From Brevibacterium epidermidis NBRC 14811 (lineage in GTDB: Bacteria > Actinomycetota > Actinomycetes > Actinomycetales > Brevibacteriaceae): a DNA stretch of 64,000 nt. The DNA is taken from contig NZ_BCSJ01000011.1 of the NCBI RefSeq assembly GCF_001570805.1, positions 186,001-250,000 on the forward strand, read 5' to 3'. Each line of letters opens with the position of its first letter. Within the stretch, counting starts at the first letter, position 1. Positions 1 to 64,000 of this stretch are shown one piece after another. The notes below the pieces were generated by a model. The model searched no databases and was not told where the DNA came from. It saw nothing but the letters and a program-made list of their open reading frames with translations. Position numbers and translations under genes: made by a program.

Positions 1-107
1 TGGACCACTCATATTCTCAGACTACGTGGTGCGCAGAGTTTTCAGTGGTCGGCTCCAGGAAATGAATCCAGATCACATTCGCGGGCGGTGAAACGGGTGG
101 GCGTCGA

Positions 108-140
108 GTTCCATCCGGACTCTCCTCCTATTCATCAAGC
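108..140 (+). promoter_or_regulatory. possible PHO-box-like tandem 11-mers upstream of phosphoesterase
   Basis: Three consecutive 11-nt units can be read here, starting GTTCCATC, ACTCTCCT and ATTCATCA. They are loosely similar to the GTTCACC-type direct repeats bound by PhoP in actinobacteria. The match is imperfect and no assay supports it; it is listed because the downstream gene is a secreted phosphoesterase. The rest of positions 1-228 shows no gene, only a short inverted repeat (GACCACT at 3-9, AGTGGTC at 45-51). Confidence 0.2.
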
Positions 141-228
141 CGTCCTGCCTTCTTAATCTCGATGTCGCCCCGTCTCCCTAGGGTCATTTCTCGGCAGAAC
201 CCGCCACAGTCGAATACAGGAGAAATCC

Positions 229-2154
229 ATGCAGACACGACGAATCCGCCCGCGCACCGCTGCAGCAGGACTGGGAGCCTGCGCCGCGCTCTCGCTCTTC
301 GCCCCGCTTCTCTCGCCGACCTCGGCGATGGCCGCAGACGCACCGGCCGAACTCTACGAAGGCCACGTCCAGGTCGACCGCGGCAAGGCCGCCGACCCGC
401 AGAAGTTCACCGGCCAGGTCTTCGACGACGTCAACGAGAACTCGAAGCTCGATGGTGATGAGAAGGGCGTCTCCGGCGTCGCGGTGAGCAACGGAGTCGA
501 CGTCGTCCAGACTGACGGAGACGGCCGCTACGAGCTGCCCGTGCGAGAGAACATGACCGTTTCGATCACTCAGCCCTCCGGATGGCAGGTGCCCGTCGAT
601 GAGGACAAGGTCGCTCAGTTCAGCTACAACCACCTGCCCGAAGGCTCCGGCGATCTGGAGTTCGGAGGCATCGAACCCACAGGTGAGACGCCGAAGGCCG
701 TGAACTTCCCGATGATCGAATCGCAGGCCTCGGCGAAGGACGACCAGAACTGCCCGATCGCGTCTGACACCCAGGCCTATGACATGACGGAGATGGGCTA
801 CGCCCGTGACGGAGCCGTCGGCGACCTTGCCGACCGCAGCGATTACGGAGCCTGTGGAGTGCTCCTGCTCGGCGACAACGTCGGTGACGACCTCAGCCTC
901 AATGACGAACTGCGCGATATCTACTCGCAGATGAACGGCCCTGTCCGCGTGGCACCGGGCAACCACGATCAGGACTACGACGCCGTCGATGACTCACATG
1001 CCCTCGACACTTTCCGTGATCAGTTCGGACCTTCGTACTTCTCCTACGACGTCGGCAAGACCCACTTCGTCGTCCTCGACAGCATCGAATACGAAGGCAA
1101 GGCGAACCGGAAGAAGTACAAGGAGAAGATCAGTCAGGAGCAGCTGACCTGGCTGGAGAACGATCTGAAGAACGTGCCGAAGAACGCGCAGGTCGTCATC
1201 GCCACCCACGCGCCCATCCTCACGCACAAACAGGTCGTCGTCGACAATGCGAAGGACTTCTACGACGTCATCGCCGACTATCCGAATGCTGTGACCGTCG
1301 GCGGGCACACCCACACGCAGGAGAACCTCGTTGCAGGGGAGACACGGAAGGAATGGGCGGAAGCCGGGATCGAGAAGCTGCCGAACACGCAGATCGTCGC
1401 CGGTGCCGTCTCCGGTGACTGGTACTCCGGAGGCCTCAACGCCGACGGGCTGCCGTACTCGTTCACTCAGGACGCTTCGGAACCGGGCGTGCTCACCCTC
1501 GAATACGACGGTGCTTCGCGCAGCGAACGTTACACCGTGCGCAACGAATCGGATGACCATCAGCTGCTGCTCGGCGTGAACTCGCCAGAGTGGCGTGACT
1601 GGGCGCAGAAGGCACAGGAGTGGCAGGACGCGGACAAGGAGGGCACTGCTCCGAAGGAGATCTCCGAACGCGTCGTCACCCGCGAGGACCTCAAGCAGGG
1701 CGAGACCTGGCTGACCTCGAGCTTCCTCGCCGGCACCTCGGACGCACGAGTCGAGGTCAGCTTCGACGGCAAAGCGCCGAAGCAGTCCGAGCACACTCAG
1801 CCGGGCAAGGGCGAAGCCCTGGCGAAGGGCTGGGAGTACACCGATCCGTACACGGCGTCACAGAACCTGCGCACCTCCGGCAATGTGGGCCAGTCGAGCT
1901 CGCACCTGTGGCGGACCGAGATCCCCTCGGATCTCGATCTGGGCACCCACACCGCCGAGGTGACCGGAACCGACCGCTACGGTCGTGACTTCACCGAGTC
2001 GGTCCGGTTCACCGTGGTCGAGGATGAGGCCGCGGCGAAGACCGAATCGCAGAAGCTGCTGCGTCAGGACGGCTTCGATGCTCAGCAGAAGAAGGAAGTC
2101 CGAGACCCGAAGGGTCTCGACTCCGAAGAGGCTCAGTCGGCTCGCAACGACTGA
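229..2154 (+). CDS. secreted calcineurin-like metallophosphoesterase
   Basis: This is a predicted exported metal-dependent phosphoesterase of 641 residues. A Sec signal peptide occupies residues 1-35 (RRIRPR, hydrophobic core, AMA cleavage site). An N-terminal SdrD/carboxypeptidase-regulatory-like beta domain follows (about 50-115, FDDVNENSKLDGDEKG). The central metallophosphoesterase domain shows a GDNVGDD block, APGNHDQD (GNHD near 243), IATHAPI and VGGHTHTQ (near 358). The first metal motif reads SDTQ rather than the usual DxH. A C-terminal calcineurin-associated beta domain ends in a charged tail. This order matches the Metallophos_N / Metallophos / Metallophos_C family. AGGAGAAA lies 4 nt before the ATG. 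It is a single gene facing the next gene across a shared terminator. The substrate cannot be told from sequence. Confidence 0.9.
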   Translation: MQTRRIRPRTAAAGLGACAALSLFAPLLSPTSAMAADAPAELYEGHVQVDRGKAADPQKFTGQVFDDVNENSKLDGDEKGVSGVAVSNGVDVVQTDGDGRYELPVRENMTVSITQPSGWQVPVDEDKVAQFSYNHLPEGSGDLEFGGIEPTGETPKAVNFPMIESQASAKDDQNCPIASDTQAYDMTEMGYARDGAVGDLADRSDYGACGVLLLGDNVGDDLSLNDELRDIYSQMNGPVRVAPGNHDQDYDAVDDSHALDTFRDQFGPSYFSYDVGKTHFVVLDSIEYEGKANRKKYKEKISQEQLTWLENDLKNVPKNAQVVIATHAPILTHKQVVVDNAKDFYDVIADYPNAVTVGGHTHTQENLVAGETRKEWAEAGIEKLPNTQIVAGAVSGDWYSGGLNADGLPYSFTQDASEPGVLTLEYDGASRSERYTVRNESDDHQLLLGVNSPEWRDWAQKAQEWQDADKEGTAPKEISERVVTREDLKQGETWLTSSFLAGTSDARVEVSFDGKAPKQSEHTQPGKGEALAKGWEYTDPYTASQNLRTSGNVGQSSSHLWRTEIPSDLDLGTHTAEVTGTDRYGRDFTESVRFTVVEDEAAAKTESQKLLRQDGFDAQQKKEVRDPKGLDSEEAQSARND

Positions 2155-2229
2155 CCGCTGAAGAAGGAGCTGCAGCTCCGCGCAGGTGTCGGATGATGGC
2201 GCTTGGAAGCTGCGGAGAACTGCGAGGAG

Positions 2230-2255
2230 CGGGGCCCGCCGAACGGCGGGCCCCG
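2230..2255. terminator. bidirectional terminator hairpin
   Basis: A perfect 12-bp GC-rich inverted repeat (CGGGGCCCGCCG, 2-nt loop, CGGCGGGCCCCG) lies between two converging genes. It has no clear T-tract, but its position and stability fit a shared terminator. Confidence 0.65.
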
Positions 2256-2264
2256 TCTCCGTGA

Positions 2265-3353
2265 TCAGAGAGCGTTGAACTCCGAGGTGAAATCCGGTGC
2301 GATCTCGCTCAGTGTCGGCGGCTGCCCCCAAGCGCTGTCGACGGGTGTCGCCGAAGCATGGGCGTCGAGGATCGCCAGGCTGAGAGCATCGGCCGCCGCT
2401 GCGGTGATCATCACGAGCTCGCGAGTGGCGGCGTCGCGGTCTGTTGGCAGCTCATCGGCTCCGGTGGCGATGCCGAAGACCGTGTCACCGTCGAAGAGAG
2501 TGTGCGAGGGCTGCACTGCTCGTGAGATGCCGGCATGCGCTCCCGCGGCCATCCGTGTGGTCTGAGCCGGGTCGAGTCGTGCGTCAGTGGCGACGATCGC
2601 GATCGTCGTGTTCTTCGCCGCCGTCCTGGAATCCGCCGGCGGCGCGGCGGGAAGACCCTGCACCGTCGGCAGATCGAGACCGATCGAGCGCAGCAGCGGC
2701 TCCAACCACAGGCCGCCCGACGGGGTGCCGATCGTCCCCAGCGAATTCGCCGCGACAAGTGCCGCGACGGTGGTCCCACTGGGCAGTCGGACGGCGAAGG
2801 ATCCGAGTCCTCCACGCAGAGTCTGAAAGCCCGACCGGGCTCCGATGCCCGCTCCGACGCTGCCACGGACCTCGTCGATCCGACCGGACAGCGCCGCGTG
2901 TGTCGCTTGGGCGCCTTCGTTCGGTCTCGGCGGGGCCACGGAGCCGTCCCCGCGACCGAGGTCGTAGATCGCGGCGGCGGGGACGAGGGGAATGACCGCG
3001 CCGGCGAGTCCGGGAGCGGGGAATCCGAGTCCCGCCTCGGCGAGGGTGTCGACGACCCCGGTGACGGCACCGAGTCCGAATGCGGACCCGCCGGTGAGGA
3101 CGATGGCATCGGCACCGTAGGAATGAGTCCCCGGTGCGATGACATCGGTCTCACGGGTGGCGGGACCGCCTCCGCGGACATCGACGCCGATGGTCGAACC
3201 GGACGGCGGAAGCACGGTGGTGATCCCGGTCAGTCGGGCGTCGGTGAGCTCACCGGCATGACCGAGGCGGATACTGGGGATCTCGAGGATTCCGCGCCCG
3301 CGGAACGGGCTGGGCTGCGCGTCCGGACCCGACCCGGCGGTATCCGAGGACAT
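2265..3353 (-). CDS. P1 family (S58, DmpA-type) peptidase
   Basis: The 362-residue protein resembles the DmpA/P1 Ntn-type aminopeptidases, which self-cleave to expose an N-terminal nucleophile. Family features visible are the Gly-rich VLTGGSAFGL segment (about 86-95), GSVGAGIGARSG (164-175) and the likely processing site VAALVAANSLGTIG, where Ser204 after Asn203 would be the nucleophile. No signal peptide is present, so it is probably cytoplasmic. Its ATG overlaps the TGA of the upstream aminopeptidase P gene by one base, so the two peptidases form a translationally coupled pair, suggesting linked peptide turnover. The substrate is unknown: family members cleave short peptides, beta-peptides or amides. 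Confidence 0.88.
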   Translation of the reverse strand: MSSDTAGSGPDAQPSPFRGRGILEIPSIRLGHAGELTDARLTGITTVLPPSGSTIGVDVRGGGPATRETDVIAPGTHSYGADAIVLTGGSAFGLGAVTGVVDTLAEAGLGFPAPGLAGAVIPLVPAAAIYDLGRGDGSVAPPRPNEGAQATHAALSGRIDEVRGSVGAGIGARSGFQTLRGGLGSFAVRLPSGTTVAALVAANSLGTIGTPSGGLWLEPLLRSIGLDLPTVQGLPAAPPADSRTAAKNTTIAIVATDARLDPAQTTRMAAGAHAGISRAVQPSHTLFDGDTVFGIATGADELPTDRDAATRELVMITAAAADALSLAILDAHASATPVDSAWGQPPTLSEIAPDFTSEFNAL

Positions 3354-4879
3354 CAGCGCTCCTGTGCCCGTCCCTGCACCCAGGCCTCGATCTCGGCGCG
3401 GGTGCGGGGGAAGTCGGCGGAGAGGTTCTCGACTCCGTCGGCGGTGACGAGAACGTCGTCCTCGATGCGCACGCCGTTGCCGCGGAACTCCTCGGGCAGC
3501 AGCAGGTCATCGGACTTGAAGTACAGTCCGGGTTCGATGGTGAAGACCATTCCCGGTTCGATGGTCGCGTCCAGGTACATTTCCGCTCTCGCCTGAGCAC
3601 AGTCATGGACGTCGAGGCCCAGGTGATGGCTGGTGCCGTGGACCATCCATCGGCGGTGCTGCTGTCCTTCCGGAGACAAAGACTCGGCAGCGGAGACCGG
3701 CAGCACACCGAACTCTTCGAGACGTTTCGCGATGACCTCCATGGCCGCCTCGTGGACCTCACGGAACTTCACCGGACGGTTGGGGTGGTCGGCGGCCACG
3801 GCGAACGCGGCATCGGAGGCTTCGAGCACAGCGTCGTAGATCTTCGCCTGCACCTCGGTGAAGGTGCCCGAAACGGGCAGGGTGCGAGTGATGTCCGCAG
3901 TGTAGAGCGAATCGGCTTCAGCTCCGGCATCGACGAGGATGAGATCGCCGTCGCGGACCTGACCGTCATTGCGGATCCAGTGCAGGGTGCAGGCATTGTT
4001 GCCCGAGGCGGCGATCGTGTCATAGCCGACTCCGTTGCCGTCGGAGCGAGCGGCGGTCTCGAACGCGGTCTCGACGACTCGCTCACCACGACGGTGGCCG
4101 AGCGCCTTCGGCAGCGATTCCACGACATTGTCGAAACCGGCACGGGTGATGGCGACGGCTTTGCGCAGCTGCTCGACCTCGTGGTCATCCTTGATCAGGC
4201 GCAGCTCGGAGAGCATCTGAGCCAGTTCGGCATCCCCGGCCTCGGACGTCTCGAGATCGGCTTGGACCTGGGTGCGAGCGAGGTCGATGACTCCGTCGAT
4301 GCGGGAATCGGCCTGGCGGACGAGGCGGACCGAGATCGCTCCGAGGTCCTTCGTGATGGCGTCATCGACGGTGGCGGAGCTCTCCGTGGCGATGCCGGTC
4401 ATGGTGGACATCGCTTCGAGGTCCGCGCGGGGACCGACCCAATACTCGCCGTAGCGGGAATCGGAGAAGAACTCCTCGGTATCGGCACCGGCGCGGGGGC
4501 GGAAGTACAGCGTCACGTCGTGGCTGTCACCCTCGGGTTCGAAGACGAGGACGGCGTCGGGTTCGGAATCGGCTTCCAGACCGGTGAGGTGGATGAACGC
4601 GGAATGCGCGCGGAAGCGGTAGTCGGTGTCGTTCGAGCGGACCTTGAGTCCGCCGGCGGGAACGACGAGCCGTTCACCGGGGAATGCTGCCGAAACGGCG
4701 TCCCGTCGGGCCGGGGTGAAACCAGCGGCGGCGAGAGCTTCGGCGTTGAGCGGAGTGCGATCCCATCCGGAGGCGACGAAGTCGCGGAAGGCGGTGGAAT
4801 TCGGGCGATGCGAGCGGTTGTTGACGCGGTCTGCGAGGTCCTGAGTCGAGTCTGGGGTATCTGAGTTCTGCTCTGTCAT
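3353..4879 (-). CDS. pepP: aminopeptidase P family Xaa-Pro metallopeptidase
   Basis: The 508-residue protein is an M24B metallopeptidase that removes N-terminal residues preceding proline. An N-terminal creatinase-like domain (about 50-200) precedes the pita-bread catalytic domain. The metal ligands can be read in order: Asp in ILVDAGAE, Asp in YTADITRTL, His in HGTSHHLGLDVHD, Glu in FTIEPGLY and Glu in GNGVRIEDD. The length fits the long actinobacterial PepP form. The ATG lies exactly 6 nt downstream of TAGACT, indicating a leaderless transcript and fixing the start. It is first in a two-gene operon with the P1 peptidase and divergent from the PHP gene. Confidence 0.93.
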   Translation of the reverse strand: MTEQNSDTPDSTQDLADRVNNRSHRPNSTAFRDFVASGWDRTPLNAEALAAAGFTPARRDAVSAAFPGERLVVPAGGLKVRSNDTDYRFRAHSAFIHLTGLEADSEPDAVLVFEPEGDSHDVTLYFRPRAGADTEEFFSDSRYGEYWVGPRADLEAMSTMTGIATESSATVDDAITKDLGAISVRLVRQADSRIDGVIDLARTQVQADLETSEAGDAELAQMLSELRLIKDDHEVEQLRKAVAITRAGFDNVVESLPKALGHRRGERVVETAFETAARSDGNGVGYDTIAASGNNACTLHWIRNDGQVRDGDLILVDAGAEADSLYTADITRTLPVSGTFTEVQAKIYDAVLEASDAAFAVAADHPNRPVKFREVHEAAMEVIAKRLEEFGVLPVSAAESLSPEGQQHRRWMVHGTSHHLGLDVHDCAQARAEMYLDATIEPGMVFTIEPGLYFKSDDLLLPEEFRGNGVRIEDDVLVTADGVENLSADFPRTRAEIEAWVQGRAQER

Positions 4880-4885
4880 GCCGCC

Positions 4886-4891
4886 AGTCTA
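4886..4891 (-). promoter_or_regulatory. -10 element TAGACT for leaderless pepP transcript
   Basis: TAGACT, then 6 nt (GGCGGC), then the ATG at 4879. With a -10 hexamer spanning -12 to -7, the transcript start coincides with the A of the start codon. No Shine-Dalgarno sequence is present. Confidence 0.65.
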
Positions 4892-4945
4892 GACGGGCGG
4901 AGTGACATGGTGCGTACAGGTGGAAGTCGAAACGACAGATGCAGA

Positions 4946-4951
4946 TACACT
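4946..4951 (+). promoter_or_regulatory. -10 element TACACT for leaderless PHP transcript
   Basis: TACACT, then 6 nt (GTGACC), then the ATG at 4958, so transcription would begin at the start codon. It is arranged back to back with the pepP promoter. Confidence 0.65.
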
Positions 4952-4957
4952 GTGACC

Positions 4958-5815
4958 ATGGTCATCGATCTCCATGTGCACACCGCATTCTCGGACGGGA
5001 CCCAGACCCCTTCCGAACTCATCTCAGAAGCCTCGATGGAGGGCATCGACGTCGTCGGTCTCACCGACCACGACACCACCGCAGGTTGGACCCTTGCCGA
5101 AGATGCCGCCCGCGTCTACGGGCTCGGACTGGTGAGGGGAATGGAGATCTCCTGTCGCTACGAGGGAATCAGCGTGCACCTGCTCTCCTACCTCCACGAC
5201 CCATACGACACGGGGCTGGCCGAGGTCGTGCAGGAGACGCGGCGGGCACGCCTCGACCGAACGCACCTCATCATCGAGCGACTCGCCGAAGACTATCCGA
5301 TCGACATTGATGCTGTGCTCTCGGTCTCCGGCGAGGATGCCACGATCGGACGTCCGCATATCGCCGATGCGCTGGTGGCAGCCGGCGTCGTCGAGAGCCG
5401 CACAGAAGCGTTCTCATCGATTCTGTCCAGCCAGGGCAAATACCACGTGTCACTGCCGACGATCGACCCGATCACGGCGATCGGGCTGATCCGGGAGGCC
5501 GGGGGAGTCTCGGTCTTCGCTCATCCGCGTGCGGCCATGCGCGGTCGCGTCGTTCCTGATTCGGCGATGACCGAATTCATCTCCGCCGGACTCGACGGAC
5601 TCGAAGTCGACCACCGCGACAACCCTCCGCAGGAGCGTGAGGCGATGCGGCGTCTGGCACATGAGCACGGTCTCATCGTCACCGGTTCCAGCGACTACCA
5701 CGGGACAGGCAAACCCAACCGCCTCGGCGAGCACGTCACCTCAGACCATATGCTCGCGAAGCTGCTCGAGCGTGCGGCCTCACGGCCGGGCGGAGTCGAC
5801 TACATCCAGGGCTGA
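4958..5815 (+). CDS. PHP domain metal-dependent phosphoesterase
   Basis: The 285-residue PHP-family protein opens with the metal-binding block DLHVHTAFSDGT (HxH) followed by GLTDHDTT. Later ligands are in MEISCRYEG, VFAHPRA and TGSSDYHG. It resembles stand-alone PHP enzymes of the YciV/RNase AM type, which act on nucleoside 3',5'-bisphosphates or short RNA ends; the exact substrate here is not determined. An upstream in-frame GTG at 4907 exists, but the ATG at 4958 is preferred because the family starts just before the HxH and a -10 hexamer sits exactly 6 nt upstream. It is monocistronic and divergent from pepP. Confidence 0.88.
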   Translation: MVIDLHVHTAFSDGTQTPSELISEASMEGIDVVGLTDHDTTAGWTLAEDAARVYGLGLVRGMEISCRYEGISVHLLSYLHDPYDTGLAEVVQETRRARLDRTHLIIERLAEDYPIDIDAVLSVSGEDATIGRPHIADALVAAGVVESRTEAFSSILSSQGKYHVSLPTIDPITAIGLIREAGGVSVFAHPRAAMRGRVVPDSAMTEFISAGLDGLEVDHRDNPPQEREAMRRLAHEHGLIVTGSSDYHGTGKPNRLGEHVTSDHMLAKLLERAASRPGGVDYIQG

Positions 5816-5886
5816 TTCCGGCAACAGCCGCTGGCCGCGCCAACCTGCACCCCGGGACCGACCCCGACGTCATCTCAGGGCTGAGG

Positions 5887-7053
5887 TCAGCCGAGGATTC
5901 TGCGCAGATGCAGCTTTCCCCAGGCGAAGCTCAGCCCATAGGACAGGGCGGCCATGAGGGCGAGCAGACCCAGATACTGGACGACGAGCAGGACCGGCGC
6001 AGCATCGACGTCGAAGAGGCGTTCGAAGAAGAGCTCGAGGAAGAACACGTGGACGAGGAACGCACCGAATGATGCCGTCGCCATCGTCGTGAAGACCTTC
6101 TTCGTCCGCTCGCCGAGGCGGATGCGCGAGACGAGGAGGATGACGCTGATAGCGAGTCCGATGATGAGCGGGTTCGCATTCTCGATCGGATAGGACCGTC
6201 GCGACTCCCACCACAGCACGCCGAGCGCCGAGACTGCGAAGAGCAGGCACAGCGTCCAGATCGGCGGACGCAGCTCATATGCGTGGTGGATGACGAAGGC
6301 CCCGACGGTGAAGTAGACGACCTGATACGTCGCGAAGCCCCATTTCCATGCATCCTGATCCGAGCCGATGAGTTCGAGCGCGAACGGAGCCCAGACGGTC
6401 GATCCCGCGAGGACGACGGCGAGGGTCGCGAGCTTCCACGGGCGCTGTCCCTTCCAGAACAGGACGAGCGTGCCGAAGACGAGGATGAGCGGAACGTACG
6501 CGTAGAGATACCACAGGTGGAAGGCCGGTCGTCCGGCCTCGAGGAAGCTGCGGGCGAGGTCGTGGCGGACGTTGACCTCATCGGTGTCGAAGAGGTTGAA
6601 GCCGAGCACGAAGATGACCGACCAGGCGGCCAAGGGCACGACATGGCGGACGATGCGGTCCCACATCTTCGCTTCGGTGCGCGGAGGCGCACCGGCGAGC
6701 ACGGCCCAACCGGCGATCATGAAGAACATCGGCACGGCCCAGGGGTTGACCGCCTCGGCGAAATGGCCGAGCCACCAGGCATTGCTGCCTTCGTCGGAAC
6801 GGCCGATGAGGACGCCGCCCGAATGGCCGAGCATGACAGTGAGTCCGGCGAGCACCCGCATGACGTCGACGTCGTGGCGATGCGTCTTCGGAGCCCGCGG
6901 CTTCGCGGTCGGGGCCTGAGACTGTGCGGTCGGGGATGTTGCCGTCGTCGGCTCCACGGGGGAGGGGGCTACCGTAGTGGGAGCTGCGAGGGACTCGGCG
7001 TCCAACCGGCGTGAACCGAACAATGACTCACTCTCGTTCGTACTCGATGACAT
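5887..7053 (-). CDS. acyltransferase family (acyltransferase 3) membrane protein
   Basis: The 388-residue integral membrane protein resembles the acyltransferase 3 family, which O-acylates extracytoplasmic sugars, lipids or antibiotics. A 55-residue Pro/Thr/Ala-rich N-terminal tail precedes RHDVDVMRVLAGLTVMLGHSG, the family's first transmembrane block with its Arg-Asp and the catalytic-type His. About ten hydrophobic helices follow (for example AVPMFFMIAGWAVLAG and VPLILVFGTLVLFW). No glycan cluster adjoins it, so the acceptor is unknown. No strong Shine-Dalgarno was found, so the start is the least certain part. Confidence 0.82.
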   Translation of the reverse strand: MSSSTNESESLFGSRRLDAESLAAPTTVAPSPVEPTTATSPTAQSQAPTAKPRAPKTHRHDVDVMRVLAGLTVMLGHSGGVLIGRSDEGSNAWWLGHFAEAVNPWAVPMFFMIAGWAVLAGAPPRTEAKMWDRIVRHVVPLAAWSVIFVLGFNLFDTDEVNVRHDLARSFLEAGRPAFHLWYLYAYVPLILVFGTLVLFWKGQRPWKLATLAVVLAGSTVWAPFALELIGSDQDAWKWGFATYQVVYFTVGAFVIHHAYELRPPIWTLCLLFAVSALGVLWWESRRSYPIENANPLIIGLAISVILLVSRIRLGERTKKVFTTMATASFGAFLVHVFFLELFFERLFDVDAAPVLLVVQYLGLLALMAALSYGLSFAWGKLHLRRILG

Positions 7054-7118
7054 GGGTTCAGAACATCATCGGTCACGGAATTGAACGGGATCGGGGGTCG
7101 AATTGAACACAGGATGAA

Positions 7119-7152
7119 CGAAGGGCCCCGACCGGGTGGTCTGGGCCCTTCG
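7119..7152. terminator. terminator hairpin downstream of RNA helicase
   Basis: Inverted repeat CGAAGGGCCC / GGGCCCTTCG with a 14-nt loop lies about 40 bp past the helicase stop codon and before the acyltransferase start. It probably separates the two same-strand genes. Confidence 0.6.
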
Positions 7153-7192
7153 AACGTTCATTGCGGGGGGAATGGTCTCGCCCGCGGCCGGA

Positions 7193-8725
7193 TCAGTCCT
7201 CGCTGGAGTCGGCGGACGGGTGGCCGCCCTGACCGGTCTGGCCGCCCTGCGGACGGTTGACCGGCTTGCCGCCGCGGGTGCGTCGGCGTGAGCGCTGGCG
7301 ACGCGGCTTGCGGCTCTCTTCACCGGATTCGGAGGAGGAGTCACGACGGTTGGAGGAGCCGCCTCGGCGAGAGTCGGAACGGCCACGGCCGGAACCGCGA
7401 CGATCGGAGCCACGGCCCTTGCGTTCACCGGTGGACTTCTCGTCATCACCGTCAGCGTGCTGGCGCGGCAGCCGACCCTTCGTGCCCTTCGGGATGTCGA
7501 GGTCGGAGAAGAAGTGCGGTGACGTCGAGTAGGTCTCGGCGGGTTCGTCGAAATCGAGGCCGAGGGCCTTGTTGATGAGACGCCAGCGGGGCATGTCATC
7601 CCAGTCGACCAGGGTCACGGCGACACCGGAGTGGCCGGCGCGGCCGGTGCGTCCGATGCGGTGGACGTAGGTCTTCTCGTCCTCGGGGCACTGGTAGTTC
7701 ACGACATGGGTGACATCGTCGATGTCGATTCCGCGAGCTGCGACATCCGTGGCCACGAGCACGTCGACCTTTCCGTCGCGGAAGGACTTGAGGGCCTTCT
7801 CACGCTGTGACTGGCCGAGATCGCCGTGCAGCGCCTTGACCGCGAAGCCGCGATCCTCGAGCTCAGCGGCCAGCTTGTCGGCGGTGCGTTTGGTACGGGT
7901 GAAGATGATCGTGCGTCCGCGGCCCTCGGCCTGGAGCATACGGGCGACGAGTTCGGATTTGTCCATCGAGTGGGCTCGGTAGACGAACTGCGTCGTGTTC
8001 TTTCCCGTCAGCGACAGATCCTCATGATCCTGGGCGCGGATATGGGTGGGCTGGCTCATGTAACGGCGGGCCAGGGTGATGACCGCGCCGGGCATGGTGG
8101 CGGAGAACAGCATCGTCTGGCGGTGCGCCGGCACAGCGTTGATGATCTTCTCCACATCAGGGAGGAAGCCGAGGTCGAGCATCTCGTCGGCCTCATCGAG
8201 GACGACGGTGCGGACGCGGTGGAGCTTGAGGATCTTGCGACCGTAGAGGTCGAGGAGACGACCGGGAGTGCCGACGACGACGTCGACGCCGGACTTGAGG
8301 CGGTTGATCTGCGGATCGAAGTCCATGCCGCCGTAGATCGTCATGATGTCGATATCACGCTGCACGGAGGCGGTGACGAGATCGGCCGCGACCTGCTTGG
8401 CCAGCTCACGGGTGGGAACGACGACGAGGGCCTGCGGCAGACGCTGCTCCTTGGCATCGGCCACGCTGTCCGGAGTCGATTCCGGGTCGGAGGTCACCGA
8501 GGAGTCCTCGGTCTTGCCGACGACGCGCTGGAGCAGGGGGATGCCGAAGCCCAGGGTCTTTCCGGTGCCCGTCTTCGCCTGCCCGATGATGTCGGCGCCC
8601 GACAGTGCCACGGGCAGGGTCAGCGCCTGAATGGGGAAGGGGTGGGTGATTCCTGCCGCGGCCAGCGAGGCCACGATCGGTCCGGCGACTCCCAGTTCTG
8701 CGAAATCCGGTTCCGTCTCCGCCAT
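7193..8725 (-). CDS. DEAD/DEAH-box ATP-dependent RNA helicase
   Basis: The 510-residue RhlE/CsdA-type RNA helicase remodels structured RNA. Motifs in order: Q motif (FAELGV ... FPIQALTLPVAL), Walker A AKTGTGKT, PTRELA, Walker B VLDEADEMLD, SAT in LFSATMP, TDVAARGIDID and HRIGRTGRAG. After about residue 415 the tail is basic and Gly/Arg/Ser-rich (RRGSGRGRSDSRRGG), typical of an RNA-binding extension. A TTG lies in frame at 8731, but AAAGGAG sits 7 nt before the ATG at 8725, which is chosen. The gene occupies the rhlE position next to the ferritin-like gene, as in mycobacteria. Confidence 0.95.
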   Translation of the reverse strand: MAETEPDFAELGVAGPIVASLAAAGITHPFPIQALTLPVALSGADIIGQAKTGTGKTLGFGIPLLQRVVGKTEDSSVTSDPESTPDSVADAKEQRLPQALVVVPTRELAKQVAADLVTASVQRDIDIMTIYGGMDFDPQINRLKSGVDVVVGTPGRLLDLYGRKILKLHRVRTVVLDEADEMLDLGFLPDVEKIINAVPAHRQTMLFSATMPGAVITLARRYMSQPTHIRAQDHEDLSLTGKNTTQFVYRAHSMDKSELVARMLQAEGRGRTIIFTRTKRTADKLAAELEDRGFAVKALHGDLGQSQREKALKSFRDGKVDVLVATDVAARGIDIDDVTHVVNYQCPEDEKTYVHRIGRTGRAGHSGVAVTLVDWDDMPRWRLINKALGLDFDEPAETYSTSPHFFSDLDIPKGTKGRLPRQHADGDDEKSTGERKGRGSDRRGSGRGRSDSRRGGSSNRRDSSSESGEESRKPRRQRSRRRTRGGKPVNRPQGGQTGQGGHPSADSSED

Positions 8726-8772
8726 ATTCAAACTCCTTTTAGCGCGTATGCGCTTGTCATGGTGCGAACCGG

Positions 8773-8778
8773 TAGTCT
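8773..8778 (+). promoter_or_regulatory. -10 element TAGTCT for leaderless ferritin-like gene
   Basis: TAGTCT, then 6 nt (TGAACT), then the ATG at 8785. The spacing puts the transcript start on the initiation codon, and no ribosome binding site is present. Confidence 0.6.
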
Positions 8779-8784
8779 TGAACT

Positions 8785-9417
8785 ATGTCCGATTCTGTCC
8801 CATTGGCCGGTAATGATGCTGCAACGCTCGCACTTCTGGCGTTCGGCGAGCTGACCGGTTTCGAACGTATGGCCACAAACGCGACGACCGCAGCGGATCT
8901 GGATGACAAGGTCATCCTGGCGCGGCTGGCCTCTCAGTCATTCGCGAACTTCGAACAGCTCTCACAGCACATCGATCAGATGGGCCAGGATGTGATCGAG
9001 CTCTGTCAGCATTTCGAACCGACCTTCAGCACTCTGGCTGAAAGGACTCGTCCTCGCGACTGGTACGAAAGCCTCATGAAGGGATTCGTCTTCGACGGAA
9101 TCATGAATGATTTCTACCGCACGGCCGTGGACGAACTCGCGGAGCCCGGATACAGCCTGGCTATTGCAATTCTCGATGATACACGTGCCAGCGAATATGC
9201 GCGCAATCGTCTGACATCCGAAGTGGCGGTCGACACACAGCTGGCCTCGCGGCTGGCACTGTGGGGTCGCAAGCTCGTCGCCGAGACCCTGGGACGTGCG
9301 CGCAGCCTGCTCACCGACCCGTTCCTCGGCCTCGACGAAGACCTCGTCGTCGAATTGATCCCGGCGGTGACATCGAACCATTCGAAGCGGATGTCGGCAC
9401 TCGGCCTCGTCGCCTGA
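8785..9417 (+). CDS. ferritin-like fold-containing protein
   Basis: The 210-residue protein is entirely helical in character. It resembles the ferritin-like proteins that actinobacteria keep next to rhlE and DUF3107, a family distantly related to MiaE-type tRNA hydroxylases. Possible di-iron ligands occur as Glu/His in long helices (FGELTGFERMA, NFEQLSQHIDQMG, YRTAVDELAEPGY), but a complete ExxH pair is not obvious, so enzymatic activity is uncertain. It is divergent from the helicase and converges on DUF3107. Confidence 0.82.
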   Translation: MSDSVPLAGNDAATLALLAFGELTGFERMATNATTAADLDDKVILARLASQSFANFEQLSQHIDQMGQDVIELCQHFEPTFSTLAERTRPRDWYESLMKGFVFDGIMNDFYRTAVDELAEPGYSLAIAILDDTRASEYARNRLTSEVAVDTQLASRLALWGRKLVAETLGRARSLLTDPFLGLDEDLVVELIPAVTSNHSKRMSALGLVA

Positions 9418-9497
9418 TCCCACGACGGGCGCGCAATTCCGCGACTGGCGTCCGATTTCGTGGCGGACTGGTCGCACGAACCCACGACGGATACAGG

Positions 9498-9528
9498 AAG
9501 GGCCCTGGTCATCGTGACCGGGGCCCTT
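9498..9528. terminator. bidirectional terminator hairpin
   Basis: AAGGGCCC with GGTCA, a short loop, then TGACC with GGGCCCTT forms a long stem between two converging genes, followed by TTC on the plus strand. Confidence 0.7.
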
Positions 9529-9546
9529 TCTGTTCAGGCGTGCAGC

Positions 9547-9768
9547 TCAGGCACTGAAGCCCACACGACGAGGTGTCTCAGCTCCGATTTCGAGGTAGCC
9601 GAGCGAAGCCGAGGGCACGAAGACCTGACGGCCCTTCGTGTCGGTGAAGGTCAGCAGCCCTTCGGACTGGATCTTCTCTTCGACGCGGGCTGCGAGTTCC
9701 TTCGCATCTTCGTCGGTTTCGAGGATGATTTCGCGCTGAGTCTGCTTGACGCCGATCTTGATTTCCAT
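9547..9768 (-). CDS. DUF3107 family protein
   Basis: The 73-residue protein begins MEIKIGVKQTQREI and ends in a basic/hydrophobic stretch. It matches the small DUF3107 family (TB9.4 in Mycobacterium tuberculosis), which is conserved beside a TetR gene and a ferritin-like gene. The function of the family is not known to me. A GGAG sequence lies just upstream of the ATG. The cytoplasmic, compact alpha/beta appearance suggests a binding protein rather than an enzyme. Confidence 0.88.
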   Translation of the reverse strand: MEIKIGVKQTQREIILETDEDAKELAARVEEKIQSEGLLTFTDTKGRQVFVPSASLGYLEIGAETPRRVGFSA

Positions 9769-9888
9769 GGTGCTCCTTGTGCCGATGCTCGATGACCGAT
9801 GACGGTTTGGACTGTGCTCAGCTTAACGTCCGCAGACAGGGGTTTCTTCCCTATGGATTCCGCTGAGGGCTGAGGGGCCGGTGGCTGG

Positions 9889-10482
9889 TCAGCGGTCCGC
9901 GAACGACCGCAGACCGCCCCAGCTCATCTGGGTGAGCAGCTCGACGGCCGTGTCGGCGTCGATTCCGCGCTGCGAGTCGATCTGCTTGACGACGACCTCG
10001 GCGGTGCCGATGAGCGCCCGACACAGCAGCTGCGCCTCATCGTCGGTGAGGCGGGCGAAGCTCTGCAGGGCCGAGACGACCCGTGTCGCGGAACTCTCTC
10101 GCAGCGCGCGCAGCTTCTGTTCGGCCTTCGGCTCGTAGACATCCGAATTGAAGATGATGACGAACTCTTCGCGGTGTGAGACCACGAAGTCGAAATAGGC
10201 GCGGTAAGTCGCATGGACCTGCTCATGCGGGTCGGTGGTCGACCCCAGCGCCTCTGCCAGACGCGAGTCGAGGTGCGCCGCCGAGGAATCGATGAGGGCC
10301 AGGTAGAGATCCTGCTTGGAATCGAAGTGCTGATAGAGCACTGGCTTGGACACACCGGCAGCCTCGGCGATCATGTCCATCGAGGTCGTCCGATATCCAC
10401 GGGTGGCGAAAACGGAGCGTGCGACTCCCACCAATTGGTCGCGGCGCTGGTCACGGGGCAATCTCTGTTGTGGACTCGACAT
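9889..10482 (-). CDS. TetR family transcriptional regulator
   Basis: The 197-residue protein has an N-terminal TetR helix-turn-helix (about 15-60: VARSVFATRGYRTTSMDM, IAEAAGVSKPVLYQHFDSK). The C-terminal ligand domain is helical (AYFDFVVSHREEFVIIF) with no recognisable ligand signature. The gene is the syntenic equivalent of Rv3208, which lies between DUF3107 and the adn region. TAGCAT lies exactly 6 nt upstream of the ATG, so the transcript is probably leaderless. No clear palindromic operator was seen in the 115-bp gap to adnA, so its target is unassigned. Confidence 0.92.
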   Translation of the reverse strand: MSSPQQRLPRDQRRDQLVGVARSVFATRGYRTTSMDMIAEAAGVSKPVLYQHFDSKQDLYLALIDSSAAHLDSRLAEALGSTTDPHEQVHATYRAYFDFVVSHREEFVIIFNSDVYEPKAEQKLRALRESSATRVVSALQSFARLTDDEAQLLCRALIGTAEVVVKQIDSQRGIDADTAVELLTQMSWGGLRSFADR

Positions 10483-10488
10483 TCTTCA

Positions 10489-10494
10489 ATGCTA
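10489..10494 (-). promoter_or_regulatory. -10 element TAGCAT for leaderless tetR transcript
   Basis: TAGCAT, then 6 nt (TGAAGA), then the ATG at 10482 on the minus strand, the same geometry as other leaderless starts in this window. Confidence 0.5.
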
Positions 10495-10597
10495 CGCGAA
10501 GACCGGCCGTGGACCGGGCATCTGGGCGTTCGCTTCGACGACGCGCCGGTTCCGGGGCCGGAAGTCTCATGTCAGTGGGCCGTGATGGAATACGAGT

Positions 10598-13500
10598 ATG
10601 GATGAGATGACACGGCGAATGGGCAGCACCCTGCTCTCCGGTGGCTGCCTGAATATCATCGGGCGGCCGGGAACCGGGAAGACGACTCTGCTCGAGTCGC
10701 TCTATGCGCAGCTGGTGTCGACGGTCGAGCCGGCTTCCGTCCTCGTCCTCACTCCCGATCGCGATCACGCCGATGTGCTGCGCAATCGACTTCGGCTGCC
10801 TGCCGATGCGGTGCTGTCTTCCGCTCCGGCCCGCAGCCTCGCGTCCTTCGCCTATGGGATCGCTCGTGCCGCACATACGACGCGGACCGGTGAGGATCTC
10901 GAATTCATCTCCGGAGCCGATCAGGATGTGTTCCTCGCCGACCTCCTCGCCGGCCACGAACTCGGCCATTCCCGCGGCCCGGCGTGGCCGCCGGAGATCA
11001 CCGCCGAGGTGCGCTCCACCTCGGCTTTCCGAACCGAGGTCCGCGACGCACTCAACCGAGTGATGGAATTCGACTTCGGAATGCGCATGCCCGGCCCCTC
11101 ACCGGAGACCTCGGAACATGTGTTCGACTTCGGTCGCAGCGCCCTCGACCGCGCCTTGGCTGAGAATCCCGATCCGCGGTGGCAGGCCGTGGCCGAGATC
11201 CTCGACGAATATCTGGGCATCATGTCCATGCCCGGATACGGTGGCGTCGACTCCGCGACGGTGCTCGCCCTCGCCGCTTTCGAGATCTTCCGCGAACCCG
11301 CAGAGGTGACCGCTGGCAGATCGTGGACCTTTGCTCCCGACCAGGTGCCCACAGTGGTCCTGGCTGACGGCGTCCAGGATTTCCCGGCCGCCAGTTGGGG
11401 GATCCTCGAACAGCTGCGCGCCCGGGGGAGTGCGGTCGCCCTGTTCGGTTCTCCCGAGACGGTGACCGGTCGATTCCACGGAGCCGACGCTTCGATCCTC
11501 GATCGGGCCACGACCGACGCCGGTTTCGAATCGGTCGTCCTCGACCGTCAGTGGGATGTCGATCCGGCATTGGCGAAAGCCATCGACGGCTTCGGTGCCA
11601 GGATCACCACGCGCTGGTCGATCGGCCACATGCCTCGCCCCCGTCCGGCAGGGGACGAATCCGATCCTGCAACTGCCGTCGGTGAGGCTTCGTCGGTCCT
11701 ACCACTCGAGACTCAGTTCGCGGCACCACCCGAGGAGCCCTCGCCTGCAACGGCGGCGTCTGCAGTGGAGACCCACGTGTTCGAAGGCAGCGCGTCCGGA
11801 CACCGGTATCTCGCCCGACGGATCACGAACTTCGTCGAACAGGGCCATAACTGGTCGGATGTCGCACTCATCTGCCGCAACTCCTCAAGCGCACGCGCGA
11901 TCGCCAATGAGCTGCGAGCCTCAGGAGTCTCGATCGCCACCCTGATGCAGCCGCTCAACGTCGACCCCGCGACCGCACCGCTGTTGGACCTGCTCTCGGC
12001 AACTCCGGATTTCGACGATGACGAATCGATCGCCGAACTCGCTCTGTCACTGGCCGGCAGCATCTACGTCCGCCTCGACCCCGTGCAGATCCGCCGCTTC
12101 CGGCGAGCCGTGCGCAGACAGTTCCCAGCGCCCAGCAGCACCGCATCACTGGCTCAAGCGCTGCGCAGCCCCATCGACGAATCATCACCACAGGGACTGG
12201 CCACCATCTCCCGGATGCTCCATGCCGCCGCGGAGGTCGGCACTACCGACCCCCACCAAGCGCTGTGGAGCATCTGGGACGCGGCCGGGGTCGCGGAGAG
12301 ATGGCAGACCGAAGCCCTGCGCGACCCGGAATCGGTGACCAACGGCTATCTCGATTCAGTGCTGCGACTGTTCGCCCTGGCCGAGAAGATCGCCGACCGC
12401 GGCGGATTCACTGCGCGCTCGTTCGCCGGAATCGTCGCCGAACAGGACATCGCCCAGGACTCCCTGGCCGATACCGCCGGATTCGCCGATCACGTCCTGG
12501 TCGGCACCCCGTCCTCGCTGGCCCATGTGCGCGTGCCCCTCGTGATCATCGCCGAAGTCAACGAAGGCGTCTGGCCGAACCCGAAGCTGCGTGGCGGAAT
12601 CCTCGGCCTCACCGACCTCACCGCGGTGCTTGCCACGGGGGAGACGGTCACCGGCGATCCCGGCTACCACGCACATGCGAAGCGAACGAACCTGCGCGAA
12701 GAGGGCGAACTGTTCTATACCGCGCTCAGCCGGGCTCAGGAACTCGTGCTCGTCACCGCAGTCACCGATGCGGAGACCGAACCATCACCGTTCTTCGATG
12801 TCCTCGCCGCTGCTTCGACAAAAGACGCCGATGCAGCCGACGGCTATGCGATCACCCACGAAGATGAGCTGCCTCCGCTGACGCTGCCGGAGATGGCCGC
12901 TCATGCTCGTGCCCATCTGCTGCAGTCGGCCGCTGCAGCGAACAGCGAGGAAGCAGGGTCGCCGACAGCGGTTTCGGACAGCACCTCTGCCGAGAACCCG
13001 GAGAGCTCTGCGATTCCGGACTCAGACACACAGTCATGGGCGTCGCTGATGAGGGCGCTGTCGGATGCCGGTCGGACGGTGGAATCACCGACGCAGTGGC
13101 GGGAGGCAGAGGACATCACGACGGATGAGCCGCTCTTCACAGATTCGGATACGGTCCGCGTGTCACCCTCGCAAGTCGAAGCGTTCAACGATTGCTCTCT
13201 CCGGTGGTTCCTCACCCGCAATGGCGGTGACCGTCCGATGTCGACAGCACAGAGTCTCGGGACCATCATCCACGCCGCCGCCGAGAACTATCCGGAAGGA
13301 CCCACCTCTGCGATCCGAAGCTTTGTGGAAGCGGAGTTCGGATCTCTGGAATTCGATGCGGAATGGGAACGTGAACGGGAATTCGACGTGGCGATGAGCA
13401 TGGCCGACCGCCTCGGCGATTACATCAAGAAGACTCCGGGCCGCCTCGTCGGGGTCGAAGCGCAGGTCTATGCGGTCGGAGTCGACGGAGACGGACGCGA

Positions 13501-13921
13501 GTGGAAGGTCACCGGACGCCTCGACCGGGTCGAGGAAGTCGAGGGCGGACTGCGCATCGTCGACTTCAAGACCGGCAGGAACGTCGTCGCCGGTAAGGAG
13601 ATGGACCGCCACGCCCAGCTGGGCGTGTACCAGGAAGCGATCAATTCCGGCACCATCAGGATCGGTGAGGATCAGGAGATCGACGCCCACGCCTTCGGCG
13701 CCGAACTCGTCTTCCTGCGCAAGTCTGCCCGGACGGTTCGGGAGCAATCGGCGCTGGAAGTCGATGAGAACCCCGAATGGGCACGCGAACTCATCGACGA
13801 CGTGTCCGGCAGGATGCGTGCTGCGAGCTTCCCTGCACGGGTGGAGCCGCAGAAGTGTCAGTCCTGCCCCGTCCGATCATCGTGCCCGGCGATCGGTCCG
13901 AAGATGTTGGAGGAGAACTGA
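10598..13921 (+). CDS. adnA: AdnA subunit of helicase-nuclease
   Basis: The 1107-residue protein is the first subunit of the AdnAB end-resection motor-nuclease, which processes double-strand breaks. Walker A reads GRPGTGKTT (Lys28). The Walker B equivalent near residue 253 reads LADGVQD instead of the LDEFQD of active UvrD-like motors, consistent with AdnA being the weaker motor. The C-terminal PD-(D/E)XK nuclease shows RIVDFKTGRN. A four-cysteine set (Cys866 in NDCSLRWF, then Cys1087, 1090 and 1096) matches AddB-type iron-sulphur nucleases. A long acidic/Ser-rich linker (about 770-845) is probably disordered. The gene ends in TGATG, overlapping adnB by one base. Confidence 0.93.
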   Translation: MDEMTRRMGSTLLSGGCLNIIGRPGTGKTTLLESLYAQLVSTVEPASVLVLTPDRDHADVLRNRLRLPADAVLSSAPARSLASFAYGIARAAHTTRTGEDLEFISGADQDVFLADLLAGHELGHSRGPAWPPEITAEVRSTSAFRTEVRDALNRVMEFDFGMRMPGPSPETSEHVFDFGRSALDRALAENPDPRWQAVAEILDEYLGIMSMPGYGGVDSATVLALAAFEIFREPAEVTAGRSWTFAPDQVPTVVLADGVQDFPAASWGILEQLRARGSAVALFGSPETVTGRFHGADASILDRATTDAGFESVVLDRQWDVDPALAKAIDGFGARITTRWSIGHMPRPRPAGDESDPATAVGEASSVLPLETQFAAPPEEPSPATAASAVETHVFEGSASGHRYLARRITNFVEQGHNWSDVALICRNSSSARAIANELRASGVSIATLMQPLNVDPATAPLLDLLSATPDFDDDESIAELALSLAGSIYVRLDPVQIRRFRRAVRRQFPAPSSTASLAQALRSPIDESSPQGLATISRMLHAAAEVGTTDPHQALWSIWDAAGVAERWQTEALRDPESVTNGYLDSVLRLFALAEKIADRGGFTARSFAGIVAEQDIAQDSLADTAGFADHVLVGTPSSLAHVRVPLVIIAEVNEGVWPNPKLRGGILGLTDLTAVLATGETVTGDPGYHAHAKRTNLREEGELFYTALSRAQELVLVTAVTDAETEPSPFFDVLAAASTKDADAADGYAITHEDELPPLTLPEMAAHARAHLLQSAAAANSEEAGSPTAVSDSTSAENPESSAIPDSDTQSWASLMRALSDAGRTVESPTQWREAEDITTDEPLFTDSDTVRVSPSQVEAFNDCSLRWFLTRNGGDRPMSTAQSLGTIIHAAAENYPEGPTSAIRSFVEAEFGSLEFDAEWEREREFDVAMSMADRLGDYIKKTPGRLVGVEAQVYAVGVDGDGREWKVTGRLDRVEEVEGGLRIVDFKTGRNVVAGKEMDRHAQLGVYQEAINSGTIRIGEDQEIDAHAFGAELVFLRKSARTVREQSALEVDENPEWARELIDDVSGRMRAASFPARVEPQKCQSCPVRSSCPAIGPKMLEEN

Positions 13922-16900
13922 TGCGCTTCACTGCCGAGCGGCTTGCCGAGCTCACAGCCGCCGATCCTGCCCAGGCCTTCCCGCCCAGCCCGGAGCAGAA
14001 GGTGATCATCGAGGCCGACCCCGCACAGTCGATGAAAGTCACCGCCGGGGCCGGCTCCGGAAAGACCACCGTCATCTCGCAGAGAGTGGTGTGGCTGGTC
14101 GCAAACGAGCACGTGTCTCCCGAAGAGATCCTCGGCCTGACCTTCACTCGAAAAGCCGTCGGAGAACTCGGTGGACGCATCCGAGTGCTTCTGTCCCGTC
14201 TGCGGCACAACCTCGGACGCGGCCAGGACCTGTCCCTGCCCGGTCTCGACAATCCGACCGTGTCCACGTACAACTCCTATGCCGCATCGATTGTCAGCGA
14301 ACACGGGGTGAGCATCGGCATCGAGCCCGAAACGGTACTGCTCGATGACGCCGCAGCTCACACCCTCGCAGGGAATCTCATCGATTCCACACCATCCGAA
14401 GAGATCCCCGGAGACTTCTCCCGCGAGACGATGATCGCCGACATCATCGCTTTGGCCGGGCAGATGAATGATCACGGTCGGGATGTCGAGGAGGTCACGG
14501 ACTATCTCGAGCAGTGCCTGGCCGCGCTGGTGTCCAGCAAAGGCAAACCCGTCGATCCCAACGGACGGCGGGCTAAGCTCGAAGCGAAGATCCGCACGGC
14601 TCGACTGGCTGATGCCTATATGCGCGCGAAACGACGCAACCTGGCCATGGACTTCTCCGACCAGGTGCGCTTCGCCCAACGCATCCTCGACGAAGTGCCC
14701 GCTGCCGCAGAGGCCGAGAGGGCACGGTGGAAGATCGTCCTCCTCGACGAGTTCCAGGACACGTCGGTGGCTCAGCTGAAGCTGTTGCGTGACCTCTTCC
14801 ACTCCACTGCCGTCACCGCCGTCGGCGATCCTCGCCAGGCCATCTACGGTTGGCGCGGTGCCAGCGCTGACAACATGGTGCGGTTCTCCTCTGATTTCCG
14901 CGATGTCGAATCCCTGTCGCTGAGCACAAGTTGGCGCAATGACCGTTCGATCCTGCAGGTGGCCAATCGCATCGCCTCCGGACTCGCTGACAGCAATGAG
15001 TCCCCGCTGTCGGCTCGCGACGGTGCCGGAGACGGCGAAGTCAACGTGGAGATCAGCTCCGGTGCCCACGACCCCGATTTCCTCACCACTGGTCTGCGCG
15101 CACTCACGGAATGGTTCCACACTGTCCCGGAAGGTTCGTCGAAAGCGGTGCTGTGCCGCAAGCGAGCCCATTTCGCACCGGTGGCGGCGGCCCTGGAAGC
15201 CGCCGGGTTCGCCGTTCATGTGCACGGTTCCTCCGGGCTGCTGACCGACCCCTTCGTCGCCGATCTGCGCGCAGTGCTCACCGCCGCGGTCGATCCGATG
15301 GCTGGCGACGAAATCATGAGGCTCATCAGCGGACGGATGCTCGGCCTCGGTGCGGGCGATATAGCAGGACTGCAGGCTTTCACCCGTCGTCAGACCGAGA
15401 GGCGAGCCTCCGATAGGGCCGAGCCGACCGCCGAGGAAGTCATCGTCGAAGCCATCGACCAGGCGACGATCGTCGAAGGCATCGATGAACTCATCGAGGT
15501 CCAGCGTGCGCTCGACCAGGGAGCGCGGACGAGTGCGGACAAGGGACTTGTCGCCGACTATCAACAGTCCGGCCTGAGTTCGGAGGCGCTGCATCGTCTG
15601 GTCCGATTGGCTCGCGCGCTGCGGACTACCCGATCGGGTACGGGCACAATCACGTCGATCATCCGCACCGCGATGTCCGAGACTGGAATCGATTCGGACA
15701 TCTGGGGCCTCAGCGATTCCCTGCGCAATCTGCACAGAAGCTCCGTCGACGCGTTCCTGTCCGCGGCCAGCCAATACTCGGCTACTGACGACAAACCCTC
15801 GATCACAGGCTTCCTGTCCTGGCTCAGTCTCATGGAAGCCCATGATGCGCTGAGCGTCGCCGAACCGACGACGGCAGCCGATGCGATCAACATCATGACC
15901 GTTCACGCCTCGAAGGGGCTGGAATTCGACGCCGTCGCCGTTCCCTCCCTGGTGGTCAAGGACTTCCCGACCGAGCCGCGGGACAAGGAAGGGTGGATGG
16001 ACCGCACCGCCCTGCCGTACCCGCTGCGCGGTGACCGCGCTCATCTCGTCGACTTCGACCTGCGGGAAGCCGAATTCGATACGAAGAAGGCCCTGGACGA
16101 GTGGATCGGAGACTTCATCCGCCCGAAGATCGCCGACGCACATGAGGGGGAGGAACGGCGACTGGCCTATGTGGCATTCACCCGCGCCAAGAGGCATCTG
16201 TGGCTCGGAGCGGAACTGATGGGTTCGCGCGCCACTCCCGACGATCCCTCGCCCTTCCTCACCGAAGCGATCGAAGCCTTGGGGCTGGAGGTGGACGTTC
16301 CGGAACCGGCCGACGAATCGGCTGAGGACCGGATCGAGACCACTCTATGGCCGGTGTTGCGTACGAGGCAGGTCGCCGCGGCCCAACGTGCCGCAGGATG
16401 GGTCGAAGCGAGCCCGGATGTCAGCTTGGAGTCCTTGGCCGAGGAATCGGGGGTGATCGGGCGCTTCGCCGCTCAGGCACTGCGTATCGCCGACCGCCCC
16501 GAAACCACGTCCGCGGCGACGATGCCCGACCGCCTGTCGGCGACAGCATTGGTCGCATGGCGAAGGGACCCGCAGGGATTCCGTACACAGACTCTGCGTC
16601 CGATCCCGACTCCGCCGAGCCGTGCTGCCGAGATCGGAACGACCTTCCATTCCTGGGTGGAACAGCATTTCGGTCAGTCGAGCATTGACATCGGCGACGA
16701 CGAATCGGTGCGACCGATCGACGCCGCGACGATCGAACGGCTGCAGGCGACGTTCTCAGCTTCCGATTTCGCGACGCGACGGGCCGACCATGTGGAGATG
16801 TCGTTCGAGCTCGTCCTGGGCAGGTTCCGGGTGCCGGGGAAGATCGATGCTGTCTTCATCACTGGGGACCATGCCGAGGTCGTGGATTGGAAGACGTCGA

Positions 16901-17100
16901 AGAAACCCGACGCCGCAGTGCTCGAGGTGATGAAATGGCAGCTGGCGCTCTACCGGTTCGCGATCCTGCGCGTGCATCCGGAGATCACCGAGGTGACCGG
17001 GACGTTCTACTTCGTCGGCAGTGATGAGGTCGTGCAGTTCACCGATCTGCCCGACGAGGACGAAGTCATCGCTTGGTTGGAAGCCAACGACGTCGGCTGA
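13921..17100 (+). CDS. adnB: AdnB subunit of helicase-nuclease
   Basis: The 1059-residue UvrD-family helicase fused to a nuclease is the main motor of AdnAB. Motifs: Q motif before TAGAGSGKTT (Lys48), LTFTRKAVGEL, LLDEFQDTS, GDPRQAIYGWRGA, NIMTVHASKGLEFD and YVAFTRAKRHLW. The C-terminal nuclease core appears near 985-1000 (GDHAEVVDWKTSKK) with a following QLALYRFA. The open frame extends 48 codons upstream inside adnA, but the ATG at 13921 overlaps the adnA stop and gives the normal N-terminus (MRFTAERLAEL), so that start is used. Translational coupling suggests equal subunit supply. Confidence 0.95.
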   Translation: MRFTAERLAELTAADPAQAFPPSPEQKVIIEADPAQSMKVTAGAGSGKTTVISQRVVWLVANEHVSPEEILGLTFTRKAVGELGGRIRVLLSRLRHNLGRGQDLSLPGLDNPTVSTYNSYAASIVSEHGVSIGIEPETVLLDDAAAHTLAGNLIDSTPSEEIPGDFSRETMIADIIALAGQMNDHGRDVEEVTDYLEQCLAALVSSKGKPVDPNGRRAKLEAKIRTARLADAYMRAKRRNLAMDFSDQVRFAQRILDEVPAAAEAERARWKIVLLDEFQDTSVAQLKLLRDLFHSTAVTAVGDPRQAIYGWRGASADNMVRFSSDFRDVESLSLSTSWRNDRSILQVANRIASGLADSNESPLSARDGAGDGEVNVEISSGAHDPDFLTTGLRALTEWFHTVPEGSSKAVLCRKRAHFAPVAAALEAAGFAVHVHGSSGLLTDPFVADLRAVLTAAVDPMAGDEIMRLISGRMLGLGAGDIAGLQAFTRRQTERRASDRAEPTAEEVIVEAIDQATIVEGIDELIEVQRALDQGARTSADKGLVADYQQSGLSSEALHRLVRLARALRTTRSGTGTITSIIRTAMSETGIDSDIWGLSDSLRNLHRSSVDAFLSAASQYSATDDKPSITGFLSWLSLMEAHDALSVAEPTTAADAINIMTVHASKGLEFDAVAVPSLVVKDFPTEPRDKEGWMDRTALPYPLRGDRAHLVDFDLREAEFDTKKALDEWIGDFIRPKIADAHEGEERRLAYVAFTRAKRHLWLGAELMGSRATPDDPSPFLTEAIEALGLEVDVPEPADESAEDRIETTLWPVLRTRQVAAAQRAAGWVEASPDVSLESLAEESGVIGRFAAQALRIADRPETTSAATMPDRLSATALVAWRRDPQGFRTQTLRPIPTPPSRAAEIGTTFHSWVEQHFGQSSIDIGDDESVRPIDAATIERLQATFSASDFATRRADHVEMSFELVLGRFRVPGKIDAVFITGDHAEVVDWKTSKKPDAAVLEVMKWQLALYRFAILRVHPEITEVTGTFYFVGSDEVVQFTDLPDEDEVIAWLEANDVG

Positions 17101-17129
17101 GAAAGGCGGATATGGGACGTCGGCTGAGA

Positions 17130-18368
17130 TCAGCGGATCCAGCCGGTCTCTTCCCCGTTATCAGTTTCGTCGGACTCCCGAGTCGGTTCGGTCCGCACCT
17201 GCGAACCCGGCTCCGAGTCGAATTCCGCATCGTCATCAGAGGCTGTCTCTGACGGCTGCGCGCCGGGAATGAACACATCGGCGGGTGCGGTCTCTGTGAT
17301 CGCGGCTTCGACATCGGGAGCATCGGTCGCTGCCGCTGCAGTCGCTGCGGCCGCACCGCGAGGAGCCTCGTCGCGAGAGGACTCATCGTCGGCAGAGCCG
17401 GCAGCAGAATCCGCGGCAGGGGCTTCAGCGCTGGCATTTTCATCGGCGGAGCCGCCGAACAGAACGTCATTGAAAGAATTGAGGAGTTCGGCGGCGTCGT
17501 CGACGGCCGTCCCGTCCCCGGAATCGACTGCTTCGAGCAGCCAGTCGAGAACTGCGAATTCGGCCAACAGCTCGGCACGGGCGATGACATACTCATCGGC
17601 GCGGGGCCGGGAATTGCGGTATTCCTCGTAGAAGGTCGGCAGGGCAGCAGGATCGATCAGCGCCGAAGCCGCCGCCAGGTCGATGGCCGGGTCTGCCACT
17701 CGCAGACGACCGATCTCCGCGAGAGCGAGCACTCGTTCCTGATCGGTATAGACACTCGTCTCGTCGAGGGAGCCGTGGATGGGCGTGGCGAGGAAATGCC
17801 AGAGCGCGACCTTCTCGAATTCCTCTTCCCAATGCTGCAGCAGAGACGATGGCACCCGTCCGGTGCTCGCCGCCTGGTCGAGACGTTCGAGGATGAGGAA
17901 CTGTGATCGAGAGGGATCCTCCACTGGGAAACCGGCGTCGGACACGGGCTCGGGCGCTGCCGAATGCAGAGTCGCCAGAGCCTGCGCCAATGAACTGGCT
18001 CGGGCCGTGTCCGCGATGGGCACATCCCCCAGAGGTGCACCTGGCAGCGGATCGGACAGGGTTACCGTCGTTGGGGACGAGGTGTCGAAGAAGTCGGCGT
18101 CTACCTCGGTGATGGCACGCAGACGCGGCCATACGAAGTCCGCATGCGGGTACATGGCCTCGTAGATGCGTCCGGCCTCGGCGGCCGAGCCGATGTCCGC
18201 GGTCCGATCGAGCTGGATCTGAGCCGATGCGACGAGCTGCTGTTCGCCGTCTCCCAGCAGGACTCTGACTCCGGCGTCCAGCGGCGGCAGGGGAGTCCAT
18301 GAGGTCGGGACGAAGCCGTCGAGCATCGTCGCCGCGATCGCAGTCAACTTGAGCGCCTTGGTATCCAC
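17130..18368 (-). CDS. maltokinase-cap/APH-like phosphotransferase, catalytically degenerate
   Basis: The 412-residue protein resembles the Mak_N_cap/aminoglycoside-phosphotransferase fold often found between adnB and nudC. The N-cap (1-110) and APH-like lobe (about 115-290) are recognisable. The catalytic loop reads PIHGSLDETSVY (HGS at 198-200) where active kinases have HGD...N, and the downstream IDF motif is LAEIGRL, although DPAIDLA (226-232) is kept. I infer a pseudokinase. From about 300 the chain is a long acidic Ala/Asp/Glu tail, probably disordered. The GTG at 18368 is preferred over upstream in-frame codons because it starts the family domain and TAGATT lies 7 nt upstream. It converges on adnB. 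Confidence 0.78.
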   Translation of the reverse strand: MDTKALKLTAIAATMLDGFVPTSWTPLPPLDAGVRVLLGDGEQQLVASAQIQLDRTADIGSAAEAGRIYEAMYPHADFVWPRLRAITEVDADFFDTSSPTTVTLSDPLPGAPLGDVPIADTARASSLAQALATLHSAAPEPVSDAGFPVEDPSRSQFLILERLDQAASTGRVPSSLLQHWEEEFEKVALWHFLATPIHGSLDETSVYTDQERVLALAEIGRLRVADPAIDLAAASALIDPAALPTFYEEYRNSRPRADEYVIARAELLAEFAVLDWLLEAVDSGDGTAVDDAAELLNSFNDVLFGGSADENASAEAPAADSAAGSADDESSRDEAPRGAAAATAAAATDAPDVEAAITETAPADVFIPGAQPSETASDDDAEFDSEPGSQVRTEPTRESDETDNGEETGWIR

Positions 18369-18505
18369 CTTCCCCAATCTACCGTCTGGGTTCGGCTGAG
18401 ACACGGGACTCGCCGTCGAGCGTGTCTGCCGGGGCGACTTTCGGGTCCGGGCAGGCAGACTCGGCCACGGGCGTTGTGTCAGGACGCTGGGATATCGTGG
18501 AGGGC

Positions 18506-19483
18506 ATGAAGCCATTGCCTCCAGTGCAGCCGATCAGCCTCGCCCGACATGGAATCGACCGCGACCATCTGACTAGGGGCCAGGACGGAGATCTCAGCGA
18601 GATCTGGGCCTCGGGAGCCCGAGCCGTCTTCGAATATCGCGGGACGCTCCTCGTCGCCGGCGGCGGACTCTTCCTGACAGACCGCGAACTCGTGCCGGAA
18701 GGACAGACCGAGGTCTATCTCGGCCGTGACCCGCAGGGCACCCGCTATATCGGAGTGTCCTTGGACGACGACGGTCGCAGCCACGTCGATGCACAACTGG
18801 ACGCTTCGCGAGCCCGGGACGCCTCAGATTTGCTGACTGCCCCGGGAGAGGGCATCGACAGTTCCGAACCCGTCTGGCTGCCCCTGCGTCACCTCGCCGA
18901 GGCCCTCGACGATGTGCAGGTCTCCCTGGCATGCGAGATCGTCGGCTTGGGAAACTGGCATCGCGCGCACCGATTCTCCCCGCGCACCGGCACCCCGACC
19001 ATTCCGGTCCTGGGCGGCTGGGTACGACGCGACCCGGAGACCGGAAGCGAACACTTTCCCCGTACTGATCCTGCCGTCATCGTCGTCATCGTCAACACAG
19101 ATGAGGACGGTGTCGAGCGTGTCCTCTTGGGCAACAACGCAGCTTGGGAAGCCGACCGGTATTCGCTCTTGGCCGGATTCGTCGAACCGGGGGAGACCCT
19201 CGAACACGCTGTGATCCGCGAGATCTGGGAAGAAGCTCATCTCGAAGTCACCGATCCGCAGTATCTGGGCTCCCAGCCGTGGCCGTTTCCCTGCTCGCTC
19301 ATGCTCGGCTTCTCGGCAGTCGCTCCCAGCCGCGACTTCGCCGCGGATGAGGCGGAGATCGCCTCGCTGCGCTGGTTCACCCGTGCGGAGCTGCAGGATG
19401 CCATTGCGAACGGCGAGGTGCGTGCCCCGTCGACGATCTCCATCGCCGGTCAGCTCCTGCACAGCTGGTTGGACAACGCATGA
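18506..19483 (+). CDS. nudC: NAD(+)/NADH diphosphatase NudC
   Basis: The 325-residue Nudix enzyme hydrolyses NADH/NAD+ and, in this family, removes NAD caps from RNA. The Nudix box is G224FVEPGETLEHAVIREIWEEAHLEV and the NADH-specific array is SQPWPFPCS (256-264). Between the N-terminal domain and the Nudix fold, the zinc-ribbon equivalent (WHRAHRFSPRTGTPT ... GGWVRRDPETG, about 151-180) has no cysteines, so the usual four-Cys zinc site is absent. GGAGGG precedes the ATG at 18506. The final ATGA overlaps the uvrD2 start. Confidence 0.94.
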   Translation: MKPLPPVQPISLARHGIDRDHLTRGQDGDLSEIWASGARAVFEYRGTLLVAGGGLFLTDRELVPEGQTEVYLGRDPQGTRYIGVSLDDDGRSHVDAQLDASRARDASDLLTAPGEGIDSSEPVWLPLRHLAEALDDVQVSLACEIVGLGNWHRAHRFSPRTGTPTIPVLGGWVRRDPETGSEHFPRTDPAVIVVIVNTDEDGVERVLLGNNAAWEADRYSLLAGFVEPGETLEHAVIREIWEEAHLEVTDPQYLGSQPWPFPCSLMLGFSAVAPSRDFAADEAEIASLRWFTRAELQDAIANGEVRAPSTISIAGQLLHSWLDNA

Positions 19484-21519
19484 ACGCTTCGGCCACGGCC
19501 CTGCTCGAGGCCTTGGACGAGGAACAGCGCGCTGTCGCCACCCACTTCGAATCTCCGGTGATCGTCCTCGCCGGCGCCGGAACAGGCAAGACTCGCGCCA
19601 TGACGCACCGGATCGCCTACGGAATCGTCTCTGAGGTGTTTCCTGCCAACCATGTCCTCGCACTGACCTTCACGGCGAAAGCAGCGGGGGAGATGCGTTC
19701 ACGTCTGCGCGGACTCGGAGTCCCCGCAGTTCAGGCCCGCACGTTCCACTCCGCGGCGCTGCGTCAGCTGCGCTTCTTCTGGGACCGTTTTGCGGAAGGG
19801 GACTTTCCGCGGATCATCGAGAACAAAGCGGGCATCATCGGCTCGGTCATGCAGAGCCTCGGATTGGAGACCAGTCGGGAACTGACCAGAGACGTCGCCT
19901 CGGAGATCGAGTTCGCGGCGTCGACCCTGCTGGGCGTCGAAGACTATGCGACGAAGGCCGCGGCCCGGGACCTCCCCGGTCAGCTGAGCGTCGAGGATAT
20001 GGTGCGGATCTTCGAAGCCTACGGAGAGGCGAAGACCCGAGGGCGGCTGCTCGACTTCGATGATGTGCTGCTCGTCCTGTCGGGTGTCCTGGCCGAATAT
20101 CCTGCGATTGCGGCCGAGATCCGCGAACAGTACAGGCACTTCGTCGTTGACGAGTTCCAAGACGTCTCACCGCTCCAATTCGATGTGCTCTCCCGGTGGC
20201 TGGGCCCCCGCGACAATCTCTGCGTCGTCGGTGACCCCGCCCAGACCATCTACACCTTCGCCGGAGCCGATGCGAGTCTGCTCGGTTCGCTCAGCACGTC
20301 GATGCCCGAGGCCAGAACGATCCGCTTGGTGCGCAACTACCGGTCGTCCCAGGCCATCGTGTCCACGGCGAACAACCTGCTGCGGCACACCTCGCGCACC
20401 GCGCTGACCCTGCGAACCGACAACCCGGTGGGCCAGCAGCCCCGCATGGTGGAGTATCCGACCGACGAGGCCGAGGCCACCGGAGTCGTCCAAGCCATCT
20501 CTGCCGAGATCCGGGCCGGGCGCCGTCCTCGCAACATCGCGGTTCTCTTCCGCACGAACGGACAGAGTCCGTCCTATGAGCAGGCTCTGGCCGCAGCCGG
20601 AATTCCCTATGTGCTGCGTGGTGGAGAGCGCTTCTTCGCGCGCAAAGAGGTCAAAGAAGCCGTGCTCATGCTCAAAGCCGCACGCGCGACCTCGAGCGGA
20701 CAGCCTCTGCCCGAAGCCGTGATGGAAGTCCTCGGCTCACTCGGATTCACTCGGGAGCCGCCTGCGGCCGGAGCCGGCAGACAGCGCTGGGAATCGCTCA
20801 AAGCCCTTGTCGACCTCGCCGAAGAGCATCAGCATGGTCAGGAGCTTCCCGTGCCGATGGAGGTCTTCCTCAACGATCTGTCGGATCGTGCCGAGCATCA
20901 GTTCGCCCCGGACATCGAAGGCGTCACCCTGGCGTCCTTCCACGCCGCGAAGGGCTTGGAATGGGACAGCGTGCACCTGGTGGGACTCAGCGAAGGTCTG
21001 CTGCCCATCAGCTACGCCCAGACGCCGAGAGCCATCGCCGAGGAACGTCGTCTGTTCTACGTCGCATTGACTCGTGCCGGCACAGACCTGCGAATGAGCT
21101 GGTCGCTGGCCCGATTCGATTCCAAACAGAAACCGCGGAGATCCTCCCGCTTCCTCGCCGAACTCGGGCAGTCAGGGCCGACGATGGGAGACAGTCGGAC
21201 GGCGCCGAACACTGCGACACTCAACCGCTGCCGCGGGTGTGGGAAGGCATTGGTCTCGCAGATCGATCGCGCCCTCGGGCGATGCTCGGAATGTCCTGCC
21301 GACATCGACCTCGAGCTGCTGGACCGTCTGCGCCGGTGGAGGGTGCGGGTCGGAATGGATCAGGGCCTGCCGCCGTACCTCGTGCTCACGGACACCTCGC
21401 TGTCTGTCATCGCAGAAGTCCGTCCCCGCAGCCTAGACGAACTTGCTCGAGTACCAGGGATCGGTGCGACGAAACTCGAACTCTATGGAACGAACCTACT
21501 GGGCCTGGTCGGCGACTGA
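19480..21519 (+). CDS. uvrD2: ATP-dependent DNA helicase UvrD2
   Basis: The 679-residue SF1 helicase shows LAGAGTGKTR (Lys37), TFTAKAAGEM, VVDEFQDVSPLQ, GDPAQTIYTFAGA, LASFHAAKGLEWD and YVALTRAG. The C-terminus carries the UvrD2 hallmarks: a C-x2-C-x14-C-x2-C tetracysteine module (Cys584, 587, 602, 605) and an HRDC domain (about 610-679, ELARVPGIGATKLELYG). In mycobacteria this tail is required for full helicase function. The ATG overlaps the nudC stop by ATGA. The 3' end overlaps the converging cyclodehydratase-like gene by 24 bp. Confidence 0.96.
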   Translation: MNASATALLEALDEEQRAVATHFESPVIVLAGAGTGKTRAMTHRIAYGIVSEVFPANHVLALTFTAKAAGEMRSRLRGLGVPAVQARTFHSAALRQLRFFWDRFAEGDFPRIIENKAGIIGSVMQSLGLETSRELTRDVASEIEFAASTLLGVEDYATKAAARDLPGQLSVEDMVRIFEAYGEAKTRGRLLDFDDVLLVLSGVLAEYPAIAAEIREQYRHFVVDEFQDVSPLQFDVLSRWLGPRDNLCVVGDPAQTIYTFAGADASLLGSLSTSMPEARTIRLVRNYRSSQAIVSTANNLLRHTSRTALTLRTDNPVGQQPRMVEYPTDEAEATGVVQAISAEIRAGRRPRNIAVLFRTNGQSPSYEQALAAAGIPYVLRGGERFFARKEVKEAVLMLKAARATSSGQPLPEAVMEVLGSLGFTREPPAAGAGRQRWESLKALVDLAEEHQHGQELPVPMEVFLNDLSDRAEHQFAPDIEGVTLASFHAAKGLEWDSVHLVGLSEGLLPISYAQTPRAIAEERRLFYVALTRAGTDLRMSWSLARFDSKQKPRRSSRFLAELGQSGPTMGDSRTAPNTATLNRCRGCGKALVSQIDRALGRCSECPADIDLELLDRLRRWRVRVGMDQGLPPYLVLTDTSLSVIAEVRPRSLDELARVPGIGATKLELYGTNLLGLVGD

Positions 21520-22398
21520 CCCGAAATCGGGGACCGGGGTGCGACATTGGCACCGGTCATGGAAGACCAGCCCGGTGTCGGCGACCTCTCCCGCATCCAA
21601 GGTGACCACGCGACGGACCGGTGCCGTCTGGGGCCGCAGCAGCGCCTGACGAAGTATTTGGACGACATGCGCCGCCCCGAGGATCCGCGCGGCCGGGTCG
21701 CTCAGACTTTCGCGCTCCGGCAGAGCGCGCAGACGCGGATGCTGATCGAGCCAGCCGGCATCACTGTCCTTCCTGTGCAGGCAGGCGCAGACAGAGCATG
21801 GTGTCGAACCGGGACGGATGAGTCCAGTGATCTCCACTGCCTGCTCGCCGAGGACGACCTGGCAGTGATCGACCTCGCGATCGCTGAGCCACATGGCGGA
21901 ATTCAGATCCGGAACCAGATGTGAACTCGTGACCACCACCGGAGCCGCCATAAGGTCGAGCTCCTCGACACGGTGGGCCGCGGCAACGGCGAATCCGAGG
22001 GCGGCCAGCTGCGCCTCGACGTGGGAACGCAGCGGACCGGTGACCAGCACCGGACGTGCTCCGAGGACCTGTGACACGCGATCCGGCGACAGATTGAAGA
22101 TGCGCGCAGCGGCAAAGACCGGTGATCCCTTCGGCACGGTGCCGCTGTCCGCGTCGTCGGGAACGAGCACACTCGCCTCGCCGAGGAGGGTGATGAGGGA
22201 GCTGGCCCTGCTGAGATCGACCCCGAGCTCCTGCGCACGCGCATAGAACTGGGCCGAGCCGATGCCGAGGCGAAGATCCTCGATGAGGCTGGCATCGCCC
22301 GGCAGCAGGCCATCGATGAGCACAGGATCATCGGCACCGAACTGGATGCATGAGGACGATCGCCATGTAATCGGAACACTCGGAAAGATCCTGAACAT
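21496..22398 (-). CDS. TOMM cyclodehydratase / E1-like (ThiF-related) protein
   Basis: The 300-residue protein resembles the leader-binding, E1-like half of TOMM (thiazole/oxazole-modified microcin) cyclodehydratases, annotated in many actinobacteria at this locus near uvrD2. Visible features are an N-terminal winged-helix-like region (about 25-85), a Rossmann-like stretch (RPVLVTGPLRSHVEAQLAALGF, starting near 115), and a structural zinc site made of CSVC (201-204) plus Cys206 and a C-terminal CQC. The ATP-binding Gly-rich loop of true E1 enzymes is weak. No YcaO partner or precursor peptide is nearby, so classical bacteriocin synthesis is unlikely; it may be a conserved housekeeping derivative. 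AAGGGG precedes the ATG by 5 nt. Confidence 0.72.
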   Translation of the reverse strand: MFRIFPSVPITWRSSSCIQFGADDPVLIDGLLPGDASLIEDLRLGIGSAQFYARAQELGVDLSRASSLITLLGEASVLVPDDADSGTVPKGSPVFAAARIFNLSPDRVSQVLGARPVLVTGPLRSHVEAQLAALGFAVAAAHRVEELDLMAAPVVVTSSHLVPDLNSAMWLSDREVDHCQVVLGEQAVEITGLIRPGSTPCSVCACLHRKDSDAGWLDQHPRLRALPERESLSDPAARILGAAHVVQILRQALLRPQTAPVRRVVTLDAGEVADTGLVFHDRCQCRTPVPDFGSVADQAQ

Positions 22399-22477
22399 CT
22401 CGGCCCCTTCGCCTCAGCATCGTGGAGACTTCCACGGTAGTGAACGAACGGTGGAATGGCTACGGCAGGGGACAGGC

Positions 22478-22761
22478 TGTGGATAACCCTGTGGATAAAC
22501 GGCTGAGGACAGGCCGGAAACCGTGTTCCGACATGCCCTCAGCCGCATAACGCCCCAGGCGCTCGCGAGGACTCGTGCGGCTTCCCCTTCCGCACGCATC
22601 CTCGGGTTTTCCGGGGTCAAGCATAGAACTTATTCCGCAAAAGCCTCCGCGTCAATGCGCCGTCATGCACAGACACGTCAACAGCTTGTGGATAACCTGT
22701 GGGAATCGCCGTGGAGACTGTGGAGGAAAGGTGCCTTGAGTGCCGATGGGGCTGTTGATAA
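22478..22761. other. cluster of DnaA boxes in gene-free interval
   Basis: Three perfect DnaA boxes (TGTGGATAA, reverse complement TTATCCACA) lie at 22478-22486, 22490-22498 and 22687-22695. A one-mismatch box (TGTTGATAA) lies at 22753-22761. All share one orientation, and the first two are 12 bp apart start to start, close to a helical turn. The surrounding interval 22399-22955 has no convincing gene. There is no dnaA, dnaN, gyrB or rpmH nearby, so it is not the usual oriC. A DnaA titration or reactivation locus, or DnaA-dependent promoter control, is possible. Confidence 0.55.
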
Positions 22762-22943
22762 ACCGGCCCACGATCGGGTCAGCTCCCGTTCTGACTGGAA
22801 CCGGATCGCCGAGGCGGCTGTGGACGGGAAATTCGATCCCCATTTTTTCGTCGGACTCAGGAAACTCACAAACTTCAGAGCCGGAAGTGTACTCGTCTCC
22901 GGAACCATTCCAGTGACGCTGTCACCGTGTCAGTGCCGTTCCC

Positions 22944-22949
22944 TATGAT
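22944..22949 (+). promoter_or_regulatory. -10 element TATGAT for leaderless metallopeptidase transcript
   Basis: TATGAT, then 6 nt (GGTCCG), then the GTG at 22956. This is a near-consensus hexamer at exactly the leaderless distance. Confidence 0.7.
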
Positions 22950-22955
22950 GGTCCG

Positions 22956-23507
22956 GTGAGCAGAGCACAGCGGTGGAGTGAAGAAGAGGTGCTTCGGGCG
23001 ATCGCCCGTGGTGAGATCGAAGTGCGCCGATCGGCACGGCGGAAGAAGACCGTCGCCGTCTCGAAGGAGATCGAGACCTACGTGCTGCGCACACCTGTGC
23101 GCTACAGCGTCGAGCACAACATCCGATCGCTGACGGACCTGTTCAATCGCCTCTCCGCCCGTGATCATTCCTCGGATGTCGACCTCGTCGAACTGGCTGA
23201 TGAGATGAGCCGACGGTACTTCGGCGGGAGGCTGCGGCCGGCGTCGATCCGCTGGGTGACGAATCAGAATGTCAGCAGATGGGCGTCAACGACGACGTCG
23301 ACGGGTGATATCCGTGTCTCCCATCGCCTGCAGTCCGTGCCCCGCTGGGTGTTGGAGACTGTGGTGGTCCATGAGCTCGTCCACCTCCAGATCGGCCCCC
23401 ATTCGAAGGAATTCCATGAACTGGCGGATCGTCATCCGCGGCAGTCGGATGCCAAGCTCTACCTTGAGGGATTCAGCGATGGAGAGCGTTTCAGTCGTGG
23501 GAACTGA
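22956..23507 (+). CDS. YgjP-like (DUF45) zinc metallopeptidase
   Basis: The 183-residue protein carries the HELVHLQIGPHSKEF zinc motif (HExxH plus a third ligand further on) preceded by RWVLETVV, as in the YgjP/SprT-like WLM group of M48-type metallopeptidases. The N-terminus is basic (VRRSARRKKTVAVSKEIET). No membrane segment is present, so it is a soluble cytoplasmic enzyme with unknown substrate. The GTG start is fixed by the leaderless promoter TATGAT-N6-GTG. Its 3' end overlaps the converging Nudix gene by 17 bp. Confidence 0.88.
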   Translation: MSRAQRWSEEEVLRAIARGEIEVRRSARRKKTVAVSKEIETYVLRTPVRYSVEHNIRSLTDLFNRLSARDHSSDVDLVELADEMSRRYFGGRLRPASIRWVTNQNVSRWASTTTSTGDIRVSHRLQSVPRWVLETVVVHELVHLQIGPHSKEFHELADRHPRQSDAKLYLEGFSDGERFSRGN

Positions 23508-24045
23508 GAGCCGCCACAGCCGACCGGTAGAGGCTGGGAAGGCGGCTCGGCAGATCGGGCATGAGGTCATCGGGCAGCCGGTCCAAGGGAAACCAGGCGA
23601 CGTCGAAGGACTCGTCCGATACGTGCGGTGAATCGTCTGTCGATGCCTGGGCGGCGAAGACGACGTCGAAATGTCGGGTGCAGGTCCCGAACGCCGCTGA
23701 CAGATCGTGCACATGGAGATCGATGGGATCGTCCGTCATGCGGGTGAGCGGACGCAGACCGCTTTCCTCTTCTGCCTCTCTGCGCGCAGCGCCGCGGAGA
23801 GAGACGTCGGCAGGTTCGAGGTGTCCGCCGAACTGACCCCACAGCCCGGCCTTCCGGTGGTGGTTGAGCAGAACCGCCTCGGCGGCCGGGTCGATGACCA
23901 AGCAGCTGGCAGTCACGTGGTGCGCACCACCGGAGCGGCTCAGGGAATCGCCGCCCTGCCGGTCGAAGAGCTCTGCGAATGACGCGGAGAAGGAGTTCTG
24001 CGGTCCGCGCTCGACTTCCTTCCGGGCGGTATCGAGTTCGATCAT
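23491..24045 (-). CDS. Nudix hydrolase
   Basis: The 184-residue protein contains a complete Nudix box (GHLEPADVSLRGAARREAEEESGL, about 94-117), preceded by HHRKAGLWGQFGG. The substrate is a nucleoside diphosphate derivative of unknown identity. The start ATG directly abuts the TGA of the upstream metalloprotease homologue (TGAATG), so the two are cotranscribed and probably translationally coupled. Confidence 0.9.
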   Translation of the reverse strand: MIELDTARKEVERGPQNSFSASFAELFDRQGGDSLSRSGGAHHVTASCLVIDPAAEAVLLNHHRKAGLWGQFGGHLEPADVSLRGAARREAEEESGLRPLTRMTDDPIDLHVHDLSAAFGTCTRHFDVVFAAQASTDDSPHVSDESFDVAWFPLDRLPDDLMPDLPSRLPSLYRSAVAALSSHD

Positions 24046-25461
24046 TCAGCGATCGTCGGAGCTGTCGTCGGTCGACTCGGTGTCATCGGATGCCGAATCC
24101 TCGGAACCGTCGGTCGACTCGGCATCGCTGCCGCCGGCTCCGTCCAGGCCCTCGGCGAGGATGCGCGACAGCGCCTCATCGATGCTCGACTCGTTGGTCC
24201 ATTCGGCCTGACGACGCTCGGAATATCCCAGGGGGTCATCGAGATCCTGCGTGGTCGGCAGCAGATCCGGGTGAGAGAACACTTGGTCGCGAGCTTCGGC
24301 CCCGCCTTGCGTCTCCAGGTAGCCGAACAGTGCGGCCGCATCACGGAGGCGACGGGGGTTGAACTGGAGGCCGACGAGTGTGGAGAACGTCTTCTCCGCA
24401 GGTCCCGCGGTCGCCCGGCGACGGCGCAGAGCCTCACGGATCTGATCACGGCCGGGCAGGTGCTTGCAGGCCTCATAGACGACGACGTCGACCCATCCGG
24501 CGATGACGGCGAGGAGGTTCTCCAGTGACGTCAGGGCCTTCTTCTGGTCGTCGGTCGTCGGCGGATTGAACAGTCCCTGTCGGATATTGTCGCTGAGGTC
24601 GGAGATGTTCGAGGGATCGATGTTCGACGCCATGTCCTCGATCTGCGAGGTATCGACCTTCAGGCCCTGCGCATAGCGGGTCAGGGCCGTCTCAACCTGG
24701 GCGCTCAGCCACGGGGCGCGTTCGAACAGCGCGAGGTGGGCGAGCTCCTGAGCCGCGAGGTAGATGCGGACCTCGGAGACGTCGACGTCGATTTCGGAGG
24801 CGAAGGTTTCGACATTCTGCTCGACGACCACCGCAGTGTCGTGGGGGAGCAGGGGCAGTCCCACCTCGGTGCCGGTGAGGACGCTTTCGGACAGTGCACC
24901 GACGGCCTGTCCGATCTGCATGGCGAACATCGAATCGCTCATCGACCCGAACATCGACGAAGCACCCGCAAGGATGCCCTTCATCTCGGCCGGAACCTGG
25001 GACTCGAGCGTATCGGTCAGGGCCGAGGACATGTTCTCCTTGATGGGCAGCACGAATTTCTGCCACCCGGGCATCGTCTCCTTGACCCAGTCGGCCCGGC
25101 GCAGAGGACGAGTGTTGCGGTTGGCGACGGAGAAGTCAGTGGCTTCGGCGAGCCAGAGCTCGGCCAGGCGGAACGCATCGGTCGTAGCGCGCTCAGCGTC
25201 CTCGGACACCGAAGGATCGGGAGTCGGCACAGCCTTCTGCGCGATCGACACTGCCTGGGCCTGCGGATCGGCACCCTGGCCGAAGAGTCCCTGCATCTGA
25301 CTCATGATCGTGGACATCATCGCCGGATCGATCGGGAAGCCCTGCGGCATGCCCGAGCTGTTCTTGTCGTCTCCCTGACCGGATCCGGGACCATTGGCTC
25401 CGAAGAGCATTCCGAAGATCTGCTCGAACGGATTCTGCTCGTTGTTGTTGTCATCGGTCAT
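24046..25461 (-). CDS. zinc-dependent metalloprotease family (DUF2342) protein
   Basis: The 471-residue protein matches the actinobacterial DUF2342 family (Rv3195-type). The predicted metal motif reads QELAH (238-242) followed by LALFERAPWL; the first His of a canonical HExxH is replaced by Gln, a position I recall as variable (often Arg) in this family, so protease activity is unproven. The N-terminus is Gly/Asn/Gln-rich with PFEQIFGMLFGANGPG; the C-terminus is an acidic Ser/Asp tail. It is divergent from the PDZ-Lon protease gene across 170 bp, the same arrangement as in mycobacteria, and is followed without a gap by the Nudix gene. Confidence 0.85.
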   Translation of the reverse strand: MTDDNNNEQNPFEQIFGMLFGANGPGSGQGDDKNSSGMPQGFPIDPAMMSTIMSQMQGLFGQGADPQAQAVSIAQKAVPTPDPSVSEDAERATTDAFRLAELWLAEATDFSVANRNTRPLRRADWVKETMPGWQKFVLPIKENMSSALTDTLESQVPAEMKGILAGASSMFGSMSDSMFAMQIGQAVGALSESVLTGTEVGLPLLPHDTAVVVEQNVETFASEIDVDVSEVRIYLAAQELAHLALFERAPWLSAQVETALTRYAQGLKVDTSQIEDMASNIDPSNISDLSDNIRQGLFNPPTTDDQKKALTSLENLLAVIAGWVDVVVYEACKHLPGRDQIREALRRRRATAGPAEKTFSTLVGLQFNPRRLRDAAALFGYLETQGGAEARDQVFSHPDLLPTTQDLDDPLGYSERRQAEWTNESSIDEALSRILAEGLDGAGGSDAESTDGSEDSASDDTESTDDSSDDR

Positions 25462-25631
25462 TGTTCTACAGCCCCCAAGAATCGGTTTGACTCAACGTTA
25501 ACGGTTCCGAATGTGCGAAGCTTCCCAATTCCGGGAGGTTTCGCAGGATGTTCGCACCGGGCGAAAGGAGTCTGTGAAACGGACGCTGAGGTTTCAACTA
25601 GACTGGTAGGGCGGTGCAGCGAAAGGACTAC

Positions 25632-26771
25632 ATGACAGACAACGCCCCTCGGGCCGTGCCGGCGTCACCGGCTCCGACACGCGGCACCAAGCGACGACGG
25701 ACTCCACGTCTGGCCACGACTTCGGGCGTTCTCACTTACGTCTTCATCGCTTTGGCCGTGCTTCTGCCGGTTCCGTACATGCTTCAGCTGCCGGGACCGG
25801 TTTTCAACACCCTCGGTGACTACCAGGGCGACCCGATGATCAGCGTCTCGGGAGCCAAGACCTATCCGACCGCAGGACGCATCGACATGCTCACCGTCGC
25901 CGTCAGCGGCGGACCCGGTCGCGACATCTATGCCTCGCAGGCGCTCGGCGCACTCATCAACGGTCAACAGACCGTTGTTCCCTCAGAGGCGTACTACCCG
26001 TTGGACACCACTCGTGAGGACGTGACCGAATCGAATGCGGTCGAGATGTCCTCGAGCCAGGACGTCGCCATTGCGGCTGCCATGGGCCAGATGGACAAGT
26101 CCTATTCCGTGCATCTGTCGGTCGACGAAGTCGTCGCCGACGCTCCGGCGCAGGGCAAGCTGCGCAAGGGCGACCGACTCATGTCGGTCAACGGAAAGAA
26201 GCTGGATTCCGATCCGCAGGCCGCGCAGATCATGAGCAAGACCGTTCAGGAGTCCGACTCCGTCGAGGTCGGTATCGAACGCGACGGCAAGAAGAAGACG
26301 ATCACCCTGACTCCCGCGGAGGTCGACGACCGCAAGGCGATCGGCATCACGATGAAGCAGGACTTCGAATTCCCCGTCGACGTGAAGTTCAACGTCGACG
26401 GCGTCGGCGGCCCCTCGGCGGGGACGATGTTCGCTCTGGCTATCATCGATGAGCTCACCCCCGGAGCGATGACCGGCGGCAAGCATGTGGCCGGCACCGG
26501 GGAGATCACCCCTGACGGAACGGTCGGCCCGATCGGCGGTGCCCGCCAGAAGGTGGCTGCCGCCACTGAGAAGGGAGCAACGCTGTTCCTTTCGCCCGCC
26601 GACAACTGTGCGGAGGTCATCGCCGCCGCAGACCAATCCAAGATCACGGTGGCACGCATCGACACTCTCGATGACGCGCAGACCACTGTGGAGCAGTACG
26701 CCGCCGGCAACACTTCGGACCTTCCGAAGTGTCCTGCCGATGGTGCCGACAACAATGAGAAAGGGCAGTAG
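25632..26771 (+). CDS. PDZ domain-containing Lon-like serine protease (YlbL type)
   Basis: The 379-residue membrane-anchored protease has a single N-terminal transmembrane helix (about 33-54, GVLTYVFIALAVLLPVPYML), an extracytoplasmic PDZ domain (about 160-235) and a C-terminal Lon proteolytic domain. The catalytic dyad is Ser262 in GVGGPSAGTM and Lys307 in GGARQKVAAA. An in-frame GTG lies at 25614, but GAAAGGA sits 5 nt before the ATG at 25632, so that is used. A TAGACT at about 25600 may be its -10 element. The stop codon overlaps the next gene's GTG by one base. Confidence 0.94.
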   Translation: MTDNAPRAVPASPAPTRGTKRRRTPRLATTSGVLTYVFIALAVLLPVPYMLQLPGPVFNTLGDYQGDPMISVSGAKTYPTAGRIDMLTVAVSGGPGRDIYASQALGALINGQQTVVPSEAYYPLDTTREDVTESNAVEMSSSQDVAIAAAMGQMDKSYSVHLSVDEVVADAPAQGKLRKGDRLMSVNGKKLDSDPQAAQIMSKTVQESDSVEVGIERDGKKKTITLTPAEVDDRKAIGITMKQDFEFPVDVKFNVDGVGGPSAGTMFALAIIDELTPGAMTGGKHVAGTGEITPDGTVGPIGGARQKVAAATEKGATLFLSPADNCAEVIAAADQSKITVARIDTLDDAQTTVEQYAAGNTSDLPKCPADGADNNEKGQ

Positions 26772-29700
26772 TGAGCACCTCGTCCTCACCCACCTCCGCA
26801 CGCATGCCGGCGAATCGGCCAAGACGTTCGCCGCTGCTGCTCACCCTCGTGTCTGTGGCGATCCTGCTGATCGCCTTCATCTCCTTCACCCAGGTCTACA
26901 CCGAGGTGCTGTGGTTCCGGCAGATCGACGCCTCAGAGGTCTTCCGCACCATGTGGCTGACACGCGGACTGACGTTCATCGGCGGATTCATCCTCATGGC
27001 CGTCCCGGTCTGGCTCAGTCTGCACCTGGCCTACAGGCATCGTCCGGTCTACGCGCCGACGACTCCGCGTCAGGAGAACCTCGACCGCTATCGTGAGGCC
27101 ATCGAACCTCTGCGTCGGGTAGCGACGCTCGCGATTCCCGCAGTGATGGGTGTCCTCGCCGGCATCACCGCCTCGGCGAATTGGAACACGATCCTCGAAT
27201 GGATCAACTCGACGTCCTTCGGCTCGACCGATCCTCAGTTCGGTCTCGACAAATCGTTCTTCGTCTTCGTTCTGCCCGGTCTGCGCCTCATCGGCAACCA
27301 GCTGGGCATGGCTCTGCTCATGGCGCTCATCGCCGCCCTCGTCGCGCACTACCTCTTCGGCGGCATCCGTCCGGGGGAGCAGAAGGGCATCATCCTGACG
27401 AAGGCCGCCCAGTGGCAGCTGGGCATCACCGTGGCCGTTCTCGTCATCGTTCAGGCCGGTCGGCTGTGGCTCTCCCGCTATGACCGGATGACAGCCGCCG
27501 GCGGAATCGTCCCCGGCGTCACCTACGTCGATGACCATGCCGCCCTGCCGGCTATGGCGATCGTCGCCATCGCCGCCGTCCTCGTGGCGCTGCTGTTCGT
27601 CTACACCGCGTGGAAGGGCAATTGGCGGATATCGATCATCGCCACGCTCACCCTCATCGTGCTCGGCGGAGTCTCGATCATCGCCTACCCGGCGCTGCTC
27701 CAGCAGTTCCAGGTCAACCCGTCGCAGCAGAGCAAGGAATCGGACTACATTCAGCACAACATCGATGCCACGCGCGATGCGTTCGACTTCGATGACATCG
27801 AGGTGACTCCGTATGAGCCGAGCACCAGCGGCAAGAAGGGCGACCTGCGCAAGGACGCCGAGACCGCGGCCTCTATCCGTCTGCTTGATCCGAACCTCGT
27901 CTCGGACACCTTCCGCCAGCTGCAGCAGGTGCGTCCGTACTACTCGTTCCCGCAGAAGCTCGATGTCGACCGCTACAACATCGACGGGGACATGCGTGAC
28001 ACCGTCATCTCCGTGCGTGAACTGGCGCCGAGCTCGGTTAACAACCAGAGCTGGTTCAACCGGGCGATTGTCTACACGCACGGCTTCGGAGTGGTCGCAG
28101 CCAACGGCAACCAGCGCAACCCGGACGGCGAACCGCTGTTCATGGAGTCGGATATTCCCCCGAAGGGCGAGTTCCCCGAATACGAACCGCGTGTGTACTT
28201 CGGCGAATCGTCGCCGGACTACTCGATCGTCGGTGCTCCGAAGGATGCGACTCCGCGTGAGCTCGACTACCCGTCTGACGAGAAGAGCGGTTCCGGTCAG
28301 GTGAACAACACCTTCGCCGGTGACGGCGGACCGTCGGTGGGCAATGTGTTCAACCGTCTCGCCTACGCCCTGAAGTTCCAGGACGAGCAGATCCTTCTCT
28401 CTGACGCCCTCAACGAGGAGTCCCAGATCCTCTACGACCGTCACCCGCGTGAGCGTGTGGAGAAGCTCGCCCCCTTCCTCAAGGTCGACGGTGATCCGTA
28501 CCCGGCTGTTGTGGACGGGAAGATCAAATGGATCCTCGACGGCTACACCACTGCTGAGGATTACCCGTATTCGACGCCGCAGCCGCTCCAGCAGGCCACT
28601 GAGGATTCGACCACCGCGTCGGCTCCGAACGCTGTGGCGACTCTGCCGGATGATGAGGTCAACTACATCCGGAACTCGGTGAAGATCACCGTCGACGCCT
28701 ATGACGGGTCCGTCGACATGTACCAGTGGGACAAGGAAGATCCGGTTCTCAAGACCTGGATGAAGGTGTTCCCCGGACTCATCAAGTCATCTTCGGAGAT
28801 GTCCGGTGATCTGATGAGCCACGTCCGCTACCCGGAGGACATGTTCAAGGTCCAGCGCGATCTGCTCACGAAGTACCATGTCACCTCCGCCAGCGAGTTC
28901 TACTCCGGTCAGGACTTCTGGACGCTTCCGACGGATCCGACGACGAAGGCGAGCAGCGGGCTGACGCAGCCTCCGTTCTACATGACGCTGCAGATGCCGG
29001 GCCAGCAGGCACCGTCGTTCTCGCTGACGAGCTCATATATTCCGGCTCGATCGTCTGAGGGGCAGTCGCGAAACAACCTGACCGGCTTCCTCGCCGCCGA
29101 TGCTGACGCCGGAAACAAGAAGGGCCAGACCGCAGAGAGCTACGGCAAGCTGCGTCTGCTCCAGCTTCCGCGCAACACCACCGTGCCCGGACCTGGTCAG
29201 GCACAGAACAACTTCAACACCGCACCTGATGTGCAGCGCAGTCTGAACCTGCTGCGTCAGGGTGAGTCCGAAGTTGAGAACGGCAACCTGCTGACGCTGC
29301 CGATCGGCGGCGGTCTGCTCTACGTCCAGCCGGTCTACGTCCGGTCTGCTGGTGAGACCTCCTATCCGCTGCTGCAGCACGTGCTCGTGGCCTTCGGTGA
29401 GGACATCGGGTTCGCTCCGACCCTCGACGAAGCCCTCGACCAGGTCTTCGGCGGAGACTCCGGAGCCACGGCCGGCGACGCCGGCACCGAGGACAGCGGA
29501 GACGGTGAGTCGGGCTCGACCTCCGGCGGCAAGGACAAGGACTCGAAGTCCGGTTCGCCGGATAAGGCCCTCAACGACGCTCTGCAGGAGGCGAAGAAGG
29601 CCATGGAGGACTCCGATGCCGCGCTGAAGGAAGGCGACTTCGCGGAGTACGGAAAGGCTCAGGACCGTCTGAAGAACGCGCTTGAGGATGCCGTGGCCGC

Positions 29701-29791
29701 TGATCCCTCGCTGGCCGAGGACGCCTCGGGCAAGGAGTCGTCCGCTCCCTCCTCGGCGCCGGCCGATGAAGGCAGTGACTCGGGCAAGTGA
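26771..29791 (+). CDS. UPF0182 family integral membrane protein
   Basis: The 1006-residue protein belongs to the large UPF0182 family conserved across actinobacteria beside the YlbL-type protease. About seven transmembrane helices lie in the first 330 residues (LLLTLVSVAILLIAFISF, GLTFIGGFILMAVPVWL and others). A large extracytoplasmic domain (about 340-880) follows, then an acidic, Ser/Gly-rich tail with a short helical segment (DKALNDALQEAKKAMEDSD). The family's role is unknown to me. It starts at GTG overlapping the protease stop (TAGTG), so production of both proteins is coupled, which suggests a shared envelope function. Confidence 0.93.
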   Translation: MSTSSSPTSARMPANRPRRSPLLLTLVSVAILLIAFISFTQVYTEVLWFRQIDASEVFRTMWLTRGLTFIGGFILMAVPVWLSLHLAYRHRPVYAPTTPRQENLDRYREAIEPLRRVATLAIPAVMGVLAGITASANWNTILEWINSTSFGSTDPQFGLDKSFFVFVLPGLRLIGNQLGMALLMALIAALVAHYLFGGIRPGEQKGIILTKAAQWQLGITVAVLVIVQAGRLWLSRYDRMTAAGGIVPGVTYVDDHAALPAMAIVAIAAVLVALLFVYTAWKGNWRISIIATLTLIVLGGVSIIAYPALLQQFQVNPSQQSKESDYIQHNIDATRDAFDFDDIEVTPYEPSTSGKKGDLRKDAETAASIRLLDPNLVSDTFRQLQQVRPYYSFPQKLDVDRYNIDGDMRDTVISVRELAPSSVNNQSWFNRAIVYTHGFGVVAANGNQRNPDGEPLFMESDIPPKGEFPEYEPRVYFGESSPDYSIVGAPKDATPRELDYPSDEKSGSGQVNNTFAGDGGPSVGNVFNRLAYALKFQDEQILLSDALNEESQILYDRHPRERVEKLAPFLKVDGDPYPAVVDGKIKWILDGYTTAEDYPYSTPQPLQQATEDSTTASAPNAVATLPDDEVNYIRNSVKITVDAYDGSVDMYQWDKEDPVLKTWMKVFPGLIKSSSEMSGDLMSHVRYPEDMFKVQRDLLTKYHVTSASEFYSGQDFWTLPTDPTTKASSGLTQPPFYMTLQMPGQQAPSFSLTSSYIPARSSEGQSRNNLTGFLAADADAGNKKGQTAESYGKLRLLQLPRNTTVPGPGQAQNNFNTAPDVQRSLNLLRQGESEVENGNLLTLPIGGGLLYVQPVYVRSAGETSYPLLQHVLVAFGEDIGFAPTLDEALDQVFGGDSGATAGDAGTEDSGDGESGSTSGGKDKDSKSGSPDKALNDALQEAKKAMEDSDAALKEGDFAEYGKAQDRLKNALEDAVAADPSLAEDASGKESSAPSSAPADEGSDSGK

Positions 29792-29850
29792 GCCTGAGAC
29801 GAACCGGTCCGGCGCGGTGAGGCGCGCCGACGGAGTACGGACTTACTGAG

Positions 29851-29884
29851 ACGAGCGCCCCTGGGATATCCCAGGGGCGCTCGT
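29851..29884 (+). terminator. perfect palindromic terminator after UPF0182 gene
   Basis: A 34-nt perfect palindrome (17-bp arms, ACGAGCGCCCCTGGGAT and its complement) is followed by CATTTCTATA. It lies 60 bp after the stop codon. Confidence 0.8.
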
Positions 29885-29939
29885 CATTTCTATAGGGGGA
29901 GTATCCGAGCTCCACCGGCCGGCTGACCACTCCCCAATT

Positions 29940-29997
29940 ACTACCTGACGGCGGCCCAGATACCTCGCGCGAGGTTGCTGAGCCGCCGTCAGGTAGT
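29940..29997. repeat. long composite hairpin, possible dispersed repeat
   Basis: Arms at 29940-29959 and 29978-29997 form a 20-bp stem with one mismatch (ACTACCTGACGGCGGC...). Between them lies the 14-nt palindrome ACCTCGCGCGAGGT (29962-29975), giving a two-tier hairpin. No T-tract follows on either strand, and separate terminators already flank it. It looks like a REP-type element rather than a terminator; copy number cannot be judged from one window. Confidence 0.6.
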
Positions 29998-30056
29998 TCT
30001 GGTGGGGTGAGTCGAGCGGGAGGGGGTGCTCGGGGAGAAACGGGGGATGAATGAGA

Positions 30057-30090
30057 AGAACCCCCAGTCAGAAAACTGACTGGGGGTTCT
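30057..30090 (-). terminator. terminator downstream of initiator tRNA
   Basis: A perfect 15-bp stem (AGAACCCCCAGTCAG and complement) with a 4-nt loop begins 11 bp past the tRNA 3' end. On the tRNA strand it is followed by TCTCATT. Confidence 0.8.
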
Positions 30091-30100
30091 GCCGCTAACG

Positions 30101-30174
30101 TGGCGGGGGAGGGATTTGAACCCCCGACCTCCGGGTTATGAGCCCGGCGAGCTACCGAACTGCTCCACCCCGCG
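30101..30174 (-). tRNA. initiator tRNA-Met (CAU), tRNA-fMet
   Basis: The 74-nt cloverleaf starts CGCGGGG and has anticodon CAU in loop CTCATAA. Initiator hallmarks are visible: positions 1 and 72 are C and C, hence unpaired, and three consecutive G-C pairs (GGG/CCC) close the anticodon stem. The T loop is TTCAAAT. CCA is not encoded; the 3' discriminator A is followed by CG. Confidence 0.95.
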
Positions 30175-30268
30175 GCGTGTTCTTAACTTTACACGAGGGG
30201 TCACCTGGCAGCCAAACCGAATACAGGTGACCTCCGCCACATGGTCACTTGCCGTTCATCCGCAGGGG

Positions 30269-30322
30269 TTGCATATGGTTGAAAGTTGAACTATAGTCAT
30301 TCTTGTACTTCAAATTTCAACC
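30269..30322 (+). promoter_or_regulatory. yceI promoter overlapped by operator-like inverted repeat
   Basis: TTGCAT (30269-30274), an 18-bp spacer and TATAGT (30293-30298) form a good sigma-70-type promoter. A 14-bp inverted repeat with one mismatch, GGTTGAAAGTTGAA (30277-30290) and TTCAAATTTCAACC (30309-30322), straddles the -10 box: one arm lies in the spacer, the other just after the expected transcript start. This is the classic layout for a repressor, perhaps MarR type, but none is encoded nearby. Confidence 0.65.
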
Positions 30323-30334
30323 AAAGGAGAAATC

Positions 30335-30883
30335 ATGACTGCTCTTCCTCAGGGACTCACCGCCGGAACCTGGAACATCGACCCCATCCATTCGGAGTTC
30401 ACCTTCACCGCTCGCCACGCAGGCGTCTCGAAGGTCCGCGGCCACTTCGAAGAGATCGCCGGCAACGTGAACGTCGGTGAGACCCTCGAAGACAGCACTG
30501 TGTCCGCCGAAGCCTCCGCTGACTCGATCAACACCCGCAACGAACAGCGCGACGGTCACCTCAAGAGCGGTGATTTCTTCCTGGCCGAGGAACACCCGAA
30601 GCTGAGCTTCAAGTCGACCGCGATCAAGGCAGATGACGCTGATGAGTTCCAGACCGTCGGCGAGCTGACCATGCGCGGCGTGACCAAGGAAGTCGCCTTC
30701 GCCACCGAATTCGCCGGTGTCGCCACCGACCCGAACGGCAACCAGGTCGCCGGCCTCTCGGCCACCGCCACTGTCAACCGCAAGGACTTCGGAATGTCCT
30801 TCGAGGCCGTCCTTGGTGGGGGAGAGCTCCTCGTCTCCGACAAGATCAAGATCAACCTCGAACTCGAGCTCGTCAAGGCCTGA
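30335..30883 (+). CDS. YceI family protein
   Basis: The 182-residue protein has the YceI lipocalin-like fold: GTWNIDPIHSEFTFTARHAG at the start, then HPKLSFKST, GELTMRGVTKEV and NRKDFGMSFEAVLGGGELLVSD. Family members bind polyprenyl or other long isoprenoid lipids. No signal peptide is present, so this one is cytoplasmic, as is usual in actinobacteria. AAAGGAG lies 5 nt before the ATG. It is a single gene with its own tightly arranged promoter/operator and terminator, suggesting conditional expression. Confidence 0.93.
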   Translation: MTALPQGLTAGTWNIDPIHSEFTFTARHAGVSKVRGHFEEIAGNVNVGETLEDSTVSAEASADSINTRNEQRDGHLKSGDFFLAEEHPKLSFKSTAIKADDADEFQTVGELTMRGVTKEVAFATEFAGVATDPNGNQVAGLSATATVNRKDFGMSFEAVLGGGELLVSDKIKINLELELVKA

Positions 30884-30964
30884 TCAGTCTTGAGCTAGGT
30901 CCGGCCTGCCAGGCGTCTGCGTCGTCAGCCTGACTGACTCGACCGGCAGCTTCGCTGTCTGATG

Positions 30965-31002
30965 CAGAAGGGGCGAACCGCATGTGCGGTTCGCCCCTTC
31001 TG
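30965..31002. terminator. bidirectional terminator hairpin
   Basis: An 18-bp perfect stem (CAGAAGGGGCGAACCGCA and complement) with a 2-nt loop lies between the converging yceI and aminotransferase genes. Confidence 0.8.
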
Positions 31003-31081
31003 TGGTCTCACGGCGCAGCATCTCCTGCGCTGTTCCGTTCGTCGGGCAGTCAGTCTTCCCGAGTGCGAGTCCGAATCATGC

Positions 31082-32347
31082 TCATCGTTTGGACCTCAGA
31101 GCGTCCGGGTTGTCGTGCAGATGCCCACCGAGGGCGATGAAGAGCTGTGCGCCCTTGTCGACGTCGGCGACGGACTTGCAGAAGGAATACCGGATCGACG
31201 ACCGATAAGCCTCGTATGCAGGGCTCCCGGGCCTGCACAGGGCCGGTACGGGGATTCCGACCAGTGAGAATTCCCGCGCCAGCAGATCATTGAGCTCGAA
31301 GGCATCGAGATCCGTCACTGCGGAGAAATCCACCACTGTGAAATAGCCGGCGCGTGGGGTCGATACTTCAGCGCCCGGAACTGTGCGGCAGGCAGGGACG
31401 AGAACCTCCGCACGAGCCTGCAGCGAAGCACGGTTCTCTGCGACGAACTGCGAATCGCCGTTGAGCATATCGGCCATCCCGATCTGCATCGGACCGCCGG
31501 CCGTGAACGACAGGAACTGTTTGACCGTCTGAATGGCCTGTCGGACCTCGGGTGAGGCGATGACCCAGCCGATCTTCCAACCCGTCGTGTTCCAGGACTT
31601 ACCCGCCGAGGAGACCGTGACGACCCGTGCAGAATCCTCGATTGCCACGGCGGGAGGAACATGCCCCTGATCGGTGAGGACGAGCTGCTCGTAGACCTCA
31701 TCGGAGAGCACCCAGGCGTCGACTGACGCGGCCGCTCGACCGATTCGGGCGAGATCGTCGGCAGTGAAAATGAATCCGGTGGGATTGTGCGGAGTGTTGA
31801 CGAGGATGATCTGAGGTTCGACCTCGGCGACCACCCGATCGAAAGCCTCCCAATCCGGGCCGAAATCGCCGTGGCCGTCGGGCAGGATCGGCACCGTGTG
31901 CAGAGTGCCTCCTGCAGCGGCGATCGCCGCCGGATATGAGTCGTAGAACGGTTCGAATGCGACGAGCGAACCCCCGCGCGGCAACAGGGCGAGGATCGCT
32001 GCCGTCAGTCCCTCTGTGGCGCCTGCCGTGTAGAGCACCTCGTCCGGGGAGACGTTCTGACCGAAGTCGCGACTGCGCTGTGCGGCTACGGCCTCGAGCA
32101 GCTGGGGGAATCCCTGGCCGGGGGCGTATTGATTGAAACCAGCCCGCATCGCCGCGGCAGTGGCCTCGATGAGTTCCTCGGGAGGCTCCGTGCCCGGAGC
32201 GCCCTGCCCGAGGTTGACGGCTCCGACCTCGGCGGCGAATTTCGTCATCTGCCCGTAGATGGTCTCACCGATCGATCCGTCAGGATTGGTCAGACCGGCC
32301 GATTCGGCCATCTCATGCCACAGCGGGGCCCGCATGATGTCCGGCAT
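31082..32347 (-). CDS. class I/II PLP-dependent aminotransferase
   Basis: The 421-residue fold-type I aminotransferase resembles the kynurenine/methionine aminotransferase (YbdL) and DapC-like group. Signs are NLGQGAPG near the start, YTAGATEGL, NTPHNPTGFIF, DEVYEQLV and the PLP-lysine segment SSAGKSWNTTGWKIGW. A DapC role (succinyl-DAP synthesis) is possible but not proven. GGAGGT lies 6 nt before the ATG at 32347, which overlaps the hisN stop (TGATG); the adjacent upstream GTG is rejected because the spacing is too short. It is the last gene of the doxX-aroA-rsgA-hisN operon. Confidence 0.87.
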   Translation of the reverse strand: MPDIMRAPLWHEMAESAGLTNPDGSIGETIYGQMTKFAAEVGAVNLGQGAPGTEPPEELIEATAAAMRAGFNQYAPGQGFPQLLEAVAAQRSRDFGQNVSPDEVLYTAGATEGLTAAILALLPRGGSLVAFEPFYDSYPAAIAAAGGTLHTVPILPDGHGDFGPDWEAFDRVVAEVEPQIILVNTPHNPTGFIFTADDLARIGRAAASVDAWVLSDEVYEQLVLTDQGHVPPAVAIEDSARVVTVSSAGKSWNTTGWKIGWVIASPEVRQAIQTVKQFLSFTAGGPMQIGMADMLNGDSQFVAENRASLQARAEVLVPACRTVPGAEVSTPRAGYFTVVDFSAVTDLDAFELNDLLAREFSLVGIPVPALCRPGSPAYEAYRSSIRYSFCKSVADVDKGAQLFIALGGHLHDNPDALRSKR

Positions 32348-33138
32348 CACGACACCTCCGCCGGAGCGACACGACCGAGGCAGTCGAGAGCCGCCTCGTG
32401 GAGACGCGAATTGCTGGCCAAGGCATTGCCGCCGAAGGGACCCGGGGTCCCGGCGGTGTTCGTGAAGGTTCCTCCGGCCTCGAGCACGATGGGCACGAGC
32501 GCGCCCATATCGTAGAGCGCGAGTTCCGGTTCGCAGGCGAGGTCAACGGCGCCTTCGGCCAGCAGCATATAGGAGTAGAAGTCGCCGTAGCCGCGCGTGC
32601 GCCACAGCGAATCGCAGAGGTCGAGGAACCCATCGAAGATTCCGAGTTCCTTCCAACCCGACAGCGACGAATACGACAGTGACGCATCGGCGAGAGAATC
32701 GACCGACGACACCGTGATGCGCTTCGCCGGGGACTCGAGTTCGGTGGCATAGGCACCTTGACCGGATTCCGCCCACCACCTGCGTCCGAGTGCAGGAGCG
32801 GAGACCACTCCCACCAGCGGTCGGTCGCCGTCGTAGAGCGAGATCAGAGTGGCCCACACCGGCACTCCGCGCACGTAGTTCTTCGTCCCGTCGATGGGAT
32901 CGATGATCCACCGTCGCGATGAGTTCCCGTGTGCCCCGAATTCCTCACCGAGCACGCTGTCATCGGGTCGAACCTCGCCGAGGCGGTCCATGATCGCCTT
33001 CTCCACCGCACGGTCGCATTCAGTGACCGGGGTGAGGTCGGGTTTGGTTTCGACAGCGAAGTCCTGCGCCCGGAAGTGCGGGTGGCTGATGGCATCGGCG
33101 AGATCGGCGAGTTCGATCGCCAGGTCGAGGTCGTTCAT
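32347..33138 (-). CDS. hisN: inositol-monophosphatase-family histidinol-phosphatase
   Basis: The 263-residue protein belongs to the IMPase superfamily and resembles actinobacterial HisN, which dephosphorylates histidinol phosphate. Metal-binding motifs are GEEFGAHG and WIIDPIDGTKNYVRGVPVWATLI; the late DxxA-type region is YDMGALVPIVLEAGGTFTN. No other his gene is adjacent, which is common for this gene. The ATG is preceded directly by GGAGGA (too close to act as Shine-Dalgarno), and TAGGCT lies exactly 6 nt upstream, so hisN may also be transcribed from a leaderless internal promoter. Confidence 0.88.
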   Translation of the reverse strand: MNDLDLAIELADLADAISHPHFRAQDFAVETKPDLTPVTECDRAVEKAIMDRLGEVRPDDSVLGEEFGAHGNSSRRWIIDPIDGTKNYVRGVPVWATLISLYDGDRPLVGVVSAPALGRRWWAESGQGAYATELESPAKRITVSSVDSLADASLSYSSLSGWKELGIFDGFLDLCDSLWRTRGYGDFYSYMLLAEGAVDLACEPELALYDMGALVPIVLEAGGTFTNTAGTPGPFGGNALASNSRLHEAALDCLGRVAPAEVS

Positions 33139-33144
33139 TCCTCC

Positions 33145-33150
33145 AGCCTA
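33145..33150 (-). promoter_or_regulatory. -10 element TAGGCT for internal leaderless hisN transcript
   Basis: TAGGCT, then 6 nt (GGAGGA), then the ATG at 33138, located in the 9-bp gap and the end of rsgA. Confidence 0.5.
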
Positions 33151-34263
33151 TCCAGTCGAGGGCAGCAGCCGGCGCAAGGACTCCAGCCGTGAGACTCCAC
33201 CTGGTCCGGCCTTGCCGTCGGCCACCCACTCGTCGAGGCGGCAGCCGGGGGAGTCAACGAGGTGAGTGCATCCGCGGGGGCATTCGGCTGTGGCATCGAC
33301 GAGCTCCGGGAAAGCCGAGATCAGGGTCTCCCGGTCCACATGGGCCAGGCCGAAGCTGCGCACTCCCGGGGTGTCGATGAGCCATCCGCCGCGTTCCAAC
33401 GGCAGGCACACTGCTGAGGACGAGGTGTGCCGTCCGCGTCCGGTCACGTCGTTGACATGCCCCGTGGCGCGGTCGGCGGCGGGAACGAGAACGTTGGTCA
33501 GCGTGGATTTGCCCACCCCGGAATGGCCGACGAGGACGCTGATGCGTCCGCGGAGACGTTCGGCCACCTCGGCGTGGGGTTCCGCTTCGTCCCGAGCGGA
33601 ATCGTTCGCGGTCGAATCGCCGACCGATGGATCGGTCGGCTCGGTTTCGGGGGCAACAGAGGACTCGACGATGTCGACCCCGGAGGCCGAGAACCGCTGC
33701 TTGAGTTCCGTGGCCGGGTGCAGATCGGTCTTCGTGACGATGAGCAGGGGAGTGATCCCCGCATCGAATGCGGCGACGAGGGCCCTGTCGATGAGACCGA
33801 ACGAGGGGTCGGGGTCCATTGTGGCCGTGACGATGCCCATGACGTCGACATTGGCCACGAGGACGCGCTCGGTCGGGTCGGTGTCATCGGCGCTGCGGCG
33901 CAGCAGTGTCTGCCGCTCGGTGATCTCCACCAGCCTGGCCAGGGTTCCCTCGGCTCCCGAGGTGTCGCCGACGAGACGGACGATGTCGCCGGGGACGATC
34001 GCCTGTTTGCGCAGGTGCGAAGCTCGCACAGCCGTCACCGAGGTGGCCCCGCGTGGCCGTTTCCCCTTCTTCTTCCGAGTCGGGGGAATCGAGGGGAAGT
34101 TCCCGTCGTCGTCCGCGAGGATGACGCGGTACCGGCCCCGATCGACCGCGGTGACCAGACCGGACACAGCGTCCTTGTGGTCGGGGCGGTTCTTCGTCCG
34201 AGGGCGAGAACCGCGACGGTTCGGTCGGGGACGGTAGTCCTCGTCGCGAAAGATCTTCGCCAT
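33148..34263 (-). CDS. rsgA: ribosome small-subunit-dependent GTPase A
   Basis: The 371-residue circularly permuted GTPase assists 30S subunit maturation. An OB-like N-terminal domain (about 30-110, GLVTAVDRGRYRVILADDDGNF) precedes G4 TKTD, then the P-loop GHSGVGKSTL and G3 DTPGVRSF. The C-terminal zinc knuckle has Cys in CPRGCTHLVDSPGC. An Asp/Glu/Ser-rich insert after the first GTPase part is longer than usual. The frame stays open upstream to 34380, but the ATG at 34263 gives the family start (MAKIFRDEDYRPR), 1 nt after the aroA stop. Confidence 0.94.
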   Translation of the reverse strand: MAKIFRDEDYRPRPNRRGSRPRTKNRPDHKDAVSGLVTAVDRGRYRVILADDDGNFPSIPPTRKKKGKRPRGATSVTAVRASHLRKQAIVPGDIVRLVGDTSGAEGTLARLVEITERQTLLRRSADDTDPTERVLVANVDVMGIVTATMDPDPSFGLIDRALVAAFDAGITPLLIVTKTDLHPATELKQRFSASGVDIVESSVAPETEPTDPSVGDSTANDSARDEAEPHAEVAERLRGRISVLVGHSGVGKSTLTNVLVPAADRATGHVNDVTGRGRHTSSSAVCLPLERGGWLIDTPGVRSFGLAHVDRETLISAFPELVDATAECPRGCTHLVDSPGCRLDEWVADGKAGPGGVSRLESLRRLLPSTG

Positions 34264-34264
34264 A

Positions 34265-35608
34265 TCAGGCTCCGGGAGTGAGCATGGCTTCCCACAGCTG
34301 AGTGAAGGCAGGCAGGGTCTTGGCGACGGTGCCGGCGTTTTCGATGACCATCCCGTCGTTGCGCAGGGAGAGGATGGCACCGGCCATGACCATTCGGTGG
34401 TCGTGGTAGGTGTGCCACAGTGCCGGGCGCAGCTGAGTGGTGCCGGTGATCGTCAGCGCTTCGGGATGCTCGACGACGTCGACGCCGATGGCTTTGTATT
34501 CCCGGGTCAGTGCCGTCAGACGGTCGGTCTCGTGCCCGCGCAGATGTCCGATGCCGCGCAGCTGCGAGGTTCCGTCGGCCAGGGCAGCAAGGGCCGACAC
34601 CACGGGGGTGAGTTCGCCGACGGCCGACAGGTCGAGATCGACCGCGTTGAGCTTCTCGGGTCCCTGCACATGCAGTCCGTCCCGGTCGAGGCGCACTGTC
34701 GCTCCGAATGCCTCTGCGATCTCGCGGAAGCCGTCGCCGGCCTGCGTCGTGTGCACGGGCCAGTCGGCGATGGTCACGGAGCCGCTTGTGGCCACGGCGG
34801 CCGCTGCGAAGGCCGCGGCATTGGACAGGTCGGGTTCGACCTGGACGTCGAGGCCGCGCGGAAGCCCGGGCTCGACGATCCAGCGTTCGGGTTCGGGTTC
34901 GCTGATATCGACGCCCGCGTCCCGGAGGACCTCGATCGTCATATCCACGTGCGCGCGGCTGGGCACCGTATCCGCAGTGTTGCTCAGTTCGATGCCCAAA
35001 GGCATGACGGGAGCAGCAAGCAGGAGTCCCGAGACGAATTGGCTCGAGGCACTGGCGTCGATGCCCAGGTGGCCGCCGCGCAGCTGCGAGTCGGCATGGA
35101 TCGTCATCGGCAAGGTGCCTTCGGCCGAGGTGATCGAAGCGCCGAGCTCTCGCAGGGATTCGATCGTCACCGACATCGGCCGCACTCTGGCCTGCTCATC
35201 GCCGTCGAGCACGACCTCACGCCCGGTCAGAGCAGCGAGCGGGGGAATGAATCGCATCACGGTTCCGGCGAGGCCGCAGTCGATGGTGATCGGCGTCTGT
35301 TCCTGGACACCTGTGTCTGCGGGAGCGGTCCCATCTGTGAAGGGGATCGGCTCGATGTGGAGTTCGTCGCCGTCTTCGTCGATCACGGCACCGAGGCGGC
35401 GCAGGGCTTCGACCATGAGCAGGGTGTCGCGGCTACGCAGCCATCCCTTGAGATCGGAGCCGGATCGGGCGAGAGCCGCGAGGATGAGATAGCGGTTCGT
35501 CAGGGACTTGGAACCGGGAACGGAAACAGTGGCAGAGACGGCGGAACCGGCGACCGGCGGCTGCCAGTCGCCGGTCACCGGGGGAGTGTGCGTGGAGATG
35601 TCAGTCAA
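34265..35608 (-). CDS. aroA: 3-phosphoshikimate 1-carboxyvinyltransferase (EPSP synthase)
   Basis: The 447-residue enzyme performs the sixth shikimate-pathway step, joining PEP to shikimate 3-phosphate. Motifs: VPGSKSLTNRYLILAALA at the N-terminus, DCGLAGTVMRFIPPLAAL (the glyphosate-region LAGTAMR equivalent), DASASSQFVSGLLLAAP, and the C-terminal YHDHRMVMAGAIL. Gly96-type residues are intact. The start overlaps the end of the upstream doxX gene by 8 bp, and rsgA follows after 1 nt, the same aroA-rsgA pairing as in mycobacteria. Confidence 0.96.
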   Translation of the reverse strand: MTDISTHTPPVTGDWQPPVAGSAVSATVSVPGSKSLTNRYLILAALARSGSDLKGWLRSRDTLLMVEALRRLGAVIDEDGDELHIEPIPFTDGTAPADTGVQEQTPITIDCGLAGTVMRFIPPLAALTGREVVLDGDEQARVRPMSVTIESLRELGASITSAEGTLPMTIHADSQLRGGHLGIDASASSQFVSGLLLAAPVMPLGIELSNTADTVPSRAHVDMTIEVLRDAGVDISEPEPERWIVEPGLPRGLDVQVEPDLSNAAAFAAAAVATSGSVTIADWPVHTTQAGDGFREIAEAFGATVRLDRDGLHVQGPEKLNAVDLDLSAVGELTPVVSALAALADGTSQLRGIGHLRGHETDRLTALTREYKAIGVDVVEHPEALTITGTTQLRPALWHTYHDHRMVMAGAILSLRNDGMVIENAGTVAKTLPAFTQLWEAMLTPGA

Positions 35609-36098
35609 CTCCGAGAGCGCTCAGCGCCTGCTTCGAGGAGTCTTCGACGCTCGACCACAGGTCTTCGGCAGCATGCTGGGTGCGCCACCACAGGCCGGGG
35701 CGACCCGCGGTGTCGACGGCGGCGAGCAGGGCGCCGCCGAGCATCGATGTGCGCAGCAGGGTGTGTTCGTTGCGGGCCTTCTTCTCTTCCTTCGACGTCG
35801 TCTTGTCGGCAGACAGACGCTCACCGACGGTGTCGAGGAGGTAGGTGCCGACGAGGATCGATGCGCTGAAGCGGGGGAAGCGCCCGATGGCCAGCATCGA
35901 ACCGGCAGCGACCTGTGCGACTCCGGTGGCCCGGGCGAGAGTCACTGCGTCGACGGGGACGTCGACCTGCTTGCGGGCCTGGTTGAGGAGGGGGCCGACG
36001 GATGCGGCGGCCGGCTCCGGCTTGCGCAGTCGGTCGACGCCGTTGAGGATGTAGCCGGCGGCCAGCATGGGCCGTGCGATAAGACGAATGGGAGACAC
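35601..36098 (-). CDS. DoxX family membrane protein
   Basis: The 165-residue protein resembles DoxX-family small membrane proteins. RLIARPMLAAGYILNGVDRLRKP is the typical first helix, followed by VAQVAAGSMLAIGRFPRFSASILVG and a third hydrophobic stretch near LLRTSMLGGALLAAVD. The function in actinobacteria is unclear; some DoxX proteins join redox-stress membrane complexes, which would suit its position divergent from sigH. The GTG start is supported by GGAAGGA upstream. It heads the aroA operon. Confidence 0.85.
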   Translation of the reverse strand: MSPIRLIARPMLAAGYILNGVDRLRKPEPAAASVGPLLNQARKQVDVPVDAVTLARATGVAQVAAGSMLAIGRFPRFSASILVGTYLLDTVGERLSADKTTSKEEKKARNEHTLLRTSMLGGALLAAVDTAGRPGLWWRTQHAAEDLWSSVEDSSKQALSALGVD

Positions 36099-36151
36099 AG
36101 TGGTCCTTCCTACGTGGCGGTCATCTCACTGGCAAGCATAACTGCTGAGGT

Positions 36152-36180
36152 GGGAATAGTGGGACGCCAGTCCGATGTTG
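36152..36180 (+). promoter_or_regulatory. SigH/SigR-type autoregulatory promoter
   Basis: GGGAAT (36152-36157), 19 bp, then GTTG (36177-36180) matches the GGGAAT-N18/19-GTT consensus of SigH/SigR-type sigma factors. It lies 64 bp upstream of the sigH ATG, implying positive autoregulation. Confidence 0.75.
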
Positions 36181-36243
36181 TACAGGGTGAAGTCATTCGA
36201 CGGGTGCACCCGTCGCGAAGTCGACAGGCAGAAGGAGAAGTCT

Positions 36244-36900
36244 ATGAGCGCCACTGCCGTCCTGGAGAGAACGGGCGTACCATTGACTGCGATGACCGAA
36301 TCAGTCAAAGAAGCACCCGAGACCGACGCCGAGAGGTCGGCGCGTTTCGAGCGGGATGCTCTGGAATATGTCAACCAGCTCTACGCAGCTGCTCTGCGTA
36401 TGACCCGCAACCCGGCAGACGCCGAGGATCTCGTCCAGGAAGCCTATGCGAAGGCCTATGCGGCCTTCCACCAGTACAAGCCCGGAACCAACCTCAAGGC
36501 CTGGCTGTACCGGATCCTGACGAACACCTTCATCAACAACTACCGCAAGAAGCAGCGGCAGCCGAAGGAGCACGGCAGCGAGGACATCGAGGACTGGCAG
36601 ATCGCACAGGCGAACAGCCACTCGTCGTCCGGCGGTCGTTCCGCCGAGCTCGAAGCCCTCGACCACCTTCCCGACTCCGACGTCAAGGAAGCGCTCTCGG
36701 CGCTGCCCGAGGACTTCCGGATGGTCGTCTACTATGCCGATGTCGAAGGACTGCCGTACAAGGAGATCGCCGAGATCATGGAGACGCCGATCGGCACAGT
36801 GATGTCGCGACTTCACCGCGGTCGCCGACAGCTGCGGGAGATGCTGGCCGATTACGCCGCCGAACGCGGCTTCGTGAGTCCTGAGGGAGGTGCGAAATGA
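36244..36900 (+). CDS. sigH: ECF sigma factor SigH/SigR (redox stress)
   Basis: The 218-residue group 4 sigma factor directs the thiol-oxidative stress response. Region 2 is clear ([23 protein letters not shown] ... [24 protein letters not shown]) and region 4 follows ([31 protein letters not shown], then [12 protein letters not shown]). An N-terminal extension of about 35 residues precedes region 2; longer and shorter SigR isoforms from alternative starts are known in Streptomyces, and a second in-frame ATG (36292) could give a shorter form. AAGGAGAAG lies before the ATG at 36244. The stop overlaps the anti-sigma gene (ATGA). Confidence 0.95.
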
Positions 36901-37154
36901 GTGACGAAGGATGCTGCGAAAGCGTCAGGACCGAGTCTCTGATGCGCATCTACCACTATCTCGACGGAGAACTGACGACGACGGAGATCCGCGAGATCTC
37001 GATCCACCTCGAACAGTGCCCGTCGTGTCACGACGAGTACGAGATCGAGGCGCTGCTCAAGGAGCTCGTCCGTCGTTCGTGCAGCCACGACCGTGCCCCG
37101 ATGGGACTGCGGGAGAAGATCCGCCAGCGGATCGCACTCGAACAGAACTCCTGA
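36897..37154 (+). CDS. rshA: zinc-containing anti-sigma factor (RshA/RsrA type)
   Basis: The 85-residue mycothiol-system anti-sigma factor binds SigH and releases it on disulphide stress. The ZAS motif is His37-x3-Cys41-x2-Cys44 ([12 protein letters not shown]), with an additional His20 ([10 protein letters not shown]) and Cys6/Cys7 and Cys62 available for zinc binding or disulphide exchange. The start codon overlaps the sigH stop by ATGA, so the two are produced together. A strong hairpin terminates the operon. Confidence 0.95.
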
Positions 37155-37188
37155 CCGGAGGCCCAGGCTCAGCCCGGGAGCTTCGGAC

Positions 37189-37234
37189 ATGACGAAGGCG
37201 GGAAGAGATCAGAATCTCTTCCCGCCTTCGTCAT
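37189..37234. terminator. bidirectional terminator hairpin
   Basis: A perfect 21-bp stem (ATGACGAAGGCGGGAAGAGAT and its complement) with loop CAGA lies between rshA and the converging bL37 gene. Confidence 0.85.
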
Positions 37235-37254
37235 TCACTGAGCGAATCAGCGAA

Positions 37255-37329
37255 TCATGCGTTTGGACGCTTGCCGTGGTTTGCTTTCTTACGGCGGCGA
37301 TCGCGACGCTTACGGCCACGCTTGCTCAT
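37255..37329 (-). CDS. 50S ribosomal protein bL37 (24 aa)
   Basis: A 24-codon gene encodes a highly basic peptide beginning MSKRGRKRRDRR and ending ANHGKRPNA. This matches the actinobacteria-specific ribosomal protein bL37 identified in mycobacterial 50S structures, which binds 23S rRNA. A near-perfect Shine-Dalgarno (AAAGGAGGG) lies 5 nt before the ATG. The location next to sigH-rshA is the conserved one. It is easily missed because of its size. Confidence 0.9.
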   Translation of the reverse strand: MSKRGRKRRDRRRKKANHGKRPNA

Positions 37330-37477
37330 TGTGCCCTCCTTTGATAGACGGTTAATTGTCTCATGATCGCCCGATCAGAGCAAAGTCGGACCAGGTCACA
37401 GACCTTGCCGATTCGGCTCGACGGGATGCTGCGGTTGTCACCGATTGTGTCCCAAGGACGGGCACCGCACAGACGCC

Positions 37478-38092
37478 TCAGCTGTCGCCGAGGACGTCCT
37501 GGACTCCCAGCCAGTTGAACCAGCCGCGGTGGAGCACCAGCCAGGCCAGTAGACCGTAGCCTTCCTGCGCCGGCAGATGGTCCCTCGATGACGCGAGCTC
37601 GCGCTGCCAGACGGGATGACCCAGGAGCGGAGTGAAGGTGTCGACATAGGTGATGCCGCGCCTCTTGGCCACATCAGAGAAGCTGGCATTGAGCTCAGCG
37701 ATGCGGCGGTTGCGATCCCCGTCGTGCTCCGGCGGCGGGCCGAGCACGAACGTCGAGACCTTCCGAGCCAGGGCCTCGTCGAGGATGTTGGCCACGTCGA
37801 GACGAGCCCGGGCCACGGAACGACCCGAATCGAGATCCCCGGACCCCAACGCCAGCACCAGACGGTTGTCCCCGTCCGGAGTGAACCGCAGAGACGCCTC
37901 GGCGATGGTGCGCGCATGGAGCCCGGCGGAATCCTCGGTCGGCACGGCCAGGGGATACACCTTGAGCTCGGGCAGGCTCGGCAGAGTCCTCGCCGTCACC
38001 CGACCGACCCATCCGAGGCCACGGCCATCGCCGTGGCCGGCGACCAAAGGGCCTCCGACCACGGCGATGGTTGTGGTGATGTCGCTGCTCAC
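37478..38092 (-). CDS. SGNH/GDSL-like hydrolase, nucleophile apparently lost
   Basis: The 204-residue protein has the layout of a small SGNH hydrolase: block I VVGGPLVAGHGDGRGLGW, block III-like LALGSGDLDSGRSV and block V-like SSRDHLPAQEGYGLLAWLVL. In block I the GDSL motif reads GGPL (13-16), so the catalytic Ser is missing, although the Asp-His pair of block V is present. It may be a pseudo-enzyme or use another nucleophile. The GTG start overlaps the kgd stop (GTGA), making it the second gene of the kgd operon. Confidence 0.72.
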   Translation of the reverse strand: MSSDITTTIAVVGGPLVAGHGDGRGLGWVGRVTARTLPSLPELKVYPLAVPTEDSAGLHARTIAEASLRFTPDGDNRLVLALGSGDLDSGRSVARARLDVANILDEALARKVSTFVLGPPPEHDGDRNRRIAELNASFSDVAKRRGITYVDTFTPLLGHPVWQRELASSRDHLPAQEGYGLLAWLVLHRGWFNWLGVQDVLGDS

Positions 38093-41000
38093 CGGCTGAA
38101 GATCCGGTCGACGAGTTCCTTCTGCTGGGCCTCGTGGAAGTGCTTGAGTCCGGTCGAGGTGGCTGCAGAAGCGGCACGGGAGATGACCTTGACCTCACGG
38201 CCGCCGAGGAGCTCGGGCAGGTGCAGCGCCATGAACGGCCATGCTCCCTGGTTCTCCGGCTCTTCCTGAGCCCACACGATCTCGGCATCGGCCGGGAAGC
38301 GGTCGAGCACGGCGGTGATGGCCGCTTCGTCGAGCGGGTAGAGCTGCTCGAGGCGGACGAGAGCCATCTTCTGGTCGTTGTCCTTCTCGCGCTTGGCCTT
38401 GAGCTCCCAGTAGAGCTTGCCGGAGACGAGGACGACGCGATCGACCTGCGAGGCATCGACGCTCGTATCGTCGATGACGGTCTGGAACTTGCCCGAGGTG
38501 AAGTCCTCCGGCGAGTTCGCCGCGGCCTTGAGTCGCAGCATCGACTTCGGGGTGAAGACGATGAGCGGACGCTTGTTCGTCGTCGAGGCGTGGCGACGCA
38601 GCAGGTGGAAGTACGAAGCGCCCGAGGACGGGTAGGCCACCGTCATATTGTTCTCCGCGCACAGCTGGAGGTAACGCTCGATGCGGCCTGAGGAGTGGTC
38701 GGGTCCCTGTCCCTCGTAGCCGTGGGGCAGGAGCATGACGACACCGGAGTTCTGCTGCCACTTCTGCTCGGAAGAGGAGATGAACTCGTCGATGACGGAC
38801 TGCGCACCCTGTGCGAAGTCACCGAACTGAGCCTCCCATGCCACGAGGGCGTCCTTGCGTTCGACGGAGTATCCGTATTCGAAGCCGACGGCGGCGTACT
38901 CGCTGAGCAGGGAATCGTAGACCCAGAAGCGTGCCTGCTCCTCGGTGAGGTTCGCCAGCGGCGTCCACTCATTGCCGTTGACAGCGTCGACGAGCACGGA
39001 GTGGCGCTGGACGAAGGTTCCGCGACGGGAGTCCTGTCCGGCCAGACGCACCGGCACACCGTCCATGAGCAGCGAGCCGAAGGCAAGCAGCTCGGCGAAG
39101 CCCCAGTCGATTCCGCCCGACTGCGCCATCTCCTTGCGCTTCTCGAGCAGGGCCCGCAGCTTCTTGTGGACCGTGAAGCCTTCGGGAACCTCGGTGAAGG
39201 CCTCGCCGATGCGCTGCAGCGTCTCGGGGCTGATAGCCGTCTCGGCATCGTTGAAGGCCTCGATGTCGCTGGGCTCGTAGGGAGCGTTGAACGCTTCTCC
39301 GTCGTAGGAGCCGGTCTCTGCTTCCTTGGTCTCGGCGAAGGCCGATTCCAGCTTCGACTGGTAGTCCTTGAGCGCCTCGGCGGCTTCTTCGTCGGTGATG
39401 CACTTCCTGCCCACGAGCGATTCGGTGTAGAGCTTGCGCACCGAACCCTTCTTCTCGATGAGCGAGTACATCATCGGCTGGGTCATCGACGGATCGTCGC
39501 CTTCGTTGTGGCCGCGACGGCGGTAGCACACGAGGTCGATGACGACGTCCCGGTTGAATTCCTGGCGATATTCGAAGGCCAGTCGAGCGGCGCGGACGAC
39601 GGCCTCGGGGTCATCGCCGTTGACGTGGAAGATCGGGGCGTTGATCGACTTGGCGACGTCCGTGCAGTAGAACGAGGAACGCGCCGAGGCGGGGGGAGTG
39701 GTGAACCCGACCTGGTTGTTGATGATGACGTGGACCGTCCCGCCGGTGCGGTAGCCGCGCAGCTCGGAGAGGTTGAGCGTCTCGGTGACCACGCCCTGAC
39801 CGGCGAATGCTGCATCGCCGTGGACGAGGACCGGCAGCACGGTGAAACCGGACTCGCCCTGGTCGATGACATCCTGCTTGGCGCGCACGATGCCCTCGAG
39901 GACCGGGTCGACGGTTTCGAGGTGGCTGGGGTTGGCCGCGACGTAGACGCCGGTGGTGTTTCCTGCCGGCGAGGTGAACGAACCCTTGGTGCCCAGGTGG
40001 TACTTCACATCGCCCGAGCCCTGGACGCTGTCCGGGGACATGGTTCCGTCGAACTCACGGAAGATCTGCGCATAGGACTTGCCGGCGATGTTCGTGAGCA
40101 CATTGAGGCGACCGCGGTGGGCCATGCCGATGGCGACCTCGTCGAGGCCGGTGTCGGCGGACTGGTTGAGGATCTCGTCGAGCAGGACGATCGCGGACTC
40201 TCCGCCTTCGAGGCTGAAGCGCTTCTGTCCGATGTACTTCGTCTGCAGGAAGGTCTCGAAGGCCTCAGCTGCGTTGAGGCGACCGAGGATGTGTCCCTGC
40301 TCCGAACGGGTGAGTTCCTGATGCGGGACCTCGATCTTCGACTGGAACCAGCGACGCTGGACCGGGTCGGCGATATGCATGTATTCGAAGCCGGTGGTCC
40401 GGCAGTAGCTCTCGCGCAGCAGTCCGAGGATGTTGCGGAAGGGCATCATCGGCTTCGAGCCGAAGCCGCCGGTGGGGAACTCGCGTTCGAGATCCCACAG
40501 GGTCAGACCGTGCTGGTTGATATCGAGGTCCGGGTGGGACCGCTGACGGTAGACCAGGGGATCGATATTGGCCATGAGGTGGCCGCGCGTGCGGTAGGCA
40601 TCGATGAGTTCGATGACGCGTGCGGTCTTGTTGACGTCGTCCTGGTCTTCGGCCGAGACGTCGGGAACCCAGCGGACCGGCTCGTAGGGCAGACGCAGGG
40701 ATTCGAAGACGTCGTCGTAGAAGCCGTCTTCGCCCAGCAGGTAGCTGTGGACGAGCTTGAGGAACTCGCCCGAACCGGCGCCCTGGATCACGCGGTGATC
40801 GTAGGTCGAAGTCAGGGTCAGCACCTTGGACACGGCCAGGGAGTTGACGGTCTGCTGGCTGGCGCCCTGGAACTCGGCGGGGTAGTCGAGCGCGCCGACG
40901 CCGATGATGCAGCCCTGGCCCTTGGTCAGACGCGGCACGGAGTGGACCGTGCCGATTCCGCCGGGGTTGGTCAGCGAGACGGTGGTGCCAGCGAAGTCGT

Positions 41001-41811
41001 CGGCGGTGAGCTTGCCCTGTCGCGCCTTGTCGACGAGGCCGTCGTAGGCGTCGACGAACTGGCGGAAGGTCAGCGTCTCCGCCTTCTTGACGTTGGGCAC
41101 CAGCAGAGTGCGGGACCCGTCCTTCTTCGGCACGTCGATGGCGAGGCCGAAGTTGATATGGGCGGGGGAGATCATCACGGGCTTGCCGTCGCGGACGTCG
41201 TAGGAGACGTTCTGCGAGGGGAAGTTCTGCAGGGCGCGGATCACGGCGAAGCCGATGAGGTGGGTGAAGGAGACCTTTCCACCACGGGTGCGCTTGAGGT
41301 GCGAGTTGATGACGATCCGGTTGTCGATGAGCGCCTTGGCAGGCAAGGCCCGGACCGAGGTGGCGGTCGGGACTTCCAGCGACTCATCCATGTTCTTGGC
41401 GATGAGCTTCGCGGGGCCGCGCAGGGGAGTGATCGTCTCCTCCGGTGCGGGCTTCGGTGCAGTCTCCTTCTCTGAGACCTTCGGCACGGACTTGGTCTCG
41501 GCCTTCAGCGTCTCGGACTCAGCCGAGGACGGGCTGACTCCGCGATCGGTCTCGCGTGAGGTCGCCGACGCTGCGGCGGGGGAAGGGGCCTTGCCATCTG
41601 ACTTCTTGGCTGCCGGCTTCGCCTCCTGCTTGGTGGCGGGCTCAGCAGCGGACTGAGCGCCTCCGCCGTTCTTTTCGTACTTGTCGAAGAAGGGCCACCA
41701 GGACTGGTCGACCGAATTCTTATCTGACTTGTACTGCTCATACAATTCCTCGACCAGCCACTCATTCGACCCGAAGTCTTCAACGGTGCGGTTCGGAGTA
41801 TTGACGGACAC
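38089..41811 (-). CDS. kgd: multifunctional 2-oxoglutarate decarboxylase/dehydrogenase (KGD/OdhA)
   Basis: The 1240-residue fused enzyme is the actinobacterial E1 component carrying an E2-like acyltransferase domain but no lipoyl domain. In order: an N-terminal E1 peptide (NEWLVEELYEQYKSDK, WWPFF), a long Ala/Glu/Lys/Thr-rich linker (about 50-130), the succinyltransferase core (YDHRVIQGAGSGEF), and the thiamine-diphosphate E1 domain (MAHRGRLNVL, GDAAFAGQGV ... HVIINNQVGF). It links the TCA cycle to succinyl-CoA or succinic semialdehyde and is normally inhibited by the FHA protein OdhI/GarA. It starts at GTG (MSVNTPNRT) and is divergent from guaB1. Confidence 0.96.
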   Translation of the reverse strand: MSVNTPNRTVEDFGSNEWLVEELYEQYKSDKNSVDQSWWPFFDKYEKNGGGAQSAAEPATKQEAKPAAKKSDGKAPSPAAASATSRETDRGVSPSSAESETLKAETKSVPKVSEKETAPKPAPEETITPLRGPAKLIAKNMDESLEVPTATSVRALPAKALIDNRIVINSHLKRTRGGKVSFTHLIGFAVIRALQNFPSQNVSYDVRDGKPVMISPAHINFGLAIDVPKKDGSRTLLVPNVKKAETLTFRQFVDAYDGLVDKARQGKLTADDFAGTTVSLTNPGGIGTVHSVPRLTKGQGCIIGVGALDYPAEFQGASQQTVNSLAVSKVLTLTSTYDHRVIQGAGSGEFLKLVHSYLLGEDGFYDDVFESLRLPYEPVRWVPDVSAEDQDDVNKTARVIELIDAYRTRGHLMANIDPLVYRQRSHPDLDINQHGLTLWDLEREFPTGGFGSKPMMPFRNILGLLRESYCRTTGFEYMHIADPVQRRWFQSKIEVPHQELTRSEQGHILGRLNAAEAFETFLQTKYIGQKRFSLEGGESAIVLLDEILNQSADTGLDEVAIGMAHRGRLNVLTNIAGKSYAQIFREFDGTMSPDSVQGSGDVKYHLGTKGSFTSPAGNTTGVYVAANPSHLETVDPVLEGIVRAKQDVIDQGESGFTVLPVLVHGDAAFAGQGVVTETLNLSELRGYRTGGTVHVIINNQVGFTTPPASARSSFYCTDVAKSINAPIFHVNGDDPEAVVRAARLAFEYRQEFNRDVVIDLVCYRRRGHNEGDDPSMTQPMMYSLIEKKGSVRKLYTESLVGRKCITDEEAAEALKDYQSKLESAFAETKEAETGSYDGEAFNAPYEPSDIEAFNDAETAISPETLQRIGEAFTEVPEGFTVHKKLRALLEKRKEMAQSGGIDWGFAELLAFGSLLMDGVPVRLAGQDSRRGTFVQRHSVLVDAVNGNEWTPLANLTEEQARFWVYDSLLSEYAAVGFEYGYSVERKDALVAWEAQFGDFAQGAQSVIDEFISSSEQKWQQNSGVVMLLPHGYEGQGPDHSSGRIERYLQLCAENNMTVAYPSSGASYFHLLRRHASTTNKRPLIVFTPKSMLRLKAAANSPEDFTSGKFQTVIDDTSVDASQVDRVVLVSGKLYWELKAKREKDNDQKMALVRLEQLYPLDEAAITAVLDRFPADAEIVWAQEEPENQGAWPFMALHLPELLGGREVKVISRAASAATSTGLKHFHEAQQKELVDRIFSR

Positions 41812-41871
41812 GGCGTTGATCGCCTACTTCCTGATTCAAGACTTGCTGCTTAACGACATCTCCAAGCCTAA

Positions 41872-43371
<1,500 letters not shown>

Positions 43372-43380
43372 GATCTCCTC

Positions 43381-43503
43381 ATGCACAGTGACAGTCCCGG
43401 CCGGCGGGAAGCCGGCGCCCCAGATGATGACCCTCACCCCGCGAGGGTCTCAGACTTCACCAGCTCTGCTGAGCAGATAGCGATCGGCGGGGACAGTCAC
43501 TGA
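43381..43503 (+). CDS. possible 40-aa small ORF between guaB1 and the CNNM gene
   Basis: An ATG 9 bp after the guaB1 stop opens a 40-codon frame (MHSDSPGRREAGAPDDD...) whose TGA overlaps the next gene's ATG in the coupled TGATG form used elsewhere in this window. Against it: no Shine-Dalgarno, weaker third-position GC than the neighbours, and no recognisable family. If real it would act as a translational coupler. Confidence 0.22.
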   Translation: MHSDSPGRREAGAPDDDPHPARVSDFTSSAEQIAIGGDSH

Positions 43504-44834
43504 TGGAATGGATACTCCTCGCCCTCGCACTGCTGCTCATCCTCGGCACCGGCGTCTTCGTCGCAGCCGAATTCTCACTGCTGACCCTCGACCGCCATAC
43601 TGCCGATAAGGCGGTCGAGGAAGGCGTCTTCGGTGCGAAGACGCTGCGGGCCTCGATGACCCACCTGTCCACCCAGCTCTCGGCCGCTCAGGTGGGCATC
43701 ACGATCACCACTCTGCTCACCGGTTACCTCATGGAACCATCGTTGGGCAGGCTGCTCGCGCCTCTGTTCGAGACCTGGGGCCTCGGCCCCGGTGTCGCGG
43801 CACCGCTGGCACTGACCATCGCCCTCATCGTCTCCACCGTGGGATCGATGATCTTCGGAGAGCTCGTGCCGAAGAACCTCGCCATCGCCGTGCCGCTGGC
43901 GACAGGCCGCATCGCCGCCCCGATGCAGTACGTATTCTCGATCGTCTTCAAACCGGTCATCGCGGTCCTCAACGGCACGGCGAACAAGATTCTCTTGTCG
44001 ATGGGCGTCGAGCCTCAGGAAGAGGGTTCGGTGGGCCGCTCCCCGGAGGAGCTGACCTCACTTGTGCGCCACTCCGCGGAGGAAGGTGTGCTCGACGAGC
44101 AGACGGCAGGTCTGTTGGAGAGGACGCTGAGCTTCTCCGAGCGAACGGCAGAGGACGTGATGACTCCGCGCACACGCATGTCCACTGTGGACAAGGACAC
44201 CACCGCCCGGCAGATCATCGAACAGGCACGGGACACCGGATTCTCCCGGTTCCCCGTCGCGGCCGAGGACAAAGACCACATCGTCGGCGTCGTCCACGTC
44301 AAACAGGCCTTCGCTGTGCCTCCTGGCAATCGTGATGACGCCTACGCCGGAGGGCTGATGACCGAAGTCCGTGAGATTCCCGAGACCCAACGTCTCGATC
44401 CGCTTCTCCTGGAGCTGCGGGCCACCGGCCTGCAGATGGCCGTGGTCGTCGACGAGTTCGGCGGAACAGCCGGAGTCGTCACCCTCGAGGACGTCGTCGA
44501 AGAGCTTGTGGGCGAGGTCGCGGATGAGCATGACCGAATGCGTGTCGCGGCACGACCTGCCCGCGACGGCTCCTGGATCGTGCCCGGACAGCTGCGACCC
44601 GATGAGATCTCTTCGAGGGTCGGGGTGACCATCCCGGAGGACTCGGACTACGAAACTCTGGCCGGATTCGTGCTCAAGGAGCTCGGGCGGATTCCCGAAC
44701 CGGGGGACGAAGTGCGTACGGAAGATGCCCGCATCGTGGTCGAACGGATGCACGGACGACGCATCGAACGCCTCCGGGTGGTGCTGCGCGCCGCCGATGC
44801 AGGAGCGTTCGACACAGGAGGTGAGAGCCGATGA
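43503..44834 (+). CDS. CNNM/HlyC-CorC family membrane protein
   Basis: The 443-residue protein has a DUF21/CNNM transmembrane domain (four hydrophobic helices, about 1-190; LILGTGVFVAAEFSLLTL), a CBS pair (about 205-330; MTPRTRMSTVDKD, EFGGTAGVVTLEDVVEELVGEV) and a C-terminal CorC_HlyC domain (about 345-430; RDGSWIVPGQLRPDEI). Family members are implicated in Mg2+/Co2+ transport; the old hemolysin label is historical. It overlaps the second paralogue by ATGA and is likely cotranscribed from guaB1. Confidence 0.93.
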   Translation: MEWILLALALLLILGTGVFVAAEFSLLTLDRHTADKAVEEGVFGAKTLRASMTHLSTQLSAAQVGITITTLLTGYLMEPSLGRLLAPLFETWGLGPGVAAPLALTIALIVSTVGSMIFGELVPKNLAIAVPLATGRIAAPMQYVFSIVFKPVIAVLNGTANKILLSMGVEPQEEGSVGRSPEELTSLVRHSAEEGVLDEQTAGLLERTLSFSERTAEDVMTPRTRMSTVDKDTTARQIIEQARDTGFSRFPVAAEDKDHIVGVVHVKQAFAVPPGNRDDAYAGGLMTEVREIPETQRLDPLLLELRATGLQMAVVVDEFGGTAGVVTLEDVVEELVGEVADEHDRMRVAARPARDGSWIVPGQLRPDEISSRVGVTIPEDSDYETLAGFVLKELGRIPEPGDEVRTEDARIVVERMHGRRIERLRVVLRAADAGAFDTGGESR

Positions 44835-45892
44835 GCGCCGATTGGTTCGGACTGGTCTGGCTGGTCGTTCTGCTGCTGGGCAACTCCTTCTTCGTCGCCG
44901 CCGAATTCGCCGTGGTCGCGGCCAAACGCTCACAGATCGAGCCTCGGGCAGCCGAAGGCTCTGCAGCGGCGAAGACAGCGCTCTACGCGATGGAGCACGT
45001 GTCGCTGATGCTGGCGATCTGTCAGCTCGGCATTACCGTCTGCTCCCTGCTCCTGGGTAATGTGGCCGAGCCGGCCATCCATCATCTGCTCGCAGGTCCG
45101 CTCGAGGGCCTGGGCATTCCAGCGGGACTGTCCTCGACGATCTCCTTCGTCCTGGCACTCGGCGTCGTGACCTACCTGCACGTGGTGATCGGCGAGATGG
45201 TGCCGAAGAACTTGGCTCTGGCGGCGTCCGGCCAGGCCGTGATGCTGCTGGCGACACCGTTGGTGTTCCTGGCCCGCGTCTTCGGCTTCGTCATCCGTCC
45301 TCTCAACGGACTGGCCAATGGGATCCTGCATCTGTTCAAGATCGAGGCCCGTGACGAGGTCAACGAGGCCTACACGATCGAACAGGTCGAATCGATCGTG
45401 GCCGAGTCGAAGAGAGAGGGTCTGCTCAGCGATGACACCGGACTGCTCAAGGGTGCTATCGAATTCAGCGACAAGACCGCCTCGGACATCATGGTTCCGA
45501 TGTCCGAGCTCATCACGATCTCGGACAAGGTGACTCCGAACGAGCTTGTGACACTGGTCGGGAAGACCGGGTTCTCGCGGTACTTCGTCGTCGGTGATGA
45601 CGGGTATCCGCAGGACTACCTCCACATCAAGGACGTCCTCTACGCGGACACCGAAGAGTCCTTCGACGCTCCTGTGCAGAGCAAGCGCTTCCGCCCCCTG
45701 TTCACTGTCACCGCCGATGACGAGGTCGAAGAGGCTCTGGCGCAGATGCAGAAGGCGGGAATCCACGTCGCTCGTGTCATCGACTCGCAGGCACAGGTGC
45801 TCGGTCTGCTGTTCCTCGAGGACGTGCTCGAAGAGCTCGTCGGCGAGGTCCAGGACGCGATGCAGCGGGGACGTTTCGACTTCCGCAGATAG
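44831..45892 (+). CDS. second CNNM/HlyC family membrane protein, lacking CorC C-terminal domain
   Basis: The 353-residue paralogue of the preceding gene keeps the CNNM membrane domain (NSFFVAAEFAVVAAKRSQIE, VIGEMVPKNLALAA) and CBS pair (MVPMSELITISDK, LLFLEDVLEELVGEV). It stops about 15 residues after the CBS region, so the CorC_HlyC domain is absent. Tandem full-length and short pairs at this locus are also found in mycobacteria, suggesting a heteromeric complex. A long hairpin terminates the operon. Confidence 0.92.
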   Translation: MSADWFGLVWLVVLLLGNSFFVAAEFAVVAAKRSQIEPRAAEGSAAAKTALYAMEHVSLMLAICQLGITVCSLLLGNVAEPAIHHLLAGPLEGLGIPAGLSSTISFVLALGVVTYLHVVIGEMVPKNLALAASGQAVMLLATPLVFLARVFGFVIRPLNGLANGILHLFKIEARDEVNEAYTIEQVESIVAESKREGLLSDDTGLLKGAIEFSDKTASDIMVPMSELITISDKVTPNELVTLVGKTGFSRYFVVGDDGYPQDYLHIKDVLYADTEESFDAPVQSKRFRPLFTVTADDEVEEALAQMQKAGIHVARVIDSQAQVLGLLFLEDVLEELVGEVQDAMQRGRFDFRR

Positions 45893-45928
45893 CAATCCTC
45901 GCCGCCTGAACAGCCGGCCGCGCTCAGT

Positions 45929-45974
45929 CGCCTCGGCGGCGGTCTCCCGAAGACAGGAGGCCGCCGCCGAGGCG
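45929..45974 (+). terminator. terminator of guaB1-CNNM operon
   Basis: A 19-bp stem (CGCCTCGGCGGCGGTCTCC with complementary GGAGGCCGCCGCCGAGGCG, one G-U pair) and 8-nt loop lie 37 bp after the stop codon. Confidence 0.7.
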
Positions 45975-46032
45975 CTGTACGGCGGTCTTCGCCGCCGTCG
46001 ATCGGCATAGAGTCCGATTCGTGACCGTCTGT

Positions 46033-46176
46033 GTAACGGTTCATAACGAAACAGTGATTCAGGACACCTGGATTATGGCGCCTGTAGTGATTCGTGATCA
46101 GTCATTTTCAGAGAATGGCCTGGTCACACGCCGTGTATGAACTGAAGGTGACATTCTGTAACGATGTCGTTATAGT
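46033..46176 (+). promoter_or_regulatory. M15 peptidase promoter with two TAACG repeat sites
   Basis: GTGACA (46148-46153), a 17-bp spacer and TATAGT (46171-46176) form the promoter. Inside and overlapping it is GTAACG-N4-CGTTAT (46158-46173), an inverted repeat. About 125 bp upstream is GTAACG-N4-ATAACG (46033-46048), the same half-sites as a direct repeat. The half-sites resemble those bound by the cell-wall response regulator MtrA, which controls peptidoglycan hydrolases in related bacteria; that assignment is inference. Confidence 0.5.
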
Positions 46177-46249
46177 GTTGTGACATAAGCTTTCGGGCGC
46201 CCGGCAGAGGGCTTCCACCGCACAACTTTCATCAACAGTATGGAGCACT

Positions 46250-47287
46250 ATGTCGAGTGAGCTCTCGACCGTCGAGGCGCCGCCGGTTCGCCGGCGTGAT
46301 CTGCGCAAGCAGAACGCCTCCTCGCAGGTTTCGACGATCAACTCTTCGCATCCCGTGACATCGCAGTCGCGGAGCAGCGCATCCGCAGCCCTCTCGCCCC
46401 GTCGTGCGGCCATGGCCGCCGAGGCCCGCGCCGCAGCGGGTTCACCTCGACGGGCAGCGATGGCCAAAGAGGCCGCTCGGCCGATGACCCCCGCAGGTCA
46501 TACGTCGACTCTGGCTGCAGCACAGCTCGGCAGCCGCGGTTCCGACGGCTCGCTTCTGCGTTCGGTCCGCCGCCGCCAGGTCACGACCTTCTCCGCTCTG
46601 GCCACCGTCTCGGTCACCGGCACCGCCATCGCCGCTGTGATGGTCGCCGGAAACATGAGCGGCAACCAGGAAGTCAAGGTCGATGACACCGCCGCGCAGT
46701 CCCAGCCGCGTGCGATCAACGCCGAATCGGTGTCTGCCGACATCAAGGTCGACGAAGACGACAAGACCTCTATGACCATCGGCGCCCCGAGCGCCAAGCA
46801 GACCAAGGTCGACGCGGCGTCGCGTGCGATCACGAAGACTGTTCTGCCCGGTTGTGACGAAGCCGCGCCGAAGGGCGACGCCAGCAACGGCGAACTGCCC
46901 GACGAATGGCTGTGCGAGATCGGTGTGGGCAATCACAAGCTGCGCTCCGATGCGGCCGTGTCATTCGCAAAGATGAACGCAGCCTTCAAAAAGGACACCG
47001 GGAAGGACCTTGCAGTCACCGACTCCTATCGGTCGCTGGACGCGCAGGTCTCCGTCGCCTCGCGCAAACCCGGCTTCGCGGCTCGCCCGGGAACCTCCAA
47101 CCACGGTTGGGGCCTCGCGCTGGACCTCGGTGCGGGAACGCAGAACGGAACCGGTGTGCAGTATGAGTGGCTCGTCGCCAACGCCGACAAGTTCGGGTGG
47201 GAGAACCCGGACTGGGCCAAGCGCAATTCCTATGAACTCTGGCACTGGGAATACGTGCCGGGCCGCAAGGCCATGAAGGGCGCCTGA
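46250..47287 (+). CDS. M15 family metallopeptidase (VanY-type D,D-carboxypeptidase)
   Basis: The 345-residue membrane-anchored cell-wall peptidase has a cytoplasmic basic N-terminus with an imperfect internal repeat (SPRRAAMAAEARAA and SPRRAAMAKEAARP), then a transmembrane segment (about 107-130, TFSALATVSVTGTAIAAVMVAG). An extracytoplasmic linker leads to the VanY domain (about 195-345). Zinc and catalytic motifs are YRSLDAQ, TSNHGWGLALDLG (His and Asp ligands) and ELWHWEYV (the C-terminal His). It trims D-Ala-D-Ala or peptide cross-links of peptidoglycan. A 67-nt leader separates the predicted start of transcription from the ATG; the Shine-Dalgarno is weak (GGAG). Confidence 0.88.
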   Translation: MSSELSTVEAPPVRRRDLRKQNASSQVSTINSSHPVTSQSRSSASAALSPRRAAMAAEARAAAGSPRRAAMAKEAARPMTPAGHTSTLAAAQLGSRGSDGSLLRSVRRRQVTTFSALATVSVTGTAIAAVMVAGNMSGNQEVKVDDTAAQSQPRAINAESVSADIKVDEDDKTSMTIGAPSAKQTKVDAASRAITKTVLPGCDEAAPKGDASNGELPDEWLCEIGVGNHKLRSDAAVSFAKMNAAFKKDTGKDLAVTDSYRSLDAQVSVASRKPGFAARPGTSNHGWGLALDLGAGTQNGTGVQYEWLVANADKFGWENPDWAKRNSYELWHWEYVPGRKAMKGA

Positions 47288-47317
47288 TCTGGTCGAACAC
47301 CGCTGATCACAGCCTCA

Positions 47318-47361
47318 CGAAACCGCGTGCAATCCTTCGGGACTGCACGCGGTTTCGTTTT
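47318..47361 (+). terminator. intrinsic terminator after M15 peptidase gene
   Basis: A 14-bp stem (CGAAACCGCGTGCA and complement) with a 12-nt loop is followed by TTTT, a standard intrinsic terminator. Confidence 0.85.
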
Positions 47362-47399
47362 GGGAGCTGGTGCCCAACGGTGATAGAGTTGCATCCGTT

Positions 47400-47475
47400 G
47401 CCCGCGTAGCTCAGTGGATAGAGCGTCTGCCTCCGGAGCAGAAGGTCGTAGGTTCGAATCCTGTCGCGGGCACCA
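47400..47475 (+). tRNA. tRNA-Arg (CCG)
   Basis: The 76-nt cloverleaf has acceptor GCCCGCG/CGCGGGC, D loop AGTGGATA, anticodon CCG in loop CTCCGGA, T loop TTCGAAT and encoded 3' CCA. It reads the CGG codon. Confidence 0.96.
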
Positions 47476-47597
47476 CAACACCGCCCATCTCAACTGCTGA
47501 GGTGGGCGGTTCTGCATTCGCGGCCCGAGTGGTCGGCGATGCAGACAGCACCTAAGGTAGTCGGAGACGAGACCCGAACCGTGATTTGAGGCATGCG

Positions 47598-48368
47598 ATG
47601 TCGGAACCTGCTGATGAGCCCGTCCGGACGAGCACGGACGACGATATCGTCCTCCGCGCGCAGAGCCTGCGCAAGAGCTTCGGCCGCGGTGATACGGCGG
47701 TCGATGCCCTCGACGACATCAGCGTCGACTTCGAATCGGGTCGCTTCACAGCCATCATGGGACCCTCCGGCTCCGGGAAGTCCACATTCATGCATGTGCT
47801 CGCCGGACTCGATCGCGTCGATTCGGGCTCGATCATCATGCGCGGTCAGGACATCACCCGCCTCAACGACCGGCAGCTGACCCAGCTGCGACGAGACCGC
47901 GTCGGCTTCATCTTCCAAGCCTTCAACCTCGTCCCGACGCTGAGCGCCGAACAGAACATCGAACTGCCGGTGTCGCTGGCCAGGAAGAAGATCGACCGAG
48001 AGTGGAAGGCCGAAGTCGTCGAACGACTCGAACTCGGCGACCGTCTCCAGCACCGCCCGCACGAGCTCTCCGGCGGTCAGCAGCAGAGAGTCGCCGTAGC
48101 CCGGGCCCTGCTCACCCGACCGGATGTCATCTTCGCCGATGAGCCCACGGGAAACCTCGACTCCCACGCCGGCGCAGAGGTCCTTTCCCTGCTCGGTCGG
48201 GCCACGACCCTGTACGGACAGACCATCATCATGGTCACTCACGACCCCGTCGCGGCATCGCACGCCGGACGGGTCGTCCTCCTCAAGGACGGGCGCGCCA
48301 CGGGCGAAGTCCGTCAGCCGACCCGAGAGAGCGTGGTCACCGCACTGAGCGAACTGAGCTCTCTGTGA
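47598..48368 (+). CDS. ABC transporter ATP-binding protein (MacB/LolD type)
   Basis: The 256-residue ATPase shows Walker A GPSGSGKST, Q-loop FIFQAFNLVPTLSA, signature LSGGQQQRVAVARALL and Walker B VIFADEPTGNLD followed by the H-loop MVTHD. This is the subfamily that drives FtsX-type permeases in lipoprotein, peptide or antibiotic export. An in-frame TTG lies at 47586; the ATG at 47598 is preferred. Its stop overlaps the permease GTG (GTGA), giving a two-gene transporter operon. Confidence 0.93.
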   Translation: MSEPADEPVRTSTDDDIVLRAQSLRKSFGRGDTAVDALDDISVDFESGRFTAIMGPSGSGKSTFMHVLAGLDRVDSGSIIMRGQDITRLNDRQLTQLRRDRVGFIFQAFNLVPTLSAEQNIELPVSLARKKIDREWKAEVVERLELGDRLQHRPHELSGGQQQRVAVARALLTRPDVIFADEPTGNLDSHAGAEVLSLLGRATTLYGQTIIMVTHDPVAASHAGRVVLLKDGRATGEVRQPTRESVVTALSELSSL

Positions 48369-50914
48369 TCGCAGTCGCCCTCGCGCAGATTCGGATCCAC
48401 TGGGCCCGGTTCCTCGCAATCGGCCTCGGTATCGCATTGGCGGCGGGATTCGTCGCGACCACACTGATCATCAACTCCTCACTGCAGGACAGCCTCGAAC
48501 ATGCCGTCGGTCGTTCGTTCGAGAAGTCCGACCTCACCGTCATGCCGAGCAGAGATGTCTTCGTCGGGGGAGACGAGGCCTCCCCGCTGCTGGGACCCTT
48601 AGCCGAGGTCGACGGGGTGGAGACTGCGTCTCTGTCGGCCCGCACGGTATCCACTGGCCGAGGAGCAACATTCTCCGAGAGCTCATTCGCGCTGTCTCCG
48701 GTGCCTGCCGATGAACGGCTCGACACGTTCGACATGGTCTCCGGCCAGCGGCCGGAAGCGAAGACCGACCTCGTCCTCGACACCCGCACAGCAAAGGATC
48801 TCAATGTCGGAGTCGGTGATGAGATCCGCTTCACCGTCGACGCCGTTCCGGTGGAGAGCGGGAACGATGACATGCCCATCTACCGGGGCCCGAGCCAGAG
48901 CAGCGTCGCCTTCTCCGTCGTCGGCATCGCGGAGATGGGACAGGACCCGGCGATGCCCGGAGCCACTCGGGCCCTGACGACGGCCTCGGGCTATCAGGAG
49001 TACTTCGCCCAACAGGGGGACGTCATCGCCATCCAGATCGCCCTCGAGGACGGTGCGGACCCTGAGGCGGTGCGCGCTCAGCTGCAGAGGGTCATCGACG
49101 GTTCGGAGCTGAATGGCAGCCTCGAAGCACTCACGGTGGACGAAGCTGTGAGTGCGAAGACCGATCGCCTCTCCGGCGGCAACGCCGTCGTGACCGGGCT
49201 GCTGCTCGTGTTCGCCGGAATCTCCGTCATCGTCGCCATCCTCGTCGTATCCAACACCTTCTCCGTGATCGTCGCCGGGCGTCGTCGCGAATTCGCACTG
49301 CTGCGCTGCCTCGGCGCCACCCGCGTGCAGATGTACGGCTCCGTCGTGGCCGAAGGACTCTTCGTCGGATTGCTCGGGTCGATCTTCGGCGTCTTCGCAG
49401 GTGTCCTCGTCAGCCGTGGACTCATGGCCGCAGCCGTGCGCTACTGGCCGGAGGAATTCCCCTACGACACGCTCACCGTGCCCGTCTCCGCCCTGGTCAG
49501 CGGGGTCGTCGTTGGTGCGCTGCTGACGATCGTGGCCACTATCCGTCCGGCTCGCAGCGCCATCGCAGTGACCCCGCTCGAAGCACTCCAGCCGTTCGAC
49601 GCCTCCATCTCACCGAACACTCGCGCCCGGCCCCGCCACCTCGTGGGCTTCGGCTTCATCGGCCTTGGCATCGTCCTCGTCGTCGTCTCCGTCTATGCGG
49701 TGTCGACCTCGCAGCTGTGGATCCTCGGCGGAGCGTTGGGAGGAGGGCTCGTGGTCACGGGACTGGTCATCAGCTCGGCGAAGATCATCCCGCCCGTCGT
49801 CGCGTGGATCGGGGAAGTGCTGTTCAGCCCCTGGGGCGTACCCGGACAGTTGGCGACCCTGAACACCCTCCGCAATCCGCGCCGCACCGCGGCCACCGCC
49901 ACGGCGCTGATCATCGGTGTGACCCTGGTGGCGACGATCCTCGTCGGCGGAATGTCGACGAAGGCGACGCTCAGCCACGGGCTCGACCAGCGCTATCCCG
50001 TCGACATCTCCGTACCGCTGTCTGGCCTCGTCGACGATGACGACCTCGAGGATGTGCGTCAGATCCCCGGAGTGTCCGCCGCGGTCATCGCCCACCGCGC
50101 CGAGGCGGTCGAGGACTTCAAGGGCTCCCGTCCCGAGATCTTCGTCATCGACCCCGACAGTGCCGAGGCCGTGCTCGGTGACGCCGCCGCCGATATCGTG
50201 TCCGGTCGAGTCACCGTTCCCGAGGACTATCGTGATCCGACCGTGCGGGTGAAAGGGCTCAACGAGATGAGCGTGCCCGTGCACAAGGACGGACTCTCCA
50301 GCCTCGCCTTCTTCACCACCCCCGATGTCGGCAACGACCTCGGCATCTCGGCAACGACGACGGCCGTGCTCGTCCGTCTCGATGAGGACATCGAGGTCGA
50401 CGAGATCACACGCATCCGCCAGTCCGTGGCAGAGACACTCGACGTCTCCAGCGAGGAGGTCGGCGGTTCGGCTGTCGCCCGCGGCGCCTATTCCGAACTC
50501 ATCGACGTCATGCTCGCCGGGGCCGTAGCCCTCCTCTTCGTCTCCGTGATCATCGCGCTCATCGGCGTCTCGAACACGGTCAGCCTCTCCGTCATCGAAC
50601 GTCGGAGGGAGAACGCACTCATGCGCGCGCTGGGACTGAGCATCTCGCAGCTGCGGACCCTGCTGGCGCTCGAGGCGGTGCTCATCTCATCGGTGGCCGC
50701 ACTGCTCGGACTCGTCCTCGGCGGTGCCCTGGGCATCGTCGGCACACGGCTGGTCACGTACGACTATTCCACCGATCTCATCGTCGACTTCTCCGCGCCG
50801 TCTTTCCTCGGCATCCTCGCAGTGGCGGTCATCGCCGGGATCCTCTCCGCACTGGCACCGGCCCGGCGCGCGTCTCGGCTCTCACCCGTCGAAGGACTCA
50901 AACTCGACTTCTGA
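48365..50914 (+). CDS. ABC transporter permease, duplicated FtsX-like
   Basis: The 849-residue permease has two FtsX/MacB halves: an N-terminal transmembrane helix (about 15-37), an extracytoplasmic domain, a three-helix FtsX core (about 275-400; LLLVFAGISVIVAILVVSNTF), a second soluble domain, and a second FtsX core at the C-terminus (about 715-849; IIALIGVSNTVSLSVIERRRE). Two central helices connect them. Such proteins work mechanically with the preceding ATPase to export or extract substrates. No two-component system or resistance gene adjoins, so the substrate is unknown. Confidence 0.92.
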   Translation: MIAVALAQIRIHWARFLAIGLGIALAAGFVATTLIINSSLQDSLEHAVGRSFEKSDLTVMPSRDVFVGGDEASPLLGPLAEVDGVETASLSARTVSTGRGATFSESSFALSPVPADERLDTFDMVSGQRPEAKTDLVLDTRTAKDLNVGVGDEIRFTVDAVPVESGNDDMPIYRGPSQSSVAFSVVGIAEMGQDPAMPGATRALTTASGYQEYFAQQGDVIAIQIALEDGADPEAVRAQLQRVIDGSELNGSLEALTVDEAVSAKTDRLSGGNAVVTGLLLVFAGISVIVAILVVSNTFSVIVAGRRREFALLRCLGATRVQMYGSVVAEGLFVGLLGSIFGVFAGVLVSRGLMAAAVRYWPEEFPYDTLTVPVSALVSGVVVGALLTIVATIRPARSAIAVTPLEALQPFDASISPNTRARPRHLVGFGFIGLGIVLVVVSVYAVSTSQLWILGGALGGGLVVTGLVISSAKIIPPVVAWIGEVLFSPWGVPGQLATLNTLRNPRRTAATATALIIGVTLVATILVGGMSTKATLSHGLDQRYPVDISVPLSGLVDDDDLEDVRQIPGVSAAVIAHRAEAVEDFKGSRPEIFVIDPDSAEAVLGDAAADIVSGRVTVPEDYRDPTVRVKGLNEMSVPVHKDGLSSLAFFTTPDVGNDLGISATTTAVLVRLDEDIEVDEITRIRQSVAETLDVSSEEVGGSAVARGAYSELIDVMLAGAVALLFVSVIIALIGVSNTVSLSVIERRRENALMRALGLSISQLRTLLALEAVLISSVAALLGLVLGGALGIVGTRLVTYDYSTDLIVDFSAPSFLGILAVAVIAGILSALAPARRASRLSPVEGLKLDF

Positions 50915-50963
50915 TGTGCCCCGGCCGTCTGGCCGGAGGTGGGCGTCTGATAGGAAAGAGCTC

Positions 50964-52139
50964 ATGACTTCCGCGCGCATCCGCATTCTGATCATCCTCG
51001 GAATCGTCGTCGCCGCATTCAATCTGCGGCCCGGAGTCACCGGTCTCTCACCGCTGCTCGACGCCATGGGCGAAGAGATCCGGTTGAGCGCGACGTTCCT
51101 GGCGATCATCGGCATGCTGCCGCCGCTGCTCTACGGCCTCAGCGGCTTCATCACCCCGCGCCTCTACGCCCGCTTCTCCGGACTCGGACTGACCCTGGCC
51201 GCGATGGTCATGGTCACGATCGGGCTGGGAGTTCGGGCGGTCATCGATTCTCCGTGGATCTTCCTCGCTCTCAGCGTGCTCGCCCTGCTGGGGATGGGCA
51301 TCGGCAACGTGGTCCTCCCGCCTCTGGTGAAGTCGTATTTCCCCGACAAGGTGGCGCTCATGTCGACCGTGCACGTCGGGCTGCTCCAATTCGGCACCTT
51401 CATCCCGCCGCTGGTCGCAGTGCCCCTCGCCTCAGATTTCGGGTGGCGTGGGTCCCTGCTCGTATGGGCCGGATTCGCAGCTCTGGGTGTTCTCGCCTGG
51501 ATCGTCATCCGCATCGTCAGGCCCGCACCCGCCGCCGAGGTGGCCGCCGCAGTGGTCGGCGGAAGCGAGCTTTCTCGCCTGCTGCGCAGCCCACGGGCCT
51601 GGGCGCTGATGACGATGACGGGACTGACGTCGTTCAACAACTTCATCCTCTTCACCTGGCTGCCGAGCCTGCTCACCCGCTCCGGATTCGATGCGGCCTT
51701 CGGTGGTGCGATGCTCGCACTGGTCACGGCCATTCCGCTCGTTCTCGGGTTCGTCCTGCCCACCCTGGCACAGAAGATGACTTCGGCCTATCTCATCGTC
51801 GTCGGCTTCTGCATCAGCCTGGCCGTTGGGTATCTGGGTCTGTGGCTGGTGCCGACGGCGGCTCCCGTCCTGTGGACCGTGCTGCTGGGCATCGGCATCT
51901 CCACCTTCCCGCTGGCACTGACGCTGATCACCCTTCGCGCACGCGATGCGAAGGGAGCAGCCGCGCTGTCCGGCTTCGTCCAGGGCGGCGGCTACCTCCT
52001 GGCGGCCACAGGACCGCTGATCTTCGCGTTCCTCATCCAGAGCTTCGACAGCATGTGGCCGGCATTCGCCGTGGTGCTCGCCTCGGTTGTCGTCAAATTC
52101 TTCGTCAGCCACGCAGCGTGTCGGCCCGGTGCGATCTGA
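50964..52139 (+). CDS. MFS transporter, CynX/NimT-like
   Basis: The 391-residue twelve-helix permease begins with the CynX-type signature AAFNLRPGVTGLSPLLDAMGEE in its first helix, as in cyanate and nitroimidazole-related transporters. Hydrophobic segments are regularly spaced, and the central loop (RPAPAAEVAAAVVGG) divides two six-helix halves. TAGGAAAGAG lies just before the ATG. Substrate and direction of transport cannot be deduced. It follows the ABC operon after a 49-bp gap. Confidence 0.87.
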   Translation: MTSARIRILIILGIVVAAFNLRPGVTGLSPLLDAMGEEIRLSATFLAIIGMLPPLLYGLSGFITPRLYARFSGLGLTLAAMVMVTIGLGVRAVIDSPWIFLALSVLALLGMGIGNVVLPPLVKSYFPDKVALMSTVHVGLLQFGTFIPPLVAVPLASDFGWRGSLLVWAGFAALGVLAWIVIRIVRPAPAAEVAAAVVGGSELSRLLRSPRAWALMTMTGLTSFNNFILFTWLPSLLTRSGFDAAFGGAMLALVTAIPLVLGFVLPTLAQKMTSAYLIVVGFCISLAVGYLGLWLVPTAAPVLWTVLLGIGISTFPLALTLITLRARDAKGAAALSGFVQGGGYLLAATGPLIFAFLIQSFDSMWPAFAVVLASVVVKFFVSHAACRPGAI

Positions 52140-52211
52140 GGCCCAGTGGGCATCCGTCTCGTCATGAGAGCGAAGATGACACCGGATTCGTCCTCGCAGT
52201 CCGGCCCCGAG

Positions 52212-52217
52212 TACTCT
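52212..52217 (+). promoter_or_regulatory. -10 element TACTCT for leaderless lysine/threonine operon transcript
   Basis: TACTCT, then 6 nt (GTTCGA), then the GTG at 52224, putting transcript start and translation start at the same base. It probably drives the argS remnant-lysA-hom-thrC-thrB operon. Confidence 0.6.
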
Positions 52218-52223
52218 GTTCGA

Positions 52224-53048
52224 GTGACCCCGGAAGACCTGCAGACTGCACTCGCGCGCGCCTTGGCGACGGCCGATGCCGGTCTTGTGGCACCGGAATT
52301 CGCCGCGCAGATCGATGTTCTCGCTCCGACTCGTCCCGAACTCGGTGACTGGACGACACCCGTGGCGCTGCGCGCCGCCGCTTCACCCACGAAGAGAACC
52401 GAACTTGCCGCACATCTGTGCACCGAGCTGCGCACCTTCCCCGAGGTGGCCGACGCCGTCATCGCCGGACCCGGGTTCGTCAACGTGACCCTGACTCCGG
52501 CCGGCAGGGCGCACGTCATCTGCGACATCGTCACCGCCGAGGAGACTGACGCAGGTGGGGGAGCAGGACCGGACCCGACGCCGTTGCGTGCGCTGCTCTC
52601 CGGTTCCGACCAAGAGTCGGTCCAGGCGCCGCTCGTTTATGGAACCGATGTGCACATCGATCCGGTCTCCGTGGACGCCCTCCAACGCGGTCATGCCGCC
52701 GCCTGCCGTGAACAGCGGCGGGCACACCGAGCGGGAATCCAGACGGAGGGAGTCGATATTGCGAGACTCGGACACCCGATCGAGGCTCGGATGCTCAACG
52801 CCGTGGCGGGACTGCCGTCGGCACTGGAACGCTCGCGCCGCCTCGGCGAGGCCGATCCCTTCCTCACAGCGCTTGTCGAACTCGGGGATTCCGTCGAAAA
52901 CTGGATCCGCCGATGCCCGGTCACTCCGACGGTCGATGAGGACATCACCGTCACCCATACCTCCAGGCTCCTTGCTCTGAGAGCCGTCATCATCGTCCTC
53001 GCCGCAGGACTACGACAATTGGGCGCTTCGGCCCCGGAGAGGATCTGA
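52224..53048 (+). CDS. ArgRS-derived protein lacking the catalytic core (N-terminal plus DALR domains)
   Basis: The 274-residue protein sits in the position occupied by argS upstream of lysA in related actinobacteria. Residues 1-102 match the ArgRS additional N-terminal domain, ending GPGFVNVTLTPAGRAH. Residues about 150-274 match the ArgRS DALR anticodon-binding domain (VDALQRGHAA, GHPIEARMLNAVAGLP, ending LRQLGASAPERI as ArgRS does). The roughly 300-residue Rossmann core with the HIGH and KMSKS-type motifs is gone, replaced by a Gly/Asp/Pro linker. It cannot aminoacylate, so another argS must exist. The reading frame is intact and the stop overlaps the lysA ATG (TGATG). Upstream ATGs at 52164 and 52176 are possible starts, but GTG 52224 fits ArgRS and the leaderless promoter. 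Confidence 0.82.
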   Translation: MTPEDLQTALARALATADAGLVAPEFAAQIDVLAPTRPELGDWTTPVALRAAASPTKRTELAAHLCTELRTFPEVADAVIAGPGFVNVTLTPAGRAHVICDIVTAEETDAGGGAGPDPTPLRALLSGSDQESVQAPLVYGTDVHIDPVSVDALQRGHAAACREQRRAHRAGIQTEGVDIARLGHPIEARMLNAVAGLPSALERSRRLGEADPFLTALVELGDSVENWIRRCPVTPTVDEDITVTHTSRLLALRAVIIVLAAGLRQLGASAPERI

Positions 53049-54487
53049 TGCCCGCACATATCGCAGGGACTCTGCACGCGACACCGGCCCCGGTGTGGCT
53101 GCCCTATCCCGATGACGTCAACGCGCTGCTGCCGAGCCTGTGGTCGGACAATGTCATGAAAAATTCCGACGGCGTGCTCACGATCGCCGGTCATCCCGTG
53201 ACGGAGCTGGCCGAACAGTACGGCACTCCCACTCTCGTCATGGACGTCGATGACTTCCGCAGTCGCGCCGAGACCTACCTGAGCACGTTCTCCAATGCGT
53301 TCTCCGTCGAGAAGGGGCTGGCCGGAGCCGACGTCTTCTACGCTGGGAAGGCCTTCCTGTGCACGGCCGTGGCCCGCTGGGTCCACGATGCCGGCCTCGG
53401 TCTCGACACATGCTCCTTGGGGGAGATGATGATCGCCCGCGCCGCCGGGGTCCCCGGCGACCGCGTCGGGCTGCACGGAAACAACAAATCCGCGGCAGAA
53501 CTCGAATACGCCCTCGACTATGGGGTGTCCAGGATCTTCGTCGACAGCCTCGACGAGGTCGCACGCCTGGAATCCATCGCCGCGGCCAGAGGGACAGTCG
53601 CACCGGTCATGCTGCGCGTGACCGTCGGAGTCGAAGCGCACACCCACGACTTCATCGCCACCGCCCACGAAGATCAGAAGTTCGGGCTCTCCCTGGCCGA
53701 CGGCACCGCGGCCGCGGCCGCTCGTCTCGTTGCGGAATCCGAACATCTGCGCCTCGACGGTCTCCACTCGCACATCGGTTCGCAGATCTTCGACATCTCC
53801 GGCTTCCAGGTCGCCGCAGCCCGCGTGCTCGCCTTCCGTGCCGAGATCATGGGCGAACACGGCATCGATCTTCCCGATGTCGACCTCGGCGGCGGTTTCG
53901 GCATCCGCTACACCTCCCAGGACACACCGATCCCGGTCGCCGAGATGGCCGAGGAGCTCGCGTCCGTCGTGGCCAAGGAATGCCGCGGGCTGGGCACGAG
54001 CGTCCCCCGGATCTCCATCGAACCCGGTCGCGCCATCGTCTCCCCGGCGGTATTCACACTCTACGAAGTCGGCACCGTCAAGCAGGTGAGCACGGACAGC
54101 GGACCACGCACCTATGTCGCCGTCGACGGAGGCATGAGCGACAACATCCGCACCGCTCTCTACGACGCGGACTATTCGTGCACTCTGGCCAACCGGAACT
54201 CCAGCGCCGAGCCCGCAATCGTTCGGGTCGTCGGCAAACACTGCGAATCCGGAGACATCATCGTCCGTGATGAGTACATGGGCGCCGACGTCACCGCGGG
54301 CGACCTCGTCGCTGTCCCCACCACCGGAGCGTACTGCCGGTCGCTGTCCAACAACTACAACCACCTGCCCCGGCCGGGCGTGCTCGCTGTCGAGGCCGAT
54401 AGAGTTGAGTGGATCGTGACACCCGAGGACCACACGCAGATGTTCGCCACCGACCCGGGCATGGCCGGGGGAGGAGAGCCGAACTGA
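53048..54487 (+). CDS. lysA: diaminopimelate decarboxylase
   Basis: The 479-residue PLP fold-type III enzyme converts meso-diaminopimelate to lysine. The PLP lysine is in DVFYAGKAFLC. The DAP/PLP site includes GLHSHIGSQIFD, VDLGGGFGIRY and ISIEPGRAIV, and the dimer-partner Cys/Tyr region is GKHCESGDI and TTGAYCRSL. The length is slightly above the usual 440-460 because of the N-terminal extension. The ATG overlaps the argS-remnant stop by one base, so lysA translation depends on ribosomes finishing that gene. Confidence 0.96.
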   Translation: MPAHIAGTLHATPAPVWLPYPDDVNALLPSLWSDNVMKNSDGVLTIAGHPVTELAEQYGTPTLVMDVDDFRSRAETYLSTFSNAFSVEKGLAGADVFYAGKAFLCTAVARWVHDAGLGLDTCSLGEMMIARAAGVPGDRVGLHGNNKSAAELEYALDYGVSRIFVDSLDEVARLESIAAARGTVAPVMLRVTVGVEAHTHDFIATAHEDQKFGLSLADGTAAAAARLVAESEHLRLDGLHSHIGSQIFDISGFQVAAARVLAFRAEIMGEHGIDLPDVDLGGGFGIRYTSQDTPIPVAEMAEELASVVAKECRGLGTSVPRISIEPGRAIVSPAVFTLYEVGTVKQVSTDSGPRTYVAVDGGMSDNIRTALYDADYSCTLANRNSSAEPAIVRVVGKHCESGDIIVRDEYMGADVTAGDLVAVPTTGAYCRSLSNNYNHLPRPGVLAVEADRVEWIVTPEDHTQMFATDPGMAGGGEPN

Positions 54488-54521
54488 TGAGCGTGAGAGA
54501 TAAGAGCGGAAAGGTGAGGAA

Positions 54522-55829
54522 ATGCAGGCACTGAAGGTTGCCATGCTCGGATGCGGAGTCGTCGGCACGGAAGTCGCCGCCCGCATTCAGAACCGTGCAG
54601 AAGGCCTGGCCGAACGCATCGGCGCTCCGCTGGAGCTGAGCGCCATCGTCGTCCGCGATGCCTCGAAGGCCCGTCCGGGAATCGATGAGAAGCTGCTCAC
54701 GACCGACGCCGAGGCGGCCATCGCCGGAGCCGATATCGTCGTCGAGCTGATGGGCGGGATCGAACCCGCCCGCTCGCTCATCACCGCGGCGCTGCGCCAG
54801 GGATCATCCGTCGTGACCGCGAACAAAGCGCTGCTGGCCGCCAGCTACGGCGAACTCATGTCCGCGGCCGATGCCGCCGGTGTGCGCCTCGAGCACGAAG
54901 CTGCAGTGGCCGGTGCGATTCCGATCATCCGCCCCGTCGGCGATTCGCTGGCCGGTGACCGGATCGAGCGCATCATGGGCATCGTCAACGGAACGACGAA
55001 CTATATCCTCGACCAGATGGACTCTGAGGGCTGGGACTTCCAGCAGGCCCTCACCGCCGCTCAGGAACTCGGATACGCAGAGGCTGATCCGACCGCTGAC
55101 ATCGGCGGACACGATGCGGCGGCCAAAGCCGCGATCCTCTCGTCTCTCGCTTTCCACGCTCCCGTATCGATCGACGACGTCCACGTCGAAGGCATCGAAG
55201 GCATCACCGCCGAGATGGTCGAGACCGCCCGAGACCAGGGCTTCGTCATCAAACTCCTGGCCGTGTGCGAACGCGTCGCCTCATCGCCTGCAGGCGCCGG
55301 ACTCTCGGCGCGCGTGTACCCGGCGCTGCTCGACAGGAACCACGCGCTGTCATCCGTTCGCGGTGCCTTCAACGCCGTATTCATCGAAGCCGAAGCCGCC
55401 GGTGAGCTGATGTTCTACGGTCAGGGAGCCGGGGGAGCCCCGACTGCCTCCGCAGTCCTTGGAGACCTCGTCTCAGTGGCCAGACGCAAGGTGCTCGGTG
55501 GACGCGGACAGTACGAACGTCCCTTCCACGAGGACTACCCGATCCTGCCGATCTCGGCGATCACGACCAGGTATCACATCACCCTCGACGTGGTCGACCG
55601 TCCCGGCGTGCTCGCCGCGGTCTCCGAGGTCTTCGCCGACGAAGGAGCTTCCATCGAACTCATGCGACAGACGATCGGGGACATCGACGACGAGGGCATC
55701 CAGCATGCGAAGCTCGTGCTGGCCACCCACTCGAATACCGACTCGACTCTGCAGAAGACCGTTGATCGACTCATCGATCTGCCTGTCGTCCACACCGTCA
55801 AATCCGTGATCCGCGTAGAAGGACAGTGA
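54522..55829 (+). CDS. hom: homoserine dehydrogenase
   Basis: The 435-residue enzyme reduces aspartate semialdehyde to homoserine. The NAD(P) site is [14 protein letters not shown]; the catalytic region includes [23 protein letters not shown] and [22 protein letters not shown]-terminal ACT domain (about 350-430, [20 protein letters not shown]) gives threonine feedback control. GGTGAGGA precedes the ATG, and only 34 bp separate it from lysA. The thrC start lies within 4 bp of the hom stop. Confidence 0.96.
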
Positions 55830-55831
55830 CA

Positions 55832-56917
55832 ATGAACTACCCCAGACACCAGTGGCAGGGCGTCATCGAGGAATACCGCAGCCTCCTCGACATCTCCGCT
55901 GACACTCCCGCAGTCACCCTCGGAGAGGGCGGGACCCCGTTGATCAAGGCGGAGAAGCTCAGTGCGCGCACCGGTGCCCAGGTGTGGGTGAAGTACGAGG
56001 GCCTCAACCCGACCGCGTCTTTCAAGGACCGCGGCATGACGATGGCGATCACGAAAGCCGTGGCCCACGGCGCCAAAGCCGTCATCTGCGCCTCGACGGG
56101 CAACACCTCAGCCTCTGCCGCTGCGTATGCCACGAAGGCCGGTCTGACCTGTGCGGTGCTCGTGCCCTCCGGCAAGATTGCGCCGGGGAAGATGAGCCAG
56201 GCCATCGCCCACGGGGCGACCCTGCTCGAAGTCGACGGAAACTTCGACGACTGTCTGACGCTGTGCCGCAAACTCTCCGAGTCCTACCCGGTCCACCTCG
56301 TCAATTCGGTCAACCCCGATCGAATCGAAGGCCAGAAGACCGCATCCTTCGAGATCGTCGACGTCCTCGGTGATGCCCCCGACATCCATGTTCTGCCCGT
56401 CGGCAATGCCGGCAACATCACGGCGTACTGGAAGGGCTACAACGAATACCGCGAACACGGGATCTCCAAGAAGCTGCCGCAGATGTGGGGCTTCCAGGCC
56501 GCCGGAGCCGCACCGCTGGTGCTCGGCCATCCGGTCGACGAACCGGATACGGTGGCGACCGCCATCCGCATCGGCAACCCCGCCAGCTGGACGCAGGCCG
56601 AGACGGCGCGTGACGACTCCGGCGGCATCATCGATTCGGTCACCGACGACGAGATCCTCGCCGCCCACAAGATCCTCTCCAGCGAAGAGGGCATCTTCGT
56701 CGAGCCCGGTTCGGCCGCCTCGGTGGCGGGACTGCTGAAGATGGCCGACGCAGGCCGTGTCCCGGCTGGTGCGACCATCGCGGTCACCGTGACCGGTCAC
56801 GGACTCAAGGACCCGAGCTGGGCCCTGCACACCGCAGACGGGTCCGATATCGAAACCAAGCGCGTCTCCGTCGACGCCGTCAGCGCCGCACGTGCGCTGG
56901 GACTCGAGGACAGCTGA
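55832..56917 (+). CDS. thrC: threonine synthase
   Basis: The 361-residue PLP enzyme converts O-phosphohomoserine to threonine. The PLP lysine is in [29 protein letters not shown] binds the cofactor phosphate and [16 protein letters not shown] is typical of the short ThrC class. AAGGA lies 8 nt before the ATG at 55832; a GTG two codons upstream (55826) overlapping the hom stop is an alternative start. Confidence 0.95.
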
Positions 56918-56919
56918 GC

Positions 56920-57822
56920 GTGCGCGTCCGACTCGAGGTCCCGGCCACCTCGGCGAATCTGGGCCCCGGCTACGACTCGTACGGGTTGGCACTCGACATC
57001 GTCGACACCCTGACCCTCACCGTCCACGACGCAGCGGTCGATCCTGACCGCTGCGTCGAGGTGACGGGGGAGAGTGCCGATGTGCTGCCCCGGGACCGCT
57101 CGCACCTGATCATGCGGATCATCGGGGAAGTGCTCGAATCGGAGTTCCCCGACGTCGCTGCCGATCTGAGTCCGCGACTGTCGCTCGAGTGCGTCAACCG
57201 GATTCCCCATTCCCGCGGAATGGGTTCGTCGGCAGCCGCTGTCGTGGCCGGAATCGGACTCGCAGCGGAACTCGGAGCCTGGTCGACCGGAGCGGAGCTG
57301 AGCCGCGATCGGATCCTCGAGATCGCCACCGCTGTCGAAGGGCACCCGGACAATGCCGCGCCCGCGATCTTCGGCGGACTCACCGTCTCCCTGTCCGCGC
57401 CCGTGAAGTCATGGCAGGTGCCAGTGCGCACCCTCGAGACGGTCACGGTTCTCGTGCCCTCCTTCCGCCTCGACACCGAGGTCGCCCGTGGGCTCATCCC
57501 CGCGGGCATCGATCATGCGATCGCGGCAGACAACTCGGCACGGGCCGGCCTGCTCGTCCACGGGTTGAGCAACGACGCGCAGGTGCTGTTCGAGGCTACC
57601 CGCGATCAGCTCCATCAGGAGTTCCGTCGCAGCGCCTATCCGGACTCGATGGCGCTCGTCGACTCACTGCGCGCCGAGGGTCTCCCAGCCGTCATCTCCG
57701 GAGCCGGACCGACGGTCCTCGTCCTCGCCGAGGATGTGCCCGAAACCCTTGTGCCTGCAGGCTTCGTCGCACAGCGGACCGCGATTGACCTCGGCGGTTA
57801 TCGGGTGAGCCGAGAAAATTGA
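56920..57822 (+). CDS. thrB: homoserine kinase
   Basis: The 300-residue GHMP kinase phosphorylates homoserine for ThrC. Motif 1 is VPATSANLGPGYDSYGLAL, the ATP loop is IPHSRGMGSSAAAVVAG and motif 3 is AVISGAGPTVLVLA. It starts at GTG 2 nt after the thrC stop and completes the hom-thrC-thrB module. Confidence 0.95.
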   Translation: MRVRLEVPATSANLGPGYDSYGLALDIVDTLTLTVHDAAVDPDRCVEVTGESADVLPRDRSHLIMRIIGEVLESEFPDVAADLSPRLSLECVNRIPHSRGMGSSAAAVVAGIGLAAELGAWSTGAELSRDRILEIATAVEGHPDNAAPAIFGGLTVSLSAPVKSWQVPVRTLETVTVLVPSFRLDTEVARGLIPAGIDHAIAADNSARAGLLVHGLSNDAQVLFEATRDQLHQEFRRSAYPDSMALVDSLRAEGLPAVISGAGPTVLVLAEDVPETLVPAGFVAQRTAIDLGGYRVSREN

Positions 57823-57854
57823 GAAAACGATTCGCCAGATCGGCTCCGAACAAG

Positions 57855-57860
57855 TAGACT
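57855..57860 (+). promoter_or_regulatory. putative -10 element of rho promoter
   Basis: TAGACT lies 33 bp after thrB, with a weak -35-like TTCGCC 18 bp upstream. A transcript from here would have a leader of about 180 nt before rho. Confidence 0.45.
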
Positions 57861-57914
57861 GTGGGTGTTCCGACAGGGCACGGCTTCCCGCTGTTCTTCA
57901 CAGGTCCGTCGCCG

Positions 57915-57953
57915 ATGTCATACATTCTGGAACATCTCCTGCTCATTCTTTAG
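57915..57953 (+). CDS. possible 12-aa leader peptide upstream of rho
   Basis: ATG...TAG encodes MSYILEHLLLIL, with five leucines in twelve residues. The stop codon lies inside the right arm of a terminator-like hairpin (57938-57965), the geometry of transcription-attenuation leaders. No clear Shine-Dalgarno precedes it, so translation is unproven. Confidence 0.25.
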   Translation: MSYILEHLLLIL

Positions 57954-57965
57954 CAGGTTTTCTTT
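57938..57965 (+). terminator. terminator-like hairpin in rho leader (attenuator candidate)
   Basis: CCTGCT, an 8-nt loop and AGCAGG are followed by TTTTCTTT. It lies between the presumed promoter and the rho start, so it could cause premature termination and contribute to rho autoregulation. Confidence 0.5.
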
Positions 57966-58046
57966 CACAACGCACCGTCAATGGTGTTTCCGTCGCCGTG
58001 AGCAAACGGCACATGCCGCACGGCCGAAAGAGGGAGAAGGACCTTC

Positions 58047-60068
<2,022 letters not shown>

Positions 60069-60069
60069 G

Positions 60070-61146
60070 ATGGTCGACGACACCCTCACGGCCAGCGTCA
60101 GCGCACTGCTCGATGAGCATGCCCGGGTGCAGGAGGAACTCTCCGACCCCGCGGTCCACGCTGACGCCGGCCGGGCCAAGAAGCTGACCAGGCGGTACGC
60201 GGAGCTCGACAAGATCGCCGCGGCCGCCCGGCACTTCGACCAACTCGAAGCCGACCACGCAGCCGCCGTGGAACTGGCCGAGGACGATGCCGATTTCGCC
60301 GCAGAGGCGAAGCGGCTGTCCGCAGAGATGGAAACGGCCGAGGGTGAGCTCAAGGATCTCCTGGTCCCCAGCGACCCGGACGACTCCCGTGACGCGATCA
60401 TCGAGATCAAAGCCGGCGAAGGCGGAGACGAATCCGCACTGTTCGCCGGCGATCTGCTGCGGATGTATCAGCGGTGGATCGATTCGCGAGGCTGGTCGAG
60501 CCAGATCCTCGACGCCACTCACTCGGACCTCGGCGGATATAAGGACGTCACCATGGCCGTCAAAGCCAAGAATGACGGTGCCTACGGCTGGGTGAAGTTC
60601 GAAGGCGGGGTGCACCGAGTCCAACGAGTCCCGGTCACCGAGTCACAGGGGCGCATCCACACCTCCGCAGCCGGCGTTCTCGTCTTCCCTGAAGTCGACG
60701 AGCCCGAAGAGGTCCAACTGGACGAACACGATCTGCGCATCGACGTCTATCGTTCATCCGGCCCCGGCGGCCAGTCCGTGAACACCACGGATTCCGCCGT
60801 GCGCATCACCCACCTGCGGACGGGAATCACCGCGAGCTGCCAGAACGAGAAGTCGCAGCTGCAGAACAAGGACGCTGCGATGCGCATGCTCCGCGCCCGT
60901 ATCCTCGCCAAACAGGCGGAAGAGGCCGCCGCGGAAGCCGCGGACATCCGTCGTTCGCAGGTGCGCACCGTCGACCGTTCGGAACGTATCCGCACGTACA
61001 ACTTCCCGGAGAACCGGATCACCGATCACCGCACCGGGTACAAGGCCTACAACCTCGATCAGGCGCTGGCAGGGGATCTCGATCCCGTCATCGGGTCCTG
61101 CCGAGACGCCGACAAGGCCGCTCGCCTCGACGCGCTGGGGGACTGA
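60070..61146 (+). CDS. prfA: peptide chain release factor 1
   Basis: The 358-residue class I release factor recognises UAA and UAG. The codon-reading tripeptide PVT is in [10 protein letters not shown] and the catalytic GGQ is in [17 protein letters not shown]. The ATG begins 1 nt after the rho stop. In mycobacteria rpmE lies between rho and prfA; it is absent here. The Gln of GGQ is the substrate of the PrmC encoded next. Confidence 0.97.
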
Positions 61147-61147
61147 G

Positions 61148-62065
61148 CTGGACACCGTCAGGCCGAACCTCGTCTCCGATCTTCTGCGCGGGGCCACCAC
61201 TCTGTTCACCGAAGCAGGAATAGCGAGCCCCGAACCCGACGCGCTCGAGCTGCTTGCTTACGCATGGGAGATCGATCGAGCTGCTCTGAGCCGCCGCCGA
61301 CTCTTCGACGATCCAGTGCCGGAATCTGTGAGCACGCGATTCGCCGAACTCTGTGACCAACGCCGGCAGCGGACACCTCTGCAGCACCTGACCGGCATCG
61401 CCCACTTCCGGCACCTGCAGCTGCAGGTGGGACCCGGAGTCTTCGTGCCCCGGCCGGAGACCGAGCTGCTGGCAGGGGCCGTCCTGACCGAACTGTCCGA
61501 GCTCGACTCGAGGACCGAGAGCGACGAGGGGCGACGTCCTTTCGTCATCGACCTGTGTTCAGGATCCGGAGCGATCTCGCTGTCGGTCGCCACTGAATCC
61601 GAGCGAGTCGACGTCCTCGGCGTCGAACGCGAACCTGCCGCCCTGGATTGGTCACTGAAGAACCTCGAGCACAGCCGCCTCGGCGAGTCGACTGTCGAGT
61701 TCATCCTCGGTGACGCGACGGCGGTCACCGAGGCGCGACCCGATCTGTGCGGACGTGCCGACATCGTCGTGACGAACCCGCCCTATGTCCCTGACGCCGC
61801 GGTGCCGCGGGATCCGGAGGTCGCCGAACACGACCCCGCGGCCGCGCTCTATGGCGGAGATTCGGGTCTGGAGATTCCCGGACTCATCATCAACGAGGCC
61901 GAACAGCTGCTGCGGCCCGGCGGACTCTTCCTCATGGAACACAGCGAGGAACAGGGCGCCGGAGCACGAGATCTGCTGGCGGCCACGGCCAGTCTGAGAC
62001 ATGCCGCAACCTTCCAGGACTACACTGGACGCGACCGCTATACGGTGGCACGCCGCGAGGCGTAG
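61148..62065 (+). CDS. prmC: release factor glutamine N5-methyltransferase, probable CTG start
   Basis: This AdoMet-dependent enzyme methylates the GGQ glutamine of release factors. The first conventional start codon in frame is GTG 61316, which would delete most of the PrmC N-terminal helical domain. The frame is open from 61148 and encodes that domain faithfully (LVSDLLRGATTLFTEAGI, then ALELLAYAWEIDRAAL). No ATG, GTG or TTG precedes it in frame, but CTG 61148 lies 5 nt after GGGGGA and 1 nt after the prfA stop. With that start the protein is 305 residues, about the family length. Motifs: VPRPETELLAG, IDLCSGSGAISL and the catalytic NPPY at 210-213. Confidence 0.88.
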   Translation: MDTVRPNLVSDLLRGATTLFTEAGIASPEPDALELLAYAWEIDRAALSRRRLFDDPVPESVSTRFAELCDQRRQRTPLQHLTGIAHFRHLQLQVGPGVFVPRPETELLAGAVLTELSELDSRTESDEGRRPFVIDLCSGSGAISLSVATESERVDVLGVEREPAALDWSLKNLEHSRLGESTVEFILGDATAVTEARPDLCGRADIVVTNPPYVPDAAVPRDPEVAEHDPAAALYGGDSGLEIPGLIINEAEQLLRPGGLFLMEHSEEQGAGARDLLAATASLRHAATFQDYTGRDRYTVARREA

Positions 62066-62143
62066 GAGACAGCGGAGCTGATTCCGTGCCCTGCACGTTG
62101 GAATCACCAAGACCACAGCCCGAACATTCGAAACGGAGAACTC

Positions 62144-62794
62144 GTGTCGAGACGATTCGACGTCAGCCAAGCCGAAATCCGTGAGCTCGTCTTCGACGAG
62201 TGCGCGCGAGTCGTCGACACAGGAAACCTGCTCGTCATCCCCACCGACACGGTCTACGGGATCGCCGCTGATGCCTTCAGCGCTTCGGCCGTCGCGGCAC
62301 TGCTTGCGGCCAAGGGCCGCGGCCGGGATATGCCGCCACCGGTCCTCGTCCCGCGCGCGGAGACCATCTTCGGCCTCGTCGACGGTGTCGATGAGACCGT
62401 GCTGGCACTGACCGCGAAGTTCTGGCCCGGACCGCTGACGATCATCGCCAACGCCCAGCCCTCGCTCGATTGGGACCTCGGCGACACCCACGGGACCGTG
62501 GCCGTGCGCATGCCCGATGACGAATCAGCACTTGCGCTGCTCGGTCGCACCGGGCCGTTGGCCGTGTCGAGTGCCAATATCTCCGGACAGCCCGCCGCCC
62601 AGACCGCCGATGAAGCGCAGGAGATGCTCGGCGACGACGTCGATATCTACGTCGACGGGGGAGTGCGGGATTCGGGAATGTCCTCGACCATCATCGACCT
62701 CAGCGGGGACGTGCCCCGTATCCTGCGGCGCGGCCCCATCACCGCCGAGGAACTGCGCGAAATCGTCCCCGAACTCATCGACCTGGACGGCTGA
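62144..62794 (+). CDS. L-threonylcarbamoyladenylate synthase (TsaC/Sua5 family)
   Basis: The 216-residue YrdC-domain enzyme makes threonylcarbamoyl-AMP for the t6A37 modification of ANN-decoding tRNAs. Motifs: VIPTDTVYGIAADAFS, KGRGRDMPPPVLV (the conserved KxR region) and SSANISGQPAAQT. It lacks the C-terminal Sua5 domain and so is the short TsaC-like form. GGAGAACTC precedes the GTG start. It corresponds to Rv1301 in the conserved prfA-prmC-tsaC-wecA order. Confidence 0.93.
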   Translation: MSRRFDVSQAEIRELVFDECARVVDTGNLLVIPTDTVYGIAADAFSASAVAALLAAKGRGRDMPPPVLVPRAETIFGLVDGVDETVLALTAKFWPGPLTIIANAQPSLDWDLGDTHGTVAVRMPDDESALALLGRTGPLAVSSANISGQPAAQTADEAQEMLGDDVDIYVDGGVRDSGMSSTIIDLSGDVPRILRRGPITAEELREIVPELIDLDG

Positions 62795-63904
62795 GTGCGC
62801 GCCTACCTCTTCATCCTCATCGTCTCCGCCCTCGTGGCGTACCTGCTGACACCGATGGTCAAGCGGGTGGCCGAACGAGGCAAGATCTTCTCACCGCTGC
62901 GTGACCGCGACGTCCATTCCGTTCCCACGCCGAGGTTGGGAGGAGTGGCGATGTTCGGCGGACTCATCGCCGGACTCATCTTCGCCTCCCAGATGCCCTT
63001 CCTCAATCGGATCTTCGTCGAACTGGGACCGATCATCGGCATCGCGGGAGCCGCCGGACTGCTGTGTCTGCTCGGAGTCATTGACGACATCTGGGACCTG
63101 CATTGGATGGCGAAGCTCGCCGGCCAGGCCCTCGCAGCGGGCTTCATGGCGATCAAAGGTGTGGCGCTGCTGTCGATTCCCTTCGGAGGGGTCATCATCG
63201 GCTCCCCGCGGATGTCGATCATCATCACCGTGCTCGTCGTCCTTGTGACCATCAACGCAGTGAACTTCGTCGACGGTCTCGACGGACTCGCCGCGGGCGT
63301 CGTCGCCATCGGTGGCAGCGCCTTCTTCATCTACTCCTACTGGCTGGCACGCGACGCCTCCCCGGAGTCCTATGCGAACCTCGCCTCGCTCATCATCGCG
63401 ATCCTCGTCGGCACCTGCCTCGGCTTCCTGCCGCACAACTTCAACCCGGCCAGGATCTTCATGGGCGACTCCGGATCGATGCTCATCGGCCTGCTCCTCG
63501 CGGCTTCGACGATCAGGGTCACCGGCCAGGTCGACCCGGCACTGATCGGCCAGGAGCGAGCCTTCGCCACCTTCATGCCGATCATTCTGCCGGTCGCGGT
63601 GATGTTCCTGCCTCTGCTCGACCTCGGCCTGGCCGTTGTGCGTCGACTGCGAGCCGGCCAGTCCCCATTCTCCGCCGATGCCAAACACCTCCACCACCGG
63701 ATGCTGCGCCTGGGCCACTCACATGCTCGTGCAGTGCTCATCCTCTACACCTGGACGGCGCTCATCGCCTTCGGCTCAGTGCTGCTTCTGTTCAAGGGAT
63801 GGCTGTTCTCCGCCTGCGTCATCGGCGGCCTTGCGGCCATCACCCTGATCTTCACCTTCTATCCCCTTCGCATGCGTCAGAAAGCCAGAGAGGAAATCTC
63901 GTGA
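62795..63904 (+). CDS. wecA: MraY/WecA family undecaprenyl/decaprenyl-phosphate GlcNAc-1-phosphate transferase
   Basis: The 369-residue polytopic membrane enzyme transfers GlcNAc-1-phosphate to a polyprenyl phosphate, the first step in wall linker or teichoic/arabinogalactan-type glycan assembly. About eleven helices are predicted. Motifs: the Asp pair in LGVIDDIWDL, NFVDGLDGLAAG, FMGDSGSMLIGLLL and the basic loop HLHHRMLRLGHSHAR. The GTG directly follows the tsaC stop, and the stop overlaps the next GTG (GTGA). Confidence 0.93.
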   Translation: MRAYLFILIVSALVAYLLTPMVKRVAERGKIFSPLRDRDVHSVPTPRLGGVAMFGGLIAGLIFASQMPFLNRIFVELGPIIGIAGAAGLLCLLGVIDDIWDLHWMAKLAGQALAAGFMAIKGVALLSIPFGGVIIGSPRMSIIITVLVVLVTINAVNFVDGLDGLAAGVVAIGGSAFFIYSYWLARDASPESYANLASLIIAILVGTCLGFLPHNFNPARIFMGDSGSMLIGLLLAASTIRVTGQVDPALIGQERAFATFMPIILPVAVMFLPLLDLGLAVVRRLRAGQSPFSADAKHLHHRMLRLGHSHARAVLILYTWTALIAFGSVLLLFKGWLFSACVIGGLAAITLIFTFYPLRMRQKAREEIS

Positions 63905-64000
63905 CGGACCCGAAACCGCGTAAAGAGACCGACGTCGAAGCAGCCTGGACCCGTGTGTGGAGGACGCTGCTCATCCGCGGCATCATCCTCGTCCTCGTCG
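63901..64000 (+). CDS. AtpI-like protein, 5' partial
   Basis: The first 33 codons of a gene cut by the window end: a charged start (MTDPKPRKETDVEAAWTRVW) leading into a hydrophobic segment (LLIRGIILVLV). In related genomes wecA is followed by the small membrane protein AtpI and then atpB-E-F-H-A-G-D-C, so this is probably the AtpI equivalent. Identification rests mainly on position. Confidence 0.6.
   Translation, partial: MTDPKPRKETDVEAAWTRVWRTLLIRGIILVLV

Follow-up and report, generated by a model that had tools for sequence, protein, structure and literature searches.

NrtL, a name that many Streptomyces annotations bear, is a name and a sequence model only (NCBIfam NF045898, 'ArgS-related anticodon-binding protein NrtL'); no published function was found for it in the open-access literature. 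Judged by title and opening of the abstract, neither NrtL nor a core-less bacterial arginyl-tRNA synthetase (ArgRS) was the subject of any publication among those listed there, subscription papers lying outside the scope of the search; the listed papers that contain the letters NrtL use them in other senses, and the phrase 'ArgS-related anticodon-binding' occurs in no paper of the open-access literature searched. Other systems that invite comparison are SLIMP from Drosophila and the argS-lysA operon of Corynebacterium, in which argS is full-length. For this corynebacterial argS, induction by arginine and repression by lysine have been cited (Oguiza 1993, cited in PMC7923171), and, according to PMC2744654, the operon had no known transcriptional regulation as of 2009. 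In vertebrates, DALRD3, which has a DALR domain but lacks a synthetase core, binds certain arginine tRNAs, and its authors suggested that it possibly arose from an ArgRS that lost catalysis (PMC7237682). Here, we describe a core-less ArgRS gene located directly upstream of lysA in a window of 64,000 nt from Brevibacterium epidermidis NBRC 14811; the term window denotes this whole stretch.

The core-less argS ORF (52224..53048, + strand) begins with GTG, ends with TGA and encodes 274 aa. An in-frame start at 52146 also opens a longer frame; GTG 52224 is the start that is conserved in all 57 Brevibacterium loci compared. The preliminary description had read the ORF as a 274-residue frame that contains only the N-terminal and DALR domains of ArgRS and ends with LGASAPERI, and both the reading of the ORF and the Pfam search confirmed this. 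The sole Pfam domains, both above their gathering scores, are the ArgRS N-terminal, tRNA D-loop-binding domain Arg_tRNA_synt_N (PF03485, 38.0 bits, residues 5-90, 52236..52493, +) and the anticodon-binding domain DALR_1 (PF05746, 34.1 bits, residues 157-274, 52692..53045, +), which is complete to the C-terminus; the N-terminal and DALR domains expected of an ArgRS are both present. Between them, a linker (52542..52673, +, approximate limits) takes the place of the deleted HIGH...KMSKS catalytic core. The absence of this core, also claimed previously, is corroborated by the lack of a PF00750 (class I catalytic core) match in the 274-aa protein and, across the genus, by the motifs: H.GH, the HIGH-type motif, is found in 0/38 core-less proteins vs 19/19 native ones, and the SKR-type (KMSKS) loop, searched with a strict pattern, in 0/38 vs 15/19. 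In 10 of the 38 core-less proteins, a weak match (3–10 bits) to the last part of the core, at about model positions 262–309, precedes the DALR domain. With TIGR00456 (arginyl-tRNA synthetase), the window protein scores 34.3 bits, below the curated cut-off of 261.65. A profile built from 30 of the 38 core-less Brevibacterium sequences matched 11 non-identical sequences of known structure at E ≤0.01, all of which are ArgRS. The best match, E. coli ArgRS (5yym/5b63), reached E 5e-21 and was made up of two stretches, which correspond to the N domain and the DALR domain.

A search of the B. epidermidis genome for the DALR domain (PF05746) yielded only two places. One is the ORF in the window, and the other encodes a protein of 579 aa on a different contig. 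The latter contains all three ArgRS domains, with 347 bits for PF00750 and 474.9 bits for TIGR00456, and belongs to a type that PF00750 recognises strongly, whereas native actinobacterial-type ArgRS score less than 100 bits or fall below the threshold. We take the strong type, partly on account of its motifs, to be E. coli-like, because E. coli matches PF00750 at E 1e-30 and Corynebacterium glutamicum does not; in the control for this threshold, 10 of 14 genomes matched, E. coli among them. The sequence of the 579-aa protein thus supports the earlier suggestion that a second argS does the charging.

The genus Brevibacterium displays two states. Among the 57 genomes returned by the search, including our own, 38 combine an E. 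coli-like core elsewhere in the genome (PF00750 ≥346 bits) with a core-less ORF of 245–396 aa before lysA as the second DALR place; B. casei CIP 102111 and Brevibacterium sp. UCMA 11754 are examples. The other 19, such as B. album DSM 18261 and B. yomogidense DSM 24850, have a single DALR place, which is a full native ArgRS before lysA (PF00750 <70 bits), and no foreign ArgRS was found in these 19 genomes. The presence of the core-less ORF in 38 genomes, one per species, rules out an assembly error or a peculiarity of one strain, and the full native argS at the same position in 19 congeners supports the view that argS was remodelled in situ. In the lysA tree, the core-less genomes form one clade (100/100) and the native ones another (100/98); in the tree of the foreign ArgRS, which took in 12 of the 38 core-less Brevibacterium genomes, these sequences also form one clade (100/100, branch 0.52). 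The simplest reading of the trees is a single acquisition and a single core loss, kept in 38/38 descendants. Hence, the perfect link between the core-less state and the foreign ArgRS in the genus (57/57) represents one event.

To look beyond the genus, we surveyed 129 genomes of the order and 148 of the class, of which 61 non-Brevibacterium genomes have a strong-type ArgRS. Their lysA loci were typed with models built from the 19 native Brevibacterium proteins: a full native-type gene is present in 17, a gene lacking most of its core in three and a core-less gene in 28; in 12, no argS relic could be recognised, and one is cut off by a contig end. The core-less loci belong to the families f21 (10), f100 (9), f13 (6) and f17 (3). 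The f21 genomes are Streptomyces-like according to their NrtL score, and the core-less gene of one of them (G257) is divided between two reading frames. In 4/6 f13 and 3/9 f100 loci, recognition was confined to the DALR part, the N domain escaping the native-Brevibacterium model, and the f17 assignments are weak, resting on a 30-bit N match in G214 and on weak matches to broad models in the other two. The loci without a relic make up all strong-type genomes of f11 (8/8) and f10 (1/1) as well as 2/8 of f13 and 1/4 of f17, and the gene is, therefore, dispensable in some families. All three loci with N domain, DALR domain and scraps of the core are from f101, presumably Frankia; in the f101 sample, most of the core is lost in three of four strong-type genomes, and the gene is full in 6/6 without the strong type. 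Streptacidiphilus jiangxiensis carries both ArgRS types in full.

Outside the genus, the link between core loss and the strong type is partly built in, because lysA loci were read mainly where the strong type is present. In an unconditioned check, at least two DALR places outside Brevibacterium went along with the strong type in 13/13 genomes of the order and 32/34 of the class, a count that includes G214 in both samples, mixes genomes with two full genes with core-less ones, and overlooks core-less genes that have diverged, as in G536, G568 and G577, each with one DALR place. In addition, a Pseudonocardiales MAG, whose core-less gene came from a scan independent of the foreign ArgRS, conforms to the rule: its single PF00750 match is of the strong type. 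The two class genomes with two DALR places and no strong-type core at E 1e-30 are G534 and G566; the second place in G566 is a full-scoring DALR domain within a frame of 191 aa, close to the beginning of a contig.

In a tree of the N and DALR pieces (40 rows, built without f13, f17 and f100), the core-less label requires six changes, and six are also required if the well-supported branches alone are considered. The forced events are located in Brevibacterium, in the Streptomyces-like group, in Pseudonocardiales and, three times, among the full-length genes of f101. By this tree, the loss of the core occurred at least six times independently, and regaining a core would be no realistic alternative. 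A single origin of all core-less genes, as one NrtL family, was recovered in 0% of 200 bootstrap trees and is rejected. We also considered a pseudo-enzyme stage preceding core loss, for which a full-length native-type ArgRS with TLAS at the HIGH position (G562) was a candidate. However, TLAS is shared by six other genomes of that family in which a native-type protein is the only ArgRS detected, and this reading of dead catalysis was therefore rejected.

Selection on the remaining domains was measured with a codon model for 18 near species. Omega was 0.303 for the whole gene, 0.306 for the N domain, 0.236 for the DALR domain and 0.835 for the linker, compared to 0.043 for lysA. Omega = 1 was rejected for the whole gene, the N domain and the DALR domain (2dlnL 414, 152 and 283, respectively; kappa was fixed at 2.0 in the null model, and free fits gave 1.8–2.9), and the linker, with 27 codons, barely departs from it (2dlnL 6.1). 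The codon positions follow the same pattern, with differences at third vs first and second positions of 0.38–0.39 vs 0.18–0.22 in the domains and of 0.51 vs 0.42 in the linker. Pairwise dN/dS between our own gene and its eight nearest relatives ranged from 0.29 to 0.44 (lysA, 0.05–0.12). In distant pairs, for which the dS of lysA is 0.6–1.5, the median rises to 0.66–0.70, which reflects either saturation or relaxed constraint. In terms of codon substitution, the core-less protein is constrained yet fast-evolving, its omega being about seven times that of lysA. In the other core-less groups, whole frames gave an omega of 0.173 for f21 (nine of 10 genomes) and 0.114 for f13 (four of six), and of 0.146 and 0.468 for two f100 trios, the second of which probably includes sequence outside the gene.

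These values bear on the possibility that the ORF is a decaying remnant, the frame of which is protected solely by the polar effect that a stop codon or frameshift would exert on lysA. The fast evolution, with pairwise dN/dS reaching about 0.7 among distant pairs, would fit such decay, as would the genomes of four families in which no relic was recognised and the split gene of G257. However, both domains persist in all 38 descendants of one event, and omega is below 1 in all five groups tested. The dN/dS comparison across Brevibacterium, proposed in the preliminary description together with the view that the gene is not in simple decay, has therefore come out in favour of that view, purifying selection being evident on both domains, and we regard decay as very improbable.

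The arrangement of the ORF suggests coupling to lysA. A −10 element, TACTCT (52212..52217, +), lies 6 nt before the GTG, and TAnnnT is found 4–9 nt before the GTG in 57/57 loci of the genus vs 0.8% of background positions, which supports the leaderless promoter proposed earlier. A search for a riboswitch or T-box before the gene was negative for 46000–60000, where only a tRNA and one match far below the gathering score were obtained. At the other end, the ATG of lysA (diaminopimelate decarboxylase, 53048..54487, +) shares one base with the stop codon of the ORF, so that the TGATG overlap noted before is correct. A shared base is found in 34 of the 38 core-less loci, with the genes abutting in the other four, compared to 7/19 native loci. 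The last sense codons contain GAGAGG (53037..53042, +), a likely ribosome-binding site of lysA, which occurs in this position in 38/38 core-less vs 3/19 native genes. As the ORF carries this probable site, the two genes are probably translated in a coupled manner, and since both the stop overlap and GAGAGG are more common in the core-less clade, coupling looks tighter there. Throughout the genus, argS or the core-less ORF is followed by a lysA match (57/57, gap ≤56 nt) and then by a match to the gene at 54522..55829 (+), which we take to be hom (homoserine dehydrogenase), in 56/57 loci; the missing one stops at a contig edge. The gene order argS-lysA-hom thus holds across the genus loci. An old neighbour of this cluster is the tRNA-Arg(CCG) gene (47400..47475, +), 4.7 kb upstream in the window, which was found in 8/18 native Brevibacterium, 1/9 core-less and 9/10 other-family loci, the scanned loci extending only a few kb upstream.

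With this arrangement, the ORF might act exclusively in cis, carrying the promoter and delivering ribosomes to lysA while its protein is inert. The ubiquitous leaderless promoter, the overlapping or abutting stop in all 38 core-less loci and the near-restriction of GAGAGG to them are what such a role would leave behind. Yet the amino acid sequence is constrained in both domains and hardly at all in the linker, and the ORF has not shrunk to a mini-ORF but still spans at least 245 aa. Moreover, in eight of nine f100 loci the stop codon precedes the inferred start of lysA by 93–195 nt (by 1012 nt in the ninth), and omega is nevertheless below 1 in both trios, in whose six genomes the distance is 117–195 nt. 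The claim that the ORF is the ribosome-delivery gene for lysA is, for these reasons, disfavoured as a sole role, which we consider unlikely; as an added role it would fit the GAGAGG site, and a function in cis may come on top of a protein function. The explanation of the conserved C-terminus solely by the ribosome-binding site of lysA is likewise weakened, because f100 proteins keep the C-terminal motif (P.(R/K)(L/I) in 9/9, APTRL in four) with lysA 93–195 nt away in eight of the nine.

If the protein itself is selected, binding of tRNA would be a candidate function. In E. coli ArgRS, F36, Q40, A78 and N84 hold A20 of tRNA-Arg, which stacks on F82 (PMC8975779). In the alignment to 5b63/5yym, A81, F85 and N87 of the window protein correspond to A78, F82 and N84; among the core-less Brevibacterium proteins, the Phe is present in 38/38, the Asn in 33/38 and the Ala in 29/38, with Ser or Thr in the other nine. 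F36 and Q40 have no matching residue in our protein, nor in the native Brevibacterium ArgRS (H; A or S). The genome has 47 tRNA places, of which 38 could be typed and the other nine are 82–89 nt long, the size of class II tRNAs; the four typed tRNA-Arg genes (CCG, TCT, ACG, CCT) all have A20 in our own numbering. None of the six f13 and three f17 core-less proteins contains the pocket motif GPGF.N, which is complete in 0/9 of f100, and D-loop binding is thus not a property common to all core-less proteins; those of f13, f17 and f100 may have another function or bind the anticodon only.

The retention of the DALR half and the C-terminus where the N-terminal pocket motif has been lost is also what would be expected if the domains no longer bound tRNA and served instead in a complex with LysA or the foreign ArgRS. 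The constant vicinity of lysA, in the genus and at the core-less loci of other families, points in the same direction, the latter having been sought only beside lysA. On the other hand, the foreign ArgRS already possesses its own N and DALR domains, and 12 of the 61 foreign-ArgRS genomes manage with no recognisable relic at lysA. Such a role in protein-protein interaction seems distinctly unlikely.

Taken together, the genome comparisons show that native argS genes were repeatedly displaced and deprived of their core, and that the remaining domains were kept by selection. For Brevibacterium, the comparison indicates that a native actinobacterial-type argS resided at the ancestral place, in the order tRNA-Arg(CCG) ... 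argS - lysA - hom, when the ancestor of the 38-species clade acquired an E. coli-like ArgRS at another locus. This enzyme would have taken over charging, as its sequence suggests; the native core was then deleted in frame, and the N and DALR domains were retained under selection. The product, made from the leaderless promoter and probably in coupling with lysA, would be a non-catalytic protein that grips the D-loop and the anticodon stem-loop of tRNA-Arg without charging it, perhaps as an accessory, buffering or targeting factor. Decay and a purely cis-acting role are disfavoured by the constraint on the domains and by the recurrence of core loss along with an E. coli-like ArgRS; for this reason, we lean, at somewhat better than even chances, towards a displaced, core-deleted native argS that is kept as a putative tRNA-Arg-binding protein, a case comparable to DALRD3. 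The tRNA-Arg-binding regulator suggested previously would fit this reading. A bolder and rather doubtful extension is that a displaced ArgRS has repeatedly been turned into a dedicated sensor of tRNA-Arg that reports arginine-tRNA status to the coupled lysine/threonine operon; if true, such sensors would make up a new class of bacterial regulators that bind tRNA and arose by convergent evolution. The range of states in the 61 genomes resembles a replayed evolutionary experiment, a natural series in which one can ask what use the tRNA-binding half of a synthetase has after charging ends, and why it stays beside lysA.

Among the described systems, DALRD3 resembles the Brevibacterium protein in that it has a DALR domain but no synthetase core, and by analogy the retained domains presumably still bind tRNA-Arg, as DALRD3 does. 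Unlike the Brevibacterium protein, DALRD3 has an N-terminal part without a recognisable domain, according to PMC7237682, and targets the methyltransferase METTL2; we take its descent to be separate. SLIMP is a synthetase paralogue that lost charging and kept the binding of its cognate tRNA, but it is derived from SerRS and mitochondrial, and the accessible part of PMC9437257 describes no deletion of the core. The argS-lysA operon of Corynebacterium shares the gene order (Oguiza 1993, as cited in PMC7923171 and PMC2744654), whereas argS is an essential synthetase there (PMC7923171). On the grounds that the corynebacterial argS is cited as arginine-induced and lysine-repressed, it is at most thinkable that lysine synthesis is linked to arginine-tRNA. 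NrtL is similar in architecture, which, judged by the name, length and matches of NF045898, consists of the N-terminal and anticodon-binding parts of ArgRS without the core, and NF045898 matches the window protein in two stretches. However, the score of 88.5 bits is far from the cut-off of 340, and a full native Brevibacterium ArgRS reaches 243 bits. In the Streptomyces-like family, six of eight genomes pass this cut-off, and the core-less gene precedes lysA in 10/10. According to the tree, the Brevibacterium and Streptomyces-like genes stem from separate core losses, and what the name NrtL describes has, on this evidence, several independent origins.

The gene for an MFS transporter, which we take to be CynX/NimT-like, is located at 50964–52139 of the window, its end lying 85 nt upstream of the core-less gene, that is, the ORF encoding the ArgRS N-terminal and DALR domains without the catalytic core. 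This transporter was matched in all 37 other core-less loci versus none of the 19 loci with the native, full-length argS at lysA. In the same genome, another MFS transporter gene (locus L001, 218–1501, minus strand) overlaps the terminal part of the foreign argS, which encodes an E. coli-like enzyme; the two transporters are 30% identical. For this second transporter, matches anywhere in the locus were observed in 27 of the 30 Brevibacterium foreign-argS loci, and in 0 of the 19 loci of other families, which are too short to tell. Conceivably, the MFS transporter is linked to ArgRS through export or immunity.

A tRNA-Arg(CCG) gene (window 47400–47475) lies near argS-lysA, separated from it in the window by a large ORF, presumably ABC-permease-like, and the MFS gene described above. 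This arrangement looks like old synteny.

Several individual genomes showed peculiarities. In the Streptomyces-like genome G257 (locus L263), the core-less gene is broken across two frames, reflecting either a frameshift or a sequencing error. Genome G214 carries the strong-type (E. coli-like) ArgRS at two places with identical scores (C2:9077-10108 and C4:5609-6640), due to either duplication or an assembly copy. G534 and G566 each have two places matching the DALR domain, yet the strong-type core is absent at E 1e-30; possibly, these are exceptions to the rule that pairs the core-less gene with a foreign ArgRS, second full copies, or contamination.

In family f101, presumably Frankia, the native-type ArgRS (loci L320-L325 and L293) has the sequence NPTGPVTLAS(A/T)RW at the HIGH-motif site, so that both histidines are gone. 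This form was found in 6 of the 6 f101 genomes in which the native-type enzyme is the only ArgRS detected, and also in G562. Judging by its sequence, this enzyme is apparently a class I synthetase working without HIGH, the motif that other ArgRS have at this position.
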